Shown: positions 1-64,000 of the stretch, one piece after another | Numbering within the stretch: position 1 is the first letter of the stretch | Layout: the number at the start of each line of letters is the position of its first letter | The notes under the pieces: model-generated | What the model was told of the DNA's origin: nothing | What the model saw: the letters and a program-made list of their open reading frames with translations, nothing else | Database searches by the model: none | Position numbers and translations under genes: made by a program | Origin: Actinomycetes bacterium | GTDB taxonomy: Bacteria > Actinomycetota > Actinomycetes > Nanopelagicales > Nanopelagicaceae | Direction of reading: 5' to 3' | NCBI GenBank assembly: GCA_023252155.1 | Contig: JAHEXJ010000001.1 | Coordinates: 13,553-77,552, forward strand | DNA: 64,000 bases

Positions 1-1
1 T

Positions 2-406
2 CTCTCAGACAGTGCCCGCAGTGCTAAGGAAGCCGCTGATGCCCTCGGTATTGAAGTTGGCCAAATTGCATCCTCGATCGTCTTTCGATTGCCAGATGAT
101 AAACCGTTGCTGGTGATAACAAGTGGTCGGCATCGTGTTGATACGGAACTCGTTGCGCGCCATTTAAATGTCGAGCGACTTCACCGAGCGGACGCAGACT
201 TCGTTCGACTTTGGTCTGGCTACGCAATCGGCGGCGTTAGCCCGGTAGGTTGGACTTCCGATGAAGCAATCGTCTTAATAGATGAAGCGTTAAATGATTA
301 TGAAGTCATCTGGGCTGCTGCCGGTCACCCACACGCAGTGTTCCCGACAACCTATGACCAATTGGTTAAGGCGACTGGCGCACGATCTATGGTCGTTGGC
401 GACTAG
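2..406 (+). CDS. YbaK/EbsC-type aminoacyl-tRNA deacylase (5' end outside window)
   Basis: Open from the first base of the window to TAG at 404-406, so the N-terminus is missing. The visible 134 residues carry the YbaK/ProX signature: SARSAKEAADALG, then SGRHRVD, then the GGVSPVG loop and a C-terminal AAGHPHAVFPTT block. Family members hydrolyse mischarged tRNAs (for example Cys-tRNAPro) in the cytoplasm. The 3' 174 nt are duplicated in diverged form at 1199-1375, on the far side of a two-gene cassette. The family call is firm; the tRNA substrate is not decidable from sequence. Confidence 0.88.
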   Translation, partial: LSDSARSAKEAADALGIEVGQIASSIVFRLPDDKPLLVITSGRHRVDTELVARHLNVERLHRADADFVRLWSGYAIGGVSPVGWTSDEAIVLIDEALNDYEVIWAAAGHPHAVFPTTYDQLVKATGARSMVVGD

Positions 407-438
407 TCAAGTTCTCTTGACAGTCAAGTTCTCTTGAC
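406..438. promoter_or_regulatory. Tandem palindromic operator
   Basis: The 16-nt palindrome GTCAAGTTCTCTTGAC (6-bp arms, 4-nt centre) occurs twice, at 406-421 and 423-438, a period of 17 nt. The first copy contains most of the -35 TTGACA (417-422) and the second copy exactly fills the 17-nt spacer before the -10. A dimeric repressor bound here would block the promoter; the XRE protein encoded two genes downstream is the obvious candidate (inference). Confidence 0.75.
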
Positions 439-445
439 ATAGCCT
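417..445 (+). promoter_or_regulatory. Promoter of membrane protein/XRE cassette
   Basis: -35 TTGACA at 417-422, 17-nt spacer, -10 TAGCCT at 440-445, then six bases to the ATG at 452. The start point would coincide with the ATG, so the mRNA is probably leaderless. Confidence 0.75.
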
Positions 446-451
446 GGTCTC

Positions 452-907
452 ATGAAACCAAAACAGAGTTTGATTGAGAAATCCATCAGTTGGATCGTCG
501 ACGCCCGTGGCGAAAGTTACGGTGATGAGCGAGAACGGCTTCGGTATTACGAAACCCACTCCGCAATGCTCACAGTTCAGACCTACGTGATGCCCGTTAT
601 TGCCGCTATTGTTATCGCCATCGCAGGAAAGAACTCAATCGCACCAGTACTCGTGCTCACATCAATTCCGACATTTTTGGCAATTATGGGTCTTACTTAT
701 CTTCGGCAAGAGGGTGTGCCGTTAGTAAGAAACACCTTCCGAAAACCGCTTCGGACTCTCATCTACTTCCTGGCATACGCCACACTTCCGATTGCTATTT
801 TTTCCACATACAGTCCTTCGTTTTCTTTCTTGCTTGGAGTGATTAGTGGGCTTACAAGTGCGGCCGTCGTACTATTTTTTAGAGCGCGGAAAGAATCTCA
901 AGCGTGA
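452..907 (+). CDS. Small four-helix membrane protein, unknown function
   Basis: This 151-residue protein has a charged N-terminus (residues 1-38) and four hydrophobic segments at about 39-60, 62-83, 103-121 and 124-143. I do not recognise a named family. The pairing of a small polytopic membrane protein with an XRE regulator resembles DUF2178-type/XRE gene pairs known in other bacteria, but that is by architecture only. It shares a GTGA overlap with the XRE gene, so the two are co-transcribed and probably translationally coupled. The pair sits between the two copies of the ybaK 3' end, which suggests it arrived as a unit. Confidence 0.75.
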   Translation: MKPKQSLIEKSISWIVDARGESYGDERERLRYYETHSAMLTVQTYVMPVIAAIVIAIAGKNSIAPVLVLTSIPTFLAIMGLTYLRQEGVPLVRNTFRKPLRTLIYFLAYATLPIAIFSTYSPSFSFLLGVISGLTSAAVVLFFRARKESQA

Positions 908-1149
908 AACGCGCCGGCGGATCAGTGCAGTCCGATAGAGAAGGATACGGGCCACTTATACGCGAGAAGCGACTGTCGAATGAAATGTCCCAGCAACAAC
1001 TCTCGGAGCGAGTGGGTGTAAGTAGGCAGACCATCATCTCAATGGAAAATGGCTCGTATGCGCCATCAGTCTTCCTGGCACTTAAAGTGGCAAAGGCACT
1101 GGGCACTACCGTCGAACAACTGTGGGGGAACCTAAAAGGTTCCAAATGA
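904..1149 (+). CDS. XRE-family transcriptional regulator (YgzD-like)
   Basis: This 81-residue DNA-binding protein contains one helix-turn-helix at about residues 20-72: MSQQQLSERVGVSRQT for helices 1-3, then the stretch SYAPSVFLALKVAKALG and an EQLW ending typical of stand-alone YgzD-type regulators. The GTG start overlaps the previous stop. Autoregulation through the double palindrome at 406-438 is likely, because the operator covers the only promoter of this two-gene unit (inference). No effector domain is present. Confidence 0.88.
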   Translation: MKRAGGSVQSDREGYGPLIREKRLSNEMSQQQLSERVGVSRQTIISMENGSYAPSVFLALKVAKALGTTVEQLWGNLKGSK

Positions 1150-1150
1150 G

Positions 1151-1375
1151 AATCTGAATTCGGAACTCCCCTCGAGGAACGTTGCAGAAAATACAGGAGG
1201 CGTTAGCCCGGTAGGTTGGACTTCTAGCGAAGTAGTAATATTGATCGACATGGGACTGAATGATTATGACGTTGTTTGGGCGGCTGCTGGACATCCGCAC
1301 GCAGTGTTCCCAACGACCTTTGAACGATTGGCACGTTCCACCGGCGCGCAACCAATGCGCATTGCGAATGACTGA
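1151..1375 (+). pseudogene. Remnant of a second ybaK-type gene (C-terminal part)
   Basis: In the frame ending at TGA 1373-1375 the sequence encodes GGVSPVGWTS, then AAAGHPHAVFPTT and a tail matching the end of the deacylase at 2-406; I count about 39 identities over some 59 residues. Upstream of GGVSPVG only a short, poorly matching stretch (SRNVAENT) remains before the XRE stop, so there is no start or N-terminal domain. The first 26 nt of the repeat (1199-1224) are identical to 233-258, although the rest has diverged. Confidence 0.8.
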
Positions 1376-1377
1376 CC

Positions 1378-2373
1378 GTGCGAATTAATAAACATAAATT
1401 CCTGTATTTAGTCGGCACCTTTTCTATCGTCGCTTTGGCCTTTTTGATCAATCGCGGCGTCGCCTCATTGAGCCCACTATTCCTCTCTTTATTGGCTGGA
1501 TTATTAGTTGGCAACTTCTTCACTTTGTCACCTGAAGCACGAGCCGCAATTCCATATCTTTCCAAAACGGGAATGCGAATAGGAATCGCCCTTCTCGGTC
1601 TGCAGATCACATTTCAAAATTTCACTGATATCGGCTTGAAGGGTTTTTCGGTGATCCTCCTAGTGGTGGTCCTGACTTTCACTACGACGCGATTTCTTGG
1701 GGTTAGATTGGGCTTCACGCCCGGGTTGTCACTTTTAATGGCCAGTGGCTTTTCGATATGTGGGGCTTCTGCGGTCGCGGCCGTAGGTGAGGCAAAGGAG
1801 AGCAATAAGAATGACATCGCCTATGCCGTCGGCCTGGTAACGCTCCTTGGGACGCTGTCAATATTTGTCATTCCACCAATATCGAAAGCCCTGAACCTAA
1901 ACAGCTCAACTTCGGGAGCATGGATCGGCGCCGCTGTTCACGATATCGGACAAGTAATCGCGACTGGCTCCATAATTGGACCTAGCACTTTGAAATACGC
2001 AGTGATCACGAAGTTAGCCAGGGTTATGTTGCTTGCTCCTTTGCTGATATTGCTTACCCTAGGCGAGAAGCGTGACCTTTCAAAAGAAAGATCGCAATTC
2101 AAGAAGATCTCGCGATATCTTCCCCCTCTCTTCATCAACATATTCTTAGCCTTAGTAGTGTTGAACAACTTCGGCCATCTCACTCTTGGCCTTCAAAGTT
2201 TTCTAGGCAACGTATCTAAATTTCTTCTTTCCGCTGGACTCTTCTCAATGGCGGTAGGCGTGCGACTCAATGATTTGAAGAGAATCGGTGGCAAACCTCT
2301 CGTATTCGGTCTCTTCTCCTGGATCGTATTTGGAGCCATTTCCCTGACAACAATCCGAATCGCAGGTATTTAG
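1378..2373 (+). CDS. YeiH/UPF0324-family membrane transporter (putative sulfate exporter)
   Basis: This 331-residue integral membrane protein has about nine to ten hydrophobic helices. Family signatures include GIALLGLQITFQNF near residue 70, the central FSICGASAVAAVGEAK block, and AAVHDIGQVIATGSI. Members of UPF0324 (YeiH/YadS) are annotated as putative sulfate exporters, but the substrate is weakly established. GTG at 1378 is two bases after the stop of the ybaK remnant, so it probably formed an operon with the ancestral ybaK before the cassette insertion. Confidence 0.85.
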   Translation: MRINKHKFLYLVGTFSIVALAFLINRGVASLSPLFLSLLAGLLVGNFFTLSPEARAAIPYLSKTGMRIGIALLGLQITFQNFTDIGLKGFSVILLVVVLTFTTTRFLGVRLGFTPGLSLLMASGFSICGASAVAAVGEAKESNKNDIAYAVGLVTLLGTLSIFVIPPISKALNLNSSTSGAWIGAAVHDIGQVIATGSIIGPSTLKYAVITKLARVMLLAPLLILLTLGEKRDLSKERSQFKKISRYLPPLFINIFLALVVLNNFGHLTLGLQSFLGNVSKFLLSAGLFSMAVGVRLNDLKRIGGKPLVFGLFSWIVFGAISLTTIRIAGI

Positions 2374-2411
2374 ACACCTGCAATCTGGAGTCCATATTTA
2401 AAGGGTACCCC

Positions 2412-2427
2412 GGTCGATAGTTCGACC
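2412..2427. terminator. Hairpin after the YeiH gene
   Basis: Perfect GGTCGA-tagt-TCGACC hairpin 38 bp after the yeiH stop, with no following T run. It may be a U-less terminator or a structural stop before the next promoter. Confidence 0.4.
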
Positions 2428-2460
2428 CAGGATTGCTAGACGCGTATTTGGGCTAAATGC

Positions 2461-2466
2461 CATACT
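2461..2466 (+). promoter_or_regulatory. -10 element of the methyltransferase gene
   Basis: CATACT, then six bases (ggctaa) to the ATG at 2473; predicted leaderless start. No convincing -35 is seen. Confidence 0.5.
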
Positions 2467-2472
2467 GGCTAA

Positions 2473-3312
2473 ATGGTCGACACGTTTGGGCATTCCGAGA
2501 AGATGGCTAACCTCTTCGACAAATTGTCGGATACATACGACGAAGTCGGTGTTGATTTTTTCAAGCCAATTGCGGCCAAGTTGTTGGAGGAAATGCCGCC
2601 CGTCCAGGGCGAGCACTGGCTGGACATCGGCTGCGGACGAGGGGCTGTGTTGCTTCCCGCAGCGCAATTGATTGGACCGCATGGAGTGGCCTTGGGAATT
2701 GATATTTCGGCAGGCATGATTGAGCATGCTCGGCGCCTGGCATTGCATGCGGGAATTAGAAATGTGGAATGCGAAGTCGATGACGCACAATCGCCCACAA
2801 CTGTTCGAGGACAGTTCGACACAATCTCATCATCGTTGGTTCTATTTTTTCTAGCCGACCCACTGCATGCGCTACATAACTGGTTTCCCCTTCTCAAACC
2901 TGGTGGAAGAATCGGTGCAACAACATTCGGAAATATTGACCCCAGATGGGCATATGTGGATGAAGTATTCCAACCACATTTGCCCAAGCAAATGCGAGAT
3001 GTTCGGATCCCAGATGAGGACAGCCCTTTTGCAAGCGATGTCGAATTAGAAAAGTTCTTCGCCATGGCCGGTTTCGAAAATACCCTCACCATCAGAACCT
3101 CTGTTCCAGTGAAATTCGCCGACCCACAACATTGGTATGATTTCAGTTGGTCTATTGCACAGCGGATGTTGTGGCAAGCAATCCCCGAGACATTACGTGC
3201 CCAAGTTCGAGGGGAAGCCGAAGCTAGACTCGCCGAATATGCAGCGCCCGATGGATCTATCACCTTTAATCAGGAAATTCGCATCACTCTTGGCACAAGA
3301 CCGGCAAGTTGA
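2473..3312 (+). CDS. Class I SAM-dependent methyltransferase (UbiE/MenG-like)
   Basis: 279 residues, with Rossmann motif I at residues 49-57 (WLDIGCGRG), the acidic end of beta-2 in GIDISAGM, and the post-I DDAQ region. A C-terminal extension after about residue 170 probably forms the substrate cap. The substrate is unknown; the fold resembles ubiquinone/menaquinone and small-molecule methyltransferases. It is followed within a few bases by an alpha/beta hydrolase, so the two likely form an operon. Confidence 0.85.
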   Translation: MVDTFGHSEKMANLFDKLSDTYDEVGVDFFKPIAAKLLEEMPPVQGEHWLDIGCGRGAVLLPAAQLIGPHGVALGIDISAGMIEHARRLALHAGIRNVECEVDDAQSPTTVRGQFDTISSSLVLFFLADPLHALHNWFPLLKPGGRIGATTFGNIDPRWAYVDEVFQPHLPKQMRDVRIPDEDSPFASDVELEKFFAMAGFENTLTIRTSVPVKFADPQHWYDFSWSIAQRMLWQAIPETLRAQVRGEAEARLAEYAAPDGSITFNQEIRITLGTRPAS

Positions 3313-3317
3313 ACAAA

Positions 3318-4115
3318 ATGATTCTCCATTCGACAATGCGAACTCATGCCACAGGCACGGAAACTCTTCTTCTTATTCATGGTATGGGATCTGCCTCGAC
3401 CGCTTGGCATCTGATAATTGATGATCTTGCCAATCACTACACCGTCGTTACGGTCGATCTTCCTGGACATGGATTCACCCCGATGGATGAAACGCAACCC
3501 ATGGACCCACGGGGTCTTGCGGAATCCGTTTTCGAGACCATGAATTCACTTGGGATTGCGAAGTATCACGTCGTAGGAAATTCTTTGGGCGGGTGGATTG
3601 CTTTGGAAATGGCGGCAATGAGGCCCGATGCAATTGCTTCGGTAACTGGACTTGCGCCGGCCGGACTGTGGATCAAACCTTTTGTTGCCCGATACCCCGG
3701 AACCGCAATCGCCAGAATCTTGGCGAGCAGCCTCAAAGTCGTTTCCCCTCTCTTGCTTCATTATGAGTGGGCGCGAAAGATTGGATTTGAAAATGTGAGT
3801 CCGAAGTGGCGAGATTTTTCCTACCAACTCTGCGTCGAAGCGACTCATGCTATGGCAACAGCCGCGGGTTATTACCCAGCGTGGGATGCGCTCCTACGCA
3901 AAAGGTTCGACGAGAATATTTCCGAAAAGGTGCCGATTACTGTGATCTTCGGCGACGCAGATCGAACTTTGCCCGCCTCGACGTGCCAGGAGCGCTCACT
4001 TGTACCTGACCACACCAATTGGTTAGTTTTCACCGAATGCGGCCACGCCCCCATGTGGGATCACCCAAAGGAAGTCGTAGCACAAATACTTACAACCACT
4101 GGTGCGAAAATCTAA
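3318..4115 (+). CDS. Alpha/beta-fold hydrolase
   Basis: About 265 residues with a full catalytic set: oxyanion motif HGMG (21-24), nucleophile elbow GNSLGG (Ser89), acid in FGDADRTLP near 211, and His in CGHAPMWDHP near 245. This is typical of hydrolases acting on small esters or C-C bonds; substrate unknown. I chose ATG 3318. An upstream in-frame TTG at 3309 overlapping the previous stop is the alternative. It lies immediately downstream of the methyltransferase, probably in one transcript. Confidence 0.85.
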   Translation: MILHSTMRTHATGTETLLLIHGMGSASTAWHLIIDDLANHYTVVTVDLPGHGFTPMDETQPMDPRGLAESVFETMNSLGIAKYHVVGNSLGGWIALEMAAMRPDAIASVTGLAPAGLWIKPFVARYPGTAIARILASSLKVVSPLLLHYEWARKIGFENVSPKWRDFSYQLCVEATHAMATAAGYYPAWDALLRKRFDENISEKVPITVIFGDADRTLPASTCQERSLVPDHTNWLVFTECGHAPMWDHPKEVVAQILTTTGAKI

Positions 4116-4168
4116 TCCCTCGCTACTCATATTGCTCCTGAATTGGCGAGATAGGGCAGACTACTGTC

Positions 4169-4978
4169 GTGTCACTTCGTCATTACACCCCACGTGCAAA
4201 TAGGCGCAGAGGCGTATCTGGCACTGCAAGGAAGATTCTCGGCACCGTTTTAACTATTTCAATTTTACTTCAGGTGGCTTATCCCCTCTCGCACGGACAG
4301 ATGCTGGAATGGGTGACCATATTCGGCGTCTACGCGGGCGCTATGACCATGGTGCTCCACGCCATTTACTCGTTCGGTTGGCGGTATGCGGCCACCTACC
4401 TTGGCGTGAGCTTGCTTTTCGCATTCGTCGTAGAACAAGTCGGCGTGCAAACCGGATGGCCCTTCGGTGACCACACTTTCGATTCAAGTTTAGGAGTGAT
4501 GATTTATGGCGTACCCCTTGTCATTCCTTTTGTATGGGTCATGCTCGCGCATCCAATTCTTGTTGCCGCCAGACGAGTAACTCGAAATTGGACCTTCATC
4601 TATGGTGGCGCGGTGATGATGGCATGGCATTTATTTATAGATCCTCAATTGGCAACTGCCCATCGGATTCAGTGGACTGCAACTGCATCTCATGTGCCGT
4701 TTGAAAAAGAATTGCCTTTGTCCAATCCCATGGGATGGCTTTTCACGGGGATGCTTCTAATTGCCATCCTTCACCTCGTACTACCCAAAGAAAGACGAAA
4801 GCACGGCGCAGAATTTGCCACGGTAGACATATTCCTAACGTGGACTTTAGTGGCCGGATTGATCGACTATCTCTTCTTCTTTCATCGTCCCGAGACGGCA
4901 GTTTTTGCTGGACTTGCTTACGCAATTATCCTTGCTCCTTACTTCTTTTCACGGTGGCTAGGACAACCTGGCGACTAA
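4169..4978 (+). CDS. Carotenoid biosynthesis membrane protein, CruF/DUF422 family
   Basis: A 269-residue polytopic membrane protein with the CruF signature VEQVGVQTGWPFGDH (about residues 90-105) and later His/Asp-rich motifs (WHLFIDPQ, FFFHRPE). CruF enzymes hydrate the 1' double bond of gamma-carotene or bisanhydrobacterioruberin in the membrane. A polyprenyl diphosphate synthase is encoded 0.9 kb away, consistent with isoprenoid/carotenoid metabolism, although metF separates them. Start is GTG 4169. The exact carotenoid substrate cannot be told. Confidence 0.8.
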   Translation: MSLRHYTPRANRRRGVSGTARKILGTVLTISILLQVAYPLSHGQMLEWVTIFGVYAGAMTMVLHAIYSFGWRYAATYLGVSLLFAFVVEQVGVQTGWPFGDHTFDSSLGVMIYGVPLVIPFVWVMLAHPILVAARRVTRNWTFIYGGAVMMAWHLFIDPQLATAHRIQWTATASHVPFEKELPLSNPMGWLFTGMLLIAILHLVLPKERRKHGAEFATVDIFLTWTLVAGLIDYLFFFHRPETAVFAGLAYAIILAPYFFSRWLGQPGD

Positions 4979-4990
4979 AGCTCGAAACAA

Positions 4991-5839
4991 TTAACGAGTA
5001 ATCCCCAGGTTTAGATAAATCTCCTGCGTTGCCGTCGAGCTATTCATTGTGTAGAAATGTAGACCGGGAGCTCCCGCTTCCAGAAGTTGACTGCACATTT
5101 CTGTGGCAATTTCGATTCCCAGGGCCTTAACTCCTTCTGTATCGCTCTCAATTTTCAAGAACTTTTCCCGAATTCGAGGTGGAATTGGAGTGCCGTTTAA
5201 TTCGACCATTCGTTCAAGCTGCCTTACATTCGTAACAGGAAGAATGCCTGGGATTATGGGCAATGAGGATCCACGCTTGGAAAGCCTCTCAACGAGATCT
5301 TTCCATTTTGAGACATCAAAGAAGAATTGAGTCGTAGCAAAGGAGGCGCCGAGCTGTTCTTTGCGTAAAAGAACATCTACGTCTTGCTCGAAGTCTCCGT
5401 GAGAAGCGGGGTGGCCGTCCGGGAAAGCGGCCACTCCTATCGTGAAGTCTCCTCGCTGCGCAGCGAGGGCTACCAATTCATCAGAATGTGTGAATCCACC
5501 CGGAGTCGATGTCCAAGGTGCTGCAGGTCCCCCTACGGGATCACCACGAAGGGCGAGAATACTTTTGATTCCTGCATCGTGATAATGCTGGAGGATTTCA
5601 CGCAATTCTGATTCTGTTGAACCGACACACGTTAAATGCGCAACAGTTGGTATGTGGGTTCGGGCCGTTATCTCCGAAGTGATCCGAATAGTGCGTTCGC
5701 GGGTTGACCCTCCTGCCCCATAGGTCACCGATATGAAATCGGGTGCTAGCAATTCCAAATTGGCCATGGTGTGCCAGAGCCGATCCTCCCCTGCCTCGTC
5801 CTTTGGCGGAAAGAATTCAAAAGAAAAGGTTCTAGCCAT
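4991..5839 (-). CDS. metF: 5,10-Methylenetetrahydrofolate reductase
   Basis: This 282-residue TIM-barrel flavoenzyme reduces methylene-THF to methyl-THF for methionine synthesis. Diagnostic stretches are SFEFFPPKDE at the N-terminus (catalytic Glu), SVTYGAGGS, HLTCVGST, LALRGDP and the C-terminal PGLHFYTMN. Length matches bacterial MetF. A purine-rich AAGGAAGG lies just before ATG 5839. It is divergent from the polyprenyl synthase gene, with 45 bp between starts. Confidence 0.96.
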   Translation of the reverse strand: MARTFSFEFFPPKDEAGEDRLWHTMANLELLAPDFISVTYGAGGSTRERTIRITSEITARTHIPTVAHLTCVGSTESELREILQHYHDAGIKSILALRGDPVGGPAAPWTSTPGGFTHSDELVALAAQRGDFTIGVAAFPDGHPASHGDFEQDVDVLLRKEQLGASFATTQFFFDVSKWKDLVERLSKRGSSLPIIPGILPVTNVRQLERMVELNGTPIPPRIREKFLKIESDTEGVKALGIEIATEMCSQLLEAGAPGLHFYTMNSSTATQEIYLNLGITR

Positions 5840-5872
5840 GACCTTCCTTTCGCTCTAAATGATTAGTGAGGG

Positions 5873-5878
5873 TACCGT
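5873..5878 (+). promoter_or_regulatory. -10 element of the polyprenyl synthase gene
   Basis: TACCGT followed by six bases (tgccac) and the GTG start at 5885; leaderless geometry in the short metF/synthase divergent gap. Confidence 0.6.
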
Positions 5879-5884
5879 TGCCAC

Positions 5885-6970
5885 GTGAGCCTTGAACCTC
5901 AGTTCGCCTTAGCGGACATACGAATACGCGTGCAAAGGGATCTGACGGATTTTCTAGCGAAACAGACTCTGTACTTAGGCGAGATCGGCACTGAACTCAT
6001 TCCTGCAGCCGAGGCGATCAATGCTTTTCTCCTCAATGGAGGAAAGCGCTTGCGCCCACTCTTTGCCTATTGCGGCTACATAGGCGCAGGCGGCGAAGAC
6101 GACGATTCAATTATACGGGCAATAGCCAGTCTTGAACTCCTTCAAGGATGCGCCTTGATCCACGATGACCTCATGGATGCCTCGGATACAAGGCGAGGAC
6201 AACCCTCCATTCATCGACGGTTTGAGATGATTCACCAGAGAGATGAACTCTCGGGTTCGGCGGCAAATTACGGGGCTTCGGCGGCAATATTGCTGGGGGA
6301 TTTGACCCTGGTGTGGGCCGATCAGATGCTTCATGACTCGGGAATCACTGACTCGCAACTCGTTCGCAGTTTGTCGATATACGACGAAATGCGTGTGGAA
6401 ATTATGGCTGGTCAATTCCTGGACATCCACGAACAGGCCCTAGCTACACAGAGTGTGGCTCGATCCCTCAAAATCGCCAGATATAAGTCAGGTAAATACA
6501 CAGTGGAGCGCCCTCTGCATTTTGGCACTTGCCTCGCCTTGCCCGCAGAAGAAAGACGCCAAGATTATTTCACGATTTTTTCTGAGTTTGGACTTCCCCT
6601 GGGAGAAGCTTTTCAACTTCGCGATGATTTGCTTGGAGTTTTCGGTGATCCTTCGATCACAGGCAAACCAGCCGGAGATGACTTGCGAGAAGGTAAGCGC
6701 ACTGTGCTTATGGCGATGACGCAGGATCGAGCAAATGCAAAGCAAGAAGCGATAATTGCCAAGTACTTCGGGGATCGCGAACTTGATACAGAAGGCGTTG
6801 AATCGCTTCGCGCGATCATCGAAGAAACTGGGGCCAAGGAACACGTAGAGGAACTCATTGAGAAGCTAACTCTTACGGCACTTGATGCACTTAATCGAGA
6901 TGAAATACCACCAGCAGCGCACTCACTTCTCACAGAACTGGCGTCCATTGCAATGGGAAAGACCCCTTGA
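5885..6970 (+). CDS. idsA: Polyprenyl (geranylgeranyl-type) diphosphate synthase
   Basis: 361 residues. The first aspartate-rich motif is DDLMD at 94-98 within LIHDDLMDASDTRRG, and the second is RDDLLGVFGD at 246-255; GGKRLRP (52-58) binds the diphosphate. It condenses IPP with allylic diphosphates, probably to GGPP. The order metF(-), this gene(+), a Ser/Thr kinase(+), aroG(-) resembles the mycobacterial Rv2172c-Rv2178c region (from memory), supporting an IdsA-like assignment. It overlaps the next gene by TTGA. Confidence 0.9.
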   Translation: MSLEPQFALADIRIRVQRDLTDFLAKQTLYLGEIGTELIPAAEAINAFLLNGGKRLRPLFAYCGYIGAGGEDDDSIIRAIASLELLQGCALIHDDLMDASDTRRGQPSIHRRFEMIHQRDELSGSAANYGASAAILLGDLTLVWADQMLHDSGITDSQLVRSLSIYDEMRVEIMAGQFLDIHEQALATQSVARSLKIARYKSGKYTVERPLHFGTCLALPAEERRQDYFTIFSEFGLPLGEAFQLRDDLLGVFGDPSITGKPAGDDLREGKRTVLMAMTQDRANAKQEAIIAKYFGDRELDTEGVESLRAIIEETGAKEHVEELIEKLTLTALDALNRDEIPPAAHSLLTELASIAMGKTP

Positions 6971-7521
6971 TCGATCTGACTTTGGCCCTAGAAGAGCTCC
7001 TTACTACAACACCTCGATGTGGAAACACTCACGTAATTGCGATCGATGGGCCCGCGGGGGCGGGAAAGACTACCCTTTCGAATGAACTCTCTCTTTTCCT
7101 TAGCCTTCACCACAAAGTGGAAATAATTCACCTCGATGAGATGTATGCAGGCTGGGATCTGGCACTTACCGAAACTCTTACTCAATCACTTTCGAAAGTA
7201 CTAGAAGCAATCTGCGTTGGAAATCTTGCAACTCACCCCATCTACAATTGGACGTTGGCGCAATTTGATTCAGAACGGCAGATTTTTCCTTGCGATGTCC
7301 TCATCATCGAAGGCGTAGGAAGCGCCCAGAAACTCGTTCGCGAATTCACTACGGCTACCATCTGGCTTGATATCGACCCGCAAACTGGACTAAGCCGAGT
7401 CCTGGATCGAGATGGCAAAGAGATAGAAGACCAGATGAATCGTTGGCAAATACGAGAAACCGAACACTTCCGAGCCAACTCAACCCGCGAAAACGCTGAC
7501 TTCATACTCTCAACCATCTAG
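6967..7521 (+). CDS. Uridine-kinase-like P-loop NTPase
   Basis: A 184-residue protein with Walker A GPAGAGKTT (about 28-36), an acidic HLDEMYAGW strand typical of uridine/pantothenate-kinase-like enzymes, and a hydrophobic VLIIEGVGS Walker-B-like strand. It likely phosphorylates a nucleoside or small alcohol; the substrate is not assignable. The TTG start overlaps the stop of the polyprenyl synthase gene (TTGA), so translation is coupled. Confidence 0.75.
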   Translation: MIDLTLALEELLTTTPRCGNTHVIAIDGPAGAGKTTLSNELSLFLSLHHKVEIIHLDEMYAGWDLALTETLTQSLSKVLEAICVGNLATHPIYNWTLAQFDSERQIFPCDVLIIEGVGSAQKLVREFTTATIWLDIDPQTGLSRVLDRDGKEIEDQMNRWQIRETEHFRANSTRENADFILSTI

Positions 7522-7561
7522 TAGGCCGCGCGTCTAGCCAACTCCTGCGGTCCAAGTTGCC

Positions 7562-7567
7562 TAAGAT
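7562..7567 (+). promoter_or_regulatory. -10 element of the PASTA kinase gene
   Basis: TAAGAT, then tttgat, then GTG at 7574: six-base spacing, predicted leaderless. Confidence 0.65.
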
Positions 7568-7573
7568 TTTGAT

Positions 7574-9523
7574 GTGTCCGATCTATGTGGTCAACTCATT
7601 GATGGGCGCTATGAACTTCTGGAGAAATTAGCCAGCGGAGGCATGGCGACTGTTTACGTCGCCCTGGATACTCGACTTGATCGAAAAGTTGCCGTGAAAA
7701 TCATGCATCCCCATCTTGCGGGCGATGAAATATTTGTGAACCGATTCATTCGAGAAGCTAAGGCTGCCGCCGCCCTCTCGCACCCCAATATCGTGGCAGT
7801 TCAAGACCAAGGGTGGAATCAGAGCGGTATCCCAGCGGTCTTTTTGGTAATGGAATTAATTGAAGGCAATACCTTGCACGACTATATTTTTGAGCAAGGG
7901 GCACTTTCGCCGGCCGAAGCAATTCATTTCCTCATGCCCGTGCTAAGCGCTGTGGCTGCAGCTCACAAAATTGGAATAGTCCATCGCGATCTAAAGCCTG
8001 AAAACATACTCATCTCCACCAATGGACGTGTGAAAGTCGCGGACTTCGGATTAGCCCATGGAAACTTGATCGGCCACACGCTCACGGCAGAATCAAGCGT
8101 TATTTTGGGAAGTGTTTCCTACCTCTCCCCTGAACAAGTGCAAAGGGGGGTCGCAGATACGAGAAGCGATGTCTACTCCCTCGGAATAATTGCCTTTGAA
8201 TTACTAACGGGCGAGAAGCCATTTTCAGGTGACTCGCCGATCAACATTGCATATCGACATGTAAATGATCGAGTACCGGCTCCCTCTTCAATTGTTTCAG
8301 GAATCCCCGAGACGCTAGATGCCTTAATTGTGCGTGCCACACGCGTTAATCCTGATGAACGCCCGAGAGATGCTGGTGAATTTCTTGAGCAAATGCGCGC
8401 GATACAAGTTGAACTCGATCCCAAGCGAAGCCAATTGAGTTTGGAATTGGATTTGCCTCCAGTAGTAATCAGAGAGAAATCTCGCAAAACAAAGCGAGTT
8501 TCGTCTCCACTAAAAGCGATGTCATCTGGCAAAGTGTTGCCCATGAAATCTTCGACCGGTGGCAAAACGCCGAAAGACAAGCCATCGCGAACTACAGGCA
8601 TAAGCACTACTGCAAAGCGACGCAAGGCAAGCGCAAGAGTTCGCAGGAATAGGTGGATAGCAGGAATTTTGGCGCTCTTTGTTGCCGGCGGCATCTGGTA
8701 TGCCACAGCCGGAATGAAGGGCGGGGTAGGAGTCCCAAGTGATCTCGTGGGTATGAGCACCAAGGATGCGACAACTGCCCTTAAGGTAGTAGGACTTGAT
8801 GCGACAATTTCAGACCAGGTATTTAGTGAAATCGTTCCAAAGGGAAAAATCATTTCGACTGACCCTGGCGGTGGAGGCAAAGTCAAAGCGGGAGGAATGG
8901 TCTCCCTTGTTGTATCCAAAGGACCAGAACGTTTCTCTGTTCCGACGGTGAAGGGATTAACACAAGACGCGGCAACCGCACTCTTGCAAAAGAACTCGCT
9001 TAACGTTGGCAACGTTAAACAAACGTTCAATCCAACAATCGCGCAAGGCATCGTTATCAGTTCAACTCCGGCGGCCGGCACGTCGCTTCGACGCGATGCT
9101 CAGGTAGACCTGCTTGTCAGCCAAGGTCCCGAGCTCCTTGTTCTCAATTCCTATGTTGGAAAAAGCGGTGATCAGGCGCTCACCGAACTCACCAATGCAG
9201 GTTTCGTAGCATCGACTACATATTCCTACAGCGACACCGTTGCAATAGGAGCAGTCATCAGCCAAACCCCCGATGGCAGCGGAGGCACTGCGCCTAAGGG
9301 AACAAAGATTGCACTTGTAGTTTCGCAGGGCAGCGAATCGGTTTTTGTGCCGAACGTTTACTCCTTTACGGAGGCTAAGGCCACTGCAATGCTCCAGGAC
9401 TTGGACCTCAAGGTCAGCGTGAAGAAGATCGGCACACGGGCCAATAAGACGGTTACGAATATTTCGCCAGTTGTCGGTACTAAAGTGAAACGTGGCAGTA
9501 CGGTCACCATCACAGTAGGGTAA
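7574..9523 (+). CDS. Ser/Thr protein kinase with four PASTA domains
   Basis: 649 residues. The kinase domain (about 11-280) has GGMATVY in the P-loop, VAVKIM lysine, HRDLKPEN catalytic loop, ADFGLA and SPEQ. A basic juxtamembrane linker follows, then one membrane helix (WIAGILALFVAGGIWY, about 363-380) and four extracellular PASTA repeats to the C-terminus, each ending in a TVxLVVS/KGP-like strand. PASTA domains bind peptidoglycan or muropeptides, so this is a cell-wall-sensing kinase. By position it corresponds to the PknL locus of mycobacteria, but the PASTA architecture is that of PknB (family knowledge). Confidence 0.95.
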   Translation: MSDLCGQLIDGRYELLEKLASGGMATVYVALDTRLDRKVAVKIMHPHLAGDEIFVNRFIREAKAAAALSHPNIVAVQDQGWNQSGIPAVFLVMELIEGNTLHDYIFEQGALSPAEAIHFLMPVLSAVAAAHKIGIVHRDLKPENILISTNGRVKVADFGLAHGNLIGHTLTAESSVILGSVSYLSPEQVQRGVADTRSDVYSLGIIAFELLTGEKPFSGDSPINIAYRHVNDRVPAPSSIVSGIPETLDALIVRATRVNPDERPRDAGEFLEQMRAIQVELDPKRSQLSLELDLPPVVIREKSRKTKRVSSPLKAMSSGKVLPMKSSTGGKTPKDKPSRTTGISTTAKRRKASARVRRNRWIAGILALFVAGGIWYATAGMKGGVGVPSDLVGMSTKDATTALKVVGLDATISDQVFSEIVPKGKIISTDPGGGGKVKAGGMVSLVVSKGPERFSVPTVKGLTQDAATALLQKNSLNVGNVKQTFNPTIAQGIVISSTPAAGTSLRRDAQVDLLVSQGPELLVLNSYVGKSGDQALTELTNAGFVASTTYSYSDTVAIGAVISQTPDGSGGTAPKGTKIALVVSQGSESVFVPNVYSFTEAKATAMLQDLDLKVSVKKIGTRANKTVTNISPVVGTKVKRGSTVTITVG

Positions 9524-9527
9524 GCAA

Positions 9528-10379
9528 ATGTCGCATCCACGAATTGGCGCCCATGTACCTACGAGCGGCGGGATGGCTAAGCGTTCGATTGCTTACGCGC
9601 AGACCATCAAAGCAGAGGCGATTCAAGTATTTGCCTCCAATCCTCGTGGATGGGCAATGCCAGAAGCTAATCGAGAGGCTGACGATGCCTTTCGCGCCAA
9701 AACTGCTGAATTTGATATCGCCGCCTACGTGCATGCGCCTTATCTCATCAACTTAGGTTCACCAACTGTTGCAACCTACGAGAATTCACTCGCGTCAACA
9801 AGATATTCCTTGCAACGTGGAGCTGAGATTGGAGCACTCGGAGTCGTCATCCATACAGGGTCGGCCGTAGATGCCGATCATGTTGCAAAAGCATGGACTC
9901 AAATTCACGACGGAATGATGCCGATCCTGGAAGCCCTTCCGGCCGACTCCCCCAGTTTGCTTTTAGAACCTACTGCAGGTCAGGGCCAATCCCTTGTGAA
10001 ACGACTAGAAGATTTGGTGCATTATCTTGACGCACTCGAACACCACCCGAAGGTTGGAATTTGTCTGGACACCTGTCACGTGTTCGCCGCAGGTCATGAC
10101 ATCAAGAAGAAAGGTGGCATGACGGAGATGCTCGATTTGCTTGTATCCATTGCGGGTCTTGAGCGCTTCCAATTGATACACGCTAATGACTCGATGGATG
10201 TTTGCGGCGCTCTAAAGGACCGACATCAGAATCTTGGCGAAGGCGAAATTGGCTTAGATCCATTTAAAGAACTCCTCGCACACCCCGCGGTGGCGAATGC
10301 TCCTCTGATTCTGGAAACGCCAGGTCAAGAACCCGAGCACGGCAAAGAAGTCGCACTACTTAAGAAATTCCGCGGATAA
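9528..10379 (+). CDS. nfo: Endonuclease IV (AP endonuclease)
   Basis: 283 residues of TIM-barrel AP endonuclease. Metal-ligand blocks are AYVHAPYLINLGSP, GVVIHTGSA, LLLEPTAGQG, CLDTCHVFAAGHD, LIHANDS and the DRHQNLGEGEIG motif, ending in LETPG. It cleaves abasic sites using a tri-zinc centre in base excision repair. ATG 9528 follows the kinase stop by four bases. The mutM glycosylase in this window (60293-61129) would feed it substrate. Confidence 0.95.
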   Translation: MSHPRIGAHVPTSGGMAKRSIAYAQTIKAEAIQVFASNPRGWAMPEANREADDAFRAKTAEFDIAAYVHAPYLINLGSPTVATYENSLASTRYSLQRGAEIGALGVVIHTGSAVDADHVAKAWTQIHDGMMPILEALPADSPSLLLEPTAGQGQSLVKRLEDLVHYLDALEHHPKVGICLDTCHVFAAGHDIKKKGGMTEMLDLLVSIAGLERFQLIHANDSMDVCGALKDRHQNLGEGEIGLDPFKELLAHPAVANAPLILETPGQEPEHGKEVALLKKFRG

Positions 10380-10381
10380 AA

Positions 10382-11224
10382 ATGCGTTTGAGGTTAGCTC
10401 CTGTTGCCCTGCTCGCAGTCGCTGCAATGTGGGGTGCGGCGTTCGTTCTCATGAAAGATGCGATCAAACGTCAAGATGTAAACAGTTTTCTTTTCACTCG
10501 CTTCGCCGTCGCTGCAATCGTGATGATCCTTCTAAAGCCAAAAGTCATCAGATATTTTTCCCGTGATCTAGTCTTAAGGGGTTTTATCGCTGGATGCTTC
10601 CTCGGAACCGGCTACATCCTGCAAACATTGGGATTGGCAAGAACGACCGCGGCCGTAACAGGATTTGTTACTGGCATGTATGTGATCGCCACTCCTTTGA
10701 TTGCCGCCGTTGTTTTGCATCAACGAATATCACGCCGGACGTGGACATACGTCCTCATTGCAACAGTCGGCCTTGCCCTTCTCTCTCTTCACGGTTGGTC
10801 GGTTGGGTTCGGGGAAATCTTGGTTCTCGGCAGCGCTTTTGCCTTTGCCTCGCATATCATCGCCTTGGGTCAGTGGAGCAGTGGTCGCGATGCTTATGCA
10901 CTGACCGTTGTTCAGCTTGGAACCTGCGCCGCCTTAGCTGGCGTCGCATCGCTAAAAACTGGCTATCACCTTCCACCCGATAAAGGGGTGTGGGGCGTAG
11001 TTGTCTTCACGGCCGTTTTTGCAACAGCCATCGCATTCATGATCCAAACCTGGTCCCAAGCCCATATGTCCCCCACCAAAGTGGCGGTGATTCTAACTAT
11101 GGAAGTCGTCTTCGCGGCCATCTTTGCCGTCATATTCGGCGGAGAGAGCCTTACCCTTCAAATTGGCCTCGGTGGAGCACTCGTAGTTGGGGCGATGTAC
11201 ATGATCGTCCTTCAAGAAGCGTGA
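10382..11224 (+). CDS. EamA/DMT-family transporter
   Basis: 280 residues with ten predicted membrane helices arranged as two EamA repeats. Signatures include WGAAFVLMKDAI near the start, GTGYILQTLGLARTTA, and a second-half WSQAHMSPTKVAVILTMEVVFA. It probably exports or imports a small metabolite; the substrate is unknown. It starts two bases after nfo and is followed after 12 bp by threonine aldolase, so it is likely in the same operon. A second DMT transporter is at 18723. Confidence 0.87.
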   Translation: MRLRLAPVALLAVAAMWGAAFVLMKDAIKRQDVNSFLFTRFAVAAIVMILLKPKVIRYFSRDLVLRGFIAGCFLGTGYILQTLGLARTTAAVTGFVTGMYVIATPLIAAVVLHQRISRRTWTYVLIATVGLALLSLHGWSVGFGEILVLGSAFAFASHIIALGQWSSGRDAYALTVVQLGTCAALAGVASLKTGYHLPPDKGVWGVVVFTAVFATAIAFMIQTWSQAHMSPTKVAVILTMEVVFAAIFAVIFGGESLTLQIGLGGALVVGAMYMIVLQEA

Positions 11225-11236
11225 GAGGATAAATCC

Positions 11237-12286
11237 ATGCGCGTAGATCTTCGTTCTGACACGGTAACCGTCCCTTCCGATGCTATGCGTGAAGTCATGG
11301 CTCATGCCCCCGTAGGTGATGATGTTTATGGAGAAGACGAGACTGTTAACTCACTCGAAGAACGCGTTGCGGCCCTATTCGGCAAAGAGGCTGGGGTTTT
11401 CACACCATCGGGTTCATTAGCCAATCAACTCGCAATAAGAATGCTCGTTGCACCGGGCGAAGAGCTCATTGCCGAAACCTTTTCGCATATTGTGCGTGCT
11501 GAACTTGGAGCAGCTGCAACATTTAGCGGCATCACTACGCGTACGTGGCCAGCAGAGCGCGGATTGCTTCGAGCAGATGATCCTATGGAAATTGCCCGAC
11601 CGTCCTCCGGTCCCTACCAAGTCTCCACCACTGCCATTGCCGTTGAGAACACACACAACTTCGGTGGCGGTACGGTTCAGCCACTCGATGAGATTGCAAA
11701 GCTGCATCACGCAGCAAATGAAGTGGGTATCTTGCTACACCTGGACGGAGCGAGGATCTGGAACGCACATGTTGCAAGTGGAGTGCCCTTCATCGAGTAC
11801 GCCAAGTACTTCGAAACAGTCAGCGTCTGCTTCTCTAAGGGGTTAGGCGCTCCCGTTGGATCGATGATGCTCTCAACAAAGGAAAAAGTGGCTAAGGCTC
11901 GAATTTGGCGCAAGCGCTACGGAGCAGGAATGCGCCAAATTGGAATACTTGCCGCAGCGGCGCACTTTGCACTTGACACCAATTTGCCCTTACTCGCCCA
12001 GGATCATCGCCGCGCAAAATTCATCGCCCAGCAATGCCATGACGTGGAACCTTCGGTAATCAATCCAGCATTCGTCGAAACCAATATCGTAAGTATGGAT
12101 CTGACTCAACTACCACTTTCGGCTTCTGAGTTTGCGCAGATGGCAAAAGATGAGGGTGTTCTGATTAGTTCGTTGGGACCAAAATTCGCCCGACTTGTCA
12201 CTCATATTGATATCGACGATGCAGCGATGAAGTACGCCGCAGATGTTCTTGCTGCTACTTTAAAGCGCGCCCTCATGGCGAAGTAG
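11237..12286 (+). CDS. ltaE: Low-specificity L-threonine aldolase
   Basis: 349-residue PLP enzyme of fold type I that splits threonine/allo-threonine into glycine and acetaldehyde. DLRSDTVTVPS near the N-terminus, GDDVYGEDETVN, LHLDGARIWNAH (PLP-binding Asp) and VCFSKGLGAPVGS (PLP Lys) are diagnostic. GAGAGGAT precedes ATG 11237 as ribosome binding site. Its 3' end overlaps the convergent ogt gene by 27 bp. Confidence 0.93.
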   Translation: MRVDLRSDTVTVPSDAMREVMAHAPVGDDVYGEDETVNSLEERVAALFGKEAGVFTPSGSLANQLAIRMLVAPGEELIAETFSHIVRAELGAAATFSGITTRTWPAERGLLRADDPMEIARPSSGPYQVSTTAIAVENTHNFGGGTVQPLDEIAKLHHAANEVGILLHLDGARIWNAHVASGVPFIEYAKYFETVSVCFSKGLGAPVGSMMLSTKEKVAKARIWRKRYGAGMRQIGILAAAAHFALDTNLPLLAQDHRRAKFIAQQCHDVEPSVINPAFVETNIVSMDLTQLPLSASEFAQMAKDEGVLISSLGPKFARLVTHIDIDDAAMKYAADVLAATLKRALMAK

Positions 12287-12754
12287 CCACTCTTTCGCAT
12301 TGAGACCGTAGGCATAATTCCCTAGTGCTCCGCCTGTTTTTACAACGCGGTGACACGGAACCACAACAACGATCGCGTTCTTGGCGCATGCAGTACCGGC
12401 TGCGCGAACTGCAGCAGGTGACCCTGCACGTTGCGCCAAATCAGCGTACGAAAGCACTTTGCCAGCCTTAATCTTTCGCATTGCCTTCCACGCCGCTTGT
12501 GAAAAATGCGCGCCTGGTTGTCTTACCGCGATTGCATTAATTGCTTCGATATCACCGTCGAAATAATCATCAACCAAATCAGAGATGACAGGAATGCGTT
12601 TAACGCGATCAATGCCTCGTTGGGCATCGGCATCGTCTAGTGAACTCACCAATGCATCAAAGGTTCCAAAATTGGCTCCGAGCAGAACGTGCTCATCTGC
12701 CATGAGATGGATGATGCCTATGGGGGTTTTCATCGTCGTGTAGAGCAAAGTCAT
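12260..12754 (-). CDS. ogt: Methylated-DNA-protein cysteine methyltransferase
   Basis: 164-residue suicide DNA repair protein. The active-site motif IVVVVPCHRVV with the acceptor cysteine is intact, as are the preceding helix-turn-helix (GKVLSYADLAQRAGSPAAVRA) and the C-terminal GLNAKEWLLRHE. It transfers O6-methyl groups from guanine to itself. It follows aroG by 9 bp on the same strand, so it may share that transcript. Confidence 0.94.
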   Translation of the reverse strand: MTLLYTTMKTPIGIIHLMADEHVLLGANFGTFDALVSSLDDADAQRGIDRVKRIPVISDLVDDYFDGDIEAINAIAVRQPGAHFSQAAWKAMRKIKAGKVLSYADLAQRAGSPAAVRAAGTACAKNAIVVVVPCHRVVKTGGALGNYAYGLNAKEWLLRHEGAL

Positions 12755-12763
12755 TGAGACAGA

Positions 12764-14107
12764 TTAGCGATCGCGAAGCATCTCCGCTACGAGAAAAGCC
12801 AATTCCAATGATTGGGCGTGATTGAGCCGTGGGTCGCATGCAGACTCATATCTAGTGGCCAAATCATCGTGTGAAATCTGTTCGCCGCCCCCAACACACT
12901 CGGTGACATCATCACCGGTGAGTTCGATATGTATTCCGCCAGGATGGGTTCCGAGAGATTTGTGCACTTCGAAGAATCCCTTTACTTCATCAAGTACGTC
13001 ATCAAATCGGCGAGTCTTGTAGCCACTGGGCGCCTCATACGTGTTGCCGTGCATGGGGTCACACACCCAGAGGACCTGTGCGCCAGACTTAGTAACGCCA
13101 TCCACTAGTGAGGGCAGAGCCTCGCGGATCTTGCCCGCACCCATGCGCGTTATGAAGGTAAGTCGTCCCGGTTCGCGGTTTGGGTCCAATTTATCGATGA
13201 GTCGCATAGCGTCATCTACGGTGGACTTGGGTCCGAGTTTGACGCCGATGGGATTGCGTATTTTGGATGCAAACTCTACGTGGGCGCCATCTAATTGACG
13301 GGTGCGCTCACCGATCCATATGAAATGCGCAGAGACGTCGTATGGAAGTTGGGTTCGAGAGTCGATGCGGGTTAGCGCCTTCTCGTACTCCATGATCAAG
13401 GCTTCGTGCGAGGAGAAGAACTCGACAGTTTTGAACGCGGCAGGATCGACACCGGCAGAGCGCATGAACTCCAGCGCACGCCCGATTTCATTGGCCATTT
13501 CCTCGTAGCGCATTCCAACGGAGGAATCACGGATGAAGCCCTTGTTCCATTCATGAACTTGTCGAAGATCGGCGAAACCGCCCTGGGTAAAGGCGCGTAC
13601 GAGATTAAGGGTGGCCGCAGACGTGTGGTAAACCTTGAGAAGTCGTGCCGGATCGGGAGTTCGGGCCGCGAGGCTAAATTCAAGGTCGTTGACTGCATCC
13701 CCGCGATAAGCAGGAAGGGTTATCTCCCCGCGTGTTTCCAGATCATTCGATCGCGGCTTTGCGAACTGACCAGCCATGCGCCCAACTTTGATGACGGGCA
13801 AGCTTGAGTAGTACTGAAGTACCGCGGCCATCTGCAAAATTGTCTTGATTCGGTTGCGAATTGAATCGGCGGTCGCCGCTATGAACGTTTCAGCGCAATC
13901 ACCACCTTGCAACCAGAACGCCCTGCCCGCTGCTGCTTCGGCAACGCGGGCTTTGAGGTTGTCGCACTCACCAGCAAATACCAATGGCGGATACGTCTTA
14001 AGTTCTGCAACAGCTGCCCGGACAGCAGGGCCATCTGAGCCGCCCGGCCAGTTGGGCTGTTGGGCCGCAACAAGGCCAGGGGCAAAGAGGGAATCCAAAG
14101 TGGTCAT
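12764..14107 (-). CDS. aroG: 3-Deoxy-7-phosphoheptulonate (DAHP) synthase, class II
   Basis: 447-residue plant-type/actinobacterial class II DAHP synthase, the first enzyme of the shikimate pathway. Clear markers are QQPNWPGG, PPLVFAGECDNL, FWLQGGDCAETF, VGRMAGQFAKPRS, WIGERTRQLDGAH and WVCDPMHGNT with the HPGGIHIELTGDDVTEC metal-binding block near the C-terminus. AGGAA just before ATG 14107 serves as SD, and TACGCT eight bases upstream may be the -10 of a very short leader. ogt follows in the same direction. Confidence 0.96.
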   Translation of the reverse strand: MTTLDSLFAPGLVAAQQPNWPGGSDGPAVRAAVAELKTYPPLVFAGECDNLKARVAEAAAGRAFWLQGGDCAETFIAATADSIRNRIKTILQMAAVLQYYSSLPVIKVGRMAGQFAKPRSNDLETRGEITLPAYRGDAVNDLEFSLAARTPDPARLLKVYHTSAATLNLVRAFTQGGFADLRQVHEWNKGFIRDSSVGMRYEEMANEIGRALEFMRSAGVDPAAFKTVEFFSSHEALIMEYEKALTRIDSRTQLPYDVSAHFIWIGERTRQLDGAHVEFASKIRNPIGVKLGPKSTVDDAMRLIDKLDPNREPGRLTFITRMGAGKIREALPSLVDGVTKSGAQVLWVCDPMHGNTYEAPSGYKTRRFDDVLDEVKGFFEVHKSLGTHPGGIHIELTGDDVTECVGGGEQISHDDLATRYESACDPRLNHAQSLELAFLVAEMLRDR

Positions 14108-14150
14108 AGTTTCCTAGCGTAGAGAAGTCGAAGATGATCGCGTCGTGCGA

Positions 14151-15176
14151 TTATCCAAAGAAGATCTCAGCCTCCTTGTAGAGAGAAGGATCGACAAGTT
14201 TCAATTTCTCGGTAGCCGAGGCAAGTGGAACTCGGACGATATCGGTGCCATGCAAGGCAACCATTTTGCCCCAGTCACCCTCGTGGGCTGCCGTGATTGC
14301 GTGCAAACCAAAACGAGTGGCAAGAACTCGGTCAAAGGCCGTAGGTGTGCCGCCTCGCTGAATGTGTCCCAAAACCGTGCTTCGTGCTTCCTTGCCCGTG
14401 CGCGCTTCGATTTCTTGCGCGAGCCAGTCGCCGATTCCTGAAAGTTTCACGTGGCCAAAGGCATCAAGTGTTTGATCCTTGATGACCATATCCCCATCCT
14501 GCGGTATTGCTCCTTCGGCCACCACGATGATGGGCGAGTAATTGACTTTGAAACGCGATTCGACCCATTGGCAAACTTGATCGAGAGAGAATTTCTGCTC
14601 GGGAATCAGAATGCATGCAGCACCACCTGCTAGTCCAGAGTGCAAGGCAATCCAACCCGCATGGCGCCCCATGACCTCAACGACCAGGGCGCGATGGTGA
14701 GACTCGGCAGTTGTATGAAGCCGATCAATGGCTTCAACGGCGATATTGACAGCCGTATCAAATCCAAAGGTGTAATCGGTGTTGTTGAGGTCGTTATCGA
14801 TTGTCTTGGGAACGCCGATGACTTTGACCCCGAGTGCATCGAGTTTGGTGGCCACTCCGAGGGTATCTTCGCCGCCGATCGCAATCAGGGCATCCACTCC
14901 ACTCGCAGATAGATTCTCGCGAATGCGATCGATTCCGCCATCAATTTTAAATGGGTTGGTTCGCGACGAGCCAAGAATTGTTCCGCCACGAGGCAAGATT
15001 CCTCGGGTGGCTTGGATGTCGAGTTTCATCGTTAAGCCTTCGAGTGGCCCACGCCATCCATCGCGAAATCCGACAAACTCATGGCCGTACTCTTTTTCGC
15101 CTTTACGGACGACTGCACGAATTACAGCATTTAAGCCAGGGCAATCTCCGCCACCAGTTAGGACACCAATACGCAT
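14151..15176 (-). CDS. pfkA: 6-Phosphofructokinase with PPi-type active site
   Basis: 341 residues of the PFK-A family. The residues that distinguish phosphoryl donors are GGEDT at 101-105 (Asp where ATP enzymes have Gly) and PKTIDND at 123-129 (Lys instead of Gly). Both are the combination known in PPi-dependent enzymes such as that of Amycolatopsis methanolica, so PPi use and reversibility are predicted. Fructose-6-phosphate motifs VEVMGRHAGW and GHIQRGG are present. TTGGAG lies upstream of ATG 15176. Confidence 0.93.
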   Translation of the reverse strand: MRIGVLTGGGDCPGLNAVIRAVVRKGEKEYGHEFVGFRDGWRGPLEGLTMKLDIQATRGILPRGGTILGSSRTNPFKIDGGIDRIRENLSASGVDALIAIGGEDTLGVATKLDALGVKVIGVPKTIDNDLNNTDYTFGFDTAVNIAVEAIDRLHTTAESHHRALVVEVMGRHAGWIALHSGLAGGAACILIPEQKFSLDQVCQWVESRFKVNYSPIIVVAEGAIPQDGDMVIKDQTLDAFGHVKLSGIGDWLAQEIEARTGKEARSTVLGHIQRGGTPTAFDRVLATRFGLHAITAAHEGDWGKMVALHGTDIVRVPLASATEKLKLVDPSLYKEAEIFFG

Positions 15177-15328
15177 CGCAATTTACTCCAACGCTCGATT
15201 AAGAAATGGGCATCTGTAGCCCGTAGAGGGTCAACGCTGACAACGCGGAGTCTATCGCCCAGACGGCAAGAGCTTGTCCGTGGGAAATGAAGATTGCATC
15301 ACTTCGCCGGACTCTGGTAGGAACGCAC

Positions 15329-16258
15329 ATGGCCCTAACACCAGAAATTGAGCATTACCTGGCAGAGCGAGCAGCAGCAGGGGCTCCGCAGGTCTGGCAA
15401 GTGCCCGTGGCGGAGCTACGGGAAGGAACGTACGCAAAAATCGCCCTTGTTGGGGTTCCGGAGGAAGTCTTCTCAATCCAAGACCGGTACATCCCGGGAC
15501 CTACCGCCGATCTCCATATACGAATTTATCGACCTAATGACCGCGAAGATCTCCCTGCCTTGGTCTACTTCCACGGTGGCGGATGGGTGCTGAACTTTCT
15601 TGATATTTACGATACCGAATTGAGTTCACTCGCGAACAAAAGTAATTCTGTGGTGATAACCGTCAACTATCAGAAAGCACCGGAGCATCCATATCCAACC
15701 CCCTTCGATGATTGCTACGCCACTTACGTATGGGTTCACAAGAATGCAAAATTGCTAGGCATTAATCCAGAGAAGATCGGGGTCGGTGGCGAAAGTGCAG
15801 GCGGAAATTTGGCCTCGGCCGTGGCGCTGAAAATCCGCGACACATCCGGCCCATCGCCCGCCTATCAACTGCTTATCAACCCGTGCAATGAGCGAGATTT
15901 CGATTCGGATTCATACCAGAAATTCTCGACTGGGTTCGGGCTTTCTCGTCAGGGAATGCAGTGGTACTGGGAGCAATACCTCCAGGGTGATCTTCACGAC
16001 CAGGATCCATACGCATGCCCATCCACCGCAAAAGATTTCACCAATCTTCCCCCGGCAATTCTTGTAACCGCGGAATTCGATCCCTTACGCGATGACGGCG
16101 TCAAGTACGAACGACTCCTTCGCGAGGCCGGTGTTCCCACGCATTACAAGGAATACAAAGGAATGATCCACGGGTTCATGAGCCTTGGCAAAGTAACTCC
16201 GATGTCCGAGGTCGCACTTAAAGATTGCGCGGAATCAATCCGAAAAATCGTCGGTTAG
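15329..16258 (+). CDS. HSL-family esterase/lipase (alpha/beta hydrolase)
   Basis: About 309 residues with the hormone-sensitive-lipase signatures: oxyanion motif HGGGW, nucleophile elbow GGESAGGN, acid in EFDPLRDDG and catalytic His in GMIHGF. It hydrolyses short-chain esters; the natural substrate is unknown. I prefer ATG 15329 ([11 protein letters not shown]), preceded by TAGGA, over ATG 15287. It ends four bases inside the convergent glgC gene. Confidence 0.88.
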
Positions 16259-17478
16259 GGAGTAACCCGAACGCCTTTGCCAACTACGACGATGCCACCC
16301 GGCGAGATCGTAAAGCGCTCACGATCGCGTTCGAGATCAACGCCAATTTGTGCGCCAGGTTCGACAACAACGTTTTTGTCCAAAATTGCCCGCCGAACAA
16401 CAGCGCGGTCGCCAATCTTCACCGATGGCATTAGTACTGACCCATCCACAAACGCGCCTCCAGAAACAACGACGTCGTATGACGCAACTGTGCGATTGAG
16501 ATGCCCTCCCGCAATGATTGATCCGGCCCCGACAATGGAATCTTGGGCGATTCCGCCTTCGCTGAATTTTGCAGGCGGCAGAGAAGGTGGGTTGGTCAGA
16601 AGCGGCCACTCGCGGTTGTACAAGTTAAAGATCGGGTGCACGGAAACCAGGTCCATGTGAGCGTCAAAATACGCATCAATTGAACCTACGTCCCGCCAAT
16701 ATCCCTTATCGCGATCGGTAGCGCCGGGCACCACGTTATTTGCAAAGTCATAAACTTTGGCCGAACCGTTTTTGGTCAGCATCGGAATAATGTTGGCGCC
16801 AAGATCGTGTCGACTCTCTAAATCTTCTGAATCCAGGATGAGGGCTTCTTCCATGACGTCCCGTCGGAAGATGTAATTTCCCATGGAAACTAAGCACATA
16901 TCGGGAAAGCCCGGCATTGCAGGCGGATTTGCCGGTTTTTCGTGAAATGCCTTGATCGTTATTCCATCATCTGCAAGTTCGATCACTCCAAATTCGCTGG
17001 CTTCCGATCTGGCGACTCGAATTGCTGCAACGGTGACACCGGCTCCTGTGTTCAAGTGCTGATCAAACATCTGGCTGGGATCCATCCGATACACGTGATC
17101 GGCTCCGAATACCAGGATGTGTTTGGGATCTTCATCGTGGATGAGGTTGAAATTCTGCAAAATCGCATCAGCGCTTCCGGTGTACCAGCGTGGGCCCAAC
17201 CGCTGTTGCGCAGGAACCGGAGTGATGAAGTTACCTAGCAACGTCGACATACGCCATGTCGTGGTGATGTGCTTGTCGAGCGAGTGAGATTTGTACTGAG
17301 TCAGAACCGCGATCTTAAGCATCCTCGCGTTAACCAAATTAGAAAGTACAAAATCTACTAAGCGGTAAGAACCGCCAAAGGGAACGGCGGGCTTTGCGCG
17401 ATCAGCAGTAAGGGGCATCAACCGCTTGCCTTCTCCACCTGCAAGAACTATTCCTAAAAGCAGGGCTCGTCGCGGCAT
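16255..17478 (-). CDS. glgC: Glucose-1-phosphate adenylyltransferase
   Basis: 407 residues. The N-terminal nucleotidyltransferase domain begins [14 protein letters not shown] and contains [15 protein letters not shown] and [11 protein letters not shown]. The C-terminal left-handed beta-helix carries hexapeptide repeats ([12 protein letters not shown] onward). It makes ADP-glucose for glycogen synthesis. It is divergent from the GT4 glycogen synthase with 69 bp between starts, the same arrangement as Rv1213/Rv1212c in mycobacteria. Confidence 0.96.
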
Positions 17479-17484
17479 GGCGTA

Positions 17485-17490
17485 ACGATA
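17485..17490 (-). promoter_or_regulatory. -10 element of glgC
   Basis: On the minus strand TATCGT, six bases (tacgcc), then ATG at 17478; predicted leaderless. Confidence 0.65.
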
Positions 17491-17547
17491 GCCTTCTCCT
17501 TGCGAGCCGCCTAGACCTTGACATCTGCGCGGCGATTAGGAGGTGTG

Positions 17548-18711
17548 ATGGAGCCGATAAGAGTTGGACTGGTTACGAAAGAGTGGCCCCCACATGTTTA
17601 CGGTGGAGCCGGCGTCCATGTCGTCCAATTGGCGCAAGCTCTTGAAAAATTACCCCAAATATCACTTGCCGTTCATTGTTTCGGAGAAGAACGCCCCGAC
17701 GCCATTGGTCATGCAACCCCATTGGAGTTTCGAAATTCCAATCCCGCAATTGCCGCCGTTGCCACTGATTTAGCCATTGCAGATGCATTAGCAACTGCGG
17801 ATGTTGTGCACACACATACTTGGTATGCAAATATGGCTGGCCACGTTGCCTCACTCATTCACGGAATCCCCCACATTATGAGCGGTCACTCGCTAGAACC
17901 ATTGAGACCCTGGAAAGCAGATCAACTCGGAGGTGGATACCAACTTTCGTCCTGGGTGGAGAAAACCGCGATCGAGAGCGCCGCTGCCATCATCTCGGTA
18001 AGCGATGGAATGCGCGCCGACATCCTTTCGGCATACCCAAACGTCGAACCTTCACGAGTCCGCACGATTCGCAACGGAGTAGACACCGAGAAGTTCTCGC
18101 CGAATTATGACAAGAGCACTCTTGCCAAATACGGCATATCCGGAAGCTACGCCCTCTTCGTCGGCCGAATTACTCGTCAAAAAGGATTAGCCCATCTTCT
18201 ACGGGCCTGGAAGGACGTACCCAGTCAGTATGGGCTCGTGATCGCAGCGGGCAGTCCGGATGAACCCGGGATCGGAGCCGAAATTGCCGAGTTAATCCGC
18301 GAATTGATTAGTACTCGGTCCAATGTCTGGTGGATTCAAGAGATGCTTCCGCACGACGAACTCACGGCCGTTCTTACATCTGCAGATCTATTCGTCTGCC
18401 CATCAATTTATGAGCCTCTTGGCATCGTCAACCTTGAAGCGATGGGGTGCGCAACGGCGGTCTTAGGGTCCGCAGTTGGTGGCATTCCGGAGGTAGTTGA
18501 CGATGGCGTAACCGGCCGCTTGGTCGATTACTCCGCCGATCACGCGCAATTTGAGAAGGCCCTGGCGCATGCGATCAACGATCTTATAAGCCAACCCGAA
18601 CTACTTGCCGTGTATGGCGTTGCCGGTCGTGCAAGAGCTCAATCCGAATTTGGATGGGACGCTGTTGCCGCAAAGACGTTGGCACTTTATGAAGAAGTCC
18701 TTGGCCGATAG
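17548..18711 (+). CDS. glgM: GT4 glycogen synthase / maltose-1-phosphate synthase (GlgM-type)
   Basis: About 387 residues of a GT-B glycosyltransferase. The N-domain has TKEWPPHVYGGAGVH; the C-domain has ALFVGRITRQKGL and the acidic EPLGIVNLEAMGC motif that binds the ADP-sugar. This is the actinobacterial GT4 GlgA/GlgM type, which uses ADP-glucose with glucose-1-phosphate to make maltose-1-phosphate or elongates glucan. ATG 17548 is preceded by AGGAGGTG, although only three to four bases away; GTG just upstream is possible. Paired divergently with glgC. Confidence 0.92.
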   Translation: MEPIRVGLVTKEWPPHVYGGAGVHVVQLAQALEKLPQISLAVHCFGEERPDAIGHATPLEFRNSNPAIAAVATDLAIADALATADVVHTHTWYANMAGHVASLIHGIPHIMSGHSLEPLRPWKADQLGGGYQLSSWVEKTAIESAAAIISVSDGMRADILSAYPNVEPSRVRTIRNGVDTEKFSPNYDKSTLAKYGISGSYALFVGRITRQKGLAHLLRAWKDVPSQYGLVIAAGSPDEPGIGAEIAELIRELISTRSNVWWIQEMLPHDELTAVLTSADLFVCPSIYEPLGIVNLEAMGCATAVLGSAVGGIPEVVDDGVTGRLVDYSADHAQFEKALAHAINDLISQPELLAVYGVAGRARAQSEFGWDAVAAKTLALYEEVLGR

Positions 18712-18722
18712 AGAAAGAATAA

Positions 18723-19592
18723 ATGACACGAAAGAGTTGGGCTTTATTTATTGCTCTGGGATTTCTCTGGGGAATCCCATATTTGTTGATTAGGGTCGCC
18801 GTTCGAGATCTCAATCCTGCTGTCGTTGTTTTCGGTCGTGTGCTTATTGGCGCGTTGATTCTTGTTCCAATCGCATATCGCCAAAAAACCTTGGCAGTTG
18901 CTTTGCGCGGTTTCAAGTACGTATTCCTTTACGCGGCATTCGAAATCATGGGTCCGTGGTTTCTGCTTACGAAAGCTGAAATTAACCTTCCCTCCGGACT
19001 TGCAGGGCTTCTCATCGCTACTGTGCCCATTTGGGCAACCATATTCGCGTCAATGGCTGGAGATAAGACGGTCTGGCATCACAAACGCCTCATTGGAATT
19101 GTGGTCGGCTTCATCGGTTTAATTACCGTCGTCGGGATTGAGAGTTTGACCGGCGATAGTGCACTCTGGGCAATACTTTTTGTACTTGCTGCCGCATTGG
19201 GCTACGGCTTTGCACCAAACATGATCACGACAAAACTTCCTGGTGTCTCAGGGCTTGCGATCAACGCAGTTGCAATGTCGATCGCGGCGATCGTCTATGC
19301 CCCTTTCGCATTTTTGCAATGGCCTCACGGACACGTCGCGACCAATTCAGTGTTCTCAGTTGTGGCCCTCGGCGTTTTCCCAACCGCCATGGCATTCGTG
19401 GTCTTCTTTGCCATACTTAAGGAAATTGGCGTTGCCAGAGCATCGCTAGTGACCTATTTGAATACCGCATTTGCTGTGGTCTTAGGTGCGCTCATACTTT
19501 CCGAGCCCTTGACACTGGGAATCGTTATAGGACTTCCAATGGTGTTGGTTGGCTCTTACCTCGCCAGTCGGAAACCAACCAACAACCATTAG
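18723..19592 (+). CDS. EamA/DMT-family transporter
   Basis: 289 residues and ten hydrophobic helices in two EamA repeats (ALGFLWGIPYLLIRVAV at the start; IGVARASLVTYLNTAFAVVLG in the second half). Unrelated in detail to the copy at 10382. The substrate is unknown. It begins 11 bp after the glycogen synthase stop and is probably read through from it, with a hairpin closing the unit. Confidence 0.86.
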   Translation: MTRKSWALFIALGFLWGIPYLLIRVAVRDLNPAVVVFGRVLIGALILVPIAYRQKTLAVALRGFKYVFLYAAFEIMGPWFLLTKAEINLPSGLAGLLIATVPIWATIFASMAGDKTVWHHKRLIGIVVGFIGLITVVGIESLTGDSALWAILFVLAAALGYGFAPNMITTKLPGVSGLAINAVAMSIAAIVYAPFAFLQWPHGHVATNSVFSVVALGVFPTAMAFVVFFAILKEIGVARASLVTYLNTAFAVVLGALILSEPLTLGIVIGLPMVLVGSYLASRKPTNNH

Positions 19593-19596
19593 ATGA

Positions 19597-19622
19597 TCAG
19601 GAATTGGCTCTGAAATTCCTGA
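19597..19622. terminator. Hairpin after the DMT transporter
   Basis: Perfect 9-bp stem TCAGGAATT / AATTCCTGA with an 8-nt loop, starting five bases after the stop. No T run follows. The remaining 170 bases up to the regulator stop at 19793 show nothing else convincing. Confidence 0.6.
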
Positions 19623-19792
19623 AGCGTACCTCCGTGAGAACTTTGGATATGAGTGCTCGACGCACCTTTCGATTCAGCAAGACCCGGGAAGAACGTGAAT
19701 CCAAGGACAACGACGATGAAACACAAGGCTCGCGGCGTTTTACTCATGATGACGTGACAACCTCTTTGATTGAAATAGTCATGACAAATTCC

Positions 19793-21097
19793 TTAGTAGC
19801 GTGCCTCTGACAGAACTGGTTGCTCTGCCTGTGAAGCGTTGCCAACTGCGATCGCTTGTTCGTACGCATAAATTGCGTAATCTTTGTGATCCATTTCTAC
19901 AAAGACCCGTGCAATCTCTCCCCAGTGGATGGCCAACTCCCGATCGGGAGCGAGAGTTCGAAGATGTGCCATCGCTCGCTCCAACTGTGCGAAAGATTCC
20001 TCTATCTTTCCGAGACAGAATAGCACCTTCGCTTCTTGAGAAAGCAAACTTGCCTTTGGCCCCGGAATTTCAGGAGGCAACTCGGCCAGACCTTTCCTTG
20101 CATACATCAGTGCCTTTTCGAAATTACCAAGGCGAAGTTCCACTTCCGATAACGTGATACATGTCGTGGCGGCATGTCCAGGGTTATTCTGAGAGGCCAA
20201 ATCAAGGTAGGCGGACTCGGCTAAGTCGTGGATGCGGATGAGGTCAGGCTCCGGCATATCCAACATCCACTTGGCGGCGTTGTCGTTCAAAATCGGAAGT
20301 ACTTGATGGAGCTCGGCCAACTTAGTCCAATGCATTGCCTCAGTGATTTGGCTCAACGCTAAATTCACATCGCCACGAAGATTTGCGAGAACCGAAGCCT
20401 GCCAGTATGACTGCACCATGGCCTTAGGCGATTTGCACTTCTCTGCCAATTTGAGAGCCCTGCCGATTATCTCGGTTGCTCGAGGAGTATCTCCGCGACG
20501 GAAATGACATCCAGCGAGTTGAACCATGAGCTCTACGATTTCGGTTTCGGGCCAAGATTGCGCATACTCCATGAGCAGGGCCTCACCTCGCTGGACACCG
20601 AGTGCTAAATTTCCCGATCTGAAACAAACTCGAACAATCTCATTCCCTATTCGAGCTCTCAAATCCGGCGCAGCCCTCGGATAGTCCTTGAACAGTAGTT
20701 CAAGGCGATCCAAAACTCCCTCATAAAGTCCCCGTCGCGCCCTCACCTGTAGAAGAACTACCGAAGCGGCAATCGAGGCGACATCTTCAATACCCTCGGG
20801 GCTAAATTTCAAAACCTGATTGGCATAATCCTCGGCCAATTCCAAATCCCCCGAACTCAATGCAACTTTGGCGGTATTGAGATTGAATTCGCGCTCTTGG
20901 GCACTCTGGTCGATAACCAGGTCCTCATTGGGTACACCCAATCTTGCGGCTAGTTTGGCTATGAGTTCCGGCTTAGGTTTCCTTTTCCCTGCCTCCAAAA
21001 GGGAGATAAAACTCGAGGCGGCTATGCCTTCGGCTAGCTCGTACTGGGTCAGACCCGCCTTCTCCCTCAGCATTCGGAGCTTCTCTCCAAACTCCAT
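19793..21097 (-). CDS. XRE-family regulator with C-terminal TPR array (RRNPP-like)
   Basis: 434 residues. An N-terminal HTH (about 5-60; KAGLTQYELAEGIAASSFISLLEAGKR... recognition region) is followed by a long alpha-helical region (about 70-420) with repeated TPR-like signatures such as GDLELAEDYANQVL, GDTPRATEIIGRALKLAE, GNFEKALMYARKGL and KDYAIYAYEQAI. This is the architecture of RRNPP sensors (Rgg, PlcR, PrgX), which bind short imported peptides in the TPR pocket. It is divergent, 78 bp apart, from a gene for a 50-residue secreted peptide. Peptide sensing is inference; Rgg-like TPR regulators without peptides also exist. Confidence 0.88.
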   Translation of the reverse strand: MEFGEKLRMLREKAGLTQYELAEGIAASSFISLLEAGKRKPKPELIAKLAARLGVPNEDLVIDQSAQEREFNLNTAKVALSSGDLELAEDYANQVLKFSPEGIEDVASIAASVVLLQVRARRGLYEGVLDRLELLFKDYPRAAPDLRARIGNEIVRVCFRSGNLALGVQRGEALLMEYAQSWPETEIVELMVQLAGCHFRRGDTPRATEIIGRALKLAEKCKSPKAMVQSYWQASVLANLRGDVNLALSQITEAMHWTKLAELHQVLPILNDNAAKWMLDMPEPDLIRIHDLAESAYLDLASQNNPGHAATTCITLSEVELRLGNFEKALMYARKGLAELPPEIPGPKASLLSQEAKVLFCLGKIEESFAQLERAMAHLRTLAPDRELAIHWGEIARVFVEMDHKDYAIYAYEQAIAVGNASQAEQPVLSEARY

Positions 21098-21142
21098 ACC
21101 CCACTTCCCTTCTTCACGACTTTAGTGTATCTTACAACCAAC

Positions 21143-21159
21143 CTTTACAAATAGTAAAG
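21143..21159. promoter_or_regulatory. Inverted repeat in regulator/peptide intergenic region
   Basis: CTTTAC-aaata-GTAAAG, a perfect 6-bp inverted repeat lying 7 bp upstream of the peptide gene's SD (21166-21170), between two divergent genes. It is a natural candidate binding site for the XRE-TPR protein. Confidence 0.6.
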
Positions 21160-21175
21160 ACATTTGGAGGATATT

Positions 21176-21328
21176 GTGAAGCAAATTGGACTAACCCTAA
21201 TCGCAGTCGTCTTAGTCGTTACGACCGCGCTCCCTGCTAACGCCGCCACGAAGAGAACCTCAGTTTCCTCAGGTACAACGTTCACACTCATGAGCATCCC
21301 AGGTGCAACCGCTTGCTGCGTTGCCTGA
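21176..21328 (+). CDS. Small secreted peptide (candidate signalling pro-peptide)
   Basis: GTG start with a strong SD (GGAGG at 21166-21170, five-base spacing) and TGA at 21326-21328; 50 residues. The N-terminus MKQIGLTLIAVVLVVTTAL is a textbook signal peptide, with a likely cleavage site after PANA. The remaining 26-27 residues are rich in Ser/Thr and end in SIPGATACCVA. No homolog is recognised. Its position opposite an XRE-TPR regulator suggests a secreted and processed signal. The Ser/Thr plus Cys-Cys tail could also fit a modified bacteriocin-like peptide, but no modification genes are visible. Confidence 0.72.
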   Translation: MKQIGLTLIAVVLVVTTALPANAATKRTSVSSGTTFTLMSIPGATACCVA

Positions 21329-21342
21329 CTCACGACATAACT

Positions 21343-21366
21343 AACTTTGGCAACGACGCCAAAGTT
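21343..21366. terminator. Perfect 9-bp hairpin after the peptide gene
   Basis: AACTTTGGC-aacgac-GCCAAAGTT starting 14 bases after the peptide stop. No T run. It could terminate or attenuate transcription so that the peptide mRNA is more abundant than the downstream genes, or stabilise its 3' end. Confidence 0.6.
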
Positions 21367-21389
21367 GTACAAAAGAATAAAAGGACAGG

Positions 21390-21403
21390 TTGAACATGTT
21401 CAA
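21390..21403. promoter_or_regulatory. 14-bp perfect palindrome
   Basis: TTGAACATGTTCAA, perfect over 14 bp and including the ATG of the possible 42-codon ORF. The GAAC half-sites are 2 bp apart, not 4, so it is not a canonical SOS box. Confidence 0.4.
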
Positions 21404-21524
21404 GGATGAGACGGAACACGGACGAATGATTTCGTACGTATCCAGAAGTGCTTCCCCTCTTCACTCATTTCCCTGCACATCTTCACATGTCCACGCTCAA
21501 CAAGTTGCAACCGAGATCGAATAA
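21396..21524 (+). CDS. Possible 42-residue peptide
   Basis: ATG 21396 to TAA 21522-21524, with AAGGACAGG about six bases upstream as possible SD and eight bases to the next gene. The product is hydrophilic (MFKDETEHGRMISY..., His/Ser-rich middle, acidic end), has no signal peptide and no recognised family. It sits between the peptide and the secreted protein on the same strand. It may be real or chance; codon use cannot settle it at this length. Confidence 0.35.
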   Translation: MFKDETEHGRMISYVSRSASPLHSFPCTSSHVHAQQVATEIE

Positions 21525-21532
21525 AGGAACAG

Positions 21533-22108
21533 ATGATGACAACGCGTCTGAAGAAGAGTTCCATCTTCAAGGTCGCTTTGTTTGTCGCAGTAGTGCTCCT
21601 CACTGAGACTTCGTATGCAGCCAGTGGAGACGCAAGCACTGTTCATTTCTCGCAGAAACAAATCACAAAGTTCGTTAAGACAGTCACAACCGAATTAGAG
21701 TTCAGCAAGAATTGGAAATCGAATTTTTCCAATACAGCCGGCAGCAAGTTGTATTGCCACTCAGTAGTACTGGGTGAAGGCGTTCGCGCCGGCAACCCAG
21801 GTCTCTACACTTGGTTCACTTGCAGTGCGATGCATAAGTTAGTTGCCGAGAGTTCATCACCGAAGACCATCGCTTGCACAGGGTTTTCATCCCCTGTTTG
21901 GATCCAACCTTCAGCCGACTCAATTAGTTATCAAACCGTTTCTTACGGCAGGCAGTATTCATCTTTTAGATCTGCTGCTCCAGCTCACATAAAGACCATC
22001 ATGGATTCAACGTTCAGTCAACTCAATTCCGGTCAACCTAGAATCTTGATTGCGCGTGCAACTCAAAGCGCGACAAATGTTTCAAATCAATCAAGCGTCT
22101 GCCAATAA
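21533..22108 (+). CDS. Secreted protein of unknown function
   Basis: 191 residues with a signal peptide (basic start, hydrophobic core VALFVAVVLLTE, probable cleavage near SYA-A at residue 30). The mature part has four cysteines (YCHSV, FTCSAM, IACTGF, VCQ at the end), which could form two disulfides. No domain is recognised. AAAGGA upstream suits either of two adjacent ATGs (21533, 21536). It lies downstream of the small peptide gene in the same orientation and ends directly against the convergent era stop. A link to the putative signalling locus is positional only. Confidence 0.75.
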   Translation: MMTTRLKKSSIFKVALFVAVVLLTETSYAASGDASTVHFSQKQITKFVKTVTTELEFSKNWKSNFSNTAGSKLYCHSVVLGEGVRAGNPGLYTWFTCSAMHKLVAESSSPKTIACTGFSSPVWIQPSADSISYQTVSYGRQYSSFRSAAPAHIKTIMDSTFSQLNSGQPRILIARATQSATNVSNQSSVCQ

Positions 22109-23026
22109 TTATTTCTCGCTAAATCCCAATCGCTCCAAAAGTTTCGGATCCCTCTGCCAATCCTTTGACACTTTAATGTGAAGGCCCAAAAATACCTTTG
22201 CCGATAATATTCTTTCGATGTCAGCACGAGCACGGGTCCCAATGTCTTTCAGGCGTTCACCCTTATGTCCGAGCAGTATCCCCCGTTGCGAGTCGCGTTC
22301 TACATGTATTGTCGCGTGAATATCGAAGAACGGCTTGTCGCCTTGATCTTCTCGTTGTGACATTTCATCTATCGTGACGGTAATCGAATGAGGAAGTTCC
22401 TGGCGAGCATCACGTAGCGCTGCTTCGCGAATCAATTCGCAAATCCATTGTTCTTGGCCTTGATCAGAAGCCATTCCCTGGGGGTAGAACTCAGGGCCGG
22501 TAGGCAGCGAAGAGCCAATGAGTTCTGTGAGCAAATCAATCTGATCATGAATAGTTGCCGAGACAGGAATGATCTCGTCCCAACTGAAATCTTTCGCCAA
22601 CGCGACTATCCCAGAAAGTTTTGCCGCCAAGGCATTTTTGGAAACTAGATCGGTCTTGGTAATAACCGCGATCTTCTTAGATTTTGGATGCTTTGCAATT
22701 TCTTGAATGATGAATTCATCTCCTGAACCAGAAGATTCGTCCGCCGGAAGACACATGATGATGGCGTCGACCGAATCGAGGTTCTGACCAACAACCGCGT
22801 TTAGCCGATGACCAAGAAGAGTCTTTGGTTTGTGTATGCCAGGTGTATCCACCAAGATCGCCTGAAAGTCAGGGCGATTAACGATTCCTCTTACAGCGTG
22901 CCGAGTGGTATTTGGGTGCGGAGAAGTAATGACAACCTTGCTTCCGACGAGTGCGTTGACAAGGGTCGACTTACCCGTATTCGGGCGCCCAACAATAGCC
23001 ACGAAGCCGGATCGGAAATCACTCAT
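22109..23026 (-). CDS. era: GTPase Era
   Basis: 305 residues. The G domain has GRPNTGKST (13-21), the DTPG switch (LVDTPGIHKP), and TKTD for guanine specificity. The C-terminal KH domain (about 205-290) contains the GHKGERLKDIG RNA-binding loop. Era binds the 16S rRNA 3' end during 30S assembly. It follows dprA by 12 bp on the same strand. Confidence 0.96.
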   Translation of the reverse strand: MSDFRSGFVAIVGRPNTGKSTLVNALVGSKVVITSPHPNTTRHAVRGIVNRPDFQAILVDTPGIHKPKTLLGHRLNAVVGQNLDSVDAIIMCLPADESSGSGDEFIIQEIAKHPKSKKIAVITKTDLVSKNALAAKLSGIVALAKDFSWDEIIPVSATIHDQIDLLTELIGSSLPTGPEFYPQGMASDQGQEQWICELIREAALRDARQELPHSITVTIDEMSQREDQGDKPFFDIHATIHVERDSQRGILLGHKGERLKDIGTRARADIERILSAKVFLGLHIKVSKDWQRDPKLLERLGFSEK

Positions 23027-23038
23027 GGCGCAAGTCTC

Positions 23039-23899
23039 TCACTTATAAGTACTTACAAACTCCACTGCATCGGCGACTGAAGTCACCACTTCGGCCGCTC
23101 GCTCCCCTATTAATCGATGACAACCTTCACTCGTGGGCGAAGTGATCGGACCTGGTATTGCCATGACTGGCCGCATTAACTCAGCAGCATCTCTAGCCGT
23201 TCGAAGTGACCCACTACGAAAGGCTGCTTCGACTACGAGAGTTGATTTTGAAAGCGCCGCAATCAGCCGATTCCGCGTGAGAAAGCGAGACGGAATGGCC
23301 CTGACACCGGGCATTACTTCGGTAATAAGGGCCCCGGTTTCGGCAATTTCTGCAAACAGTCGCGCATGACCCGCGGGATAATTCACATCTATTCCGGCCG
23401 CGAGAACTGAGATAGTCACTCCTTCAGCGACGAGTGCGCCGCGGTGAGCGGCAGCATCGATTCCATAGGCGCCTCCGCTGACGATCGCCCATTCGCGATC
23501 GGCGAATCCAGCAGCAAAATCTCCGGCCACGCGCACTCCATAGTTCGTTGGATTGCGAGTTCCGACAATTGCCAGCGATGGAATGTGAAGCGCATCGACC
23601 GAACCTCGTACGACTAAGCCGATTGGCAGCGCAGATAGGTCGTTGAGTTGGTTGGGCCACGCAGCATCTTCGGGTGTGATGAATTCGGATCCGCTGGCTC
23701 CGATCGCCGCGATAACTGACGAAGGTTGCGTGGCTACGACCCTTGAAATCAATTTTTCATACTTAATGGGGTCATAACCTCGGCCGCGTAATTTGGCGAC
23801 AACTTCAACGGGACCTAGCGCGTCGATCTCACGAGCCCAAAAAGTCGAACCGCCTTCAATTGACGAGAAAAGTATGGCTCGAGCTTCGATGATATTCAT
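23039..23899 (-). CDS. dprA: DNA processing protein DprA/Smf
   Basis: 286 residues of the DprA Rossmann-fold: SLAIVGTRNPTNYG, VSGGAYGIDAAAHRGAL, LAAGIDVNYPAGH and EVMPGVRAIPSRFLTRNRLIAALS. It loads RecA onto incoming single-stranded DNA in transformation. The stop of comM overlaps its start by four bases, so the two competence-type genes are coupled. There is no C-terminal winged-helix extension of the long DprA type. Confidence 0.95.
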   Translation of the reverse strand: MNIIEARAILFSSIEGGSTFWAREIDALGPVEVVAKLRGRGYDPIKYEKLISRVVATQPSSVIAAIGASGSEFITPEDAAWPNQLNDLSALPIGLVVRGSVDALHIPSLAIVGTRNPTNYGVRVAGDFAAGFADREWAIVSGGAYGIDAAAHRGALVAEGVTISVLAAGIDVNYPAGHARLFAEIAETGALITEVMPGVRAIPSRFLTRNRLIAALSKSTLVVEAAFRSGSLRTARDAAELMRPVMAIPGPITSPTSEGCHRLIGERAAEVVTSVADAVEFVSTYK

Positions 23900-25416
23900 G
23901 ATTCGACACCTTCACGAAGCGTGTACGCCAGTTGGGTATCGGCCAATGTAGGGCGAATGTGTCCATCCAAATCGGCGATGCTCCAGGCCGTACGCATGAT
24001 CTTGTGAAGTCCACGCGCGGTAATCCGCTCACGATCAAGTTCTGCATGCAGAAAATTCATCGCAGATCGTTCAGGTTGATACGTCGTACGAAGTGCACGG
24101 CTCGATATTTCAGAATTTGTTGACCAAGATTCGGATGCAAAACGGTCAAATGCCCTTGCTCGTGCTCTGACTACCCTTTTTCGAATTTCAGCACTGCCCT
24201 CTCCAAGATCTGGCCCACTCAATTCGACTCTGCTAAGCGGATCAACTTGTACGCGCAGATCGATTCGATCCATCAAAGGACCGGATAATTTTCCGAGGTA
24301 GCGGCGAACTTGTTGAGAAGTGCAAATGCAGTTTCGGCCACGACCTGAGAATTTTCCGCATGGACATGGATTCGCGGCTAACACGAGGAGAAAATGCGCC
24401 GGGTAGGAGATGGTTCCCACCGCCCGCGCGATCGTAATCGAGCCTGATTCGAGAGGCTGGCGTAGGGAATCGAGCACACCGGAATCACATTCGGGCGCTT
24501 CGTCTACGAAGAGAACGCCGCGATGCGCTAAAGAACAGGCACCCGGTCGAATCGCATTAGAGCCTCCACCAACCATCGCCACGCGGGTCGCGCTGTGGTG
24601 CGGGGCAACAAAGGGGGCATCGTTGGCCAATGGCGAGCGAGTACTTAATCCTCCCGCGATGGAATGTATAGCGGAGACTTCGAGTGATTCTTCACGAGTT
24701 AACTCCGGGAGTATCCCTGGAAGTCGTTGGGCAATCATCGTCTTGCCTGCACCAGGTGGACCAGTAAGCAATAGATGGTGGCCGCCTACAGCCGCAACCT
24801 CGGCTGCCAATCGAGCCGGCGCCTGTCCTGCGACATCGGCAAAATCGTAAATGGATTCCTGAATTGGCGAAACTAACGCGAGTTCGACGAATTCCTCTCG
24901 CTCTCCCGTTCGGAGCCACCGAAGTAATTGACTCAAATGCTGCATCGGAATGATGGTCATCTCACTCATAAGTTGGGCTTCAATGCGATTAGCCCAAGGA
25001 ACGACGGCCGACGTGATGCCGGCTTTGTGGGCAACAATTAACGAAGGCAGTACTCCACGGACTCCACGGATGTGACCGTCAAGTGCCAACTCCCCCAAGT
25101 ACAAGACCTTTCTCGATTGTTCGTCTGGAATAAGTTGCTGGGCAGCAAGCAGTGCAACCGCTATTGGAAGATCGAAACTCGAACCGCTTTTGGGCAACCA
25201 CGCTGGAGACAGAGATACCGTCACCTTTCTATTTGGCCAAGGCTCCGAACAATTGACGAGAGCTGAACGCACTCGATCGCGAGATTCAGTAAGTGCCGCA
25301 TCTGGCAGCCCTAGGAGCGTGTATCCGGGAAGTCCGTCTGCGATATCAACTTCAACCGTCACAAGTTGCCCCTCTAATCCAACGAGAGACAGACTCAGAC
25401 TTTGACCCAGCGTCAT
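23896..25416 (-). CDS. comM: YifB/ComM-family Mg-chelatase-like AAA+ ATPase
   Basis: 506 residues. An N-terminal Lon-protease-like fold (about 1-170) is followed by the AAA+ core: Walker A GPPGAGKTM, FVDEAPECD in Walker B, and the Cys-rich loop NPCPCGKFSGRGRNCIC. ComM acts as a helicase promoting branch migration during natural transformation. GGAG upstream of ATG 25416 serves as SD. It belongs to the run rplS-lepB-rnhB-yraN-comM-dprA. Confidence 0.95.
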   Translation of the reverse strand: MTLGQSLSLSLVGLEGQLVTVEVDIADGLPGYTLLGLPDAALTESRDRVRSALVNCSEPWPNRKVTVSLSPAWLPKSGSSFDLPIAVALLAAQQLIPDEQSRKVLYLGELALDGHIRGVRGVLPSLIVAHKAGITSAVVPWANRIEAQLMSEMTIIPMQHLSQLLRWLRTGEREEFVELALVSPIQESIYDFADVAGQAPARLAAEVAAVGGHHLLLTGPPGAGKTMIAQRLPGILPELTREESLEVSAIHSIAGGLSTRSPLANDAPFVAPHHSATRVAMVGGGSNAIRPGACSLAHRGVLFVDEAPECDSGVLDSLRQPLESGSITIARAVGTISYPAHFLLVLAANPCPCGKFSGRGRNCICTSQQVRRYLGKLSGPLMDRIDLRVQVDPLSRVELSGPDLGEGSAEIRKRVVRARARAFDRFASESWSTNSEISSRALRTTYQPERSAMNFLHAELDRERITARGLHKIMRTAWSIADLDGHIRPTLADTQLAYTLREGVES

Positions 25417-25429
25417 CGAAGTACTCCAA

Positions 25430-25810
25430 TCACAGAACGTTCTCTCTGTACTCGACGCTGTACTTGCCTCCCGCCGATATCAAAACGGCGGCGCAATCGA
25501 TTCGATACTCACAACCCAACGACTGATGCGTGGCGAGCCACGCGAGTGCCAGGCGCTGAAGTCGTCTGGCTTTATCTGAGTTAATTGCTTCGAGTGGATG
25601 TCCAAACGCTACAGAGGTACGCGTTTTGACTTCGATGAACGCGAAAGTGCCATCTGCCAGTTTGGCGACAATGTCAATTTCACCCTCTCGAATACGCCAA
25701 TTGCGATCGAGAACTTTCGACCCTCGTTCTCGGATGAACTCGACAACTGCATCTTCGCCAAATGCCCCGATGGTTCTATTTCCAGATTTGTTTTTAGATT
25801 CGAGTGCCAT
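25430..25810 (-). CDS. yraN: YraN/UPF0102 family endonuclease-like protein
   Basis: 126 residues. The nuclease-like core is DRNWRIREGEIDIVAKL followed by FAFIEVKTRTS, matching the E-D-ExK arrangement of PD-(D/E)XK folds. Function is undefined in most bacteria. Its place between rnhB and comM is a conserved actinobacterial neighbourhood. Confidence 0.92.
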   Translation of the reverse strand: MALESKNKSGNRTIGAFGEDAVVEFIRERGSKVLDRNWRIREGEIDIVAKLADGTFAFIEVKTRTSVAFGHPLEAINSDKARRLQRLALAWLATHQSLGCEYRIDCAAVLISAGGKYSVEYRENVL

Positions 25811-25870
25811 AGTTCTGGCAGGCTAACTCCTAGTTCCGATAAAGACGGTCCAAGAGTTGCGAAATGTGAA

Positions 25871-26485
25871 TTAAGCGAGGCTGTTAATTAATCCGGCCAC
25901 GTTCGCGAACGAATAGCGGTGAATAGCGCAAGGCCCCAATTCCTCGAGCGCTTTCTTATGTGACGCGGTGACATAGCCCTTATGCTGGGCGAAACCATAA
26001 CCCGGATACTCCGAGTCCATCTCACGCATGATTCGATCACGAGTCACCTTGGCGATGATTGAAGCCGCACTTATCGTGTGCACCACCTGATCACCCTTCC
26101 AAACACCCAGGGTCGGGAAACCCAGTCCAGGAATGACATACCCGTCAGTTAATACATACTTCGGCAACACGGTCAGTCCATGAACTGCTCGGCGCATCCC
26201 ATCGATATTTGCGGCATGAACACCGCGCTCATCCACTAACGACGATGGAATTTCAATGATCGAAATCGACTCAGAGGCATCGACAACGACATCGAAGAGG
26301 TCTTCCCGCGCTGCCTCAGAAATTTCTTTGGAATCCCGCACCTTCGCAAGTTCAGGAGCAAACGGATCCCGCAAAATAACTGCGGCGACGAGCAGAGGTC
26401 CCGCACAAGCTCCACGGCCGGCCTCATCGACGCCTGCCAGAGGTGTTATTCCCGCATCAAGCAGAAGTCGCTCGATGACTTTCAC
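25871..26485 (-). CDS. rnhB: Ribonuclease HII
   Basis: 204 residues with the DEAGRG active-site motif (GVDEAGRGACAGP, about 19-31), the second acidic site after AAVILRD, and the C-terminal substrate motif KGYVTASHKKALEELG. It removes ribonucleotides and RNA primers from DNA-RNA hybrids. GTG start 16 bp after the lepB stop; same operon. Confidence 0.95.
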   Translation of the reverse strand: MKVIERLLLDAGITPLAGVDEAGRGACAGPLLVAAVILRDPFAPELAKVRDSKEISEAAREDLFDVVVDASESISIIEIPSSLVDERGVHAANIDGMRRAVHGLTVLPKYVLTDGYVIPGLGFPTLGVWKGDQVVHTISAASIIAKVTRDRIMREMDSEYPGYGFAQHKGYVTASHKKALEELGPCAIHRYSFANVAGLINSLA

Positions 26486-26501
26486 TTTCTATTCGCCCGA
26501 T

Positions 26502-27155
26502 CTACTTCATGGCGTTGATAGGGTGAATAATTTTGGCGTGATTTGCCGGCCAAATAACCGCAACGACACGACCTACCACCGTGCTTACTGGCACAAAACC
26601 CTTATTTATGTCATCCAAATGGTAACGAGAATCCGCGCTTGCTCCGCGATGATCTCCCATTACCCAAAGCTTTCCGGCTGGAACTACGACATCGAAGTTC
26701 ATGTCGCTGGGGTTGTCGCCCTTATAAATGTACGGTTCGTTCAGGGGTATCCCATTGACGGTAATGCGTTTGTTGTTATCGCAACACACCACGTGATCAC
26801 CCGCTACTCCAATTACCCGCTTAACTAAATGTTGCTTGGCGGGGTTAGGAAGTACACCAACAGCAATTAGCCCCTCTTTGAGTTTGGCGATTATGTACGG
26901 CTCAGTACTCGGAACCGGATCGGCCAACCAATGATCGGGATCATGGAAGACGATGATGTCGCCACGGTGAATCGTGTGCGAGAGAAATGGGACTTTGTTG
27001 ACAGCCACTCGGTCTTTAATCTCGAGTGTTGTTTCCATCGAGCCCGACGGAATATAGAAAAACTGTACGAAGAAAGTCTTAATTATTAATGAGACGAGAA
27101 GCGCTACTACAACGAGTATTGGAAACTCGCGAAGGACTGAACCCTTGCGCGACAT
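26502..27155 (-). CDS. lepB: Signal peptidase I
   Basis: 217 residues. One N-terminal membrane anchor (FPILVVVALLVSLIIKTFFV) precedes the catalytic Ser in IPSGSMETTL and the catalytic Lys in LVKRVIGVAGD. Box E is MGDHRGASADSR. It cleaves Sec and Tat signal peptides at the outer membrane face and would process the secreted proteins in this window. It begins 9 bp after rplS. Confidence 0.95.
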   Translation of the reverse strand: MSRKGSVLREFPILVVVALLVSLIIKTFFVQFFYIPSGSMETTLEIKDRVAVNKVPFLSHTIHRGDIIVFHDPDHWLADPVPSTEPYIIAKLKEGLIAVGVLPNPAKQHLVKRVIGVAGDHVVCCDNNKRITVNGIPLNEPYIYKGDNPSDMNFDVVVPAGKLWVMGDHRGASADSRYHLDDINKGFVPVSTVVGRVVAVIWPANHAKIIHPINAMK

Positions 27156-27164
27156 ACAGGTGCT

Positions 27165-27599
27165 TTATGCCTGCTCGACGGGGGCTTCGCTCAGTTCCGG
27201 GGCATCGACAACTACTGCCGCTACCGCCGAACGCTTGTTAGTACTTTCTTCAACGTCGCTACGCTTTTCGCGAATCTTTGCGGCCTTGCCACGAAGGTCG
27301 CGCAAGTAATACAACTTGGCACGACGAACATCGCCGCGACGAACTAGTTCGATCTTCTCGATGACGGGAGTGTGAACTGGGAAAGTGCGCTCTACACCCA
27401 CTCCGTATGAAACCTTGCGAATGGTGAAAGTCTCGCGAGCGCCATTGCCTTGACGACGAATGACAATTCCTTGGAAAACCTGGATACGGCTCTTGCTACC
27501 TTCGATAACTCGAACGTGAACCTTGAGCTCATCGCCAGCACGGAAGGTGGGAATATCCGAGCGAAGAGAAGCAGCGTCTACCGCGTCAAGCACGTTCAT
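27165..27599 (-). CDS. rplS: 50S ribosomal protein L19
   Basis: 144 residues. The L19 core covers about 1-115 ([59 protein letters not shown]-like block). An Ala/Val/Glu-rich C-terminal tail of about 25 residues exceeds the usual length. GAGGA lies upstream of ATG 27599. It heads the operon toward lepB. Confidence 0.97.
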
Positions 27600-27651
27600 G
27601 GTGAGTCCTCATTCTTATGTCCAAGTTGTCCGAATTTTTAGAGCATCCTAA

Positions 27652-27712
27652 AACGCCAAGTTTTTTGCCCTTCGCGTAAGGGCCTTATCCTGCCACAAGC
27701 AGGGCCTTTAGG
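27652..27712 (-). other. rplS leader region with two hairpins
   Basis: On the minus strand two perfect stems occur in tandem upstream of rplS: CCTGC-ttgtg-GCAGG and GCCCTT-acgcg-AAGGGC followed by AAAAAA. They may belong to the rplS leader or to the end of the upstream inositol-phosphatase gene. No T run favours a terminator on this strand. Confidence 0.4.
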
Positions 27713-28504
27713 CTAAATCGAGCCTATTTTCCCCAGTTGCCCCTGCTCTATGGCCTCCAAAAGCGCTGGGTAAAGTCCCGGACCAGCGCAGCACGTAATT
27801 CCTAGCGAATCGGTGGAAATGAGCGCCCCGGATTCAGTGGCAATGAGTGAGGCTGCAGCTAAATCCCACTCCTTGAGGCCGAGTTCGAAATATCCGTCAA
27901 AGGCCCCCGTTGCCACATAGCAAATGTCCACCGCTGCAGAACCCATCCGCCGAAGGTCGCGAATTTTGGGTAAAAGAGAGGCAATTACTTTGCCTTGGCT
28001 CACCCGTTCTTTGACGTCATATGCAAAGCCCGTGCCTATGAGGGCGCGGTCCAGAGAGATCGCACTATTGCACGTAATGGGGCGTGAATTAAAGAATGCG
28101 CCGCCACCCCTGGTGGCCGTCCAAGTCGAATCAATAGTCGGAGAATGGACGACACCAACCAGCACCCCGCTCTCGTCCTTTGCCGCAATGCTGACACTCC
28201 AACCAGGCAGACCATAAAGATAATTGACGGTCCCATCGATCGGATCGATGACCCACGTTATTCCCGTCGATGAAGGTCGAGATGAGCCTTCTTCACCGAT
28301 AATGCCATCGCCTGGTCTTGCACTCAGAATGGACTCAACGATCAATTTCTCACTGTCGTGATCCATCTGAGTGGCTATATCGATCGCAACGGATTTTGAA
28401 GTGACTTCAAAAACCAATGGCCGTTGTACGAGCAACTCTCCGGCCTTTATGGCGATACCTTGGGCTATATCAACTAACTCCTGCGATGAAAATAATGAGG
28501 ACAC
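27713..28504 (-). CDS. suhB: Inositol monophosphatase family protein
   Basis: About 263 residues. Metal-binding motifs are GEEGSS, WVIDPIDGTVNY and EWDLAAAS, typical of IMPase/SuhB/HisN-like Mg-dependent phosphatases. The substrate could be inositol phosphate or histidinol phosphate. I choose GTG 28504 because it lies six bases after a TACAGT -10 element; an ATG at 28525 would leave only 11 bp to the divergent gene. Confidence 0.88.
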   Translation of the reverse strand: MSSLFSSQELVDIAQGIAIKAGELLVQRPLVFEVTSKSVAIDIATQMDHDSEKLIVESILSARPGDGIIGEEGSSRPSSTGITWVIDPIDGTVNYLYGLPGWSVSIAAKDESGVLVGVVHSPTIDSTWTATRGGGAFFNSRPITCNSAISLDRALIGTGFAYDVKERVSQGKVIASLLPKIRDLRRMGSAAVDICYVATGAFDGYFELGLKEWDLAAASLIATESGALISTDSLGITCCAGPGLYPALLEAIEQGQLGKIGSI

Positions 28505-28510
28505 AAGGCA

Positions 28511-28516
28511 ACTGTA
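28511..28516 (-). promoter_or_regulatory. -10 element of the suhB-like gene
   Basis: Minus-strand TACAGT, then tgcctt, then GTG at 28504. It lies only 8 bp from the -10 of the divergent MFS gene. Confidence 0.6.
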
Positions 28517-28524
28517 GCGAGACA

Positions 28525-28530
28525 TAGGAT
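28525..28530 (+). promoter_or_regulatory. -10 element of the MFS gene
   Basis: TAGGAT, then tccata, then GTG at 28537: six-base leaderless spacing. Confidence 0.65.
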
Positions 28531-28536
28531 TCCATA

Positions 28537-29736
28537 GTGTTCACGCCCTACCGCCAACTATTTCAAACGCCAGGCGGTCTGCGCTTTTCGATAGCGGGTT
28601 TTGTTGCCCGAATGCCCATATCCATGGACTCTTTGGCTCTCATCTTTATAGTTGTTCACGCGACAAAGTCCTACACATTGGCTGGCTCACTCGCCGCCGT
28701 GGCATCCGTCGTCGTGACCATTGCCCTTCCATTCTGGTCCCGCGCTGCAGATCGCATCGGACAGAGGCGAACACTTTTCATCTCCATGCCACTTCGAACG
28801 TTCTTCATGGTCGTCTTCATTGTCCTTGTGACCAAAGAAGCCCCTCGGTGGACTTGGTTTGTTTCGATCATCCTGGCTGAAGCTTGCATCGTTAACACGG
28901 GAAGTTTGGTCCGCCGACGTTGGCTCTGGGCACTGGGTGAGAACCGACGACTCATAAACACCGCCTACTCCTACGAAGCCCTGATGGATGAAGTCGTTTT
29001 CATCCTTGGCCCTGTCATCGCCACAGCGTGCGCGACCTCCATCGCCCCTGCCGCAGGCTTAGTTGTGGGATTGGTCTTCATGCTCATTGGTACGACTTTC
29101 TTTGGCTTGCAGACCAAAACCGAGCCGCCTCCTCACCCACGCAATATTGCCGAACCCCATCCACCTGTCATGAGAAATCGTGCGGTGCAGGCAGTTGTTC
29201 TCCCTGCGATATTTCTGGGAGGATTTTTTAGCGCAGTTGGAATCGTCGTCGTTGGATATATGCAGAGTCATCACGCCCTTGCGCGCACGGGATTGATGCT
29301 CGCAATTTGGGCGGCAGGTAGTGCAACTGCGGCGGCGACAAACGGAATAATCGTTTGGCGATTGAATCATGCGAAGCGATTCTTAATATTCTTTTTCGCC
29401 CTCACAGTTCTCTCGATACCTTTAATCTTTGTCACCAACTTACTTTTCCTCGGAGTCGCCTTATTTATCAATGGCTTAGCCATCGCCCCTCTCATCGTGT
29501 CCGCATACGGGGTTGCAGAAACCGCCGTGCCTCCGGCGCAGATCACAGAAACTCTTGCCTGGGTAATCGCGGGCATGCCTCTGGGTGGCGCTGTTGCTAG
29601 TTCGGCCACGGGCTGGGTCATCGACAATTACGGAGCCCAAAAAGGCTTTCTCGTTCCCTTCGGCGCACTTTGTTGCGGTCTTGCTATGTCGCTTCCCTAC
29701 TTCCGCACCTGGAATCGGTTACGCTCGGCTTCGTGA
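28537..29736 (+). CDS. MFS transporter
   Basis: 399 residues, about twelve membrane helices, with the MFS loop 2-3 signature (FWSRAADRIGQRR) after helix 2. It resembles drug or metabolite exporters; the substrate is unknown. It overlaps sepH by four bases (GTGA), so sepH is translated from the same mRNA as well as possibly from its own promoter. Confidence 0.87.
   Translation: MFTPYRQLFQTPGGLRFSIAGFVARMPISMDSLALIFIVVHATKSYTLAGSLAAVASVVVTIALPFWSRAADRIGQRRTLFISMPLRTFFMVVFIVLVTKEAPRWTWFVSIILAEACIVNTGSLVRRRWLWALGENRRLINTAYSYEALMDEVVFILGPVIATACATSIAPAAGLVVGLVFMLIGTTFFGLQTKTEPPPHPRNIAEPHPPVMRNRAVQAVVLPAIFLGGFFSAVGIVVVGYMQSHHALARTGLMLAIWAAGSATAAATNGIIVWRLNHAKRFLIFFFALTVLSIPLIFVTNLLFLGVALFINGLAIAPLIVSAYGVAETAVPPAQITETLAWVIAGMPLGGAVASSATGWVIDNYGAQKGFLVPFGALCCGLAMSLPYFRTWNRLRSAS
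29720..29725 (+). promoter_or_regulatory. -10 element of sepH inside the MFS gene
   Basis: TACGCT, seven bases, then GTG at 29733. It supports the GTG as the true sepH start and a possible internal leaderless transcript. Confidence 0.5.
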
Positions 29737-30530
29737 CTGAACTTCGTTTAACCGGTAAGACCACTGACGGGGCCTATTTGAGCCTTGCCGATGGCGAAGG
29801 TGGCGAGTACACCCTTCGGATCAGCGACACGTTGCGAGCAACAGTCAATCAACCAAGACTGGCCGCAGTGCGCGAGAGTGAAGCCGGAACGATCACTGTT
29901 AAAGAGATTCAATCTCGATTGCGCGCAGGCGAATCCATTGACTCCCTTGCGCGCGAAGCGCAATGGACAAAAGAAAAAGTGGAGCGATTTGCTGGGCCGA
30001 TATTGCAAGAACGTACTTACATCATCGGAATGGCACACAACGTAATTCTTCGTACAACGGGAAGTGCTCTGACTTTCATTGAAGCCGTAAGTGCAAAACT
30101 GGCCCCGCGCCAAGTCGACATGACAACTGCCGAATGGAACGCCTGGCGCCTCGAAGATGGCACATGGGTTATTCGCCTCCACTATCCCAACAGGGACGGT
30201 CAAGGCACCGCTGAATGGATATTTGATCAAACCCGTCGAGCAATCACGGCCCAGGATGAGAGCGCTCGCTGGATCCTGGGAGATGAAACCGCTCCTCGGG
30301 AGCGTCCTTCGGATCACGGTTTGATCTACGGCAATCACCCTTCTGTTTCCCGGATCGCCCAGAACCGACCCAAAGAAAATCGCGAAGGACCAAGACTGGT
30401 TTCAATTCGCGAAACTCCGGATTCGGAAGCCGAAAAAGACGGTGTGACCGCCCGCGCCAAGGTTCCATCATGGGATGAAATTATGTTCGGATCGACAAAG
30501 AGTCCCGACCAAGACCCTGAATTCGAGTAG
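29733..30530 (+). CDS. sepH: Cell division protein SepH (DUF3071)
   Basis: 265 residues from GTG 29733. The N-terminus (MTELRLTGKTTDGAYLSLAD...) and the following helix-turn-helix (about 56-90, EIQSRLRAGESIDSLAREA) match DUF3071/SepH, an actinobacterial protein that binds FtsZ and promotes Z-ring assembly. The C-terminal 100 residues are polar and probably disordered, as in the family, ending with an acidic tail. A longer frame starting at 29670 exists but has no family match before GTG. It is convergent with a phosphodiesterase gene. Confidence 0.92.
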   Translation: MTELRLTGKTTDGAYLSLADGEGGEYTLRISDTLRATVNQPRLAAVRESEAGTITVKEIQSRLRAGESIDSLAREAQWTKEKVERFAGPILQERTYIIGMAHNVILRTTGSALTFIEAVSAKLAPRQVDMTTAEWNAWRLEDGTWVIRLHYPNRDGQGTAEWIFDQTRRAITAQDESARWILGDETAPRERPSDHGLIYGNHPSVSRIAQNRPKENREGPRLVSIRETPDSEAEKDGVTARAKVPSWDEIMFGSTKSPDQDPEFE

Positions 30531-30542
30531 TCGGTGTTTTAA

Positions 30543-31649
30543 TTAGTTCAAATTTACGGTTCGAAACGGAACTAGCCGTTCAATATCAGTCATTGCGCCG
30601 TGATGTCCGACCATCGATGATTCCAAATCTACGCGCAGTGGGTCGATCAAAATAATCTCATCGAGGGGAACAGCGATTACATCGCCCATTCGGTCAAAGG
30701 AGGCATCCGAAACCACATCACCAAAAAGGTCGACCTCGATGGCATCCTTGCGAGTGTAGACATTTATTCGATTGTCAAAAAATTCGCGGTAGCGCGCAGC
30801 GACTTCATTGGGCCCTTCTCCTGAGAGATGATAGTCATCTAAGTAAAGATGTCGGGCTCTCGGCTCCCCCGCAACTAATGAAATTCCTTCAAGCAACGAA
30901 TTTTCTCGTCCCAAAATAATCTTCTCTTTTGCATTTACCATTCCGTGATCGGCCGTTATCCAAATCCTTGTTCCGCGTGGCAAGCCTTCAACCAGCGCAG
31001 TCGCCACTTGATCTGCATAGGCAAGTGCACCCAACCACTTCTCAGATCCGACTCCATCACTATGTCCTGCGACGTCAACTTCATTTATATACACATAGGT
31101 GAAGGCAGGAGATTTCTTAAGAGATAACGCAGTTTGTTCAACCATCTCCGTGAGAATGTTTGCCCCTCGGTACTTCGCCCCTCGAAATGCTGCCGAGGTA
31201 AATCCAGAGCCTTCGTATCTTTTGGCGGCGACGTGCGAAACGCGAATTCCTTCTGCATCAGCTCTTTCAAATAACGTCGGAACAGGTTGCCAAGTAAATG
31301 GATCGACGCGTTCGTCCCATTTGAGTGAATTAAGCAAGCGACCGCCGCTGCGTGGAACTCGAATGGTGTAGCCCAACATCCCATGAGCACCCGGCAAAAC
31401 TCCGGTCATCAACGTCGTCAAACTGGTGACGGTCGTTGATGGAAAGGCAGTTGACACGGGGCCAAAATTAGCCAAGTTGCTCAACGTGGGAGCATATTGC
31501 GCATATTCGTTGAGAGCTGCTTCGCCAAGGCCGTCGATGAGAAATAAGCACTCTCGTCCGTGAGGGCTTTCGCCAATGCCAAGAGTGTCCTTTGAATCGG
31601 AAAGTCCGAGCCCTGCAAAAATGGAGGGAGTGATCTCGGCTAAATGCAC
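30543..31649 (-). CDS. Alkaline-phosphatase-superfamily phosphodiesterase (NPP-like)
   Basis: 368 residues. The nucleophile Thr lies in FPSTTVTSLTTLMTG near residue 70; metal ligands are LFLIDGLGE, YINEVDVAGHSDG and WITADHGMV, with a final GHHG. This is the type I phosphodiesterase/nucleotide pyrophosphatase arrangement. There is no signal peptide, so it is probably cytoplasmic. GTG 31649 has GAGAGGA at seven bases. It is divergent from psuG by 37 bp. Confidence 0.88.
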   Translation of the reverse strand: MHLAEITPSIFAGLGLSDSKDTLGIGESPHGRECLFLIDGLGEAALNEYAQYAPTLSNLANFGPVSTAFPSTTVTSLTTLMTGVLPGAHGMLGYTIRVPRSGGRLLNSLKWDERVDPFTWQPVPTLFERADAEGIRVSHVAAKRYEGSGFTSAAFRGAKYRGANILTEMVEQTALSLKKSPAFTYVYINEVDVAGHSDGVGSEKWLGALAYADQVATALVEGLPRGTRIWITADHGMVNAKEKIILGRENSLLEGISLVAGEPRARHLYLDDYHLSGEGPNEVAARYREFFDNRINVYTRKDAIEVDLFGDVVSDASFDRMGDVIAVPLDEIILIDPLRVDLESSMVGHHGAMTDIERLVPFRTVNLN

Positions 31650-31674
31650 GGTGCAATCCTCTCATTAAATCCAG

Positions 31675-31680
31675 TATCGT
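31675..31680 (+). promoter_or_regulatory. -10 element of psuG
   Basis: TATCGT, then gagcaa, then GTG at 31687; leaderless geometry. Confidence 0.65.
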
Positions 31681-31686
31681 GAGCAA

Positions 31687-32601
31687 GTGGTCGCAACTGA
31701 TTCCGTAATTCATTCCTCGCATGAAGTCAGAGAAGCTTTAGCTTTAGGTAAACCAATTGTTGCACTTGAATCCACGATCATCAGCCACGGGCTTCCAAGA
31801 CCTCAGAATCTGCAAGTGGCCCGAGAAGTTGAAGCAATTGTTCGCCAACACGGTGCGGTTCCGGCGACCATTGCGGTCATTGATGGCCTCGTGCACATCG
31901 GCCTTTCAGATACTGAATTGGATGAAATCGCCAATCGTGACGACATTGCAAAAGCATCCAGCCGTGATTTGGCCATCGTTGTCGCAAGAAGGGCCAGCGC
32001 TGCAACAACGGTTGCAGCAACTGCGCATTTAGCCGTGCAGGCGGGCATTTCTGTCTTTGCCACCGGCGGACTTGGCGGTGTTCACCGCGGAGCAAATGAG
32101 TCCTTTGATGAATCTGCAGATCTCACCGCGCTTTCAAATCTGGACATCACTGTTGTCTGTGCCGGAGTTAAATCCATTCTTGACGTTGGAGCCACTCTCG
32201 AACGACTTGAGACACTGGCAATCGCAGTTGTCGGATACAGGACAACAAATTTTCCCGGTTTCTACCTTACCGATTCTGGATTCACGATCGAGCATCAAGT
32301 TGATGATCCATCCGAGGTGTCGGCGATTCAATCGGCCCGTTCGAGACTCGGTACGAATCGTTCGGCACTCATCATTGCCAACCCCGTAGTACATGAAATG
32401 GACCGTGCCCGACACGATGAGATTCTCACCAGCGGTTTAGCCCTTGCCAAAGCACAAGGCATTTCCGGCAAGGCCGTGACGCCCTTCCTTCTTGAACATT
32501 TTCACATCGCAAGCCACGGAGAATCCTTGCGGGTCAATATTGACATCATCAAATCAAACTCGGCGCTAGCTGCCGATATTGCAGTAGCGGGTAAGAAATA
32601 A
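31687..32601 (+). CDS. psuG: Pseudouridine-5'-phosphate glycosidase
   Basis: 304 residues of the PsuG/IndA family: VALESTIISHGLPRPQN at the N-terminus, ATIAVIDG, SSRDLAIVVAR, FATGGLGGVHRGA and CAGVKSILDVGATLERLET. It splits pseudouridine 5'-phosphate to uracil and ribose 5-phosphate. The kinase that makes its substrate follows 4 bp downstream, forming a complete pseudouridine catabolic pair. Confidence 0.95.
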   Translation: MVATDSVIHSSHEVREALALGKPIVALESTIISHGLPRPQNLQVAREVEAIVRQHGAVPATIAVIDGLVHIGLSDTELDEIANRDDIAKASSRDLAIVVARRASAATTVAATAHLAVQAGISVFATGGLGGVHRGANESFDESADLTALSNLDITVVCAGVKSILDVGATLERLETLAIAVVGYRTTNFPGFYLTDSGFTIEHQVDDPSEVSAIQSARSRLGTNRSALIIANPVVHEMDRARHDEILTSGLALAKAQGISGKAVTPFLLEHFHIASHGESLRVNIDIIKSNSALAADIAVAGKK

Positions 32602-32605
32602 CCTC

Positions 32606-33499
32606 GTGGCTAAGGTCTTGTGCATCGGTGATGTGATGCTCGATGTGATTGCTGTTTTGCAAACCAAGATCAACTACGGAAGTGACACGCCTTCAAAGAT
32701 TTCAACCCACGGCGGAGGTGCTGCAGGCAATGTCGCGTCCTGGTCTCAGGTATCCGGCGCACCAACGAAAATTGTTGCACGGGTGGGAAGTGACCCCGCA
32801 GGCAGTGCCATCGTCTCTGAGTTCGATGCACTTGGGGTCGAGCACGGAAACTGCGTTGTTCCAGGACTTCAGACCGGCGTGGTGGTAGTTCTTGTCGATC
32901 TCATGGGCGAACGAACGATGTTTCCAGAAACTGGTGCAAACTCGGGACTGTCCCTCAAAGATCTTCCCGACCTTAAGGAGATTCACGTTGTATACCTTTC
33001 GGGATACGCACTTCTCGATGACCTTTCACGACCCGGTGTTCTCGACATCATCGAAGAAATCCGAGCACAAAACATTCCAATCTTTTTTGATCCGGCGACT
33101 GTCGGAGGTATGAGCCAGGTCGACATCAAAGAAATTAGAAGTTGGTTGCCTTTGATGTCAGCGCTATTCATGAACGAAGAAGAGGCAACTTTTCTTACGG
33201 GCGAGGTTCAACTGGAGTCCGCCCTCGATGCCCTTTTGGAGTCATCCCCCACCGTCATCATCAAATGCGGACCCGAAGGGGCAATCGGTAAATCTCGCGG
33301 AGGAGATGTATTAAGGATCGCCGCGCTGCCGACTCGCGTTGTCGATACGACCGGTGCCGGAGATTCCTTCGCAGGAGGATTCATCGCAACATGGCTTAAA
33401 AATCCAGATTTGAAGTCGTGCATGCAAGCCGGAGCAAGTGCCGCGGCACAATGTGTTTCAATAGTTGGAGCAAGACCGCACGTCACTCCCGCACATTAA
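32606..33499 (+). CDS. psuK: PfkB-family carbohydrate kinase (probable pseudouridine kinase)
   Basis: 297 residues of the ribokinase fold: [11 protein letters not shown] (substrate lid) near residue 35 and the PfkB signature 2 [13 protein letters not shown] (anion hole and catalytic Asp) near 250. Adjacent to psuG, so pseudouridine is the likely substrate; this rests on context, since PfkB specificity is hard to read. GTG start at 32606. Confidence 0.88.
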
Positions 33500-33512
33500 A
33501 GCCATGTATTGG

Positions 33513-33518
33513 CATAAT
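33513..33518 (+). promoter_or_regulatory. -10 element of parC
   Basis: CATAAT, seven bases, then ATG at 33526. Confidence 0.5.
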
Positions 33519-33525
33519 CACGGCC

Positions 33526-35079
33526 ATGGCGACAGCAAAGACTCCCTCAAAAGCCGGTTCTAAAACCAAGAAGCCCATCGGTCCAAAGCCTGGCGAATAT
33601 CCAGGAAAGATCGTCGATATCGACGTTTCTACCGAAATGTCGGGCTCATTCCTCGAATACGCGTATTCGGTCATCTACTCGCGAGCTCTTCCAGACGCCC
33701 GCGATGGTTTGAAGCCCGTCCACCGACGCATTCTTCACGCCATGTCGGAAATGGGCCTTCGACCAGAACGTGGCCACGTTAAGAGTTCGCGAGTTGTCGG
33801 TGAAGTCATGGGTAAATTCCACCCACACGGCGATGTCGCTATCTATGACGCCCTTGTCAGAATGGCGCAGTCCTTTTCGATGGGCCTACCGCTTGTCGAT
33901 GGACACGGAAACTTCGGCTCCCTGGACTCAGGGCCTGCGGCGATGCGTTACACCGAGGCACGTCTGGCCCTCGCTGCCATGACCATGGTGGCAGAAGCCG
34001 ATGAAGACACGGTTGATTTTGGACCTAACTACGACGGCCAAATTCTTGAACCTCTCGTTCTACCTGCTGCCTATCCAAACCTCTTGGTCAACGGTGGTTC
34101 AGGAATCGCTGTAGGTATGGCCACAAATATGGCACCACACAATCTTGGCGAAGTTATCGCCGCAACGAAGTACCTCATCGAAAATCCGAACGCAACGCTT
34201 AAGCAACTGATGAAGTATGTACCAGGTCCGGATTTCCCAACGGGCGGTCAGTTGGTCGGAACCGAGGGCGTGCGCGAGGCATATGCCACCGGCAAAGGAA
34301 GCTTCAAACTCCGAGCGACTGTGGAGATTGGAAAAGTTTCATCTCGAAAAATGGGCATCACGATCAAGGAATTGCCTTTCAATATTGGCCCGGAAAAGAT
34401 CGTCGAGCGAATCGCAGACCTTGCAAAAGCGAAGAAGATCCAAGGAATTTCAGACATCATTGATCTCACCGACGGCAAGACCGGCACCAACGTCGTTATC
34501 GAACTTAAGAATGGATTCGAACCCGAGCAGGTGCTTGAGCAACTCTACAAACTCACACCCATGGAAGATGGCTTCGCGATCAACGCTGTTGCCCTCGTCA
34601 ACGGACGCCCACAAACACTCGGGCTCAAGGAATTACTGCAAGTCTTTATTGCTCACAGAGTGCAAGTGGTCCGCCGGCGCTCTGAGTTCCGAAAGGCCAA
34701 AGCAACGGCTCGCCTGACTCTGGTTGATGGTCTGCTTAAGGCAATCATTGACATCGATAAGGTGATCAAAATTATCCGTGGAAGTGACGACGCAGCCACG
34801 GCCAAGGAAGCCCTCATCAAGGCATTCAAACTCAACGATGAACAGGCGACCTACATCTTGGACATGCCGCTTCGCCGCCTGACCAAGATGTCTAAGTTGG
34901 AACTCGAAACGGAGCAGAAGGAGCTCAAATCAACGATTGCTGCCCTCGTTACGCTCCTAAAGAGCGAAGAGAGCATCAAGAAGCAGGTAAGCGACGAACT
35001 TACAGTCGTTGGAAAATCCTTCTCTACCCCGCGCCGAACAAAAATCGAGTTGACAAAAATTACAGCTGTTGAGCTTTAA
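33526..35079 (+). CDS. parC: DNA topoisomerase IV/gyrase subunit A without C-terminal domain
   Basis: 517 residues from ATG 33526 ([12 protein letters not shown]...). The breakage-reunion domain is complete: [33 protein letters not shown], the catalytic Tyr in [10 protein letters not shown], and the tower/coiled-coil to about residue 510. The beta-pinwheel DNA-wrapping C-terminal domain is absent, although actinobacterial ParC/GyrA are usually over 800 residues. The stop is followed at once by a convergent toxin gene. The partner parE is 1.1 kb away on the other strand. The quinolone-pocket Ser is Val here (HGDV). Confidence 0.92.
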
Positions 35080-35465
35080 TCCGTTTCGTTAACTAGAGAT
35101 TTTTCGATGAGTTTGGCAAGCTCAGGGACATCGAGATTTCCTTGGGCGACCGCCAGAATCATCCTTTCGGCGTCATCAATGGACATGACCAAGTCTTCTC
35201 CGTTCATCAGGCAGAAGATTCTGCCAGCTGACCAGGCAAGTCTCTTGTTTCCATCAATCAAGGCGTGATTGCGCGCTAGCGAATGTATTAGCGCTGCGAC
35301 CTTTTCGCTAAACCTTGGATAAGCATCTTGACCGTAAACTGATGTTTGGGGTCGCATCGACACAGACTCGAGCAAACCGATATCACGCACCCCAAAATCA
35401 GGAATCAGTGCAGTCCCAATCTCCAATAGATCATCGAGGGTGAGGAAATCTACGGGCTGAGTCAC
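35076..35465 (-). CDS. Doc-type (Fic fold) toxin
   Basis: 129 residues. The Fic/Doc active-site motif is HALIDGNKR at 67-75, the compact form of HxFx(D/N)GNKR found in death-on-curing toxins. Phage P1 Doc phosphorylates EF-Tu and stops translation. The upstream antitoxin gene overlaps it by four bases. The 3' end overlaps the last four bases of parC. Confidence 0.9.
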
Positions 35466-35659
35466 TTCGAGAGTCGATCGAGGAGAACGGCGTCCTCGGA
35501 AGCCACCTTGCTAATGGCGTCCTTGAGCCTTTCCCCTCGGTGCGAAATATATGCATCAATCGCGGCAAGGGCGGCCTCCTGCATGGATATTCCTTTTTCT
35601 TGTGCTGTCGCACGAAGGGCCTCAGTTTGGGCCGGCGAAAGTCGTAAATTCATTGCCAT
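35462..35659 (-). CDS. Ribbon-helix-helix-like antitoxin of the Doc module
   Basis: 65 residues from ATG 35659. The start is a basic/hydrophobic strand (MNLRLS) followed by two helices (PAQTEALRATAQEKG, SMQEAALAAIDAYI), the layout of a ribbon-helix-helix DNA-binding dimer. The C-terminal part would wrap the Doc toxin. I chose this ATG because TACCAT lies exactly six bases upstream; an earlier GTG at 35686 would run through the operator. Confidence 0.82.
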   Translation of the reverse strand: MAMNLRLSPAQTEALRATAQEKGISMQEAALAAIDAYISHRGERLKDAISKVASEDAVLLDRLSK

Positions 35660-35665
35660 AACCAA

Positions 35666-35685
35666 ATGGTACCACGCTGGTACCA
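35666..35685. promoter_or_regulatory. Operator/promoter of the toxin-antitoxin pair
   Basis: TGGTACCA occurs twice, at 35667-35674 and 35678-35685, one helical turn (11 bp) apart. The proximal copy contains the minus-strand -10 TACCAT (35666-35671), six bases from ATG 35659. Typical for antitoxin autorepression. Confidence 0.75.
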
Positions 35686-35706
35686 CAAGCGATTCTAAAA
35701 GGCTAT

Positions 35707-36153
35707 CTAGTCAATGAAGGGTCCCCTTCGTTTTGACGTTAGGGCTTCGAATACAGGCTTGTCCGCCGGGAACATTGGATCTCGAAGTTCATCCACGTCA
35801 AAGAAGGTTACAGCCGCGGATTCGCTGGTCGGTTCCGCGATTTTCTCAACAACTTCTGCCTCAAATACAACGCTCATGAAATGGGCACGATGACCATTTG
35901 GATAGATATGAAGTTGCGTTTTTGGATTGCTATACACGCCAAAGATTCCAACGATTCGAACGAGCCACCCAGTCTCTTCGCGACATTCTCTAACCGCGGC
36001 CTGGCTCCACGTTTCACCCGGCTCAACGTGGCCACCTGGTAATCCCCAAGTCAGATCATCAGATCTTTGAATCAGGAGAACTCGCCCTTTTCCATCTCGG
36101 GCAACGACCCCAGCGGTACAACTGAGTGAATACTCATTCTTCGAGTCTTTCAT
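35707..36153 (-). CDS. Nudix hydrolase
   Basis: 148 residues with a complete Nudix box, [24 protein letters not shown] (read as GX5EX7REUXEEXGU with spacing preserved; residues about 40-63). It hydrolyses a nucleoside diphosphate linked to another moiety; substrate unknown. It lies 22 bp downstream of parE on the same strand and could be its last operon member. Confidence 0.9.
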
Positions 36154-36175
36154 CTCGTCGTCTTCTCTCGTTAGG

Positions 36176-38248
36176 TTACGCGTCTATCCGATCGCGGTTG
36201 ATTTCGGCCGTCGATATGAATTCTTTGCGTGGAGCCACGTCGTTGCCCATGAGGAGTTCGAACATGGCATCGGCTGCGACTGCGTCCGTGACTGTAACGC
36301 GGCGCAGCGTTCGATGGTCAGGATCCATCGTGGTCTCCCTCAACTGATCGGCGTCCATCTCACCCAGACCTTTATAGCGCTGGATCGGCTCTTTCCATTT
36401 CTTCCCTGCCTTAGCAAGGCCGGCCAGAACTTTCTTCATTTCTTCATCTGAATAGGTATAGGTGAATTCGCCTTTCTTTCCGCCGGATCCCATTGACTCG
36501 ATGCGGTGAAGCGGCGGAATTGCGGCAAATACGCGGCCGGCATCGATTAGCGGTCGCATGTAGCGATAAAGCAAGGTCAGCAAAAGGGTCCGAATGTGCG
36601 CGCCATCCACGTCAGCGTCGGACATAAGGATGATTCGCCCATAGCGAGCTTCATCCAGTTCGAAGGACCGGCCCGAACCTGCGCCAATGACCTGAATGAT
36701 GGAAGCGCACTCGGTGTTGTCCAGCATCTGCGAAAGAGACGCTTTCTGCACGTTAAGGATCTTGCCGCGAATAGGCAAAATTGCCTGAAATTCGGAGTTT
36801 CGTGCGGCCTTCGTCGTGCCGAGCGCAGATTCTCCCTCGACGATAAACAACTCGGTGCGGGCAACATCTTCTGAACGGCAGTCTGAAAGTTTGGTTGGCA
36901 GAGATGAACTCTCAAGAGCGTTCTTACGACGTTGCAGATCCTTATGGGCACGTGCCGAGATGCGAGTTCGGGATGCTGCCGTAATCTTTTCGAGAATGAG
37001 TCGACCGCTTGCCTTGTCGATCCGTTTAGTAGTGTTGAAAAAAGCTTTCATCTCGTCAGCAACGACGGCGGCAACAATTCTGGTTGCAGCCGATGTCCCA
37101 AGCACTTCCTTTGTCTGGCCCTCGAACTGCGGCTCTGACATGCGAACTGTGATGACGGCCGTGAGGCCCTCCATCACATCGTCTTTAATCACATCGACTT
37201 CATTGTTCTTCAACGTCTTAGTCGAGCGAAGTGCTTCGTTAATTGCTTTGGTGATTGCACGCTCGAAACCTTGGATATGTGTTCCGCCTTTTGGAGTGGC
37301 GATGATGTTGACGAAGGATCGCATGGTCGTTTCAAAACTGTTGCCCCACTTCAATGCGATGTCGACGCCCATGTCACGTTCGACTTCGGTTGAGACCATA
37401 TGTCCTTGTTCATCCAACACTGGAACGGTTTCTTGATAGTGGCCACCACCGCTAAGACGAATGACATCACCAACTGGTTCATCGGGTTGGAGGAATGTGC
37501 AGTATTCCGATATTCCACCTTTGTGATAGAAAGTCTCTGTTGTCTTTGCATTGGCCCGGTTGTCATTAACGTTCAAAGTCAGACCCGGAACCAGGTAAGA
37601 AGTTTGACGAGCGCGCGAGTAAATTTCCTCGAGATCGAGTTCGGCGTCCTTCAAAAAGATCTCTTTATCGCTCCACCACTTAGTGCGATTTCCCGTTACC
37701 TTGTGTGGAACCTTGCCAACAATGCGCAAACCAGATGCTGGTTCAAAGGGCGCTCGAGGCCCTTCGCCGTCAAAAATGCCCGCGACACCCCGTTTAAAGG
37801 ACATCCAATAAATCTTCCCATTACGATCAACTTCGACATCAAGACGAGAGGCGAGCGCATTTACGACGGAGGCACCAACGCCATGCAGGCCACCGGAGGC
37901 TGCATAGGATCCCCCGCCGAATTTGCCACCAGCATGCAGCTTTGACATAACAACTTCGACACCAGTGAGTCCTGTTTTGGGTTCTTTATCTACCGGAATT
38001 CCGCGGCCGTCATCATGGACTTCGACAGATCCATCGGATTCCAAGTTGATATCGATTTTCTTGCAATATCCAGCCAATGCCTCATCCACCGAGTTGTCAA
38101 TGATCTCCCAGAGGCAATGCATCAACCCCCGCGAGTCGGTCGAACCGATATACATACCTGGGCGCTTTCGGACAGCATCCAGACCTTCGAGAACCGCCAA
38201 ATCTTTTGCGGTGTAACTCGGTTCGATGTTTTTATCTTTGATGCTCAC
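36176..38248 (-). CDS. parE: DNA topoisomerase IV subunit B
   Basis: About 690 residues from GTG 38248. The GHKL ATPase has [22 protein letters not shown] and [16 protein letters not shown]; the TOPRIM domain has LFIVEGESA and [11 protein letters not shown]. The sequence resembles actinobacterial ParE more than GyrB ([11 protein letters not shown]), and its position next to the sigma factor matches the Streptomyces hrdB-parE arrangement as I remember it. A longer frame to 38326 exists; the GTG lies eight bases after TAGCCT and fits the family N-terminus. Confidence 0.93.
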
Positions 38249-38485
38249 GGGCGCAAAGGCTAGCGAGGAGTACAGATGCATGACAGTAAGCGCGCCGCAT
38301 TTGGCCTCCTTCTTGTGAATATACATTGAATATACGCTGAGAATTCGGGGAGAACGTCATTTACACGTCCCTGTAACGAAAGATTTACATAATTTGCCCT
38401 ATATTTACAAGCAGGGAATAACCAAGGCATGGTTTGATGTTCACATAGGTGAGACTCATTGGGAGTCAAACGTTAGGAGAGCGAA

Positions 38486-38701
38486 ATGACTGAGCAGTTG
38501 ATTTTAGAAGCCACACCGCTCAATGCCGTTGATCGCTGTGATCGATGCGGAGCCCAGGCATATGTTCGTGCCGTACTCCTATCAGGCGGAGAACTCCTCT
38601 TCTGCGGACACCATGCAAAGGAATATGCCGCTGGCCTCAAGCCAATCGTGGCTCATATCCAGGATGAGACCAAGCGTCTCGAGGAGACACCAGCGCGATA
38701 A
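38486..38701 (+). CDS. DUF7455 family small zinc-finger-like protein
   Basis: 71 residues: ATPLNAVDRCDRCGAQAYVRAVLLSGGELLFCGHHA. CxxC and CxxH pairs could hold one zinc. This short protein is widespread in Actinobacteria beside the primary sigma factor; function unknown. AGGAGAG lies four bases before ATG 38486. The 237 bp upstream, shared with parE, contain three TTTACA copies (38360, 38384, 38404) but no clear promoter. Confidence 0.85.
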   Translation: MTEQLILEATPLNAVDRCDRCGAQAYVRAVLLSGGELLFCGHHAKEYAAGLKPIVAHIQDETKRLEETPAR

Positions 38702-38723
38702 GGTTTATTTACCAGCTCGTGAA

Positions 38724-38936
38724 TTACAGTGCTGGGGCTTGAAAATTCGCGGTTCTGTGGGATCCATCACAAAAAGGTTTATCTTGCGAATGGCCGCATC
38801 GGCATAAAGAAAAATTAGTCTCTGTACGAATGATTATTCCTTCTGCGTCCACAAAATCCACAGTTCCTGTAACACGGAGCGAACCATTGGCTCGCACCTG
38901 AATTTTTACCCTTTCAATGTCTGCGTTCTCGCTCAT
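38724..38936 (-). CDS. CDGSH iron-sulfur domain protein
   Basis: 70 residues with the mitoNEET-type motif CRCGHSQDKPFCDGSH (Cys, Cys, Cys, His ligands of a 2Fe-2S cluster) at about 45-60. A beta-rich N-terminal half precedes it. Role unknown; redox or cluster transfer is typical. It follows rpoD by four bases on the same strand. Confidence 0.93.
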   Translation of the reverse strand: MSENADIERVKIQVRANGSLRVTGTVDFVDAEGIIIRTETNFSLCRCGHSQDKPFCDGSHRTANFQAPAL

Positions 38937-38940
38937 ATTT

Positions 38941-40533
38941 TTAATCCAAATAATCGCGGAGAACTTGCGAACGTGATGGGTGGCGCAGTTTCGACATTGT
39001 CTTGGACTCGATCTGGCGAATTCGCTCTCGGGTTACGCCGTAAACCTTGCCGATTTCATCCAAAGTCTTGGGTTGGCCATCAGTTAGGCCAAATCGCATC
39101 GCGACCACTCCTGCCTCACGCTCGGACAATGTGTCCAAAACCGCGTGCAACTGCTCTTGAAGCAAGGTAAATGAGACGGCATCGGCTGGAACCACCGCTT
39201 CAGAATCCTCAATGAGGTCTCCGAATTCGGAATCGCCTTCCTCGCCCAGTGGGGTGTGAAGCGAAATTGGCTCACGGCCGTACTTTTGAACTTCGACGAC
39301 CTTTTCTGGCGTCATGTCTAGTTCTTTGGCTAATTCTTCGGGCGTAGGTTCGCGGCCAAGATCTTGCAGCATCTGGCGTTGAACACGGGCAAGTTTGTTG
39401 ATGACTTCAACCATGTGCACTGGAATACGGATCGTGCGCGCCTGGTCGGCCATTGCACGTGTGATCGCTTGGCGAATCCACCACGTTGCATACGTCGAGA
39501 ATTTGTAACCCTTTGTGTAATCGAATTTTTCAACCGCGCGAATCAAACCGAGGTTACCCTCCTGAATAAGATCAAGGAATAACATTCCGCGGCCGGTATA
39601 GCGCTTTGCCAGCGAAACAACGAGACGCAAGTTTGCTTCCAAAAGGTGGTTCTTTGCGCGTCGTCCATCTTCGGCGATCCACTCGAGCTCACGCTTGAGT
39701 TTCTTATCTAATTTCTTGTCAGTAGATAATTTCTCTTCTGCAAAAAGTCCGGCTTCAATACGCGTGGCAAGTTCCACTTCGAGTTCAGCATTGAGTAGTG
39801 CAACGCGACCGATCTGCTTCAGGTAGTCCTTAACTGGGTCAGCAGTTGCACCTGCCGTCATAACCGTTTGCGCCGGCGCATCATCTTCTTCAGAAGCCTT
39901 GAGCGTGAAGGCGTTTTCTTCGTTGCCCGTACTCTCTTCTGCAAGGTTTACAACGCGAGGTGCGTTGGCTTTATCTTCAGGAGTCTCTTCGTGCGCAACT
40001 TCCGCAACGAGTGCTTCGAGATCTTCTAGTTCAACTTCTTCAAGCTCGACATCTTCTCCGTCAATCTTTGCAACGGCAGGTGCTGCCGACTTCTCTGATT
40101 TCGCCGCAGGTGGATCAACCAACTTTGGCGCAACGAGTGCATACTCCGCTTTTTTCAAAATCCGATTTGGCGAACCAAGACCGTGCTTGCGTAATTTTTC
40201 TGTAATTGCTGGAACCGTCACAGCAAGTTCGCGAGCCTCATCGACTAAAGGTTTATCATCTTTTTTAGGAATGCGGTTAAGACTTGTCACACCGCGTGCC
40301 GCTAATTCTTCGTTAACTTCTTTCTGGCGATGAATTGCTTCTTTCGCGCTAATAATCAAACGAACATCATGAACAGTGAGTTCCTTCTTCAAAGGAATTT
40401 TCACTGCTGCACTTTTCTTGGCCGGAGCCTTTTTCACTGCAACCTTCTTTGCGACGGCCTTCTTTACAGGTGCTGCGGCCTTTTTAGCCGGCGCAGCTTT
40501 TGCCTTGTTTTTGAGCGCACTAAGAGAAGCCAC
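38941..40533 (-). CDS. rpoD: Primary sigma factor (RpoD/HrdB/SigA)
   Basis: About 530 residues. A Lys/Ala-rich N-terminal tail (about 1-50) and an acidic linker (Glu/Asp-rich to about 200) precede the conserved core: region 1.2 [16 protein letters not shown], 2.1-2.4 with [21 protein letters not shown] and [13 protein letters not shown], 3, and 4.2 [21 protein letters not shown] 40533 has AAAGGA five bases upstream; the frame stays open to 40572 but without SD. Upstream lies an AT-rich region with two DnaA-box-like repeats. Confidence 0.96.
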
Positions 40534-40605
40534 ATCAGTCCTTTGTTTTGACTCCGCTGCGTTGACCTTCAATCAACCGCGGAGAAGTGATGTCTATATT
40601 ATAAA

Positions 40606-40634
40606 TTATCCACAGGCAAAAATGCACATCCACA
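40606..40634. promoter_or_regulatory. Two DnaA-box-like repeats upstream of rpoD
   Basis: A perfect TTATCCACA at 40606-40614 and ACATCCACA at 40626-40634, both followed by GG, 20 bp apart. They adjoin a TATAAT-like element on the minus strand (near 40597-40602) that probably drives rpoD. Confidence 0.65.
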
Positions 40635-40658
40635 GGTCTTTTCCAGGGTCCAAAGTCT

Positions 40659-41738
40659 CTACCCAAGCGTGAGAGCGCCCCGAATCACATCGCCAACGGC
40701 TTCAACTTCGACCAAAAAGCCATCATGGCCAAAGGGTGAGGAAATCGTGACAAGCGCATGAGCGTTTGGGACGAGATCGGCGATCTCGGCCTGAAGCCTG
40801 GGTGGAAAGAGCCTGTCCGTGTCGATCGAAACAACTATTACGGGCACTGTGATGCTGGCAAGGGCTGCCTGAACTCCGCCCCGATCGCGACCAATATCGT
40901 GCGAATTCATGGCCTCGGTTAGAGAGATATAGGTATTGGCATCAAATCGATGCGCCAATTTCTGCGCTTGGTGATCCAGATAGGACTCCACTGCGTAGCG
41001 ACCCGTGTCGTCACCCTGAAGTTCGCGACCAAAGCGCACGTCCATCTCGGCTTCAGTTCGATACGTAAGGTGGGCAATCCGGCGTGCGATTCCCATTCCT
41101 TCAAGAGGACCTTGGGCTTTGTCGTAGTAATCCCCTCCGTAAAAATGTGGGTCGGATTTAATGGCTCTGATCTGAATTGAAGCCGTGCCGATCTGGTCCC
41201 CCGTTGCCACTGCCGACGAGCCAATCGTGCAGATTGCATCAACTCGATCTGGGTATTGAATCGCCCACTCAAGGGCTCTCATCCCCCCAAGGGACGGACC
41301 CACGGCCAAGCAGTACTTTTCAATCCCTAAAAGATTGGTGAAAGCGAGTTCGGCTTCAACCATGTCGCGAATCGTCAGGCTTGGAAAGCGTGAACCGTAC
41401 CTTTTGCCATCGGGCGCCAGACTCGAGGGACCGGTGCTGCCTTGGCAGCCACCGATGACATTGGGACAGACGACGAAATATTTATCTGTATCAAATGGCA
41501 GACCCGGTCCAACCATCGAGGGCCACCAGGCCGTCACATCTGACCAACCCGTTAGCGCATGGTTGACCAATATTGCGTTGTCGCGAGCAACATTTAGTGC
41601 TCCCCAACTTTGATACGCGATGGTGACATCGCTAAGGACTTCGCCATTTTCCAATGTGAGAGACCCGATCGATAGAAACTCTCGACCTTCAGGCTCGTGA
41701 AATTCGAGCCATGCCCCCGTGGTGCCCAAAGTCGCCAT
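40659..41738 (-). CDS. metX: Homoserine O-acetyltransferase
   Basis: 359 residues of an alpha/beta-fold acyltransferase. Key stretches are LVNHALTGWSD, NVIGGCQGSTGPSS, the nucleophile elbow GPSLGGM, SIDTDRLFPP (acid) and SPFGHDGFLVE (His). It acetylates homoserine for methionine synthesis. GGAAGG lies six bases before ATG 41738. A SAM-IV riboswitch in the leader gives feedback control by S-adenosylmethionine. Confidence 0.95.
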   Translation of the reverse strand: MATLGTTGAWLEFHEPEGREFLSIGSLTLENGEVLSDVTIAYQSWGALNVARDNAILVNHALTGWSDVTAWWPSMVGPGLPFDTDKYFVVCPNVIGGCQGSTGPSSLAPDGKRYGSRFPSLTIRDMVEAELAFTNLLGIEKYCLAVGPSLGGMRALEWAIQYPDRVDAICTIGSSAVATGDQIGTASIQIRAIKSDPHFYGGDYYDKAQGPLEGMGIARRIAHLTYRTEAEMDVRFGRELQGDDTGRYAVESYLDHQAQKLAHRFDANTYISLTEAMNSHDIGRDRGGVQAALASITVPVIVVSIDTDRLFPPRLQAEIADLVPNAHALVTISSPFGHDGFLVEVEAVGDVIRGALTLG

Positions 41739-41759
41739 AAAGAACCTTCCGCGCTTGTC

Positions 41760-41860
41760 GGCAATTCCATCGCCAACCTGGTCTTCACCCGGAGCACCCC
41801 GCCGCGATGGAGGGTTGCCGTCCAGTTAGCCGGGGCTCGTACCTGGAACTCGTGACCTTG
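41760..41860 (-). ncRNA. SAM-IV riboswitch
   Basis: Read on the minus strand, the leader has GGTCACGAG, a stem-loop around AGCCCCGGCTAACTGG, then CGGCAACCCTCC, GCGGGGTGCTCCGGGTG and the closing AAGACCAGG, followed by GGTTGGCG. Order and sequence match the SAM-IV consensus known from Actinobacteria. It lies directly upstream of metX, so high SAM should lower metX expression. Confidence 0.92.
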
Positions 41861-41866
41861 GGCGAA

Positions 41867-41872
41867 ATTCTA
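41867..41872 (-). promoter_or_regulatory. -10 element of the riboswitch-metX transcript
   Basis: Minus-strand TAGAAT seven bases upstream of the first conserved riboswitch stem. No strong -35 is visible. Confidence 0.5.
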
Positions 41873-41916
41873 GACTAATCCAGGTGAAAAACAGAAAGCA
41901 TGGAGCGGTGAAAGTC

Positions 41917-42933
41917 TCAGCCTTCAAATATCCCGGCGCAAACCTTTGGATGTAGATCCTTGCGCATGGCACTAAAGGATTCCGGTGGCCATCCAGCGCT
42001 AAAGACACGACGAAGAAGGGCCGCCAGCGAGTACGAAGGATCATCTGCCAAAGCTCGATCCAGGCAACGTTGAGCCAGAGCGCCCTCCCCTTTCTCATAC
42101 GACAGTGCGGCAAGCAAAGAGGCGACAGGGGCGATGAATCCAGTTGGTGCGATTCGAACAAGGTAGCGCCACATCGTCCAGTAAAGCTCGATTGTTGTTT
42201 CATCATGTGACCCAAGAGCAAAGTCGCGAACTTGGATATCGCTCAGACTTCCTAACACTTTTGCCGACAGATTCTGATCCCCCGCAATATCGCGCCCCAG
42301 CGAACTAGAAATGAATCGCGAAGCAAGGTCTAAAACAGCGAGTGCGCCTTCTCGTTGTGCCGACTGAAGATCCTCGGCTTCAGGTTCAATGTTGGCCGAA
42401 GCGACTTCGGAGACAAATTCGGGATCAGTTGAAAGTGGCAGAGACGCAATTGAATCGGCCATGCCTTCACGATTCCCATACGGCATAGGCCGACCCTCGG
42501 CCACTTGCTCGACAGCAACGCGGGAGGTAGAAATTTCGGGAAGTTCGTTACCTTCGCACGGACAGCATTCGCGGTCGCTGCAAAGAACTGAGCGCCACCG
42601 ACCCTTCGTGATCAATAGTGATTCACTTGTCGGGATCTCCACCCGCGAAAGTGCCGTTGATATGTTGCCAAGGATTTCCTCGCCATCGGTGCGTCCATCC
42701 GGGACGTAGGCAACAACAAGGGCGCCTTGCGCGCCTTCGCGAACCAAGTGGAAAATCAAAGCGTCATAAGCGTCAAGTGAATTCACTTGGTCAATTGCCG
42801 GATAGTCGACACGCATCGCCATTCCGACGCAATCGTCTTTCAGCGAGACGATAACAAGGGAGTCGCTGGGGTGGTATCCGATGAGAAATGGAATAGCGGC
42901 CAATAAATCATGAGGTGATGTAAGTGTTGTCAT
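41917..42933 (-). CDS. DUF4192 family protein
   Basis: 338 residues. The N-terminal LTSPHDLLAAIPFLIGYHPSDSLV block is the hallmark of DUF4192, an actinobacterial family without known function. A CSDRECCPCEG cysteine cluster near residue 120 may bind a metal. The C-terminal third (about 240-330) is helical, with the SLLAALSYEKGEGALAQRCLDRAL pattern typical of the family. There is no transmembrane segment. It is upstream of, and probably independent from, the riboswitch transcript. Confidence 0.87.
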   Translation of the reverse strand: MTTLTSPHDLLAAIPFLIGYHPSDSLVIVSLKDDCVGMAMRVDYPAIDQVNSLDAYDALIFHLVREGAQGALVVAYVPDGRTDGEEILGNISTALSRVEIPTSESLLITKGRWRSVLCSDRECCPCEGNELPEISTSRVAVEQVAEGRPMPYGNREGMADSIASLPLSTDPEFVSEVASANIEPEAEDLQSAQREGALAVLDLASRFISSSLGRDIAGDQNLSAKVLGSLSDIQVRDFALGSHDETTIELYWTMWRYLVRIAPTGFIAPVASLLAALSYEKGEGALAQRCLDRALADDPSYSLAALLRRVFSAGWPPESFSAMRKDLHPKVCAGIFEG

Positions 42934-43015
42934 GAGAAGGAAGGGTTCTCTGCATTGCCCACATTTCTCTTACGTGGGTGCGCCACTTGTGGAAAATCCG
43001 GCCTTGCTGGCCCAA

Positions 43016-43771
43016 TCACTGGGTGATTCGAGTGGGGGCGTTGGCGACAGAAACTAGCGATACGGAAACTTTGCGGATCTCACCTGTTATCGAGCGAGCC
43101 ACCCCGTTATTGCTCCACGTCCCTCCCCAGGTCGCAACCAACGTCACTACAAATGTCCCCGCTCTGTTGTACGTATGGGAAATGACGTGATTCGGGTATG
43201 CGGCACCCGGAGATGTTGTTGCAAAGAATGATCCATCCCCGAAACTCCACAAGAATGCCGGCCGCATCGTAACGTCCACTGCTTCACCGATAATTGCCAC
43301 CTTCGTGGAGAAAATTCCCGGTAAGTCGCACCAATAAACCACGGGCACGTTCACCAATGCATTTGATGATGGTTGATGCGCGATATTTCCGGTGGGCAAC
43401 AATTTGATCAATTTGTCGTTGAAAGAAACGGCTGGCGCGACTTTCCTCACCACCCTGCGGGGCGCTCTCTTTGGTTTTGGCGCACTCTTTGGCGCTGCAA
43501 GCAATGAGGTTGCCCTCGGTTTCGGCGCCACGTATTTCTTCACAAAAACTTTCGGCTTTGGCATCGGAGCCACTTTGGGAGCCACGCGTTTTGCAGGACC
43601 CGATCCCTTGTGCGCCTCGATAACGAGTTGGCCGTCTTGGACATAAACATCGATGCACGCTTTGCTCGCGCAGTCGGCCGCTTGCAAATAGTCAGCGTGA
43701 AGAAGTTGGGGCAAAAGAAATAGGGGGCAGATCAAGGTCAAGCAAAGAATGCGATATCGGGAATTCAACAT
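43016..43771 (-). CDS. Secreted PKD-like domain protein
   Basis: 251 residues. A signal peptide (ILCLTLICPLFLLPQLLHA) precedes a long Pro/Lys/Ala-rich basic linker (about 55-115), then a C-terminal PKD-like beta-sandwich with WSFGDGS and HTYNRAGTFVVTLV. Likely extracellular or wall-associated through the basic linker. Function unknown. Confidence 0.8.
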   Translation of the reverse strand: MLNSRYRILCLTLICPLFLLPQLLHADYLQAADCASKACIDVYVQDGQLVIEAHKGSGPAKRVAPKVAPMPKPKVFVKKYVAPKPRATSLLAAPKSAPKPKRAPRRVVRKVAPAVSFNDKLIKLLPTGNIAHQPSSNALVNVPVVYWCDLPGIFSTKVAIIGEAVDVTMRPAFLWSFGDGSFFATTSPGAAYPNHVISHTYNRAGTFVVTLVATWGGTWSNNGVARSITGEIRKVSVSLVSVANAPTRITQ

Positions 43772-43777
43772 TTCCTG

Positions 43778-43783
43778 AGAATA
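43778..43783 (-). promoter_or_regulatory. -10 element of the PKD-like protein gene
   Basis: Minus-strand TATTCT, then caggaa, then ATG at 43771. Confidence 0.6.
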
Positions 43784-43847
43784 AAAGTTCCCGAACTCAC
43801 ATCTTCTGTTCGCGGGCCACGTTGTGGAAAGGGCTTTGCCCTGGGCC

Positions 43848-43853
43848 TAAAGT
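43848..43853 (+). promoter_or_regulatory. -10 element of the Nudix gene at 43860
   Basis: TAAAGT, then ggtctc, then ATG at 43860; the same ggtctcATG junction is found at 446-454. Confidence 0.65.
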
Positions 43854-43859
43854 GGTCTC

Positions 43860-44318
43860 ATGGCACATCGCGATGGAGACGGCTGGGTTCAGTGCCAGTG
43901 CGGTGGCAAGCATTGGGGTCTCCACGGCGCGGCCGGGATCCTTCTTATGCGCGATCGCACTATTTTGCTCCAGCACCGCGCGCCGTGGGTGCACAACGGT
44001 GATACCTGGGGAATCCCGGGAGGCGCACGCGACTCGCACGAAACCGTCATTGAGGCGGCCCTTCGCGAGGCGGTTGAAGAAACGGGAATTGATCCAGACC
44101 TTGTCAGTATTCATCGCACACATCACGACGACCACGGAGATTGGCGCTACGACACCGTCATCGCCACTGCAAGTCCCCTGCTCATTCCACACGAGATGAA
44201 CGATGAATCGCAGGAACTTCGCTGGGTCGAGTGGAAGGACGTGGATTCGATGCACTTGCATCCAAGTTTTGCCAAAACGTGGCCAGCAGTCCGAGTTATT
44301 TTGGAGCGAGACTTCTAG
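43860..44318 (+). CDS. Nudix hydrolase
   Basis: 152 residues. The Nudix box GGARDSHETVIEAALREAVEETG spans about 53-75 with all catalytic Glu residues. The N-terminus HWGLHGAAGILLMRD and LLQHRAPW resemble MutT-like or ADP-ribose pyrophosphatases. Substrate unknown. It overlaps the end of the convergent dinG-like gene by four bases. Confidence 0.92.
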   Translation: MAHRDGDGWVQCQCGGKHWGLHGAAGILLMRDRTILLQHRAPWVHNGDTWGIPGGARDSHETVIEAALREAVEETGIDPDLVSIHRTHHDDHGDWRYDTVIATASPLLIPHEMNDESQELRWVEWKDVDSMHLHPSFAKTWPAVRVILERDF

Positions 44319-46339
44319 TCTTTCTCTTCCTTTAAGAACGATGCGTGTAAACGACGTAGAGATTCTTTAACGGTCTTGTCATCCGAAGTTCGCCACAACG
44401 GCGGCATAGAGTTCAAAAGAACTGATCCGTATCGCTTGGTCACAATTCGGGAATCTAGAATCGCCACTACTCCGCGATCATCCATCGAACGAATTAAGCG
44501 ACCGGTCCCTTGCGCGAGCATCAGCGCAGCGCGAGGCATCGAAACTTTCATGAACCCACTACCACCGGCTGCATCAACTTCGGCAGCACGAGCAGACATC
44601 ACTGGGTCATCAGGTCGCGGAAACGGGATGCGATCAATGGCAACGAGAATGCATGAAGAACCCGGGACATCTACGCCCTGCCAAAGACTTATCGTGCCGA
44701 GCAATATCGAGGTCTCGTCCTTTGCAAACCTCTCAACCAGAGGACCAACTGCGTCCCCCCGTTTTTGAGTGATGATCTTTATCGGAAGTTCTGCCAGCAC
44801 TTTTCGCAGATGCGCATCAGCCGCCTCGACGCCGCGCCATGATGAAAAAAGCGCCAATGTGCGCCCACCCGCAGCATCAATGAGCTCACCAAGTTCGGTC
44901 AAAGCATCAATACTTGGACCGTCCCGCCCGGGCTCTGGAAGATGTTTGGGTAAATAGAGCATGCCCTGATTTGCGAAATCAAAAGGGGATCCGACATCGA
45001 GCATCTGCACATTGCTGGGGTCGATGTCACCCTCTTCGAGATCGGCACCATCTTCACCAGCAGCGCCAAGTTCGTCGAGTGCGAATCCAATGTTCCGGGC
45101 CATCGCATCGAAGCCTTTACCCACAGTCAGTGTCGCAGAGGTCGCAATCACGGGCGATTTAGTGAGCAAGTTGTTTCGAAGGACGGAGGAAACAGTCAAA
45201 GGCGCAAGATGGAGAGTCGAGAACGTCGGTTCGAACCAGAGCACTTGGCCCTTGCCCATCTTCAATATTTTGGCGGCCGTATTGGATATTTCAGTGACTG
45301 CGCCTTTTACTCGAGCTCTTTCGGCGATGGAATCTGAATCGACAATCTCTTCATCTGCGGCAATTGCCTGCAACACTTTCTGCGCGGCTTCGCGCACCTT
45401 GCGGATCGGTGCTTCAAGTTCTGAAGGGATTTCAGTGAGGCGACCTTGAAGTCCCGTTTCATATTTCACCCGTTGGCCGTAGCCATCCATCGCATCGTTG
45501 AAATCGGCGGCGGCTTTGACAAATGCATCGGCCAATTTGCCGGGCAAGTGTTTTTTTGACATCCCAGCAGCACGAGAGACGCGCGGGCCAGTTAGTTCCT
45601 CTGTCACGGCTTGAGTCGTGCGATCCATGAATTCGTGGGCTTCATCCAAAATTACTGCATCTCGCTCGGGCAGAATCGGATGTGACTCCACTATCTCGAT
45701 AGCAAGAAGGGTGTGATTCGTTACGACCACATCTGAATCAGCGGCCTTTGCCTTGGCAATGGCTGCAAAACATTGGTGGCCGTATGCACAAACTTCGGCT
45801 CCGACACATTCGCGCCCCGACAGGGAATTCGCGGCCCACACTCGTCGATCTACTTCAGGGGCGTCATCGCGATCCCCGCTTACTCCAGGTTTGCGTGCCC
45901 AGTCATGCAATCGCTTGGCATCTTTTTCAAGGCTGCTAACTTCGAGCATGGCTTCCCCATCCGGGTCGCCGCCTTCGCTATTCATTTTCTGCAAGCAGAC
46001 GTAGTTGCCGACGCCTTTGTAGATGCCAAAGGTAATTTCTCGTTTCAAAACTTTCTCTAACGCGGGAACAATTCGCGGCAGGTCACGTTCAACCAACTGA
46101 CGTTGCAATGCCAATGTTGCAGTTGCAACTAAGACTTTTTTGCCATGGACCAACGCCGGAACAAGGTATGCCAATGATTTTCCCGTGCCAGTTCCGGCTT
46201 GAACCATCAAATGGTGGCGATCAGAGAGCGCGTTAGCTACGGCTTCGGCCATTTCAATCTGGCCTTCGCGAGGAGAGCCGCCAATGGCCTCAACCGCCGC
46301 ATCAAGTGCCAGCCGGACCTGGTCAGAAAGCTCGCTCAC
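44315..46339 (-). CDS. dinG: DinG/XPD-family iron-sulfur helicase
   Basis: About 674 residues of SF2 helicase: Walker A AGTGTGKSLAY, DEAH box (VILDEAHEFMD), a cysteine set (YVCLQKM, GRECVGAEVC, GHQCF) that can bind a 4Fe-4S cluster, motif VI QGTGRLIRS. It unwinds DNA from 5' to 3', including R-loops. I favour GTG 46339 (MSELSDQV), seven bases after TAGGCT; ATG 46357 is the alternative. Confidence 0.93.
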   Translation of the reverse strand: MSELSDQVRLALDAAVEAIGGSPREGQIEMAEAVANALSDRHHLMVQAGTGTGKSLAYLVPALVHGKKVLVATATLALQRQLVERDLPRIVPALEKVLKREITFGIYKGVGNYVCLQKMNSEGGDPDGEAMLEVSSLEKDAKRLHDWARKPGVSGDRDDAPEVDRRVWAANSLSGRECVGAEVCAYGHQCFAAIAKAKAADSDVVVTNHTLLAIEIVESHPILPERDAVILDEAHEFMDRTTQAVTEELTGPRVSRAAGMSKKHLPGKLADAFVKAAADFNDAMDGYGQRVKYETGLQGRLTEIPSELEAPIRKVREAAQKVLQAIAADEEIVDSDSIAERARVKGAVTEISNTAAKILKMGKGQVLWFEPTFSTLHLAPLTVSSVLRNNLLTKSPVIATSATLTVGKGFDAMARNIGFALDELGAAGEDGADLEEGDIDPSNVQMLDVGSPFDFANQGMLYLPKHLPEPGRDGPSIDALTELGELIDAAGGRTLALFSSWRGVEAADAHLRKVLAELPIKIITQKRGDAVGPLVERFAKDETSILLGTISLWQGVDVPGSSCILVAIDRIPFPRPDDPVMSARAAEVDAAGGSGFMKVSMPRAALMLAQGTGRLIRSMDDRGVVAILDSRIVTKRYGSVLLNSMPPLWRTSDDKTVKESLRRLHASFLKEEKD

Positions 46340-46346
46340 GCGGGTC

Positions 46347-46352
46347 AGCCTA
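46347..46352 (-). promoter_or_regulatory. -10 element of the dinG-like gene
   Basis: Minus-strand TAGGCT seven bases before GTG 46339, inside the longer alternative frame. Confidence 0.4.
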
Positions 46353-46376
46353 CCCATGATCGGCGACGGAGAAAGA

Positions 46377-46394
46377 TAGTTGAACTTTCAACTA
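46377..46394. promoter_or_regulatory. MarR-type palindromic operator
   Basis: TAGTTGAA-ct-TTCAACTA, perfect 8-bp arms. It covers the -35 TTGAAC (46380-46385) of the dioxygenase promoter. TTGAA/TTCAA palindromes of this form are typical MarR/SlyA-family sites; no such regulator is encoded in the window. Confidence 0.6.
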
Positions 46395-46407
46395 TAATGA
46401 GTATGAT
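46380..46407 (+). promoter_or_regulatory. Promoter of the LigB-type dioxygenase gene
   Basis: -35 TTGAAC (46380-46385), 16-nt spacer, -10 TATGAT (46402-46407), then aagcct and ATG 46414. Confidence 0.75.
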
Positions 46408-46413
46408 AAGCCT

Positions 46414-47190
46414 ATGGAAACGAAAATGCCCGCTCTTTACATAGGACATGGCGCTCCGATGTTGCTCGACGATCCCATCTGGTCATCCGAACTTGCAACG
46501 GTTGCCAAAGATCTTCGCCGTCCGAAAGCCATCCTTATCGTCTCTGCGCACTGGGAATCCGCACCGATCACACTGAGCAACGTCGCGGCAAATGCCCCGC
46601 TCGTCTACGACTTCTACGGCTTCGACCAGAAGTACTACGAGATGACCTACAACTCCCCCGAAGCATCCGCGCTTGCTCAAAAAGTTGCCGCGTTGATGCC
46701 GAAGAATGAGCCCATCCATCAAAGCAACCGAGGACTCGATCACGGAGCTTGGGTTCCACTGAAGATCATGTATCCAGATGCGGACATTCCTGTTCTTCAG
46801 ATGTCGATGCCAACTTCGAATCCATATTTGCTTATGGAATTGGGAAAGCGCTTGCAACCACTTCGCGATGAGGGAGTTCTCATCATCGGATCAGGTTTTA
46901 TGACGCATGGCCTTCCTTACATTCGAGATTGGCGCATGGATGCAGCTGCACCAACGTGGTCGAGTGATTTCGATCAATGGGCCGCGGAAGCAATGGCGAC
47001 CGGCAACATAGATGAACTCGCTAATTTCAAATCGAACGCACCTGGCATGCCATACGCCCACCCAACGGTCGAGCACTTCACACCTTTGTTTATCACTCTC
47101 GGAACTGCTGTGACCCCCGACAAGGCCCCAGAAACCCTTATAGAAGGCTACTTTTTGGGCCTTTCTAAGCGATCTATTTTGGTTGCGTAG
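46414..47190 (+). CDS. LigB-family extradiol dioxygenase (YgiD/DODA-like)
   Basis: 258 residues. Metal-binding and catalytic histidines lie in IGHGAPM (N-terminus), VSAHWES, GLDHGAWVPL and THGLPY, the set of the class III extradiol ring-cleaving DODA/YgiD enzymes. It would open catechol-type rings such as DOPA; the natural substrate is unknown. Control by a MarR-type operator suggests induction by aromatic or quinone compounds (inference). Confidence 0.9.
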   Translation: METKMPALYIGHGAPMLLDDPIWSSELATVAKDLRRPKAILIVSAHWESAPITLSNVAANAPLVYDFYGFDQKYYEMTYNSPEASALAQKVAALMPKNEPIHQSNRGLDHGAWVPLKIMYPDADIPVLQMSMPTSNPYLLMELGKRLQPLRDEGVLIIGSGFMTHGLPYIRDWRMDAAAPTWSSDFDQWAAEAMATGNIDELANFKSNAPGMPYAHPTVEHFTPLFITLGTAVTPDKAPETLIEGYFLGLSKRSILVA

Positions 47191-47199
47191 AACATTTTT

Positions 47200-47652
47200 T
47201 TAAAGAAGTAAGTTGCGAACGCCATTAAGCAAAGTTTGCGCGGTCGCACATGCAAAATCGGCCGTCGACTTTCCAATTGGCTTCCCCTGGTAGTGAAGGG
47301 CATTCCGTCCCTCGCGGAGGGCATTGAAATCTGACGACGCCGATTGTATTGGGCCTCCGAAAAAGGCAATTTCAAGAAATTCCCCAACTGCCATATGTTG
47401 ACCCGGTCCTGATGTAGTTCGATAACCGTATGCGGCCAGTAATGCTTCACCGACGTTGTGTGCGATGTTATATGCAGTGTCATAGCGGACCGAACTCGCT
47501 TTAATATGTGAAAGTTCGCTCATGGTCTCGATTGCAAGATTCAAAAATAATTGAGCTTTATTAATGTCTATGGGCACTCTAGTCAAACGTTTGGCTTTAA
47601 CAACGCTCGATAGTTCTGCTATCTGGCTCGCTGACAAATGTGGTGGATTCAT
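47200..47652 (-). CDS. HEPN-domain protein (toxin-like RNase)
   Basis: 150 residues, all-helical, with the HEPN RNase motif RNALH (Rx4-6H class, RNxxxH form) at 116-120. HEPN proteins paired with MNT nucleotidyltransferases act as toxins, cleaving RNA. It overlaps the upstream MNT gene by four bases, the classical module order. Confidence 0.85.
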   Translation of the reverse strand: MNPPHLSASQIAELSSVVKAKRLTRVPIDINKAQLFLNLAIETMSELSHIKASSVRYDTAYNIAHNVGEALLAAYGYRTTSGPGQHMAVGEFLEIAFFGGPIQSASSDFNALREGRNALHYQGKPIGKSTADFACATAQTLLNGVRNLLL

Positions 47653-48242
47653 ACCAATTCTTTCAAATCAGAACTACCGAACACGTTAATAACACCTCCT
47701 TTACGTACATTTTTGAGAAAAGGAGTATCTTCCTGCCATTCATCTTCAGTCATTATCGTGGGATTGATTGGCCAGCCAATCTTCTTACCCACAGCCAGGC
47801 AGACGACATATATCTTTGCGACATCTGGATGCCCGATCACCATGACATCGATGTCTTCCGGAGCAGGCCCACGGTGTCCTAGTGCACGATGCGCCCAGGA
47901 CCCAAAAATGACCACTTTCTCAATTCCTTTGATTCCTCGCATTGCTTCCTTCAGCATTGGTGCCGGTCCAGAGGAAATCTCAAGAAGATCTCTCAGGGGT
48001 CGGAAATATGGCGACTTCCTGTTTGAACCTATCAATCGATTGTTGCCAACTTTGGATTCCGAAATCAGTCCAGCCTCGAGAAGTCGGCCGATCTCTTTGT
48101 GCAATGTTGCATAGGGAATTCCAAGGTGTTCACTTAAGTTTTGAATCGATTTCGGACTTTCACCCAGAAATATGCTTGCCAATACCCGCTCCTGATTCGC
48201 GGAGCGAAAAATTGGTAAAAGCAAGGGTGGTTCGGTTCTCAT
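47649..48242 (-). CDS. MNT nucleotidyltransferase antitoxin fused to a winged helix
   Basis: About 197 residues from ATG 48242. An N-terminal winged HTH (about 15-70; NLSEHLGIPYATLHKEIGRLLEAGLI) is followed by a minimal nucleotidyltransferase fold with GSW at 114-116 and EDIDVMV at 129-135. MNT antitoxins neutralise HEPN toxins by adenylylation. The fused DNA-binding domain can explain binding to the long inverted repeat over its own start. A longer frame begins at TTG 48278 but would read through the operator. Confidence 0.87.
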   Translation of the reverse strand: MRTEPPLLLPIFRSANQERVLASIFLGESPKSIQNLSEHLGIPYATLHKEIGRLLEAGLISESKVGNNRLIGSNRKSPYFRPLRDLLEISSGPAPMLKEAMRGIKGIEKVVIFGSWAHRALGHRGPAPEDIDVMVIGHPDVAKIYVVCLAVGKKIGWPINPTIMTEDEWQEDTPFLKNVRKGGVINVFGSSDLKELV

Positions 48243-48274
48243 ATAACGGAGGATACTATCCGTTATATGAGAAC
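48235..48274. promoter_or_regulatory. 40-bp inverted repeat operator of the HEPN-MNT module
   Basis: Perfect 16-bp arms, 48235-48250 and 48259-48274, with an 8-nt centre. The repeat covers the -10 (TATCCT, 48250-48255 minus strand, seven bases before ATG) and the start codon, so binding would block both transcription and any leaderless initiation. Confidence 0.85.
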
Positions 48275-48295
48275 GCAACTACTGCCACGATTAAA

Positions 48296-51112
48296 TCAGC
48301 TGCAACCGGAAGTGCTTCCGCATCCTTCGCATACGTAGCAGGCACCTGATTGACGCATCTTCACACCGCACGTCATGCAAAGCGGCGCATCGGACGCAAT
48401 TCCAGTCATAGCCTCCATCAATTCGGTGGAAGATCCATAACCTTGTGAAGGGGCTTTGGTGATCTTCACTTCCTTTGGCTTAGTAACTGCAACTGGTGCT
48501 GGCGTGCGATCGAATTCGTCCTCTTCGACAGGTGCATCTTGCGTGTACTCCCCCGTCTCAAGGGCGCGAGTTCGCTCGGCCGCCGAGTAGAGACCCATCC
48601 CCGAACGAGATTCAAACGGCAGGTAATCAAGTGCCAAGCGACGGAAGATGTAATCCATCATGGATTGTGCGATCCGAACATCTGGATCATCGGTCATTCC
48701 ACTTGGCTCAAATCGCAAGTTGGTGAACTTCTCGACGAAGGTCTCAAGAGGCACTCCGTATTGAAGGCCGATCGAAACCGCGATCGAGAACGCATCCATA
48801 ACACCGGCAAGAGTTGATCCCTGCTTGCCGAGTTTCAAGAAGACTTCACCGAGTGCGCCATCAGCGTAGGCGCCTGATGTCATGTAACCCTCAGCACCAC
48901 CAACGGAGAACGAGGTTGTCATTGCAGGACGTGACTTTGGAAGACGCTTGCGAACGGCTGCAGCGGGGGCAGTCTCAGAAACAACTTCCTTGCCCTTTGC
49001 CTTGCCGTCGGAAAGTGGCTGTCCGACCTTGCAATTGTCGCGGTAGACGGCAAGTGCCTTAAGACCGAGCTTCCAGCCCTCGTAGTAGACCTCTTCAACA
49101 TCTTCGACAGTTGCATCCTCTGGCAAGTTGACGGTCTTTGAAATCGCACCCGAAAGGAACGGCTGGCATGCAGCCATCATTCGCACGTGGCCCATAGGGG
49201 CAATCGAACGTGCACCGAGGGCGCAGTCAAAGACGTCGTAGTGCTCAGGCTTTAACCCAGGTGCGTCAATGACATGGCCGTGTGTCGCGATGAATTCGAC
49301 AATAGCTTCAATGGTTTCTTCGGCATATCCGAGTTTGCGAAGGGCTGCCGGAACTGTCTGGTTGACGATCTGCATGGATCCGCCGCCGACGAGCTTCTTG
49401 AACTTCACGAGTGAGAAGTCAGGCTCGATACCGGTGGTGTCGCAGTCCATCATCAAGCCGATGGTTCCGGTTGGAGCAAGAACCGAGATCTGCGCGTTGC
49501 GCCATCCGTTCTTCTCGCCGACCTTGTTGTTGGTATCCCAGGCCTTGTTGGCCTCAGTCCAAACATCGCGATCAAGAGTTGTCACAGACTTTGCTGAGAT
49601 GGAGGCAGATGCGTGCTTGTGCATGACACGGGCATGAGCATCTGCGTTGCGTGCGAAGCCTTCGTATGCTCCGACAATTCCTGCAAGCTCTGCGGAACGC
49701 TTGTAGGTGATGCCTGACATCAACGATGTGATTGCACCAGCCAGGGCCCGGCCACCATCTGAATCGTAAGGAAGACCTGATGCCATAAGGAGTGCACCAA
49801 GGTTTGCGTAGCCGATTCCGAGTTGGCGATATGCGCGAGTTGTCACGCCGATTGCCTCAGTTGGGAAGTCAGCGAAGCAGATGGAAATATCCATCGCAGT
49901 GATGATCATTTCTGCGGCGCGAGCAAAGGTCTTGGCGTCAAAAGAGCCGTCAGACTTGAGGAATTTCATCAAGTTCAAGGATGCAAGGTTGCACGATGAA
50001 TTATCGAGTGACATGTACTCAGAGCATGGGTTGGATGCGTTGATTCGACCCGTCTCTGGGTTGGTGTGCCAATCATTGATGGTGTCGTCGTACTGAATTC
50101 CTGGATCAGCGCATGCCCAGGCAGCCTCTGCCATCTTGCGGAACAAACCGCGTGCATCGACGGTGTCGATGACTTCGCCGGTTGATCGCGCGGTGAGACC
50201 GAATTCTTTTCCTTCTTCATATGAGCGCATGAACTTGTCGCTCACGCGGACTGAGTTGTTGGCGTTCTGGTACTGGACGGAGATGATGTCTTTTCCGCTC
50301 AAGTCCATGTCAAAACCGGCGTCGCGAAGGGCGCGGATCTTGTCTTCTTCGCGAACCTTGGTCTCGATGAATTCTTCGATATCTGGATGGTCAACATCTA
50401 GCACAACCATCTTGGCGGCGCGACGCGTTGCTCCACCGCTCTTGATTGTCCCTGCAGATGCATCAGCACCGCGCATGAACGAGACAGGACCAGATGCAGT
50501 TCCGCCTGATTTCAACAATTCCTTTGAAGAACGGATGCGGGACAAGTTAAGCCCGGCGCCTGATCCGCCCTTGAAAATCATGCCTTCCTCGCGATACCAG
50601 TTGAGGATCGATTCCATAGTGTCATCAACTGACAATATGAAGCACGCGCTAACTTGCTGTGGCTCGGATGTTCCGACGTTGAACCACACTGGCGAGTTGA
50701 AGGAGAAGATCTGGTGTAGCAACATGTAGGTGAGTTCGTGTTCGAAAACTTCGGCATCGATTTCCGTTGCAAAATACCCGTGGTCTTTTCCGGCCTTTGT
50801 ATAGGTCAAAACAACGCGGTCAATTACCTGCTTGAGCGACCATTCGCGGTTCTCGGCCCCGACTGCGCCACGGAAATACTTCGTGGAAACAATGGTTGAT
50901 GCGTTAACCGACCAGAATTCGGGATATTCAACCCCGCGCTGTTCGAAGATAACTTCTCCGGATTTCCAATTCGTCTGAACGACATCACGACGCTCCCACG
51001 TCACTTCGTCATAAGGGTGCACACCAGCAGTGGTGTATATGCGTTCGAGTACCAACCCCTTGTTTGACTTAGCGGTGGACTTACCTGGTCGATTGATGAC
51101 CGTCTCTGACAT
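48296..51112 (-). CDS. nrdJ: Adenosylcobalamin-dependent ribonucleotide reductase (class II)
   Basis: 938 residues. The core has QQVSACFILSVDDTMESI, SGAGLNLSRIRS, ASNPCSEYMSLDNSSCNL (catalytic Cys) and LAPTGTIGLMMDCDTTG. A C-terminal Cys-rich tail (CMTCGVKMRQSGACYVCEGC) serves zinc binding and thiol exchange. It makes deoxynucleotides and requires vitamin B12. GGAG lies nine bases upstream of ATG. It follows nrdR by 34 bp. Confidence 0.97.
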   Translation of the reverse strand: MSETVINRPGKSTAKSNKGLVLERIYTTAGVHPYDEVTWERRDVVQTNWKSGEVIFEQRGVEYPEFWSVNASTIVSTKYFRGAVGAENREWSLKQVIDRVVLTYTKAGKDHGYFATEIDAEVFEHELTYMLLHQIFSFNSPVWFNVGTSEPQQVSACFILSVDDTMESILNWYREEGMIFKGGSGAGLNLSRIRSSKELLKSGGTASGPVSFMRGADASAGTIKSGGATRRAAKMVVLDVDHPDIEEFIETKVREEDKIRALRDAGFDMDLSGKDIISVQYQNANNSVRVSDKFMRSYEEGKEFGLTARSTGEVIDTVDARGLFRKMAEAAWACADPGIQYDDTINDWHTNPETGRINASNPCSEYMSLDNSSCNLASLNLMKFLKSDGSFDAKTFARAAEMIITAMDISICFADFPTEAIGVTTRAYRQLGIGYANLGALLMASGLPYDSDGGRALAGAITSLMSGITYKRSAELAGIVGAYEGFARNADAHARVMHKHASASISAKSVTTLDRDVWTEANKAWDTNNKVGEKNGWRNAQISVLAPTGTIGLMMDCDTTGIEPDFSLVKFKKLVGGGSMQIVNQTVPAALRKLGYAEETIEAIVEFIATHGHVIDAPGLKPEHYDVFDCALGARSIAPMGHVRMMAACQPFLSGAISKTVNLPEDATVEDVEEVYYEGWKLGLKALAVYRDNCKVGQPLSDGKAKGKEVVSETAPAAAVRKRLPKSRPAMTTSFSVGGAEGYMTSGAYADGALGEVFLKLGKQGSTLAGVMDAFSIAVSIGLQYGVPLETFVEKFTNLRFEPSGMTDDPDVRIAQSMMDYIFRRLALDYLPFESRSGMGLYSAAERTRALETGEYTQDAPVEEDEFDRTPAPVAVTKPKEVKITKAPSQGYGSSTELMEAMTGIASDAPLCMTCGVKMRQSGACYVCEGCGSTSGCS

Positions 51113-51146
51113 GTTTTAGTTCTCCAGATTTCTTTAGTAGTGCTTA

Positions 51147-51635
51147 TTATTTTTTGTTGTTCGGCAAAGGGGATTTGCTCTTGGTACTCGATGGCACAGC
51201 TCGCAATAAAGCGATCTCGCCTTCGAAATCTTCGAGGGAATTGAAGTTGCGATAAACCGATGCGTACCGAAGGTAGGCAACTTCATCGAGTTGGCGAAGT
51301 GGAGCCAAGATGGCCATCCCAACTTCTTGGGCTTCGATCTCGGCTTGCCCGGTTAGGCGAAGGGTCTCTTCAACCCGTTGGGCCAGAAGGGCTAGGTCAT
51401 CGTTGCTCACCGGCCTACCTTGGCAGGCCTTCCTGACACCGGCGATGACCTTCTCTCGGCTGAAGGGCTCGGTAGCCCCACTTCGCTTCACAATATTGAG
51501 AAGGGCGGTCTCTTGGGTCGAAAATCGTGCCCCACATTCAGGGCACTCGCGACGACGACGAATCTGAGTGCCGTCTTCGGCTGGACGCGAATCCACGACG
51601 CGAGAATCATCATGTCGGCAAAATGGACAGATCAT
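51147..51635 (-). CDS. nrdR: Transcriptional repressor NrdR
   Basis: 162 residues. An N-terminal zinc ribbon ([23 protein letters not shown]) is followed by the ATP-cone (about 46-136). NrdR senses ATP/dATP and represses ribonucleotide reductase genes. Here it is first in the operon with nrdJ, so it probably regulates itself as well. The C-terminal 20 residues are polar. Confidence 0.96.
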
Positions 51636-51745
51636 TCGGCGTGTCTCCCATCCTTTGGTTACTACGGGGTGTAAAGCGATTTACTGAAAATTCCCTGAGT
51701 TGCGGCTCATCACCACTACTTATGGAACTATATCGCGCCTGGACC

Positions 51746-51760
51746 CCTACATCTAGTAGG
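51746..51760. promoter_or_regulatory. Possible NrdR box
   Basis: CCTACATCTAGTAGG, a 15-bp imperfect-centre palindrome in the 200-bp region upstream of nrdR-nrdJ. It resembles the ACACTATATATAGTGT-like NrdR box; the second, weaker site (AACTATATCGCG, 51726-51737) is not at the usual 31-bp phasing. No other feature is seen in this 200-bp gap. Confidence 0.45.
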
Positions 51761-51835
51761 AACACTAAAGGAAGTCTTGAGGGTTTGCCCTCATTGACTA
51801 CATAAAATCTTCTCTCGGCGTGTCGGGGCTAACAC

Positions 51836-52387
51836 TCACTTGACCACGGTAATCGTTGCGGCCGAGTTGCTCGAATCAGGCTTAATGGTCACGATATCGC
51901 CAGCTTTGACGCTTGCCAAGGTGCCTGCGGTGCTCTGGCGCACGCGTGTGTTGGTCAGGAGCGGGAAGGTCTGCTTCTCCCCACTTAGGGTCTGGATGAC
52001 CACAGAGGTGGCCGTTATGGAGACGATCGTGCCGGCTACGTCTGTCGAAGCCGCTGCCGCGGGAGCCCCAAATCCACTTGGAGCCCCTGAAACTGTGCCA
52101 TTGCTAAGGGTTCCAGAGGTGCCAGACGCCCCAGTTCCGTTGCGTCGGGTGAAGCCACCGTTGCCAAATCCGCCTCCGAAACCTCCACCCGTCAAACCAG
52201 CAAGTGAAAGCGAATTCCCAGCACTTGTCGTTGCTTTGTGTTTTCCATACGCAATGCCACCGGTGAATAACATCGCAGCGATGACAACGACGGTGAGAGC
52301 TTTAGTGCTTCGCGGAAGCGGTCGATGTTTCGCTTGCGAAACTAGTTCAACAATTGCATCATGTGAATTTTCTTTTTCGTTATTCAT
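51836..52387 (-). CDS. Membrane-anchored DUF5666-like protein, last gene of the efflux operon
   Basis: About 183 residues. A cytoplasmic start (to about 30), one transmembrane segment (ALTVVVIAAMLFTGGIAYG), a Gly-rich flexible linker (GGGFGGGFGNGG), then a small beta-barrel-like domain (VAGTIVSITATSVVIQTLSG; VKAGDIVTIKP) of the DUF5666 type. It overlaps the permease stop by eight bases. Role unknown; perhaps an accessory to the pump. Confidence 0.75.
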   Translation of the reverse strand: MNNEKENSHDAIVELVSQAKHRPLPRSTKALTVVVIAAMLFTGGIAYGKHKATTSAGNSLSLAGLTGGGFGGGFGNGGFTRRNGTGASGTSGTLSNGTVSGAPSGFGAPAAAASTDVAGTIVSITATSVVIQTLSGEKQTFPLLTNTRVRQSTAGTLASVKAGDIVTIKPDSSNSAATITVVK

Positions 52388-53606
52388 ATCGCAGCGCCTC
52401 AATTGGTCGTAGGGATGCAGCGCGGTTTGCTGGCCAACCGCCGAAAATTAATCCGATAAGCGCGCTGACAATAAATGCCAAGAGCACACTCGATAGGGAG
52501 ACAACAGGTTTAACTCCAAGAATTGTGAAATGCGAAATTCCGACACCGAGCAAAACTCCTGAGAGTCCTCCCAATAACGAAAGCAACATCGCCTCGATCA
52601 AGAACTGCGAAAGAATCGCGAACTTCGGCGCACCAATTGCTTTGCGAATTCCGATCTCACGAGTTCGCTCTGTTACTGACACCAACATGATGTTGGTGAT
52701 GCCGATGCCTCCAACAAGCAAGCTGATAGCAGCCACAATTCCCAATAACACAGTCAACGTGTGACCCGACTGATTGGACGATGCCAGGATCGATGCCTGG
52801 TTGAGAACGCGATAATCGGCTGTTCCGCCAGCCTTTATTTTGTGTTGGGCATCCATGATCGAAGTCACTTCATCCATCGCAGCAGTCGTCGTGGTCGCGC
52901 TCTTGGCTTCGACTTGAATACTGCTGATTGATCCGTATCCCGACATCGATCGTTGAATAAAGGTAATCGGCGCAATCACGATGCTATCGGCGTCTTGAAA
53001 ACCCGTGGTTCCCTTGGTTTTCATGACGCCAACAACAGTCACCGATTGCCCGTGGCAACGGATTACTTGATTGAGCGGGCTATCTGTTCCAAAAAGATCG
53101 GATGCAACCGTCGTACCAATAACCACAACGGGCCGGCCCGCAACCACATCGTCAGCAGTCCAATAAGTACCCACGCTTACTGGACTATTTGCGGCCTCGA
53201 AGTACGACGGCCACGTGCCGATCACACTCTGCGGGCTCGACGAGAGATTGCCGTAAGTGCACGTCACTCCCTGTGCTTGCAACACAGGGGCTGCGCTCTT
53301 CACGTCCGGTGCCTTCACTGGGTCATTGAGGGCGGTTGCATCCAAGATGGTCAACTGCTTGGCATTCGAATTGGCAGATCGCGAAAAACGACCACCGCCC
53401 AAGGCTGAGACGGTGATCGAATTAGTGCCAAGTTTCTGAATACTCTGTTGAACCGATACTGCAGAGCCAGTCCCAACGGCCGTTAGGACAATGACGGATG
53501 AGACTCCAATAAGGACGCCAAGCACCGTCAAACTTGATCGCATTCTGTTGGCGGTGATTCCCCGCCAAGCAAAGCGCCAAACTTCCCGTAGCCCTAGGCC
53601 ACCCAT
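52380..53606 (-). CDS. MacB/FtsX-type ABC transporter permease
   Basis: 408 residues: one membrane helix near residue 20-45 (SLTVLGVLIGVSSVIVLTAV), a large extracytoplasmic domain (about 45-280), and three helices in the C-terminal third (TVLLGIVAAISLLVGGIGI onward). MSVTERTREIGIRKAIGA is the FtsX/MacB coupling motif. Overlaps the ATPase gene by 13 bp; with the adaptor and ATPase it makes a tripartite-like MacAB exporter. Confidence 0.92.
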   Translation of the reverse strand: MGGLGLREVWRFAWRGITANRMRSSLTVLGVLIGVSSVIVLTAVGTGSAVSVQQSIQKLGTNSITVSALGGGRFSRSANSNAKQLTILDATALNDPVKAPDVKSAAPVLQAQGVTCTYGNLSSSPQSVIGTWPSYFEAANSPVSVGTYWTADDVVAGRPVVVIGTTVASDLFGTDSPLNQVIRCHGQSVTVVGVMKTKGTTGFQDADSIVIAPITFIQRSMSGYGSISSIQVEAKSATTTTAAMDEVTSIMDAQHKIKAGGTADYRVLNQASILASSNQSGHTLTVLLGIVAAISLLVGGIGITNIMLVSVTERTREIGIRKAIGAPKFAILSQFLIEAMLLSLLGGLSGVLLGVGISHFTILGVKPVVSLSSVLLAFIVSALIGLIFGGWPANRAASLRPIEALRYE

Positions 53607-54307
53607 TTGACGTCTTCCACTACGTGTCCGTCGCGAAGGCGGATCATTCGTCTTGCTGCGCGCGCGACTTCTTCTTCATGTGTAATCACGATGACGGTGG
53701 AACCGCCTCGGTTGATTTCGTGTAGCAATTCAAGAATTTCTTTCGTCGATTGCGTATCCAAAGCACCTGTTGGCTCATCCGCCAACAACATCGCCGGCTT
53801 GGTGACAAGTGCCCGCGCAATAGCGACGCGTTGTTGTTGACCGCCCGAAAGTTCATGCGGTTCGTGCCCGCCTCGATCGGCCAATCCCACGGCGGCCAAC
53901 GCTTCGCGCGCCCTCTCGCGCCTCTTGTGTAGCGAGACCCCCTGGTATGCAAGGGGCAACTCGACATTGTTGGCCGCCGTGGTCCTTGGGATGAGATTGA
54001 AAGATTGGAAGACGAAGCCGATCAATTGCGAGCGCACCACCGACAACTGTTCTTCATCGAGTTCGGCAACGTTGAGATTTCGAATCCAGTAATCGCCTTG
54101 CGTTGGAATATCAAGGCATCCCAAGATATTCATCAAGGTGGATTTGCCGGAACCGGATGCACCCATGATCGCCACGAACTCGCCCTGTTCAATTTCCAGC
54201 GAGACCCCACGCAGAGCATGCACCGCGGTTTCACCCGCTCCGTAAACCTTGGTTACTCCCTCGACTTTAACGACGAGGGATTTTTGCGTTTGCGTTTGAG
54301 TGGTCAT
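53594..54307 (-). CDS. MacB/LolD-type ABC transporter ATPase
   Basis: 237 residues: Walker A GASGSGKST, signature LSGGQQQRVAIARAL, Walker B MLLADEPTGALD and the H-loop VIVITHEEEVA. It powers the neighbouring FtsX-type permease. The start overlaps the adaptor stop (ATGA-type), so the operon is tightly coupled. Confidence 0.95.
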   Translation of the reverse strand: MTTQTQTQKSLVVKVEGVTKVYGAGETAVHALRGVSLEIEQGEFVAIMGASGSGKSTLMNILGCLDIPTQGDYWIRNLNVAELDEEQLSVVRSQLIGFVFQSFNLIPRTTAANNVELPLAYQGVSLHKRRERAREALAAVGLADRGGHEPHELSGGQQQRVAIARALVTKPAMLLADEPTGALDTQSTKEILELLHEINRGGSTVIVITHEEEVARAARRMIRLRDGHVVEDVKWVA

Positions 54308-56100
54308 CCATTTGCTCGAACCGCGGCACCGATACCGCCGCCCGCTCCCGGGATTCCCGCGCCAGGGAAGCCATTATTAGCAGTCGATGATGACGTGGTC
54401 GTTCGAAGCTCGACTTGGTCTCCGGCTTTCAATCCGCTGAGGATCTGCGTTGAGGAGTCACCCTTAAGCCCGATTGTCACTACTTTTCGCACACCCGCGA
54501 CCCCAACCTTTGCCGGTTTCATTGTGACTGTATAGATGCCGCCTCGTTGCGTCAGTGCAGTGGAGGTGACGGCCAAGACACCCTGGGCCTGAGCCGTCAC
54601 CACACTTACCTGCGCAGTCATTCCTGGTTTAACTTCAGCAGGCGCACTGTCGAGCGAGAAGGTTACGTTGTAAGTCGTGACGCTTCCGCTTGAGGCATTG
54701 CTCAATGGCGCGATCGACAACACAGTTCCCTGTGCTGTTGCGTTTGGAATCGCGTCAAAAGTAAATGTCGCCGCCTGTCCCACTTGCAGCGAGACAACAT
54801 CGGCTTCAGCAAATGCTGCTTTCACCTGTAATCCAGAGAGTTGAGTTAAAACAATGAAGCCCGTTGCACCGCTTGAGCCTGCAGTTGTCGAGCCAGCATT
54901 AACGCCGACATCGTTGGCAACTCCCGCGACTGTTGCCGACACCGGAGAAAATAGTCTCGTCCCTGCCAAAGTTGTCTGGGCGTTAGCCAAATTCGCTTTC
55001 GCCAAAACTAAGGATTCCTGCGCATTCGTCAACGAACCTTGCGCATTCGTCAACGAACCCCGTGCGGTGGTCAACGATCCAGCGGTCTGCTGTGCCTGCT
55101 GGTCTGCCAGCACGATCGCACTTGCCTTCACCCGCTGAGCAGTTGCGATAGCAGCATTTGCCGAATCAATATCAATTTGAGTGGCAGGCTGATTTGCTAC
55201 GGCCTGCTGGGCTTTCAATGTGTCCATGGCCTGCTGCGCACTCACGAGCCCGCGATTCGCATTGTCAATCGCAGTTTGCGCGCTGGCTAATGTCTGGGAA
55301 TCCCTCAAAACGCCAACGGCTTTCGCCTGTTGTGCGTTCACCAGCGTCAAGTAATACGACCTTGTACTTGCCAGCGTTGTGCAGTCGGTAGTTGTGGGTA
55401 ATGCATTACACCTCGTGCTGTAGTCGTATGAGGCGTTATCTACTGCCGTGTTGTATCCGACAAGATTCAAAGCGATTGTCTGCTGCGTCTGCGTATACGC
55501 CGTTTGCGCATTCGTCACTGCCACAGTCGCGGTACCTATTGCCTGCTGCTGCACCACCACCTGCTGGGCTTGCTGCGCGAGAGTGGCCGCAGTAGGACCT
55601 GCCTGCAATTTAGCCAACGCATTTTGCGCATTCACAATGGCCTGATCATCGTTGGCCAATGTGGTTTGTGAATTCTGGGCACCTTGCGTCACTGCGAGTT
55701 CGGCATTTTGCACACCAACTGTTGCATTTTGAACGCCGACCGTCGCATTCGCCAGAGCAACTTCTGCACTCTTTTCAGATGCTTGCGATTGCAATTCAGC
55801 TAATGCCGCCGCCCTACTATCCGTTGTGGCGAGAAGTTCCCCCTTCTTCACTTGATCGCCAACTTTGACATTAAGTGTTCGGACAATTCCGGAGGTGGCA
55901 AAGTTGAGCCCGATGTCTGACGAAGTCTGCACCGCACCAGTCGCGCTCACCGAAGTTGACACATTCTGAAGGCTTACCGTCGCAGTTCTCACCGTTGTGA
56001 CCGCCGCCGCTGGATACAAGGTCTTCCAGCCAAAGAAACCAATAACACCGAGCACTACTACGAGTACGGAATTGAGGATGATATTGCGGCGGCGAAACAT
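54304..56100 (-). CDS. MacA/HlyD-like periplasmic adaptor with long coiled coil
   Basis: 598 residues. An N-terminal anchor (ILNSVLVVVLGVIGFFGW) and a biotinyl-lipoyl-like part (VSTSVSATGAVQTSSDIGL) flank a long alpha-helical hairpin (about 90-400) rich in Ala/Gln with heptad-like 7-residue repeats (for example ATVGVQN twice, SLTNAQG). The C-terminal beta-barrel (TAQGTVLSIAPLSN onward) and a Gly-rich tail follow. The hairpin is much longer than in typical MacA (about 370 residues in total). Confidence 0.9.
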   Translation of the reverse strand: MFRRRNIILNSVLVVVLGVIGFFGWKTLYPAAAVTTVRTATVSLQNVSTSVSATGAVQTSSDIGLNFATSGIVRTLNVKVGDQVKKGELLATTDSRAAALAELQSQASEKSAEVALANATVGVQNATVGVQNAELAVTQGAQNSQTTLANDDQAIVNAQNALAKLQAGPTAATLAQQAQQVVVQQQAIGTATVAVTNAQTAYTQTQQTIALNLVGYNTAVDNASYDYSTRCNALPTTTDCTTLASTRSYYLTLVNAQQAKAVGVLRDSQTLASAQTAIDNANRGLVSAQQAMDTLKAQQAVANQPATQIDIDSANAAIATAQRVKASAIVLADQQAQQTAGSLTTARGSLTNAQGSLTNAQESLVLAKANLANAQTTLAGTRLFSPVSATVAGVANDVGVNAGSTTAGSSGATGFIVLTQLSGLQVKAAFAEADVVSLQVGQAATFTFDAIPNATAQGTVLSIAPLSNASSGSVTTYNVTFSLDSAPAEVKPGMTAQVSVVTAQAQGVLAVTSTALTQRGGIYTVTMKPAKVGVAGVRKVVTIGLKGDSSTQILSGLKAGDQVELRTTTSSSTANNGFPGAGIPGAGGGIGAAVRANG

Positions 56101-56702
56101 CAGTTATTCGCCCCCGGCTTTGGCAACGTGAATCCCGTTGACTTCTGGCATTTGATCAACGCCGCCACTGTCGAAGGATCAGATTGGTCGTAGCGACCAA
56201 ACCCACCCGTTGCTTGGAAGCCAGCGGCAGTCATGCACTTCTGGAACGCTTGGAATTTGGCCGAATTAAATGTCCCGCCACCGAATCCCCCCGTTGGTAA
56301 AGCGATTCCGCAATTTTTAAATACAGCGGCTGTCTTGGGATTATTGAAAGTATTTCGCGTGCCCGTAAATGCACCGGGCGAGCGAGTCGGATTCGGTGTC
56401 GGTCTAGCCGTACCCGTCCGAGGTGCTGGCAAATTCACACCATTCTTTACTAGACATGCCCGCTGAGCAGTTGTGAGGTTCCCGAAGCGACCGCCTCGGT
56501 CTGCCGCAGTCGGCAACTTCGTGATCTTTGGGCTGGCCTTTGCCGTCACCTTTGCCGCTGGCTTGGGCGTGACCTTGGCCGCAACCTTGGGCTTGGCCGT
56601 TGCTTTGGTAGCGGCGTTTGAAGCTGGAATCGCACCAAACATGGCTACCGCAATCGATAGTGAGAGAAGAGAAACTACGCGAAATGATGAGTGAGATTTC
56701 AT
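56100..56702 (-). CDS. Secreted Ala/Lys-rich protein of the efflux operon
   Basis: 200 residues. A signal peptide (SLLSLSIAVAMFGAIPASNA) is followed by a low-complexity ATAKPKVAAKVTPKP linker and a domain with three to four cysteines (ACLVKNG, KNCGIAL, KCMTAAGF, KCQKSTGF) that shows two repeat-like units ending in GF. It overlaps the adaptor start by one base, so the export apparatus and this protein are co-expressed. Function unknown; it might be a cargo or an external partner. Confidence 0.75.
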   Translation of the reverse strand: MKSHSSFRVVSLLSLSIAVAMFGAIPASNAATKATAKPKVAAKVTPKPAAKVTAKASPKITKLPTAADRGGRFGNLTTAQRACLVKNGVNLPAPRTGTARPTPNPTRSPGAFTGTRNTFNNPKTAAVFKNCGIALPTGGFGGGTFNSAKFQAFQKCMTAAGFQATGGFGRYDQSDPSTVAALIKCQKSTGFTLPKPGANN

Positions 56703-56787
56703 GTGCGCTACTTAACGATCCCAGATTGAGATTTTGGTGAGAACTGACCCACAACCCGCTTAGTAATTACCCGTAATTCGCCAAATA

Positions 56788-57174
56788 TCAGGAAATGAGA
56801 ACTGCCCCTTTGTGCGCCTTCGCTTGCTTGCGGTCAAGCGTCCAAAGCTCGGCTCCGTTCATGGTGGCAGTAGCGCTGATAAGGGCAGCAGCAATCTTGA
56901 TTCCAGTCTTGGCTCGAATTCTCGCTGCCTCTGATGCCACCATTTCGTCCACATCAACAACTTCGGGAATCGCGTACAAGATTCGACTCTTCATGCGCTC
57001 TCCCTCTTCAAAACTGACACGGAAGGCCTGTATCAATGTTTCGGCCAAACTAATGGTGGATATTAGATATGAATGATCTTCCGCTTCCAATTTTCTGGCC
57101 ACAGATTTGGAATGGATATCACCGTCGTAAAACATAGCGATTAATACCGACGAATCGAGAACTACTCGTCCCAT
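56788..57174 (-). CDS. VapC-type PIN toxin, third Asp replaced
   Basis: 128 residues of the PIN fold: D7 in VVLDSSVL, E45 in ISLAET and D114 in TLDRKQ. Where the family has PDAxIxATA, this protein has IAAALISATA, so the third conserved acidic residue (near position 96) is Ala. It may be a weakened nuclease. The AbrB-type antitoxin gene upstream overlaps by 13 bp. Confidence 0.87.
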   Translation of the reverse strand: MGRVVLDSSVLIAMFYDGDIHSKSVARKLEAEDHSYLISTISLAETLIQAFRVSFEEGERMKSRILYAIPEVVDVDEMVASEAARIRAKTGIKIAAALISATATMNGAELWTLDRKQAKAHKGAVLIS

Positions 57175-57452
57175 GCATCCGCTCTTTCCGCGGCGAAATC
57201 ATAGTTGTCGTAAATACCATTACCGGCACCGATCAAACTCAAAATTCGACTTTGAGGTCGGTACAACTCAATTTTTCCTTCTTCATTCACACGGCAATTA
57301 ATTTTGTCACCCACTTGGAATCCTGCTTTCCTGATGATGTCCACCGGCAAAGTAATTTGATTCTTTGCACTAAGGCGCGTAGTCGTCGTGCGCCCTTTTC
57401 GAGTCTTCGGCGCAATAGCAGCTTTTTTCTTAGCCTTTACCTTAGCCTTCAT
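57162..57452 (-). CDS. AbrB/VapB-type antitoxin
   Basis: 96 residues. A Lys/Arg-rich N-terminal extension of about 25 residues is followed by the swapped-hairpin AbrB core (RLSAKNQITLPVDIIRKAGFQVGDKI). The C-terminal acidic tail (AAERADAWDE) would bind VapC. Together they form a VapBC module. Confidence 0.88.
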   Translation of the reverse strand: MKAKVKAKKKAAIAPKTRKGRTTTTRLSAKNQITLPVDIIRKAGFQVGDKINCRVNEEGKIELYRPQSRILSLIGAGNGIYDNYDFAAERADAWDE

Positions 57453-57458
57453 AAGTCA

Positions 57459-57464
57459 AGGCTA
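57459..57464 (-). promoter_or_regulatory. -10 element of the vapBC module
   Basis: Minus-strand TAGCCT, then tgactt, then ATG at 57452. Confidence 0.65.
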
Positions 57465-57493
57465 CCAGAATCACAAAATCAAAGGGAAAAGTC

Positions 57494-57823
57494 TTAAGCG
57501 GGCACCCTTAAAGCTTGCCCGGCCGCAACATCTGGCACGGACAAAGAATTGATCGACATAATTTCATCAACCATCGCTCGAACATCTCCGCGACCAGCAG
57601 CCGCAGAGGCAATCGACCACAAGGTTTCACCCGGAGCGACAACAACCGTTATATACGACGCCGGTGCGTTATGAACCGAAACCCCGGCCCCTGCCTTCAT
57701 CGCAAAACCGGCACCCAGCACCACGGTGAGAGAAAGAACCACGAGGCCCCGCGCCAACCGACCACGCCGAGTAACTGGGGTAAGACGTGGAAGGGACGGA
57801 TACTGCAGTGCGATTGCGCTCAT
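57494..57823 (-). CDS. SOS-linked LysM protein (possible division inhibitor)
   Basis: About 109 residues. One membrane helix or signal anchor ([20 protein letters not shown]) and a C-terminal LysM domain ([20 protein letters not shown]... to the end). LysM binds peptidoglycan. AAGGAG eight bases upstream decides ATG 57823. Divergent from lexA with a perfect SOS box between them, the arrangement of YneA/DivS-like inducible division inhibitors (analogy, not proven). Confidence 0.85.
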
Positions 57824-57838
57824 GGTCTTCACTCCTTT

Positions 57839-57854
57839 TCGAACGTCTGTTCGA
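57839..57854. promoter_or_regulatory. LexA (SOS) box 1
   Basis: TCGAACGTCTGTTCGA, a perfect match to the actinobacterial/Gram-positive SOS box TCGAACnnnnGTTCGA, between the LysM gene's -10 (TATAAA, minus strand near 57865) and its SD. Confidence 0.93.
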
Positions 57855-57898
57855 TAGGTCATTTATACCCCACCCCGCCGACAAAACGCAAGAAAAAT

Positions 57899-57914
57899 TC
57901 GAACAGATGTTTGA
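57899..57914. promoter_or_regulatory. LexA (SOS) box 2
   Basis: TCGAACAGATGTTTGA, one mismatch to the consensus; its 3' half overlaps the lexA -35 TTGAAT. Confidence 0.85.
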
Positions 57915-57939
57915 ATATTGGGTGAACATCCTCTACCCT
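57911..57939 (+). promoter_or_regulatory. lexA promoter
   Basis: -35 TTGAAT (57911-57916), 17-nt spacer, -10 TACCCT (57934-57939), six bases to ATG 57946. Overlap with SOS box 2 explains autorepression. Confidence 0.8.
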
Positions 57940-57945
57940 CAAACC

Positions 57946-58650
57946 ATGGCGAAGAACCCTAAGACCCAAGATTTGCCCACTGATCTGCCGATTTCGGAGT
58001 TACCTGATGGCCCAGCCGATGAGCATGGGCTGACCACCCGCCAGTTCAAGATCCTCACCGCGATCAAGGATGCCCTCATCGCCAACGGCTACCCGCCAAG
58101 CATGCGTGAAATTGGAGCCGCCGCAGGTCTTGCCTCCCCCGCCTCAGTTCAATACCAACTCCAGGCCCTGGAAAAGAAGGGCTTCATCCGCCGCGATCCA
58201 ACCCGCGGCCGTGCCCTCGAAGTCTTGCTGCCCGGTGACTCCACCCAACTTGAGAACTCCGTACATACGGACTCAACGAGGTTAGTTCCCCTCCTTGGCC
58301 AAATCGCAGCCGGTGGCCCAATCCTTGCCGAACAAACAGTCGAGGAGACCTTCCCCCTTCCCGAATCCCTAGTCGGGCAAGGCGAGCTCTTTATGCTCAA
58401 GGTCAAAGGCGATTCCATGATCGATGCCGCCATCTGCGACGGAGACTTCGTCGTCATCCGCAGCCAGAAAGGTTGCGAGAAGGGCGAGATCGTTGCCGCC
58501 ATGATCGACGGAGAAGCAACAGTAAAAACTTTCTCAATGAAAGACGGTCACATCTGGTTGCTGCCGGCGAATGATTCTTTCTCCCCGATCAATGGCGATG
58601 ACTGCGAAATTCTGGGCAAGGTCACCGCGGTACTAAGGAGTGTTAGGTAG
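57946..58650 (+). CDS. lexA: LexA repressor
   Basis: 234 residues from ATG 57946. N-terminal winged HTH ([28 protein letters not shown]...; [13 protein letters not shown]), cleavage site QIAAGGPI, catalytic Ser in KGDSMIDA and Lys in ATVKTFSM. RecA-stimulated self-cleavage derepresses SOS genes. The frame is open to 57787, but the -10 and SOS box lie in that part, so 57946 is the true start. Confidence 0.96.
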
Positions 58651-58690
58651 TATTGGCTTACACCCCCAGTCGCTTCGGTGACTGGCCGCG

Positions 58691-58716
58691 AAACCCCTAA
58701 CTTCGGTTAGGGGTTT
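58691..58716 (+). terminator. lexA terminator
   Basis: Perfect 11-bp stem AAACCCCTAAC / GTTAGGGGTTT closed by a ttcg tetraloop, then CTGCTTTATT. A second hairpin (CCAGTC/GACTGG) lies just before. It may serve both lexA and the convergent NYN gene. Confidence 0.88.
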
Positions 58717-58725
58717 CTGCTTTAT

Positions 58726-59370
58726 TCACCAGGTTTGTGGCTTCGTAATTATTCCGTTCGCATCATGCAAAACATCTGCGAATTGAGAGGAAGCAAGAAC
58801 GCCCTGGCGGACAATACGAATGATGTCCACTCTTGTTCCAATTAACACTTTTGAGGGTCGATCCGTTGGAAAAATAATTCCAGTTCTCTTCTCTAAATCA
58901 TCCTTAAGAACTCTTAGCGGTTCGACAAGATCTGAATCGTTAGACAAGACAATATAGAGATCAGAACTATTTCTAAAAGCATCAAGGAGCAGATGACTGG
59001 CCAAGTTCACATCCGAACCCTTCTCCTCAGTCTTTTTGACTTTCACGGTTAGCGGCAAACCCGTGGCGTCAAATTGGTATGGGTGCAGTGGCATAATCTT
59101 GGGGTCAGTTCTAAATTTCCCTTTGTGTATTACAATCTTAGAATTAGTTCCCAAAGCTCTTAAGTAAATCTGTTGCCTCGACGCCCGACTTAGGTCAAAA
59201 GGAGTCGCCGAAATATCTGCTGTGAAATAGCGAATTTTAATGACGTCATAATCTTCTAGAAGCATCGAGCACATGGCATCTATATCAAGCCATTTGTATC
59301 TCGTACTTTTCAGGCAGCGACGATAAAGATTGAAACCATCGACATAAACAATGACACTTTGGCGAGGCAC
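58726..59370 (-). CDS. NYN-domain (PIN-like) ribonuclease
   Basis: 214 residues: IVYVDGFNLYRR at the N-terminus, GSDVNLASHLLLDA and IVLSNDSDLVEPL, giving the conserved acidic residues of the NYN/LabA-like PIN nucleases. It probably cleaves RNA. GTG 59370 lies seven bases after TACGCT. It occupies the place where the toxin partner of the neighbouring AbiEi-like protein should be. Confidence 0.87.
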   Translation of the reverse strand: MPRQSVIVYVDGFNLYRRCLKSTRYKWLDIDAMCSMLLEDYDVIKIRYFTADISATPFDLSRASRQQIYLRALGTNSKIVIHKGKFRTDPKIMPLHPYQFDATGLPLTVKVKKTEEKGSDVNLASHLLLDAFRNSSDLYIVLSNDSDLVEPLRVLKDDLEKRTGIIFPTDRPSKVLIGTRVDIIRIVRQGVLASSQFADVLHDANGIITKPQTW

Positions 59371-59506
59371 GACGAGAAGCGTAAGAGTCTTGGCAATGCT
59401 GAAAAGTAGGTGTCCACAGTCCGTCTGAAATGACCCCCCTCACGACGCGGTGGGCTTCCAATGCACGAACGACTAGAGGGAAACGAAAGTTGTCAGTATC
59501 AGTCAC
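59285..59506 (-). pseudogene. Probable remnant of the AbiEii-type toxin gene
   Basis: The frame opens with ATGA overlapping the AbiEi stop and reads MTDTDNFRFPLVVRALEAHR, which resembles the first helix of AbiEii-type nucleotidyltransferases (VVRALEAHGV...). After about 26 residues the match is lost and the frame runs into the NYN gene. No GSxxD nucleotidyltransferase motif follows. A deletion fused to the NYN gene is the likeliest history. Confidence 0.4.
59378..59383 (-). promoter_or_regulatory. -10 element of the NYN gene
   Basis: Minus-strand TACGCT seven bases before GTG 59370. Confidence 0.45.
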
Positions 59507-60078
59507 TTGCCGTCCCTTGCGTCCATCCCAACCAGCAATCGTGCAGCTTGACGTTTCGTCACCAATTCGCGACCTTGCGCGACATCAATTGCCCGAAGTA
59601 TTAATTTACTTGCTACCCCTTTTTTAGAAGCATCGATAATTGCTTCATACGGACTTAAGACCCGCACACCACCACAACTATCAATTGCATCTGCATCCAA
59701 AACTCTTCGAGATACTCGATAGATATTTCCCCCGGCCTTCCGCGGGCGATATGCCAAGTCGACCACGAGATCAATCTTGCGTGGATTGACGTCACACAGT
59801 TCCCATACGTCGAGTGCCGCCTCCCCCGCAATAACCGCACGACCTTTAGCCCAGAGAATCGCTTCGCGATATTGCGTCAGACGAGAAGTCGGCCAGCCAG
59901 GCACTCGGTATAGGCCCTGTGCTACTCGTTCAAGCCGTCCCTGCCTACCTAATAAGGAGATCCAAGAAGCGGCAACGCCTCGCCCAACCAACTCGTCGGT
60001 GGTTACATAACCATCGTTCTCACTGGCAACGCTCGAAAGTTCCTCAGACCAGTTTCTTTGAACTTCAATGGTTGCCAT
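59503..60078 (-). CDS. AbiEi-type antitoxin (winged helix)
   Basis: About 191 residues. An N-terminal winged HTH (VTTDELVGRGVAASWISLLGRQGRLERVAQGLYRV) and an AbiEi-like C-terminal domain with RVLSPYEAIIDASKKG. In type IV systems this protein represses the operon and counters the AbiEii toxin. AGGAGG five bases before the second ATG decides the start at 60078 (60081 is the alternative). The toxin gene that should follow is reduced to a remnant. Confidence 0.85.
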   Translation of the reverse strand: MATIEVQRNWSEELSSVASENDGYVTTDELVGRGVAASWISLLGRQGRLERVAQGLYRVPGWPTSRLTQYREAILWAKGRAVIAGEAALDVWELCDVNPRKIDLVVDLAYRPRKAGGNIYRVSRRVLDADAIDSCGGVRVLSPYEAIIDASKKGVASKLILRAIDVAQGRELVTKRQAARLLVGMDARDGK

Positions 60079-60152
60079 CATTGCCTCCTACAAGCGGTTA
60101 GAACTATATACTCTGTATCTCTTTTTGTCACTTATTATATCGATTTGTGGAC

Positions 60153-60179
60153 AATTTCGCATACTACATATACGAAATT
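60153..60179. promoter_or_regulatory. Inverted repeat upstream of the AbiEi-like gene
   Basis: AATTTCGCATA-ctaca-TATACGAAATT, 11-bp arms with one mismatch, in the 214-bp gap between the AbiEi-like gene and mutM. A likely AbiEi operator. The rest of the gap is AT-rich next to the antitoxin and shows no further element. Confidence 0.6.
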
Positions 60180-60292
60180 ACTTCAATCTAGGCCCCTCTG
60201 ACCCATAACTCTAGGCTCGACTTATGACAAGCGTGGAACCCTTTCCACAACTCGGTGGCGTACGTCGCAGGCAATTCTCGAGCAAGCCCCAA

Positions 60293-61129
60293 TCACCTCG
60301 TCCGCTGACAACGCGGGCAATAATGTGATGATCGCCCACCTACCACTATCCGCTTGATCAACGAGCCGCATCGCGGGCATGGGCGATCGGTCTGCCCATA
60401 CGCGGCCAACGATTGCTCAAAGAAGCCACTCTCACCGTTGACGTCGATGTATAAGTCATCAAATGATGTGCCGCCTTGCAAGATCGCCTCGCCCATCACC
60501 GCGATCGCACTGTCAATCACCAATTCGATTTTCTTCACCGACAGATCACTTGTCAGGACTTCAGGATGAACCTTGGCGCGCCAGAGAGCTTCATCTGCAT
60601 AGATATTGCCCACCCCGCTCATGATCCCCTGGCTCAACAGTGCGGTCTTTATTTTCAAATGTCGCCTCGCGTAATTTTTTACGGTCACATTTTTACCGAA
60701 TAGCGGGTCAAATGGATCGAGGCCAATACCCGCCACCGACGTCGGGGCACCATCGTCAAGTTCCTCAACCGACAACCAACCAAAAGTTCGTTGGTCATTG
60801 AAGACCAATTCCTTCTTAAGCGGCCCCTTGGAAATTTGGAATAGCGCTCGCACATGCTTAGCCGGCGGTCGATCCTTCAACTGAAAGAGAAACTGCCCAC
60901 TCATTCCCAGATGCGCTGCCAATACTTGAGGTCGATCCAGCTCAAACCATAGGTATTTGCCGCGACGGTTGACGCCTGTGATTCGCGCACCTTCAATCGC
61001 CGAAATTGGGGAGAGGGAAGAACTCTTCCGCACCCTCGGGTGAAGTTCTTGGACCGCATTGATGCGATAGCCAACTACAAGTTGCGAAAGTCCGCGTCGA
61101 ACCGTTTCAACTTCAGGTAATTCAGGCAC
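60293..61129 (-). CDS. mutM: Formamidopyrimidine-DNA glycosylase
   Basis: 278 residues. The start PELPEVETVRRGL contains the catalytic Pro2 and Glu3; LAAHLGMSGQF carries the catalytic lysine region; the C-terminal zinc finger is CPRCGSLIKRIVVGGRSSHYCPRC. It excises 8-oxoguanine from DNA, cooperating with the AP endonuclease encoded at 9528. Confidence 0.96.
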   Translation of the reverse strand: MPELPEVETVRRGLSQLVVGYRINAVQELHPRVRKSSSLSPISAIEGARITGVNRRGKYLWFELDRPQVLAAHLGMSGQFLFQLKDRPPAKHVRALFQISKGPLKKELVFNDQRTFGWLSVEELDDGAPTSVAGIGLDPFDPLFGKNVTVKNYARRHLKIKTALLSQGIMSGVGNIYADEALWRAKVHPEVLTSDLSVKKIELVIDSAIAVMGEAILQGGTSFDDLYIDVNGESGFFEQSLAAYGQTDRPCPRCGSLIKRIVVGGRSSHYCPRCQRTR

Positions 61130-61135
61130 AGAACA

Positions 61136-61141
61136 ACCCTA
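61136..61141 (-). promoter_or_regulatory. -10 element of mutM
   Basis: Minus-strand TAGGGT, then tgttct, then GTG at 61129. Confidence 0.65.
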
Positions 61142-61173
61142 ACGGTCTGCAAATCTCGGGACCTCCATTCCCA

Positions 61174-61494
61174 TTAATCCTGCGTGGGAAAACGACCCTC
61201 ATTGATTTTCAACTTCGCCCTAACAACCTCCTCTAGGTTGATTCCCAGTACATCAGCCAAGCGCAGTAGGTAGATCGCAACGTCAGCAACTTCCAGTCCG
61301 ATTGCTATTTTCTGGGCTTCACTCAAAGAGTTCTTTGCGCTCTCATCGGCGGTTAACCATTGAAATTCAGCCACCAACTCCCCGGCCTCTCCAGCAATGG
61401 CCATCGACAAGTTCTTCGGCGTATGAAATATCTCCCAATCACGGGCATCCGCGAATTTCCGAATTTCTGCCTTTAGTTCTTCAATCTCACCCAT
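61174..61494 (-). CDS. MazG-like nucleotide pyrophosphohydrolase
   Basis: 106 residues, all alpha, with the metal-binding EExxE/ExxD pattern of the MazG/RS21-C6 group: EAGELVAEFQW and EVADVAIYLLRLAD. It hydrolyses (d)NTPs to monophosphates and acts as a house-cleaning enzyme. AGGAGG lies six bases before ATG 61494. It begins 9 bp after the DUF2075 gene stop, so it is co-transcribed with it. Confidence 0.88.
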   Translation of the reverse strand: MGEIEELKAEIRKFADARDWEIFHTPKNLSMAIAGEAGELVAEFQWLTADESAKNSLSEAQKIAIGLEVADVAIYLLRLADVLGINLEEVVRAKLKINEGRFPTQD

Positions 61495-61503
61495 CTCTTC
61501 CTC

Positions 61504-63360
61504 CTACTCTGGAAGCAATCTTTTGAAATGCTTAGCAGTTTCTGGATCTACGAAATAGACGTAGCAACCCTTTATCCCTCTACTCATGAGAGTTCGATAG
61601 GTGTTTCGAATTAGTTCGTCTGCTTTCAAATCTGCTAGCACGGGATCGTCTTTGAACTCCTTCTTATATCCGGCCAACGACTTATCCGTCTTTGCTCGTG
61701 CCGCTGGATCAGTCCGAAGAACGCCATCGACGGCAATTAGATCCCTTCCAACGATCACTCCAATGTAATCGACCTCGAGACCCTGACAGGTGTGAATGCA
61801 TCCAACTTCTTCCACCGATCGAGGGCTGATAATCCACTCGCTTCCATCAGACGTCAGATTCCAGGTCGCTTTGTAGCCAAATTCATCAATCGTGATGTCA
61901 GAAAGATTAGGTTTGTTCTTGCTAATCCAGTCCCAGCAATATCCAGCAACGACACGCGACTTATTGTTCAACCTGTTCTTTTCCCTAATCATCGAGTGCA
62001 TTTTTACAGGACTATCAACAACCTGAAAATCAAACTTATCGCGCGAGAAATAATGCGCAGTATCAGCGTGAACCCCGAGCGTTTCGTCCAACCAGGCAAT
62101 GTAATCGTCTGATCCAGCGCATCGAAACTGCGAAGTAAGTTCCATGCGTTCCACTAGTGCACCTGCCAAGAGGGCTTGCTCTTCAATCATGGAGATTTCA
62201 CCAACGTCGGACCAAGTGACTTTCTGGGCTTCATCGATGAAGAAAACGGAAGTGCGGGCAGATTTTATAATTTCCTGAACTTGATTCTCTCCCAGATTCC
62301 TAAACATTCCAGACTTCATTTTCAGGCGATGGGCCTCATCCACTATCAAAGTGTCATAACTGGCTTCAGACGATTCGGTGAAGGATCCAGATCCACTGAA
62401 TAGATGAGAGATATCTGCCTTCTTGAATATATTCTTCAACTTTGCTTCAAATACTGCTCTCGGAGCGGCGTTCGGCGTCACATATTTGGCATTAAGTCTT
62501 TCACTGGTCAATCGCGCCAGCGCATTTATAGAAATGACTGACTTCCCGGTCCCAGGGCCACCGTTAATGACGATGACCCTCTTCTGCCCTTTTATTGAAT
62601 CCCGAGATGCCCTAATTATCTTCTCGAGAACCGTCTTCTGGTCGTCAAGTAGAACAAATTCTTCCTGTCCCTGGAGCATCGATCCAACGACTTCTGCTAA
62701 CTGCTTCGATGGTCGGATTATCGCCTTATCAATGCGCTCGAGTAAGGAAACTCCAGTCCCTTCAACAATGTTGGTCGTAATCAACTGTTTTAAGTCTGCA
62801 CTCTGACCCTTGATGAAAACAGGCACCTCTCTCAATTTCGCTTCGTATCGCGATTCGTTTACCACCGAAGGATCCAAGCAGTTACGGAGGTAGGCACATG
62901 CCGTCACGGACACCTGACTTTCATAAATGTATTCGTTGTACATCTTTAGGTGACTTGCGTAACTCCACGCCTGGTAGGAAGGATGCGTTTGGTCTCGCAA
63001 TCCACCTCCGACGAAGGTGCGCACATGATCTGACAAATCTGAGAATTCAATATCGGTCCACTGTTTGAGCTCAATAATCACTAAGGACTCTCTGCCCGCC
63101 GCGTTCTTCCCAGACAACATAAAATCGATCCGAAAGGCTCGACCATTAACTCGATACTCGATTGCGACGCCTGAATCTCCAGGAATTCCCTCTCCACGCA
63201 CCACGTTGGACATGGCATTTCCCAAGGAATTTCGCCAAGAAATATATTCGGGCTCTCCAACATCATGTCCAAGCTTCCGCTTCACCTCAGCTCGCACCAT
63301 GTCTTCAATAACGGGGGCGTCCAGAAGAAATTGATCCTTGGTGGCCAAGTACGCAAGCAT
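61504..63360 (-). CDS. DUF2075-type protein: PD-(D/E)XK-like nuclease plus SF1-type NTPase
   Basis: 618 residues. The N-terminal part has RIDF (77-80) and IIELKQW (95-101), the D-ExK pattern of a PD-(D/E)XK nuclease. The second part has Walker A NGGPGTGKS (266-274), Walker B LIVDEAH (338-344), FFIDEAQKVTW and a C-terminal THTCQGLEVDYIGVIVGRD and RGIKGCYVYF, as in DUF2075/Schlafen-group helicases. Probably involved in anti-phage defence or nucleic-acid processing (inference). ATG 63360 is six bases after TAACCT. A related gene is divergent. Confidence 0.88.
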   Translation of the reverse strand: MLAYLATKDQFLLDAPVIEDMVRAEVKRKLGHDVGEPEYISWRNSLGNAMSNVVRGEGIPGDSGVAIEYRVNGRAFRIDFMLSGKNAAGRESLVIIELKQWTDIEFSDLSDHVRTFVGGGLRDQTHPSYQAWSYASHLKMYNEYIYESQVSVTACAYLRNCLDPSVVNESRYEAKLREVPVFIKGQSADLKQLITTNIVEGTGVSLLERIDKAIIRPSKQLAEVVGSMLQGQEEFVLLDDQKTVLEKIIRASRDSIKGQKRVIVINGGPGTGKSVISINALARLTSERLNAKYVTPNAAPRAVFEAKLKNIFKKADISHLFSGSGSFTESSEASYDTLIVDEAHRLKMKSGMFRNLGENQVQEIIKSARTSVFFIDEAQKVTWSDVGEISMIEEQALLAGALVERMELTSQFRCAGSDDYIAWLDETLGVHADTAHYFSRDKFDFQVVDSPVKMHSMIREKNRLNNKSRVVAGYCWDWISKNKPNLSDITIDEFGYKATWNLTSDGSEWIISPRSVEEVGCIHTCQGLEVDYIGVIVGRDLIAVDGVLRTDPAARAKTDKSLAGYKKEFKDDPVLADLKADELIRNTYRTLMSRGIKGCYVYFVDPETAKHFKRLLPE

Positions 63361-63366
63361 GAAGCG

Positions 63367-63372
63367 AGGTTA
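63367..63372 (-). promoter_or_regulatory. -10 element of the DUF2075-type gene
   Basis: Minus-strand TAACCT, then cgcttc, then ATG at 63360. Confidence 0.6.
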
Positions 63373-63470
63373 CCCGACCTAACGGCAGAATCATTCGATT
63401 ATTGCAAAACCTTGTACTTTCGTCGCCGCGGTCAAATGACTATGTCAGCGAATGCTGCTTAGCTACGGAC

Positions 63471-64000
63471 ATGCAGCAGGAGCGAATCGCCCACGGTTGG
63501 TCAGGTTCCGTTCGTCAATTTCTAGACGCTCCGGAGAGTTTAGTAGAACGCGCCCTTCAGGACCATATCTCGGGACTTTTCGGGCACGGCGCGTCATTGT
63601 CACAGACCGAGGCTTGGAAGGAAGAAATAGACGTCATAAAAATCGCATTTCGAAATCTGGCAATTTCGAGACAAGACTGCCTCAACTGGTCCGTCGTGTT
63701 CGAATACGAATTACCTCTCGAAGGCGGTCGACGACCAGACGTGATCGTACTTGGGCCAGGCAAGGTGATTATCCTAGAATTTAAGCAAGATAATGCCGTA
63801 AACAGAGCCGCCGTCGATCAAGTATCCGCATACGCCAGAGATCTATCCGAATATCATTCCGAAACTCATGAACTAGACGTAATTCCAGTGCTTGTTCCAA
63901 CCAAGGCTAGAAATCTAAACATGCAAACTGAGAATGTCTTTGCAATATCTCCTGATCTTATCGCTTCGACACTTGATGGGATGACCGAAGGGAAATTAAT
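63471..64000 (+). CDS. Second DUF2075-like nuclease/helicase, cut by window end
   Basis: Open from ATG 63471 to the last base with no stop (176 complete codons). It contains a PD-(D/E)XK-like core: E80 in FEYELP, D90 in RRPDVIV and IILEFKQ (101-107), followed by AVDQVSAYARDLSEYH, typical for the N-terminal domain of DUF2075 proteins. The motor domain would lie beyond the window. It is divergent, 110 bp apart, from the DUF2075 gene; the two N-termini are different in sequence, so it is not a recent duplication. Confidence 0.75.
   Translation, partial: MQQERIAHGWSGSVRQFLDAPESLVERALQDHISGLFGHGASLSQTEAWKEEIDVIKIAFRNLAISRQDCLNWSVVFEYELPLEGGRRPDVIVLGPGKVIILEFKQDNAVNRAAVDQVSAYARDLSEYHSETHELDVIPVLVPTKARNLNMQTENVFAISPDLIASTLDGMTEGKL

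Follow-up and report, generated by a model that had tools for sequence, protein, structure and literature searches.

A regulator with an N-terminal helix-turn-helix (HTH) domain of the XRE type and a long array of tetratricopeptide repeats (TPRs), encoded back to back with a small exported peptide in the window (the whole 64,000-nucleotide stretch of DNA that was analyzed), probably constitutes an RRNPP-type peptide-signaling module of Actinomycetota, and one belonging to a so far undescribed class-wide family. Somewhat less firmly, we favor the view that this is an undescribed quorum-sensing family spread across the Actinomycetes, from freshwater Planktophila-type bacteria to Streptomyces and Kineosporia, in which XRE-TPR receptors are paired with exported peptides bearing a vicinal Cys-Cys, and in which individual lineages alter or lose this Cys-Cys (CC) for private signals. 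An earlier note on this DNA had proposed an actinobacterial equivalent of the RRNPP systems, with the peptide exported, processed and sensed; the pairing, its conservation and the fold of the receptor support this proposal, whereas re-import of the peptide and its binding by the regulator are steps that we infer.

The regulator, a protein of 434 aa, is encoded on the reverse strand (19793-21097) and the propeptide on the forward strand (21176-21328), the two genes diverging from a gap of 78 bp (21098-21175). The peptide gene comprises 50 codons with a GTG start and is preceded by the Shine-Dalgarno sequence GGAGG (21166-21170, forward strand), and its product reads MKQIGLTLIAVVLVVTTALPANA followed by ATKRTSVSSGTTFTLMSIPGATACCVA. 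A lysine-rich start, a hydrophobic stretch and an AxA site identify, by rule, a Sec signal peptide with a predicted cut after ANA at residue 23 (21176-21244, forward strand), which agrees with the strong Shine-Dalgarno sequence and signal peptide ascribed to this reading frame before; here, as throughout, signal peptides were called from hydrophobicity and the AxA rule alone. Cleavage at this point would release 27 aa, one more than the 26-residue export product given in the earlier note, and this mature peptide would need trimming because it is longer than the known RRNPP pheromones. Its conserved C-terminal core, IPGATACC, is encoded at 21296-21319 (forward strand).

Within the divergent gap lies the inverted repeat CTTTAC-AAATA-GTAAAG (CTTTACAAATAGTAAAG, 21143-21159), a perfect 6-5-6 palindrome that had already been pointed out and that we regard as a candidate operator. 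This is its only exact copy in the whole genome, and control by the regulator therefore appears to be local, involving its own gene, the peptide gene and the downstream gene for a secreted protein with four cysteines (21533-22108, forward strand, 191 aa), which is present as the earlier note described it. Consistent with this, a genome-wide operator search for a wider regulon returned looser matches that were no commoner than those of a reversed control pattern. After the stop codon of the peptide gene is a hairpin with a 10-bp stem (21342-21367, forward strand; -13.2 kcal/mol as against a shuffle mean of -7.6), a possible attenuator that may lower read-through into the four-Cys gene. A 42-codon reading frame between the two (about 21396-21524), previously entertained as a possible gene, was considered as a second peptide and set aside, as its 5, 6 and 8 differences from the closest relative are spread evenly over the codon positions and it thus lacks codon-position bias.

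Orthologs of the regulator were found in 10 of 21 genomes of the genus, including its own (some being partial at contig ends). Three genomes from another genus of the same taxonomic family, below called the second genus, also have one, and identities across the two genera are 59-70%. Readable upstream DNA is available for 11 orthologous loci, eight from the first genus (this locus included) and three from the second, and every one of them has, at the same place, a divergent reading frame led by a Shine-Dalgarno sequence and encoding a signal peptide, a recurrence that exceeds chance. In neither genus is this frame missing or broken at any full regulator locus whose upstream DNA can be read. 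The candidate operator is retained in all eight first-genus loci with upstream DNA, as CTTTACARATAGTAAAG, and takes the form CTTTACAAATTGTGAAG in the second genus. The peptides of the first genus end in IPGATACCVA, IPGANSCC, IPGLNGCC, IPGGIWCC (twice), IPGAAGCCG or IPGAQGCCG (twice), with I, P, G, C and C invariant and a middle that varies in both length and sequence, and those of the second genus in GGIWCCDAIPA, GGQWCCDAIPA or GGIWCCLV. Conservation of the pair in relatives, a check set beforehand, hence extends through the genus to the second genus and, as described below, across the class, the C-terminus being the conserved and the middle the variable part. In pairwise comparisons of related peptides, the six residues ending in CC have a dN/dS of about 0.17, compared with about 0.32 for the signal peptide and about 0.46 for the middle portion; the peptide genes are real and under purifying selection, and the C-terminal core is their constrained part. 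The peptides belong to no Pfam or NCBIfam family when the cut-offs are applied.

Regulator, peptide and four-Cys protein are inherited as a unit in this genus. They occupy a cassette (19593-22108) between genes for an EamA-type transporter and Era, and in regulator-bearing genomes of the genus the three lie beside era. In the 11 genomes of the genus lacking the regulator the whole cassette is missing; there the EamA gene and era have their ends only a few bases apart, which identifies the site as empty. Of the 296 genomes of the taxonomic family that were searched, those encoding the four-Cys protein are precisely the 10 of this genus that have the regulator, and the other 286 lack it. Likewise, no orphan peptide genes were detected, a search with the peptide profile outside the regulator loci giving only weak matches inside long frames. 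It is these empty sites, the exact co-occurrence of the four-Cys protein and the lack of orphan peptides that establish the unit. In the second genus the regulator-peptide pair occurs without the four-Cys protein, which is most likely the local output of the module in the first genus; it matched no Pfam or NCBIfam family, and its model (pLDDT 65) gave no significant structural match. The EamA-type gene (18723-19592) is convergent to the regulator here, and such a gene is likewise convergent, downstream of the regulator, at two other loci (L131 and L125), which could be a coincidence.

The domain architecture of the regulator agrees with its initial description as an XRE-HTH protein with a long TPR-like region. 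Pfam recognizes HTH_31/HTH_3 at residues 2-59, and TPR_12 and other TPR models thereafter. An AlphaFold2 model (pLDDT 89) shows the HTH domain, with helices at residues 3-14, 18-22, 28-35 and 43-53 (the domain being encoded at 20939-21091, reverse strand), and then nine helix pairs, which form a superhelix of nine TPRs spanning residues 65-423 (19829-20905, reverse strand). The best bacterial fold matches of the model are Rap with the pheromone CSF, PlcR with PapR7 and DNA, and a phage Rap with pheromones, and the TPR superhelix anticipated for a peptide receptor is thereby recovered. The structure search finds equally good matches in eukaryotic TPR proteins, LGN among them, and the fold alone is therefore no proof of an RRNPP protein. 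At the profile level, the best natural bacterial match in the PDB over both HTH and TPRs is PlcR (2qfc/3u3w, E=3e-14). Given these profile and fold matches, and with generic TPR proteins matching too, a common ancestry with the known RRNPP subfamilies is possible. Among 42 CC-type representatives below 70% identity, Trp232 and Trp392 are invariant and position 233 is Asn or Gln in 39; by TPR numbering we infer that each of the two tryptophans occupies position 5 of an A helix and faces the groove. The same genome also encodes a paralog of the TPR part without an HTH domain (L002, G000:C49:17252-18325), which resembles Rap in its architecture. Such a paralog is further present in a close relative (L010, G009:C64), and in a third genome (L014/L018, G010) it carries in-frame stops; identity to the TPR part of the regulator is 47-51%. 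These proteins may act as a sink for the peptide or be a further receptor for it.

A scan of 84,980 species genomes recovered full-length homologs at about 25-33% identity from Streptomyces, Kitasatospora, Streptacidiphilus, Umezawaea, Kineosporia and others, most of which adjoin a small exported reading frame ending in IPLCC (the Streptomyces end), VPLCC, IPVCC, FPPCC or PATCCTKG (the Kineosporia end). A class-level search with a profile of 17 sequences gave matches in 85 of 395 genomes and 33 of 131 genera, a tally that takes in lower-scoring XRE-TPR proteins that prove to be without a CC peptide; below the family score the class has 19 full-length XRE-TPR proteins, none with such a peptide beside it. 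A uniform scan of the flanks took in 109 distinct full-length family regulators from across Actinomycetes, and 82 of these had a secreted CC peptide nearby, including one (L166) whose peptide is more than 1 kb away, and these 82 span 22 coded genera along with named genera that possibly overlap the codes. When the test was fixed at 450 bp, 81 of 113 family loci had a CC peptide as against one of 72 control XRE loci, many of the latter being from other phyla, and the single positive control (L013) is itself a truncated true member of the family. Shuffled flanks were positive in 17 of 2260 cases, and distant segments of the same contigs in one of 429, namely the peptide of L166. The CC filter was chosen after inspection of the first loci, and the rate within the family is for this reason partly post hoc, the same filter having been applied to the controls; moreover, related loci are not independent, and below 70% identity the CC representatives number 42. 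In-frame stops that had seemed to interrupt several matches of one coded family are actually the normal ends of slightly shorter regulators.

Variation within the family is informative with regard to the nature of the signal. By the AxA rule the predicted mature peptides are 14-30 aa long in this genus and the second genus and about 7-17 aa in many relatives, such as 9 aa in Kineosporia (RPATCCTKG), 12-13 aa in the coded family f18 (DTIEPNWPTMCC) and mostly 7-13 aa in the coded genus g52. At four f18 loci (L131, L134, L138 and L142) the regulator is flanked by a CC peptide on either side, and in two of them the last letters of the paired peptides match (SPGDFCC/GSDFCC in L131 and DPGSYCC/GSDYCC in L138), as expected if one receptor reads both. 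The 27 family regulators without a CC peptide by the filter include two HTH-less paralogs and a second-copy clade of the coded family f15. Five members of f15 (L157, L159, L163, L168 and L171) keep a divergent secreted reading frame in the same place with the CC end replaced by GWNHPG, GWGWPG, WNGPW, WQWPI or PLNNAE; these ends look as a changed pheromone would, and a switch of signal is possible. The propeptide of L026/L039 contains a degenerate internal repeat (TPSTDGGIVMTTQSVGGGIWCC) resembling the duplicated propeptides reported for RRNPP systems.

With regard to mobile elements, plasmid matches come from Streptomyces and two relatives. On plasmid pSMg1-1 of Streptomyces sp. Mg1 (L229, 7001-9063) the regulator is accompanied by a peptide ending in KDIPLCC (WP_008741297.1) and a second small secreted protein, in a biosynthesis-like neighborhood encoding a cytochrome P450, a PIG-L deacetylase, a BTAD-type regulator and an ABC transporter. 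A phage or arbitrium-type origin was considered and rejected, the only phage match being an unverified scaffold from human feces (L286, MT836207.1) with a 36% identical regulator at its end. No common target gene clearly recurs beside the family regulators in other lineages among the loci examined.

We propose that the small gene would give rise to a propeptide exported through the Sec pathway, from which signal peptidase would free a short peptide with two adjacent cysteines in its conserved end. The released peptide would accumulate outside, and either it or a C-terminal fragment would be re-imported through an oligopeptide permease to bind the groove of the TPR superhelix. Binding would then alter, in one direction or the other, the action of the N-terminal HTH at the palindrome lying between the two divergent promoters, and thus set the expression of the peptide gene and its neighbors, the neighbor at this locus being the gene for the secreted four-Cys protein.

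Short exported peptides containing cysteine are often antimicrobial, and in this genus a secreted protein follows the peptide; the latter might accordingly be a bacteriocin or another extracellular effector, with the XRE-TPR protein regulating its gene via some other ligand. We deem this unlikely, given that at the loci examined the pair has no recurrent companion gene for immunity, modification or dedicated transport and that, where mature lengths of 7-13 aa are predicted, the peptides would be very small for bacteriocins without modifications. The strict pairing with a single family of TPR receptors, although the neighbors change, is also better accounted for by a ligand. Still less probable, in our estimate, is that the Cys-Cys end serves as a metal chelator or thiol sensor, such that the regulator would report on metals or redox conditions and not on cell density. 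That the Cys-Cys is the sole feature common to most of the peptides, the rest being variable, would suit such a role, but the residues preceding it are lineage-specific and constrained (IPL, WPGM, PGDF and GGIW), as expected of a recognized ligand, and one subclade has apparently retained the gene while losing the CC.

As propeptide and receptor are made in one cytoplasm and uptake is a proposed step, the regulator could conceivably sense the unexported propeptide, gauging Sec export or its own expression with no cell-cell step. This we hold to be very improbable and the least probable of the alternatives: the strongest constraint falls beyond the signal cleavage site, export signals are common to the whole set (though they were part of the search filter), and several binding proteins of the Opp type (SBP_bac_5) are encoded in the genome.

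Actinomycetes rank among the main producers of antibiotics, and most of the cell-cell signals known from them are small molecules of the butyrolactone type. A gene-encoded peptide pheromone in these bacteria, if true, would mean short sequences that are predictable from the genome and directly testable as synthetic peptides. If some of the Streptomyces copies control the adjoining biosynthesis-like genes, such peptides would offer a simple chemical means of unlocking silent clusters. A peptide pheromone of this kind would further extend peptide signaling to freshwater bacteria with small genomes, which are seldom regarded as social, while the vicinal Cys-Cys end raises the question of a redox-dependent form of the signal.

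In the parts of the literature covered, RRNPP peptide signaling is described for Bacillota and their mobile elements (PMC10075063, PMC9765709, PMC4748050), and the RRNPP_detector survey deals with Firmicutes and viruses and calls actinobacterial signals typically small molecules (PMC10075063). We found no earlier description of an actinobacterial dicysteine peptide family in the part of the open-access literature covered, and the present one may be the first. The actinobacterial TPR regulators of the NsdA family (NF053720) give a weak match to the TPR part of the regulator, at 36 bits well under the curated cut-off of 75 bits, which places it outside that family; unlike the new family, NsdA has no partner peptide described in the literature covered.

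The signature of RRNPP systems, as given in PMC10075063, comprises a propeptide of 10-100 aa, a Sec signal, a receptor of 250-500 aa, TPRs and adjacency of the two genes, and all five are found at this locus. The propeptide has 50 aa (roughly 38-80 aa in the family) and, by rule, the positive start, hydrophobic stretch and AxA site of Sec export both here and in the family; the receptor has 434 aa (about 428-475 aa in the family), with TPRs seen by Pfam models and the nine-repeat AlphaFold2 model alike; and the genes are divergent and 78 bp apart. Among characterized systems, PlcR-PapR of the Bacillus cereus group similarly has a receptor with an XRE-type HTH and TPRs encoded beside a Sec-exported propeptide, the active part of which is the C-terminus, as we propose here. 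PlcR is the shorter protein, with a repeat domain in a total of about 285 aa as opposed to about nine TPR units in 434 aa, and the new family further differs from PlcR-PapR in being actinobacterial, in the dicysteine end of its peptides and in an orientation that is usually divergent or convergent. Rap-Phr and NprR-NprX also combine a TPR receptor with a neighboring exported propeptide, and Rap with CSF is the top bacterial fold match, the HTH-less paralogs being Rap-like in this respect too; the differences are that no phosphatase role is indicated here, the peptide sequences are other ones and the phylum is another. Judged from sequence, the system would work like an RRNPP system and falls within the computable definition of one.
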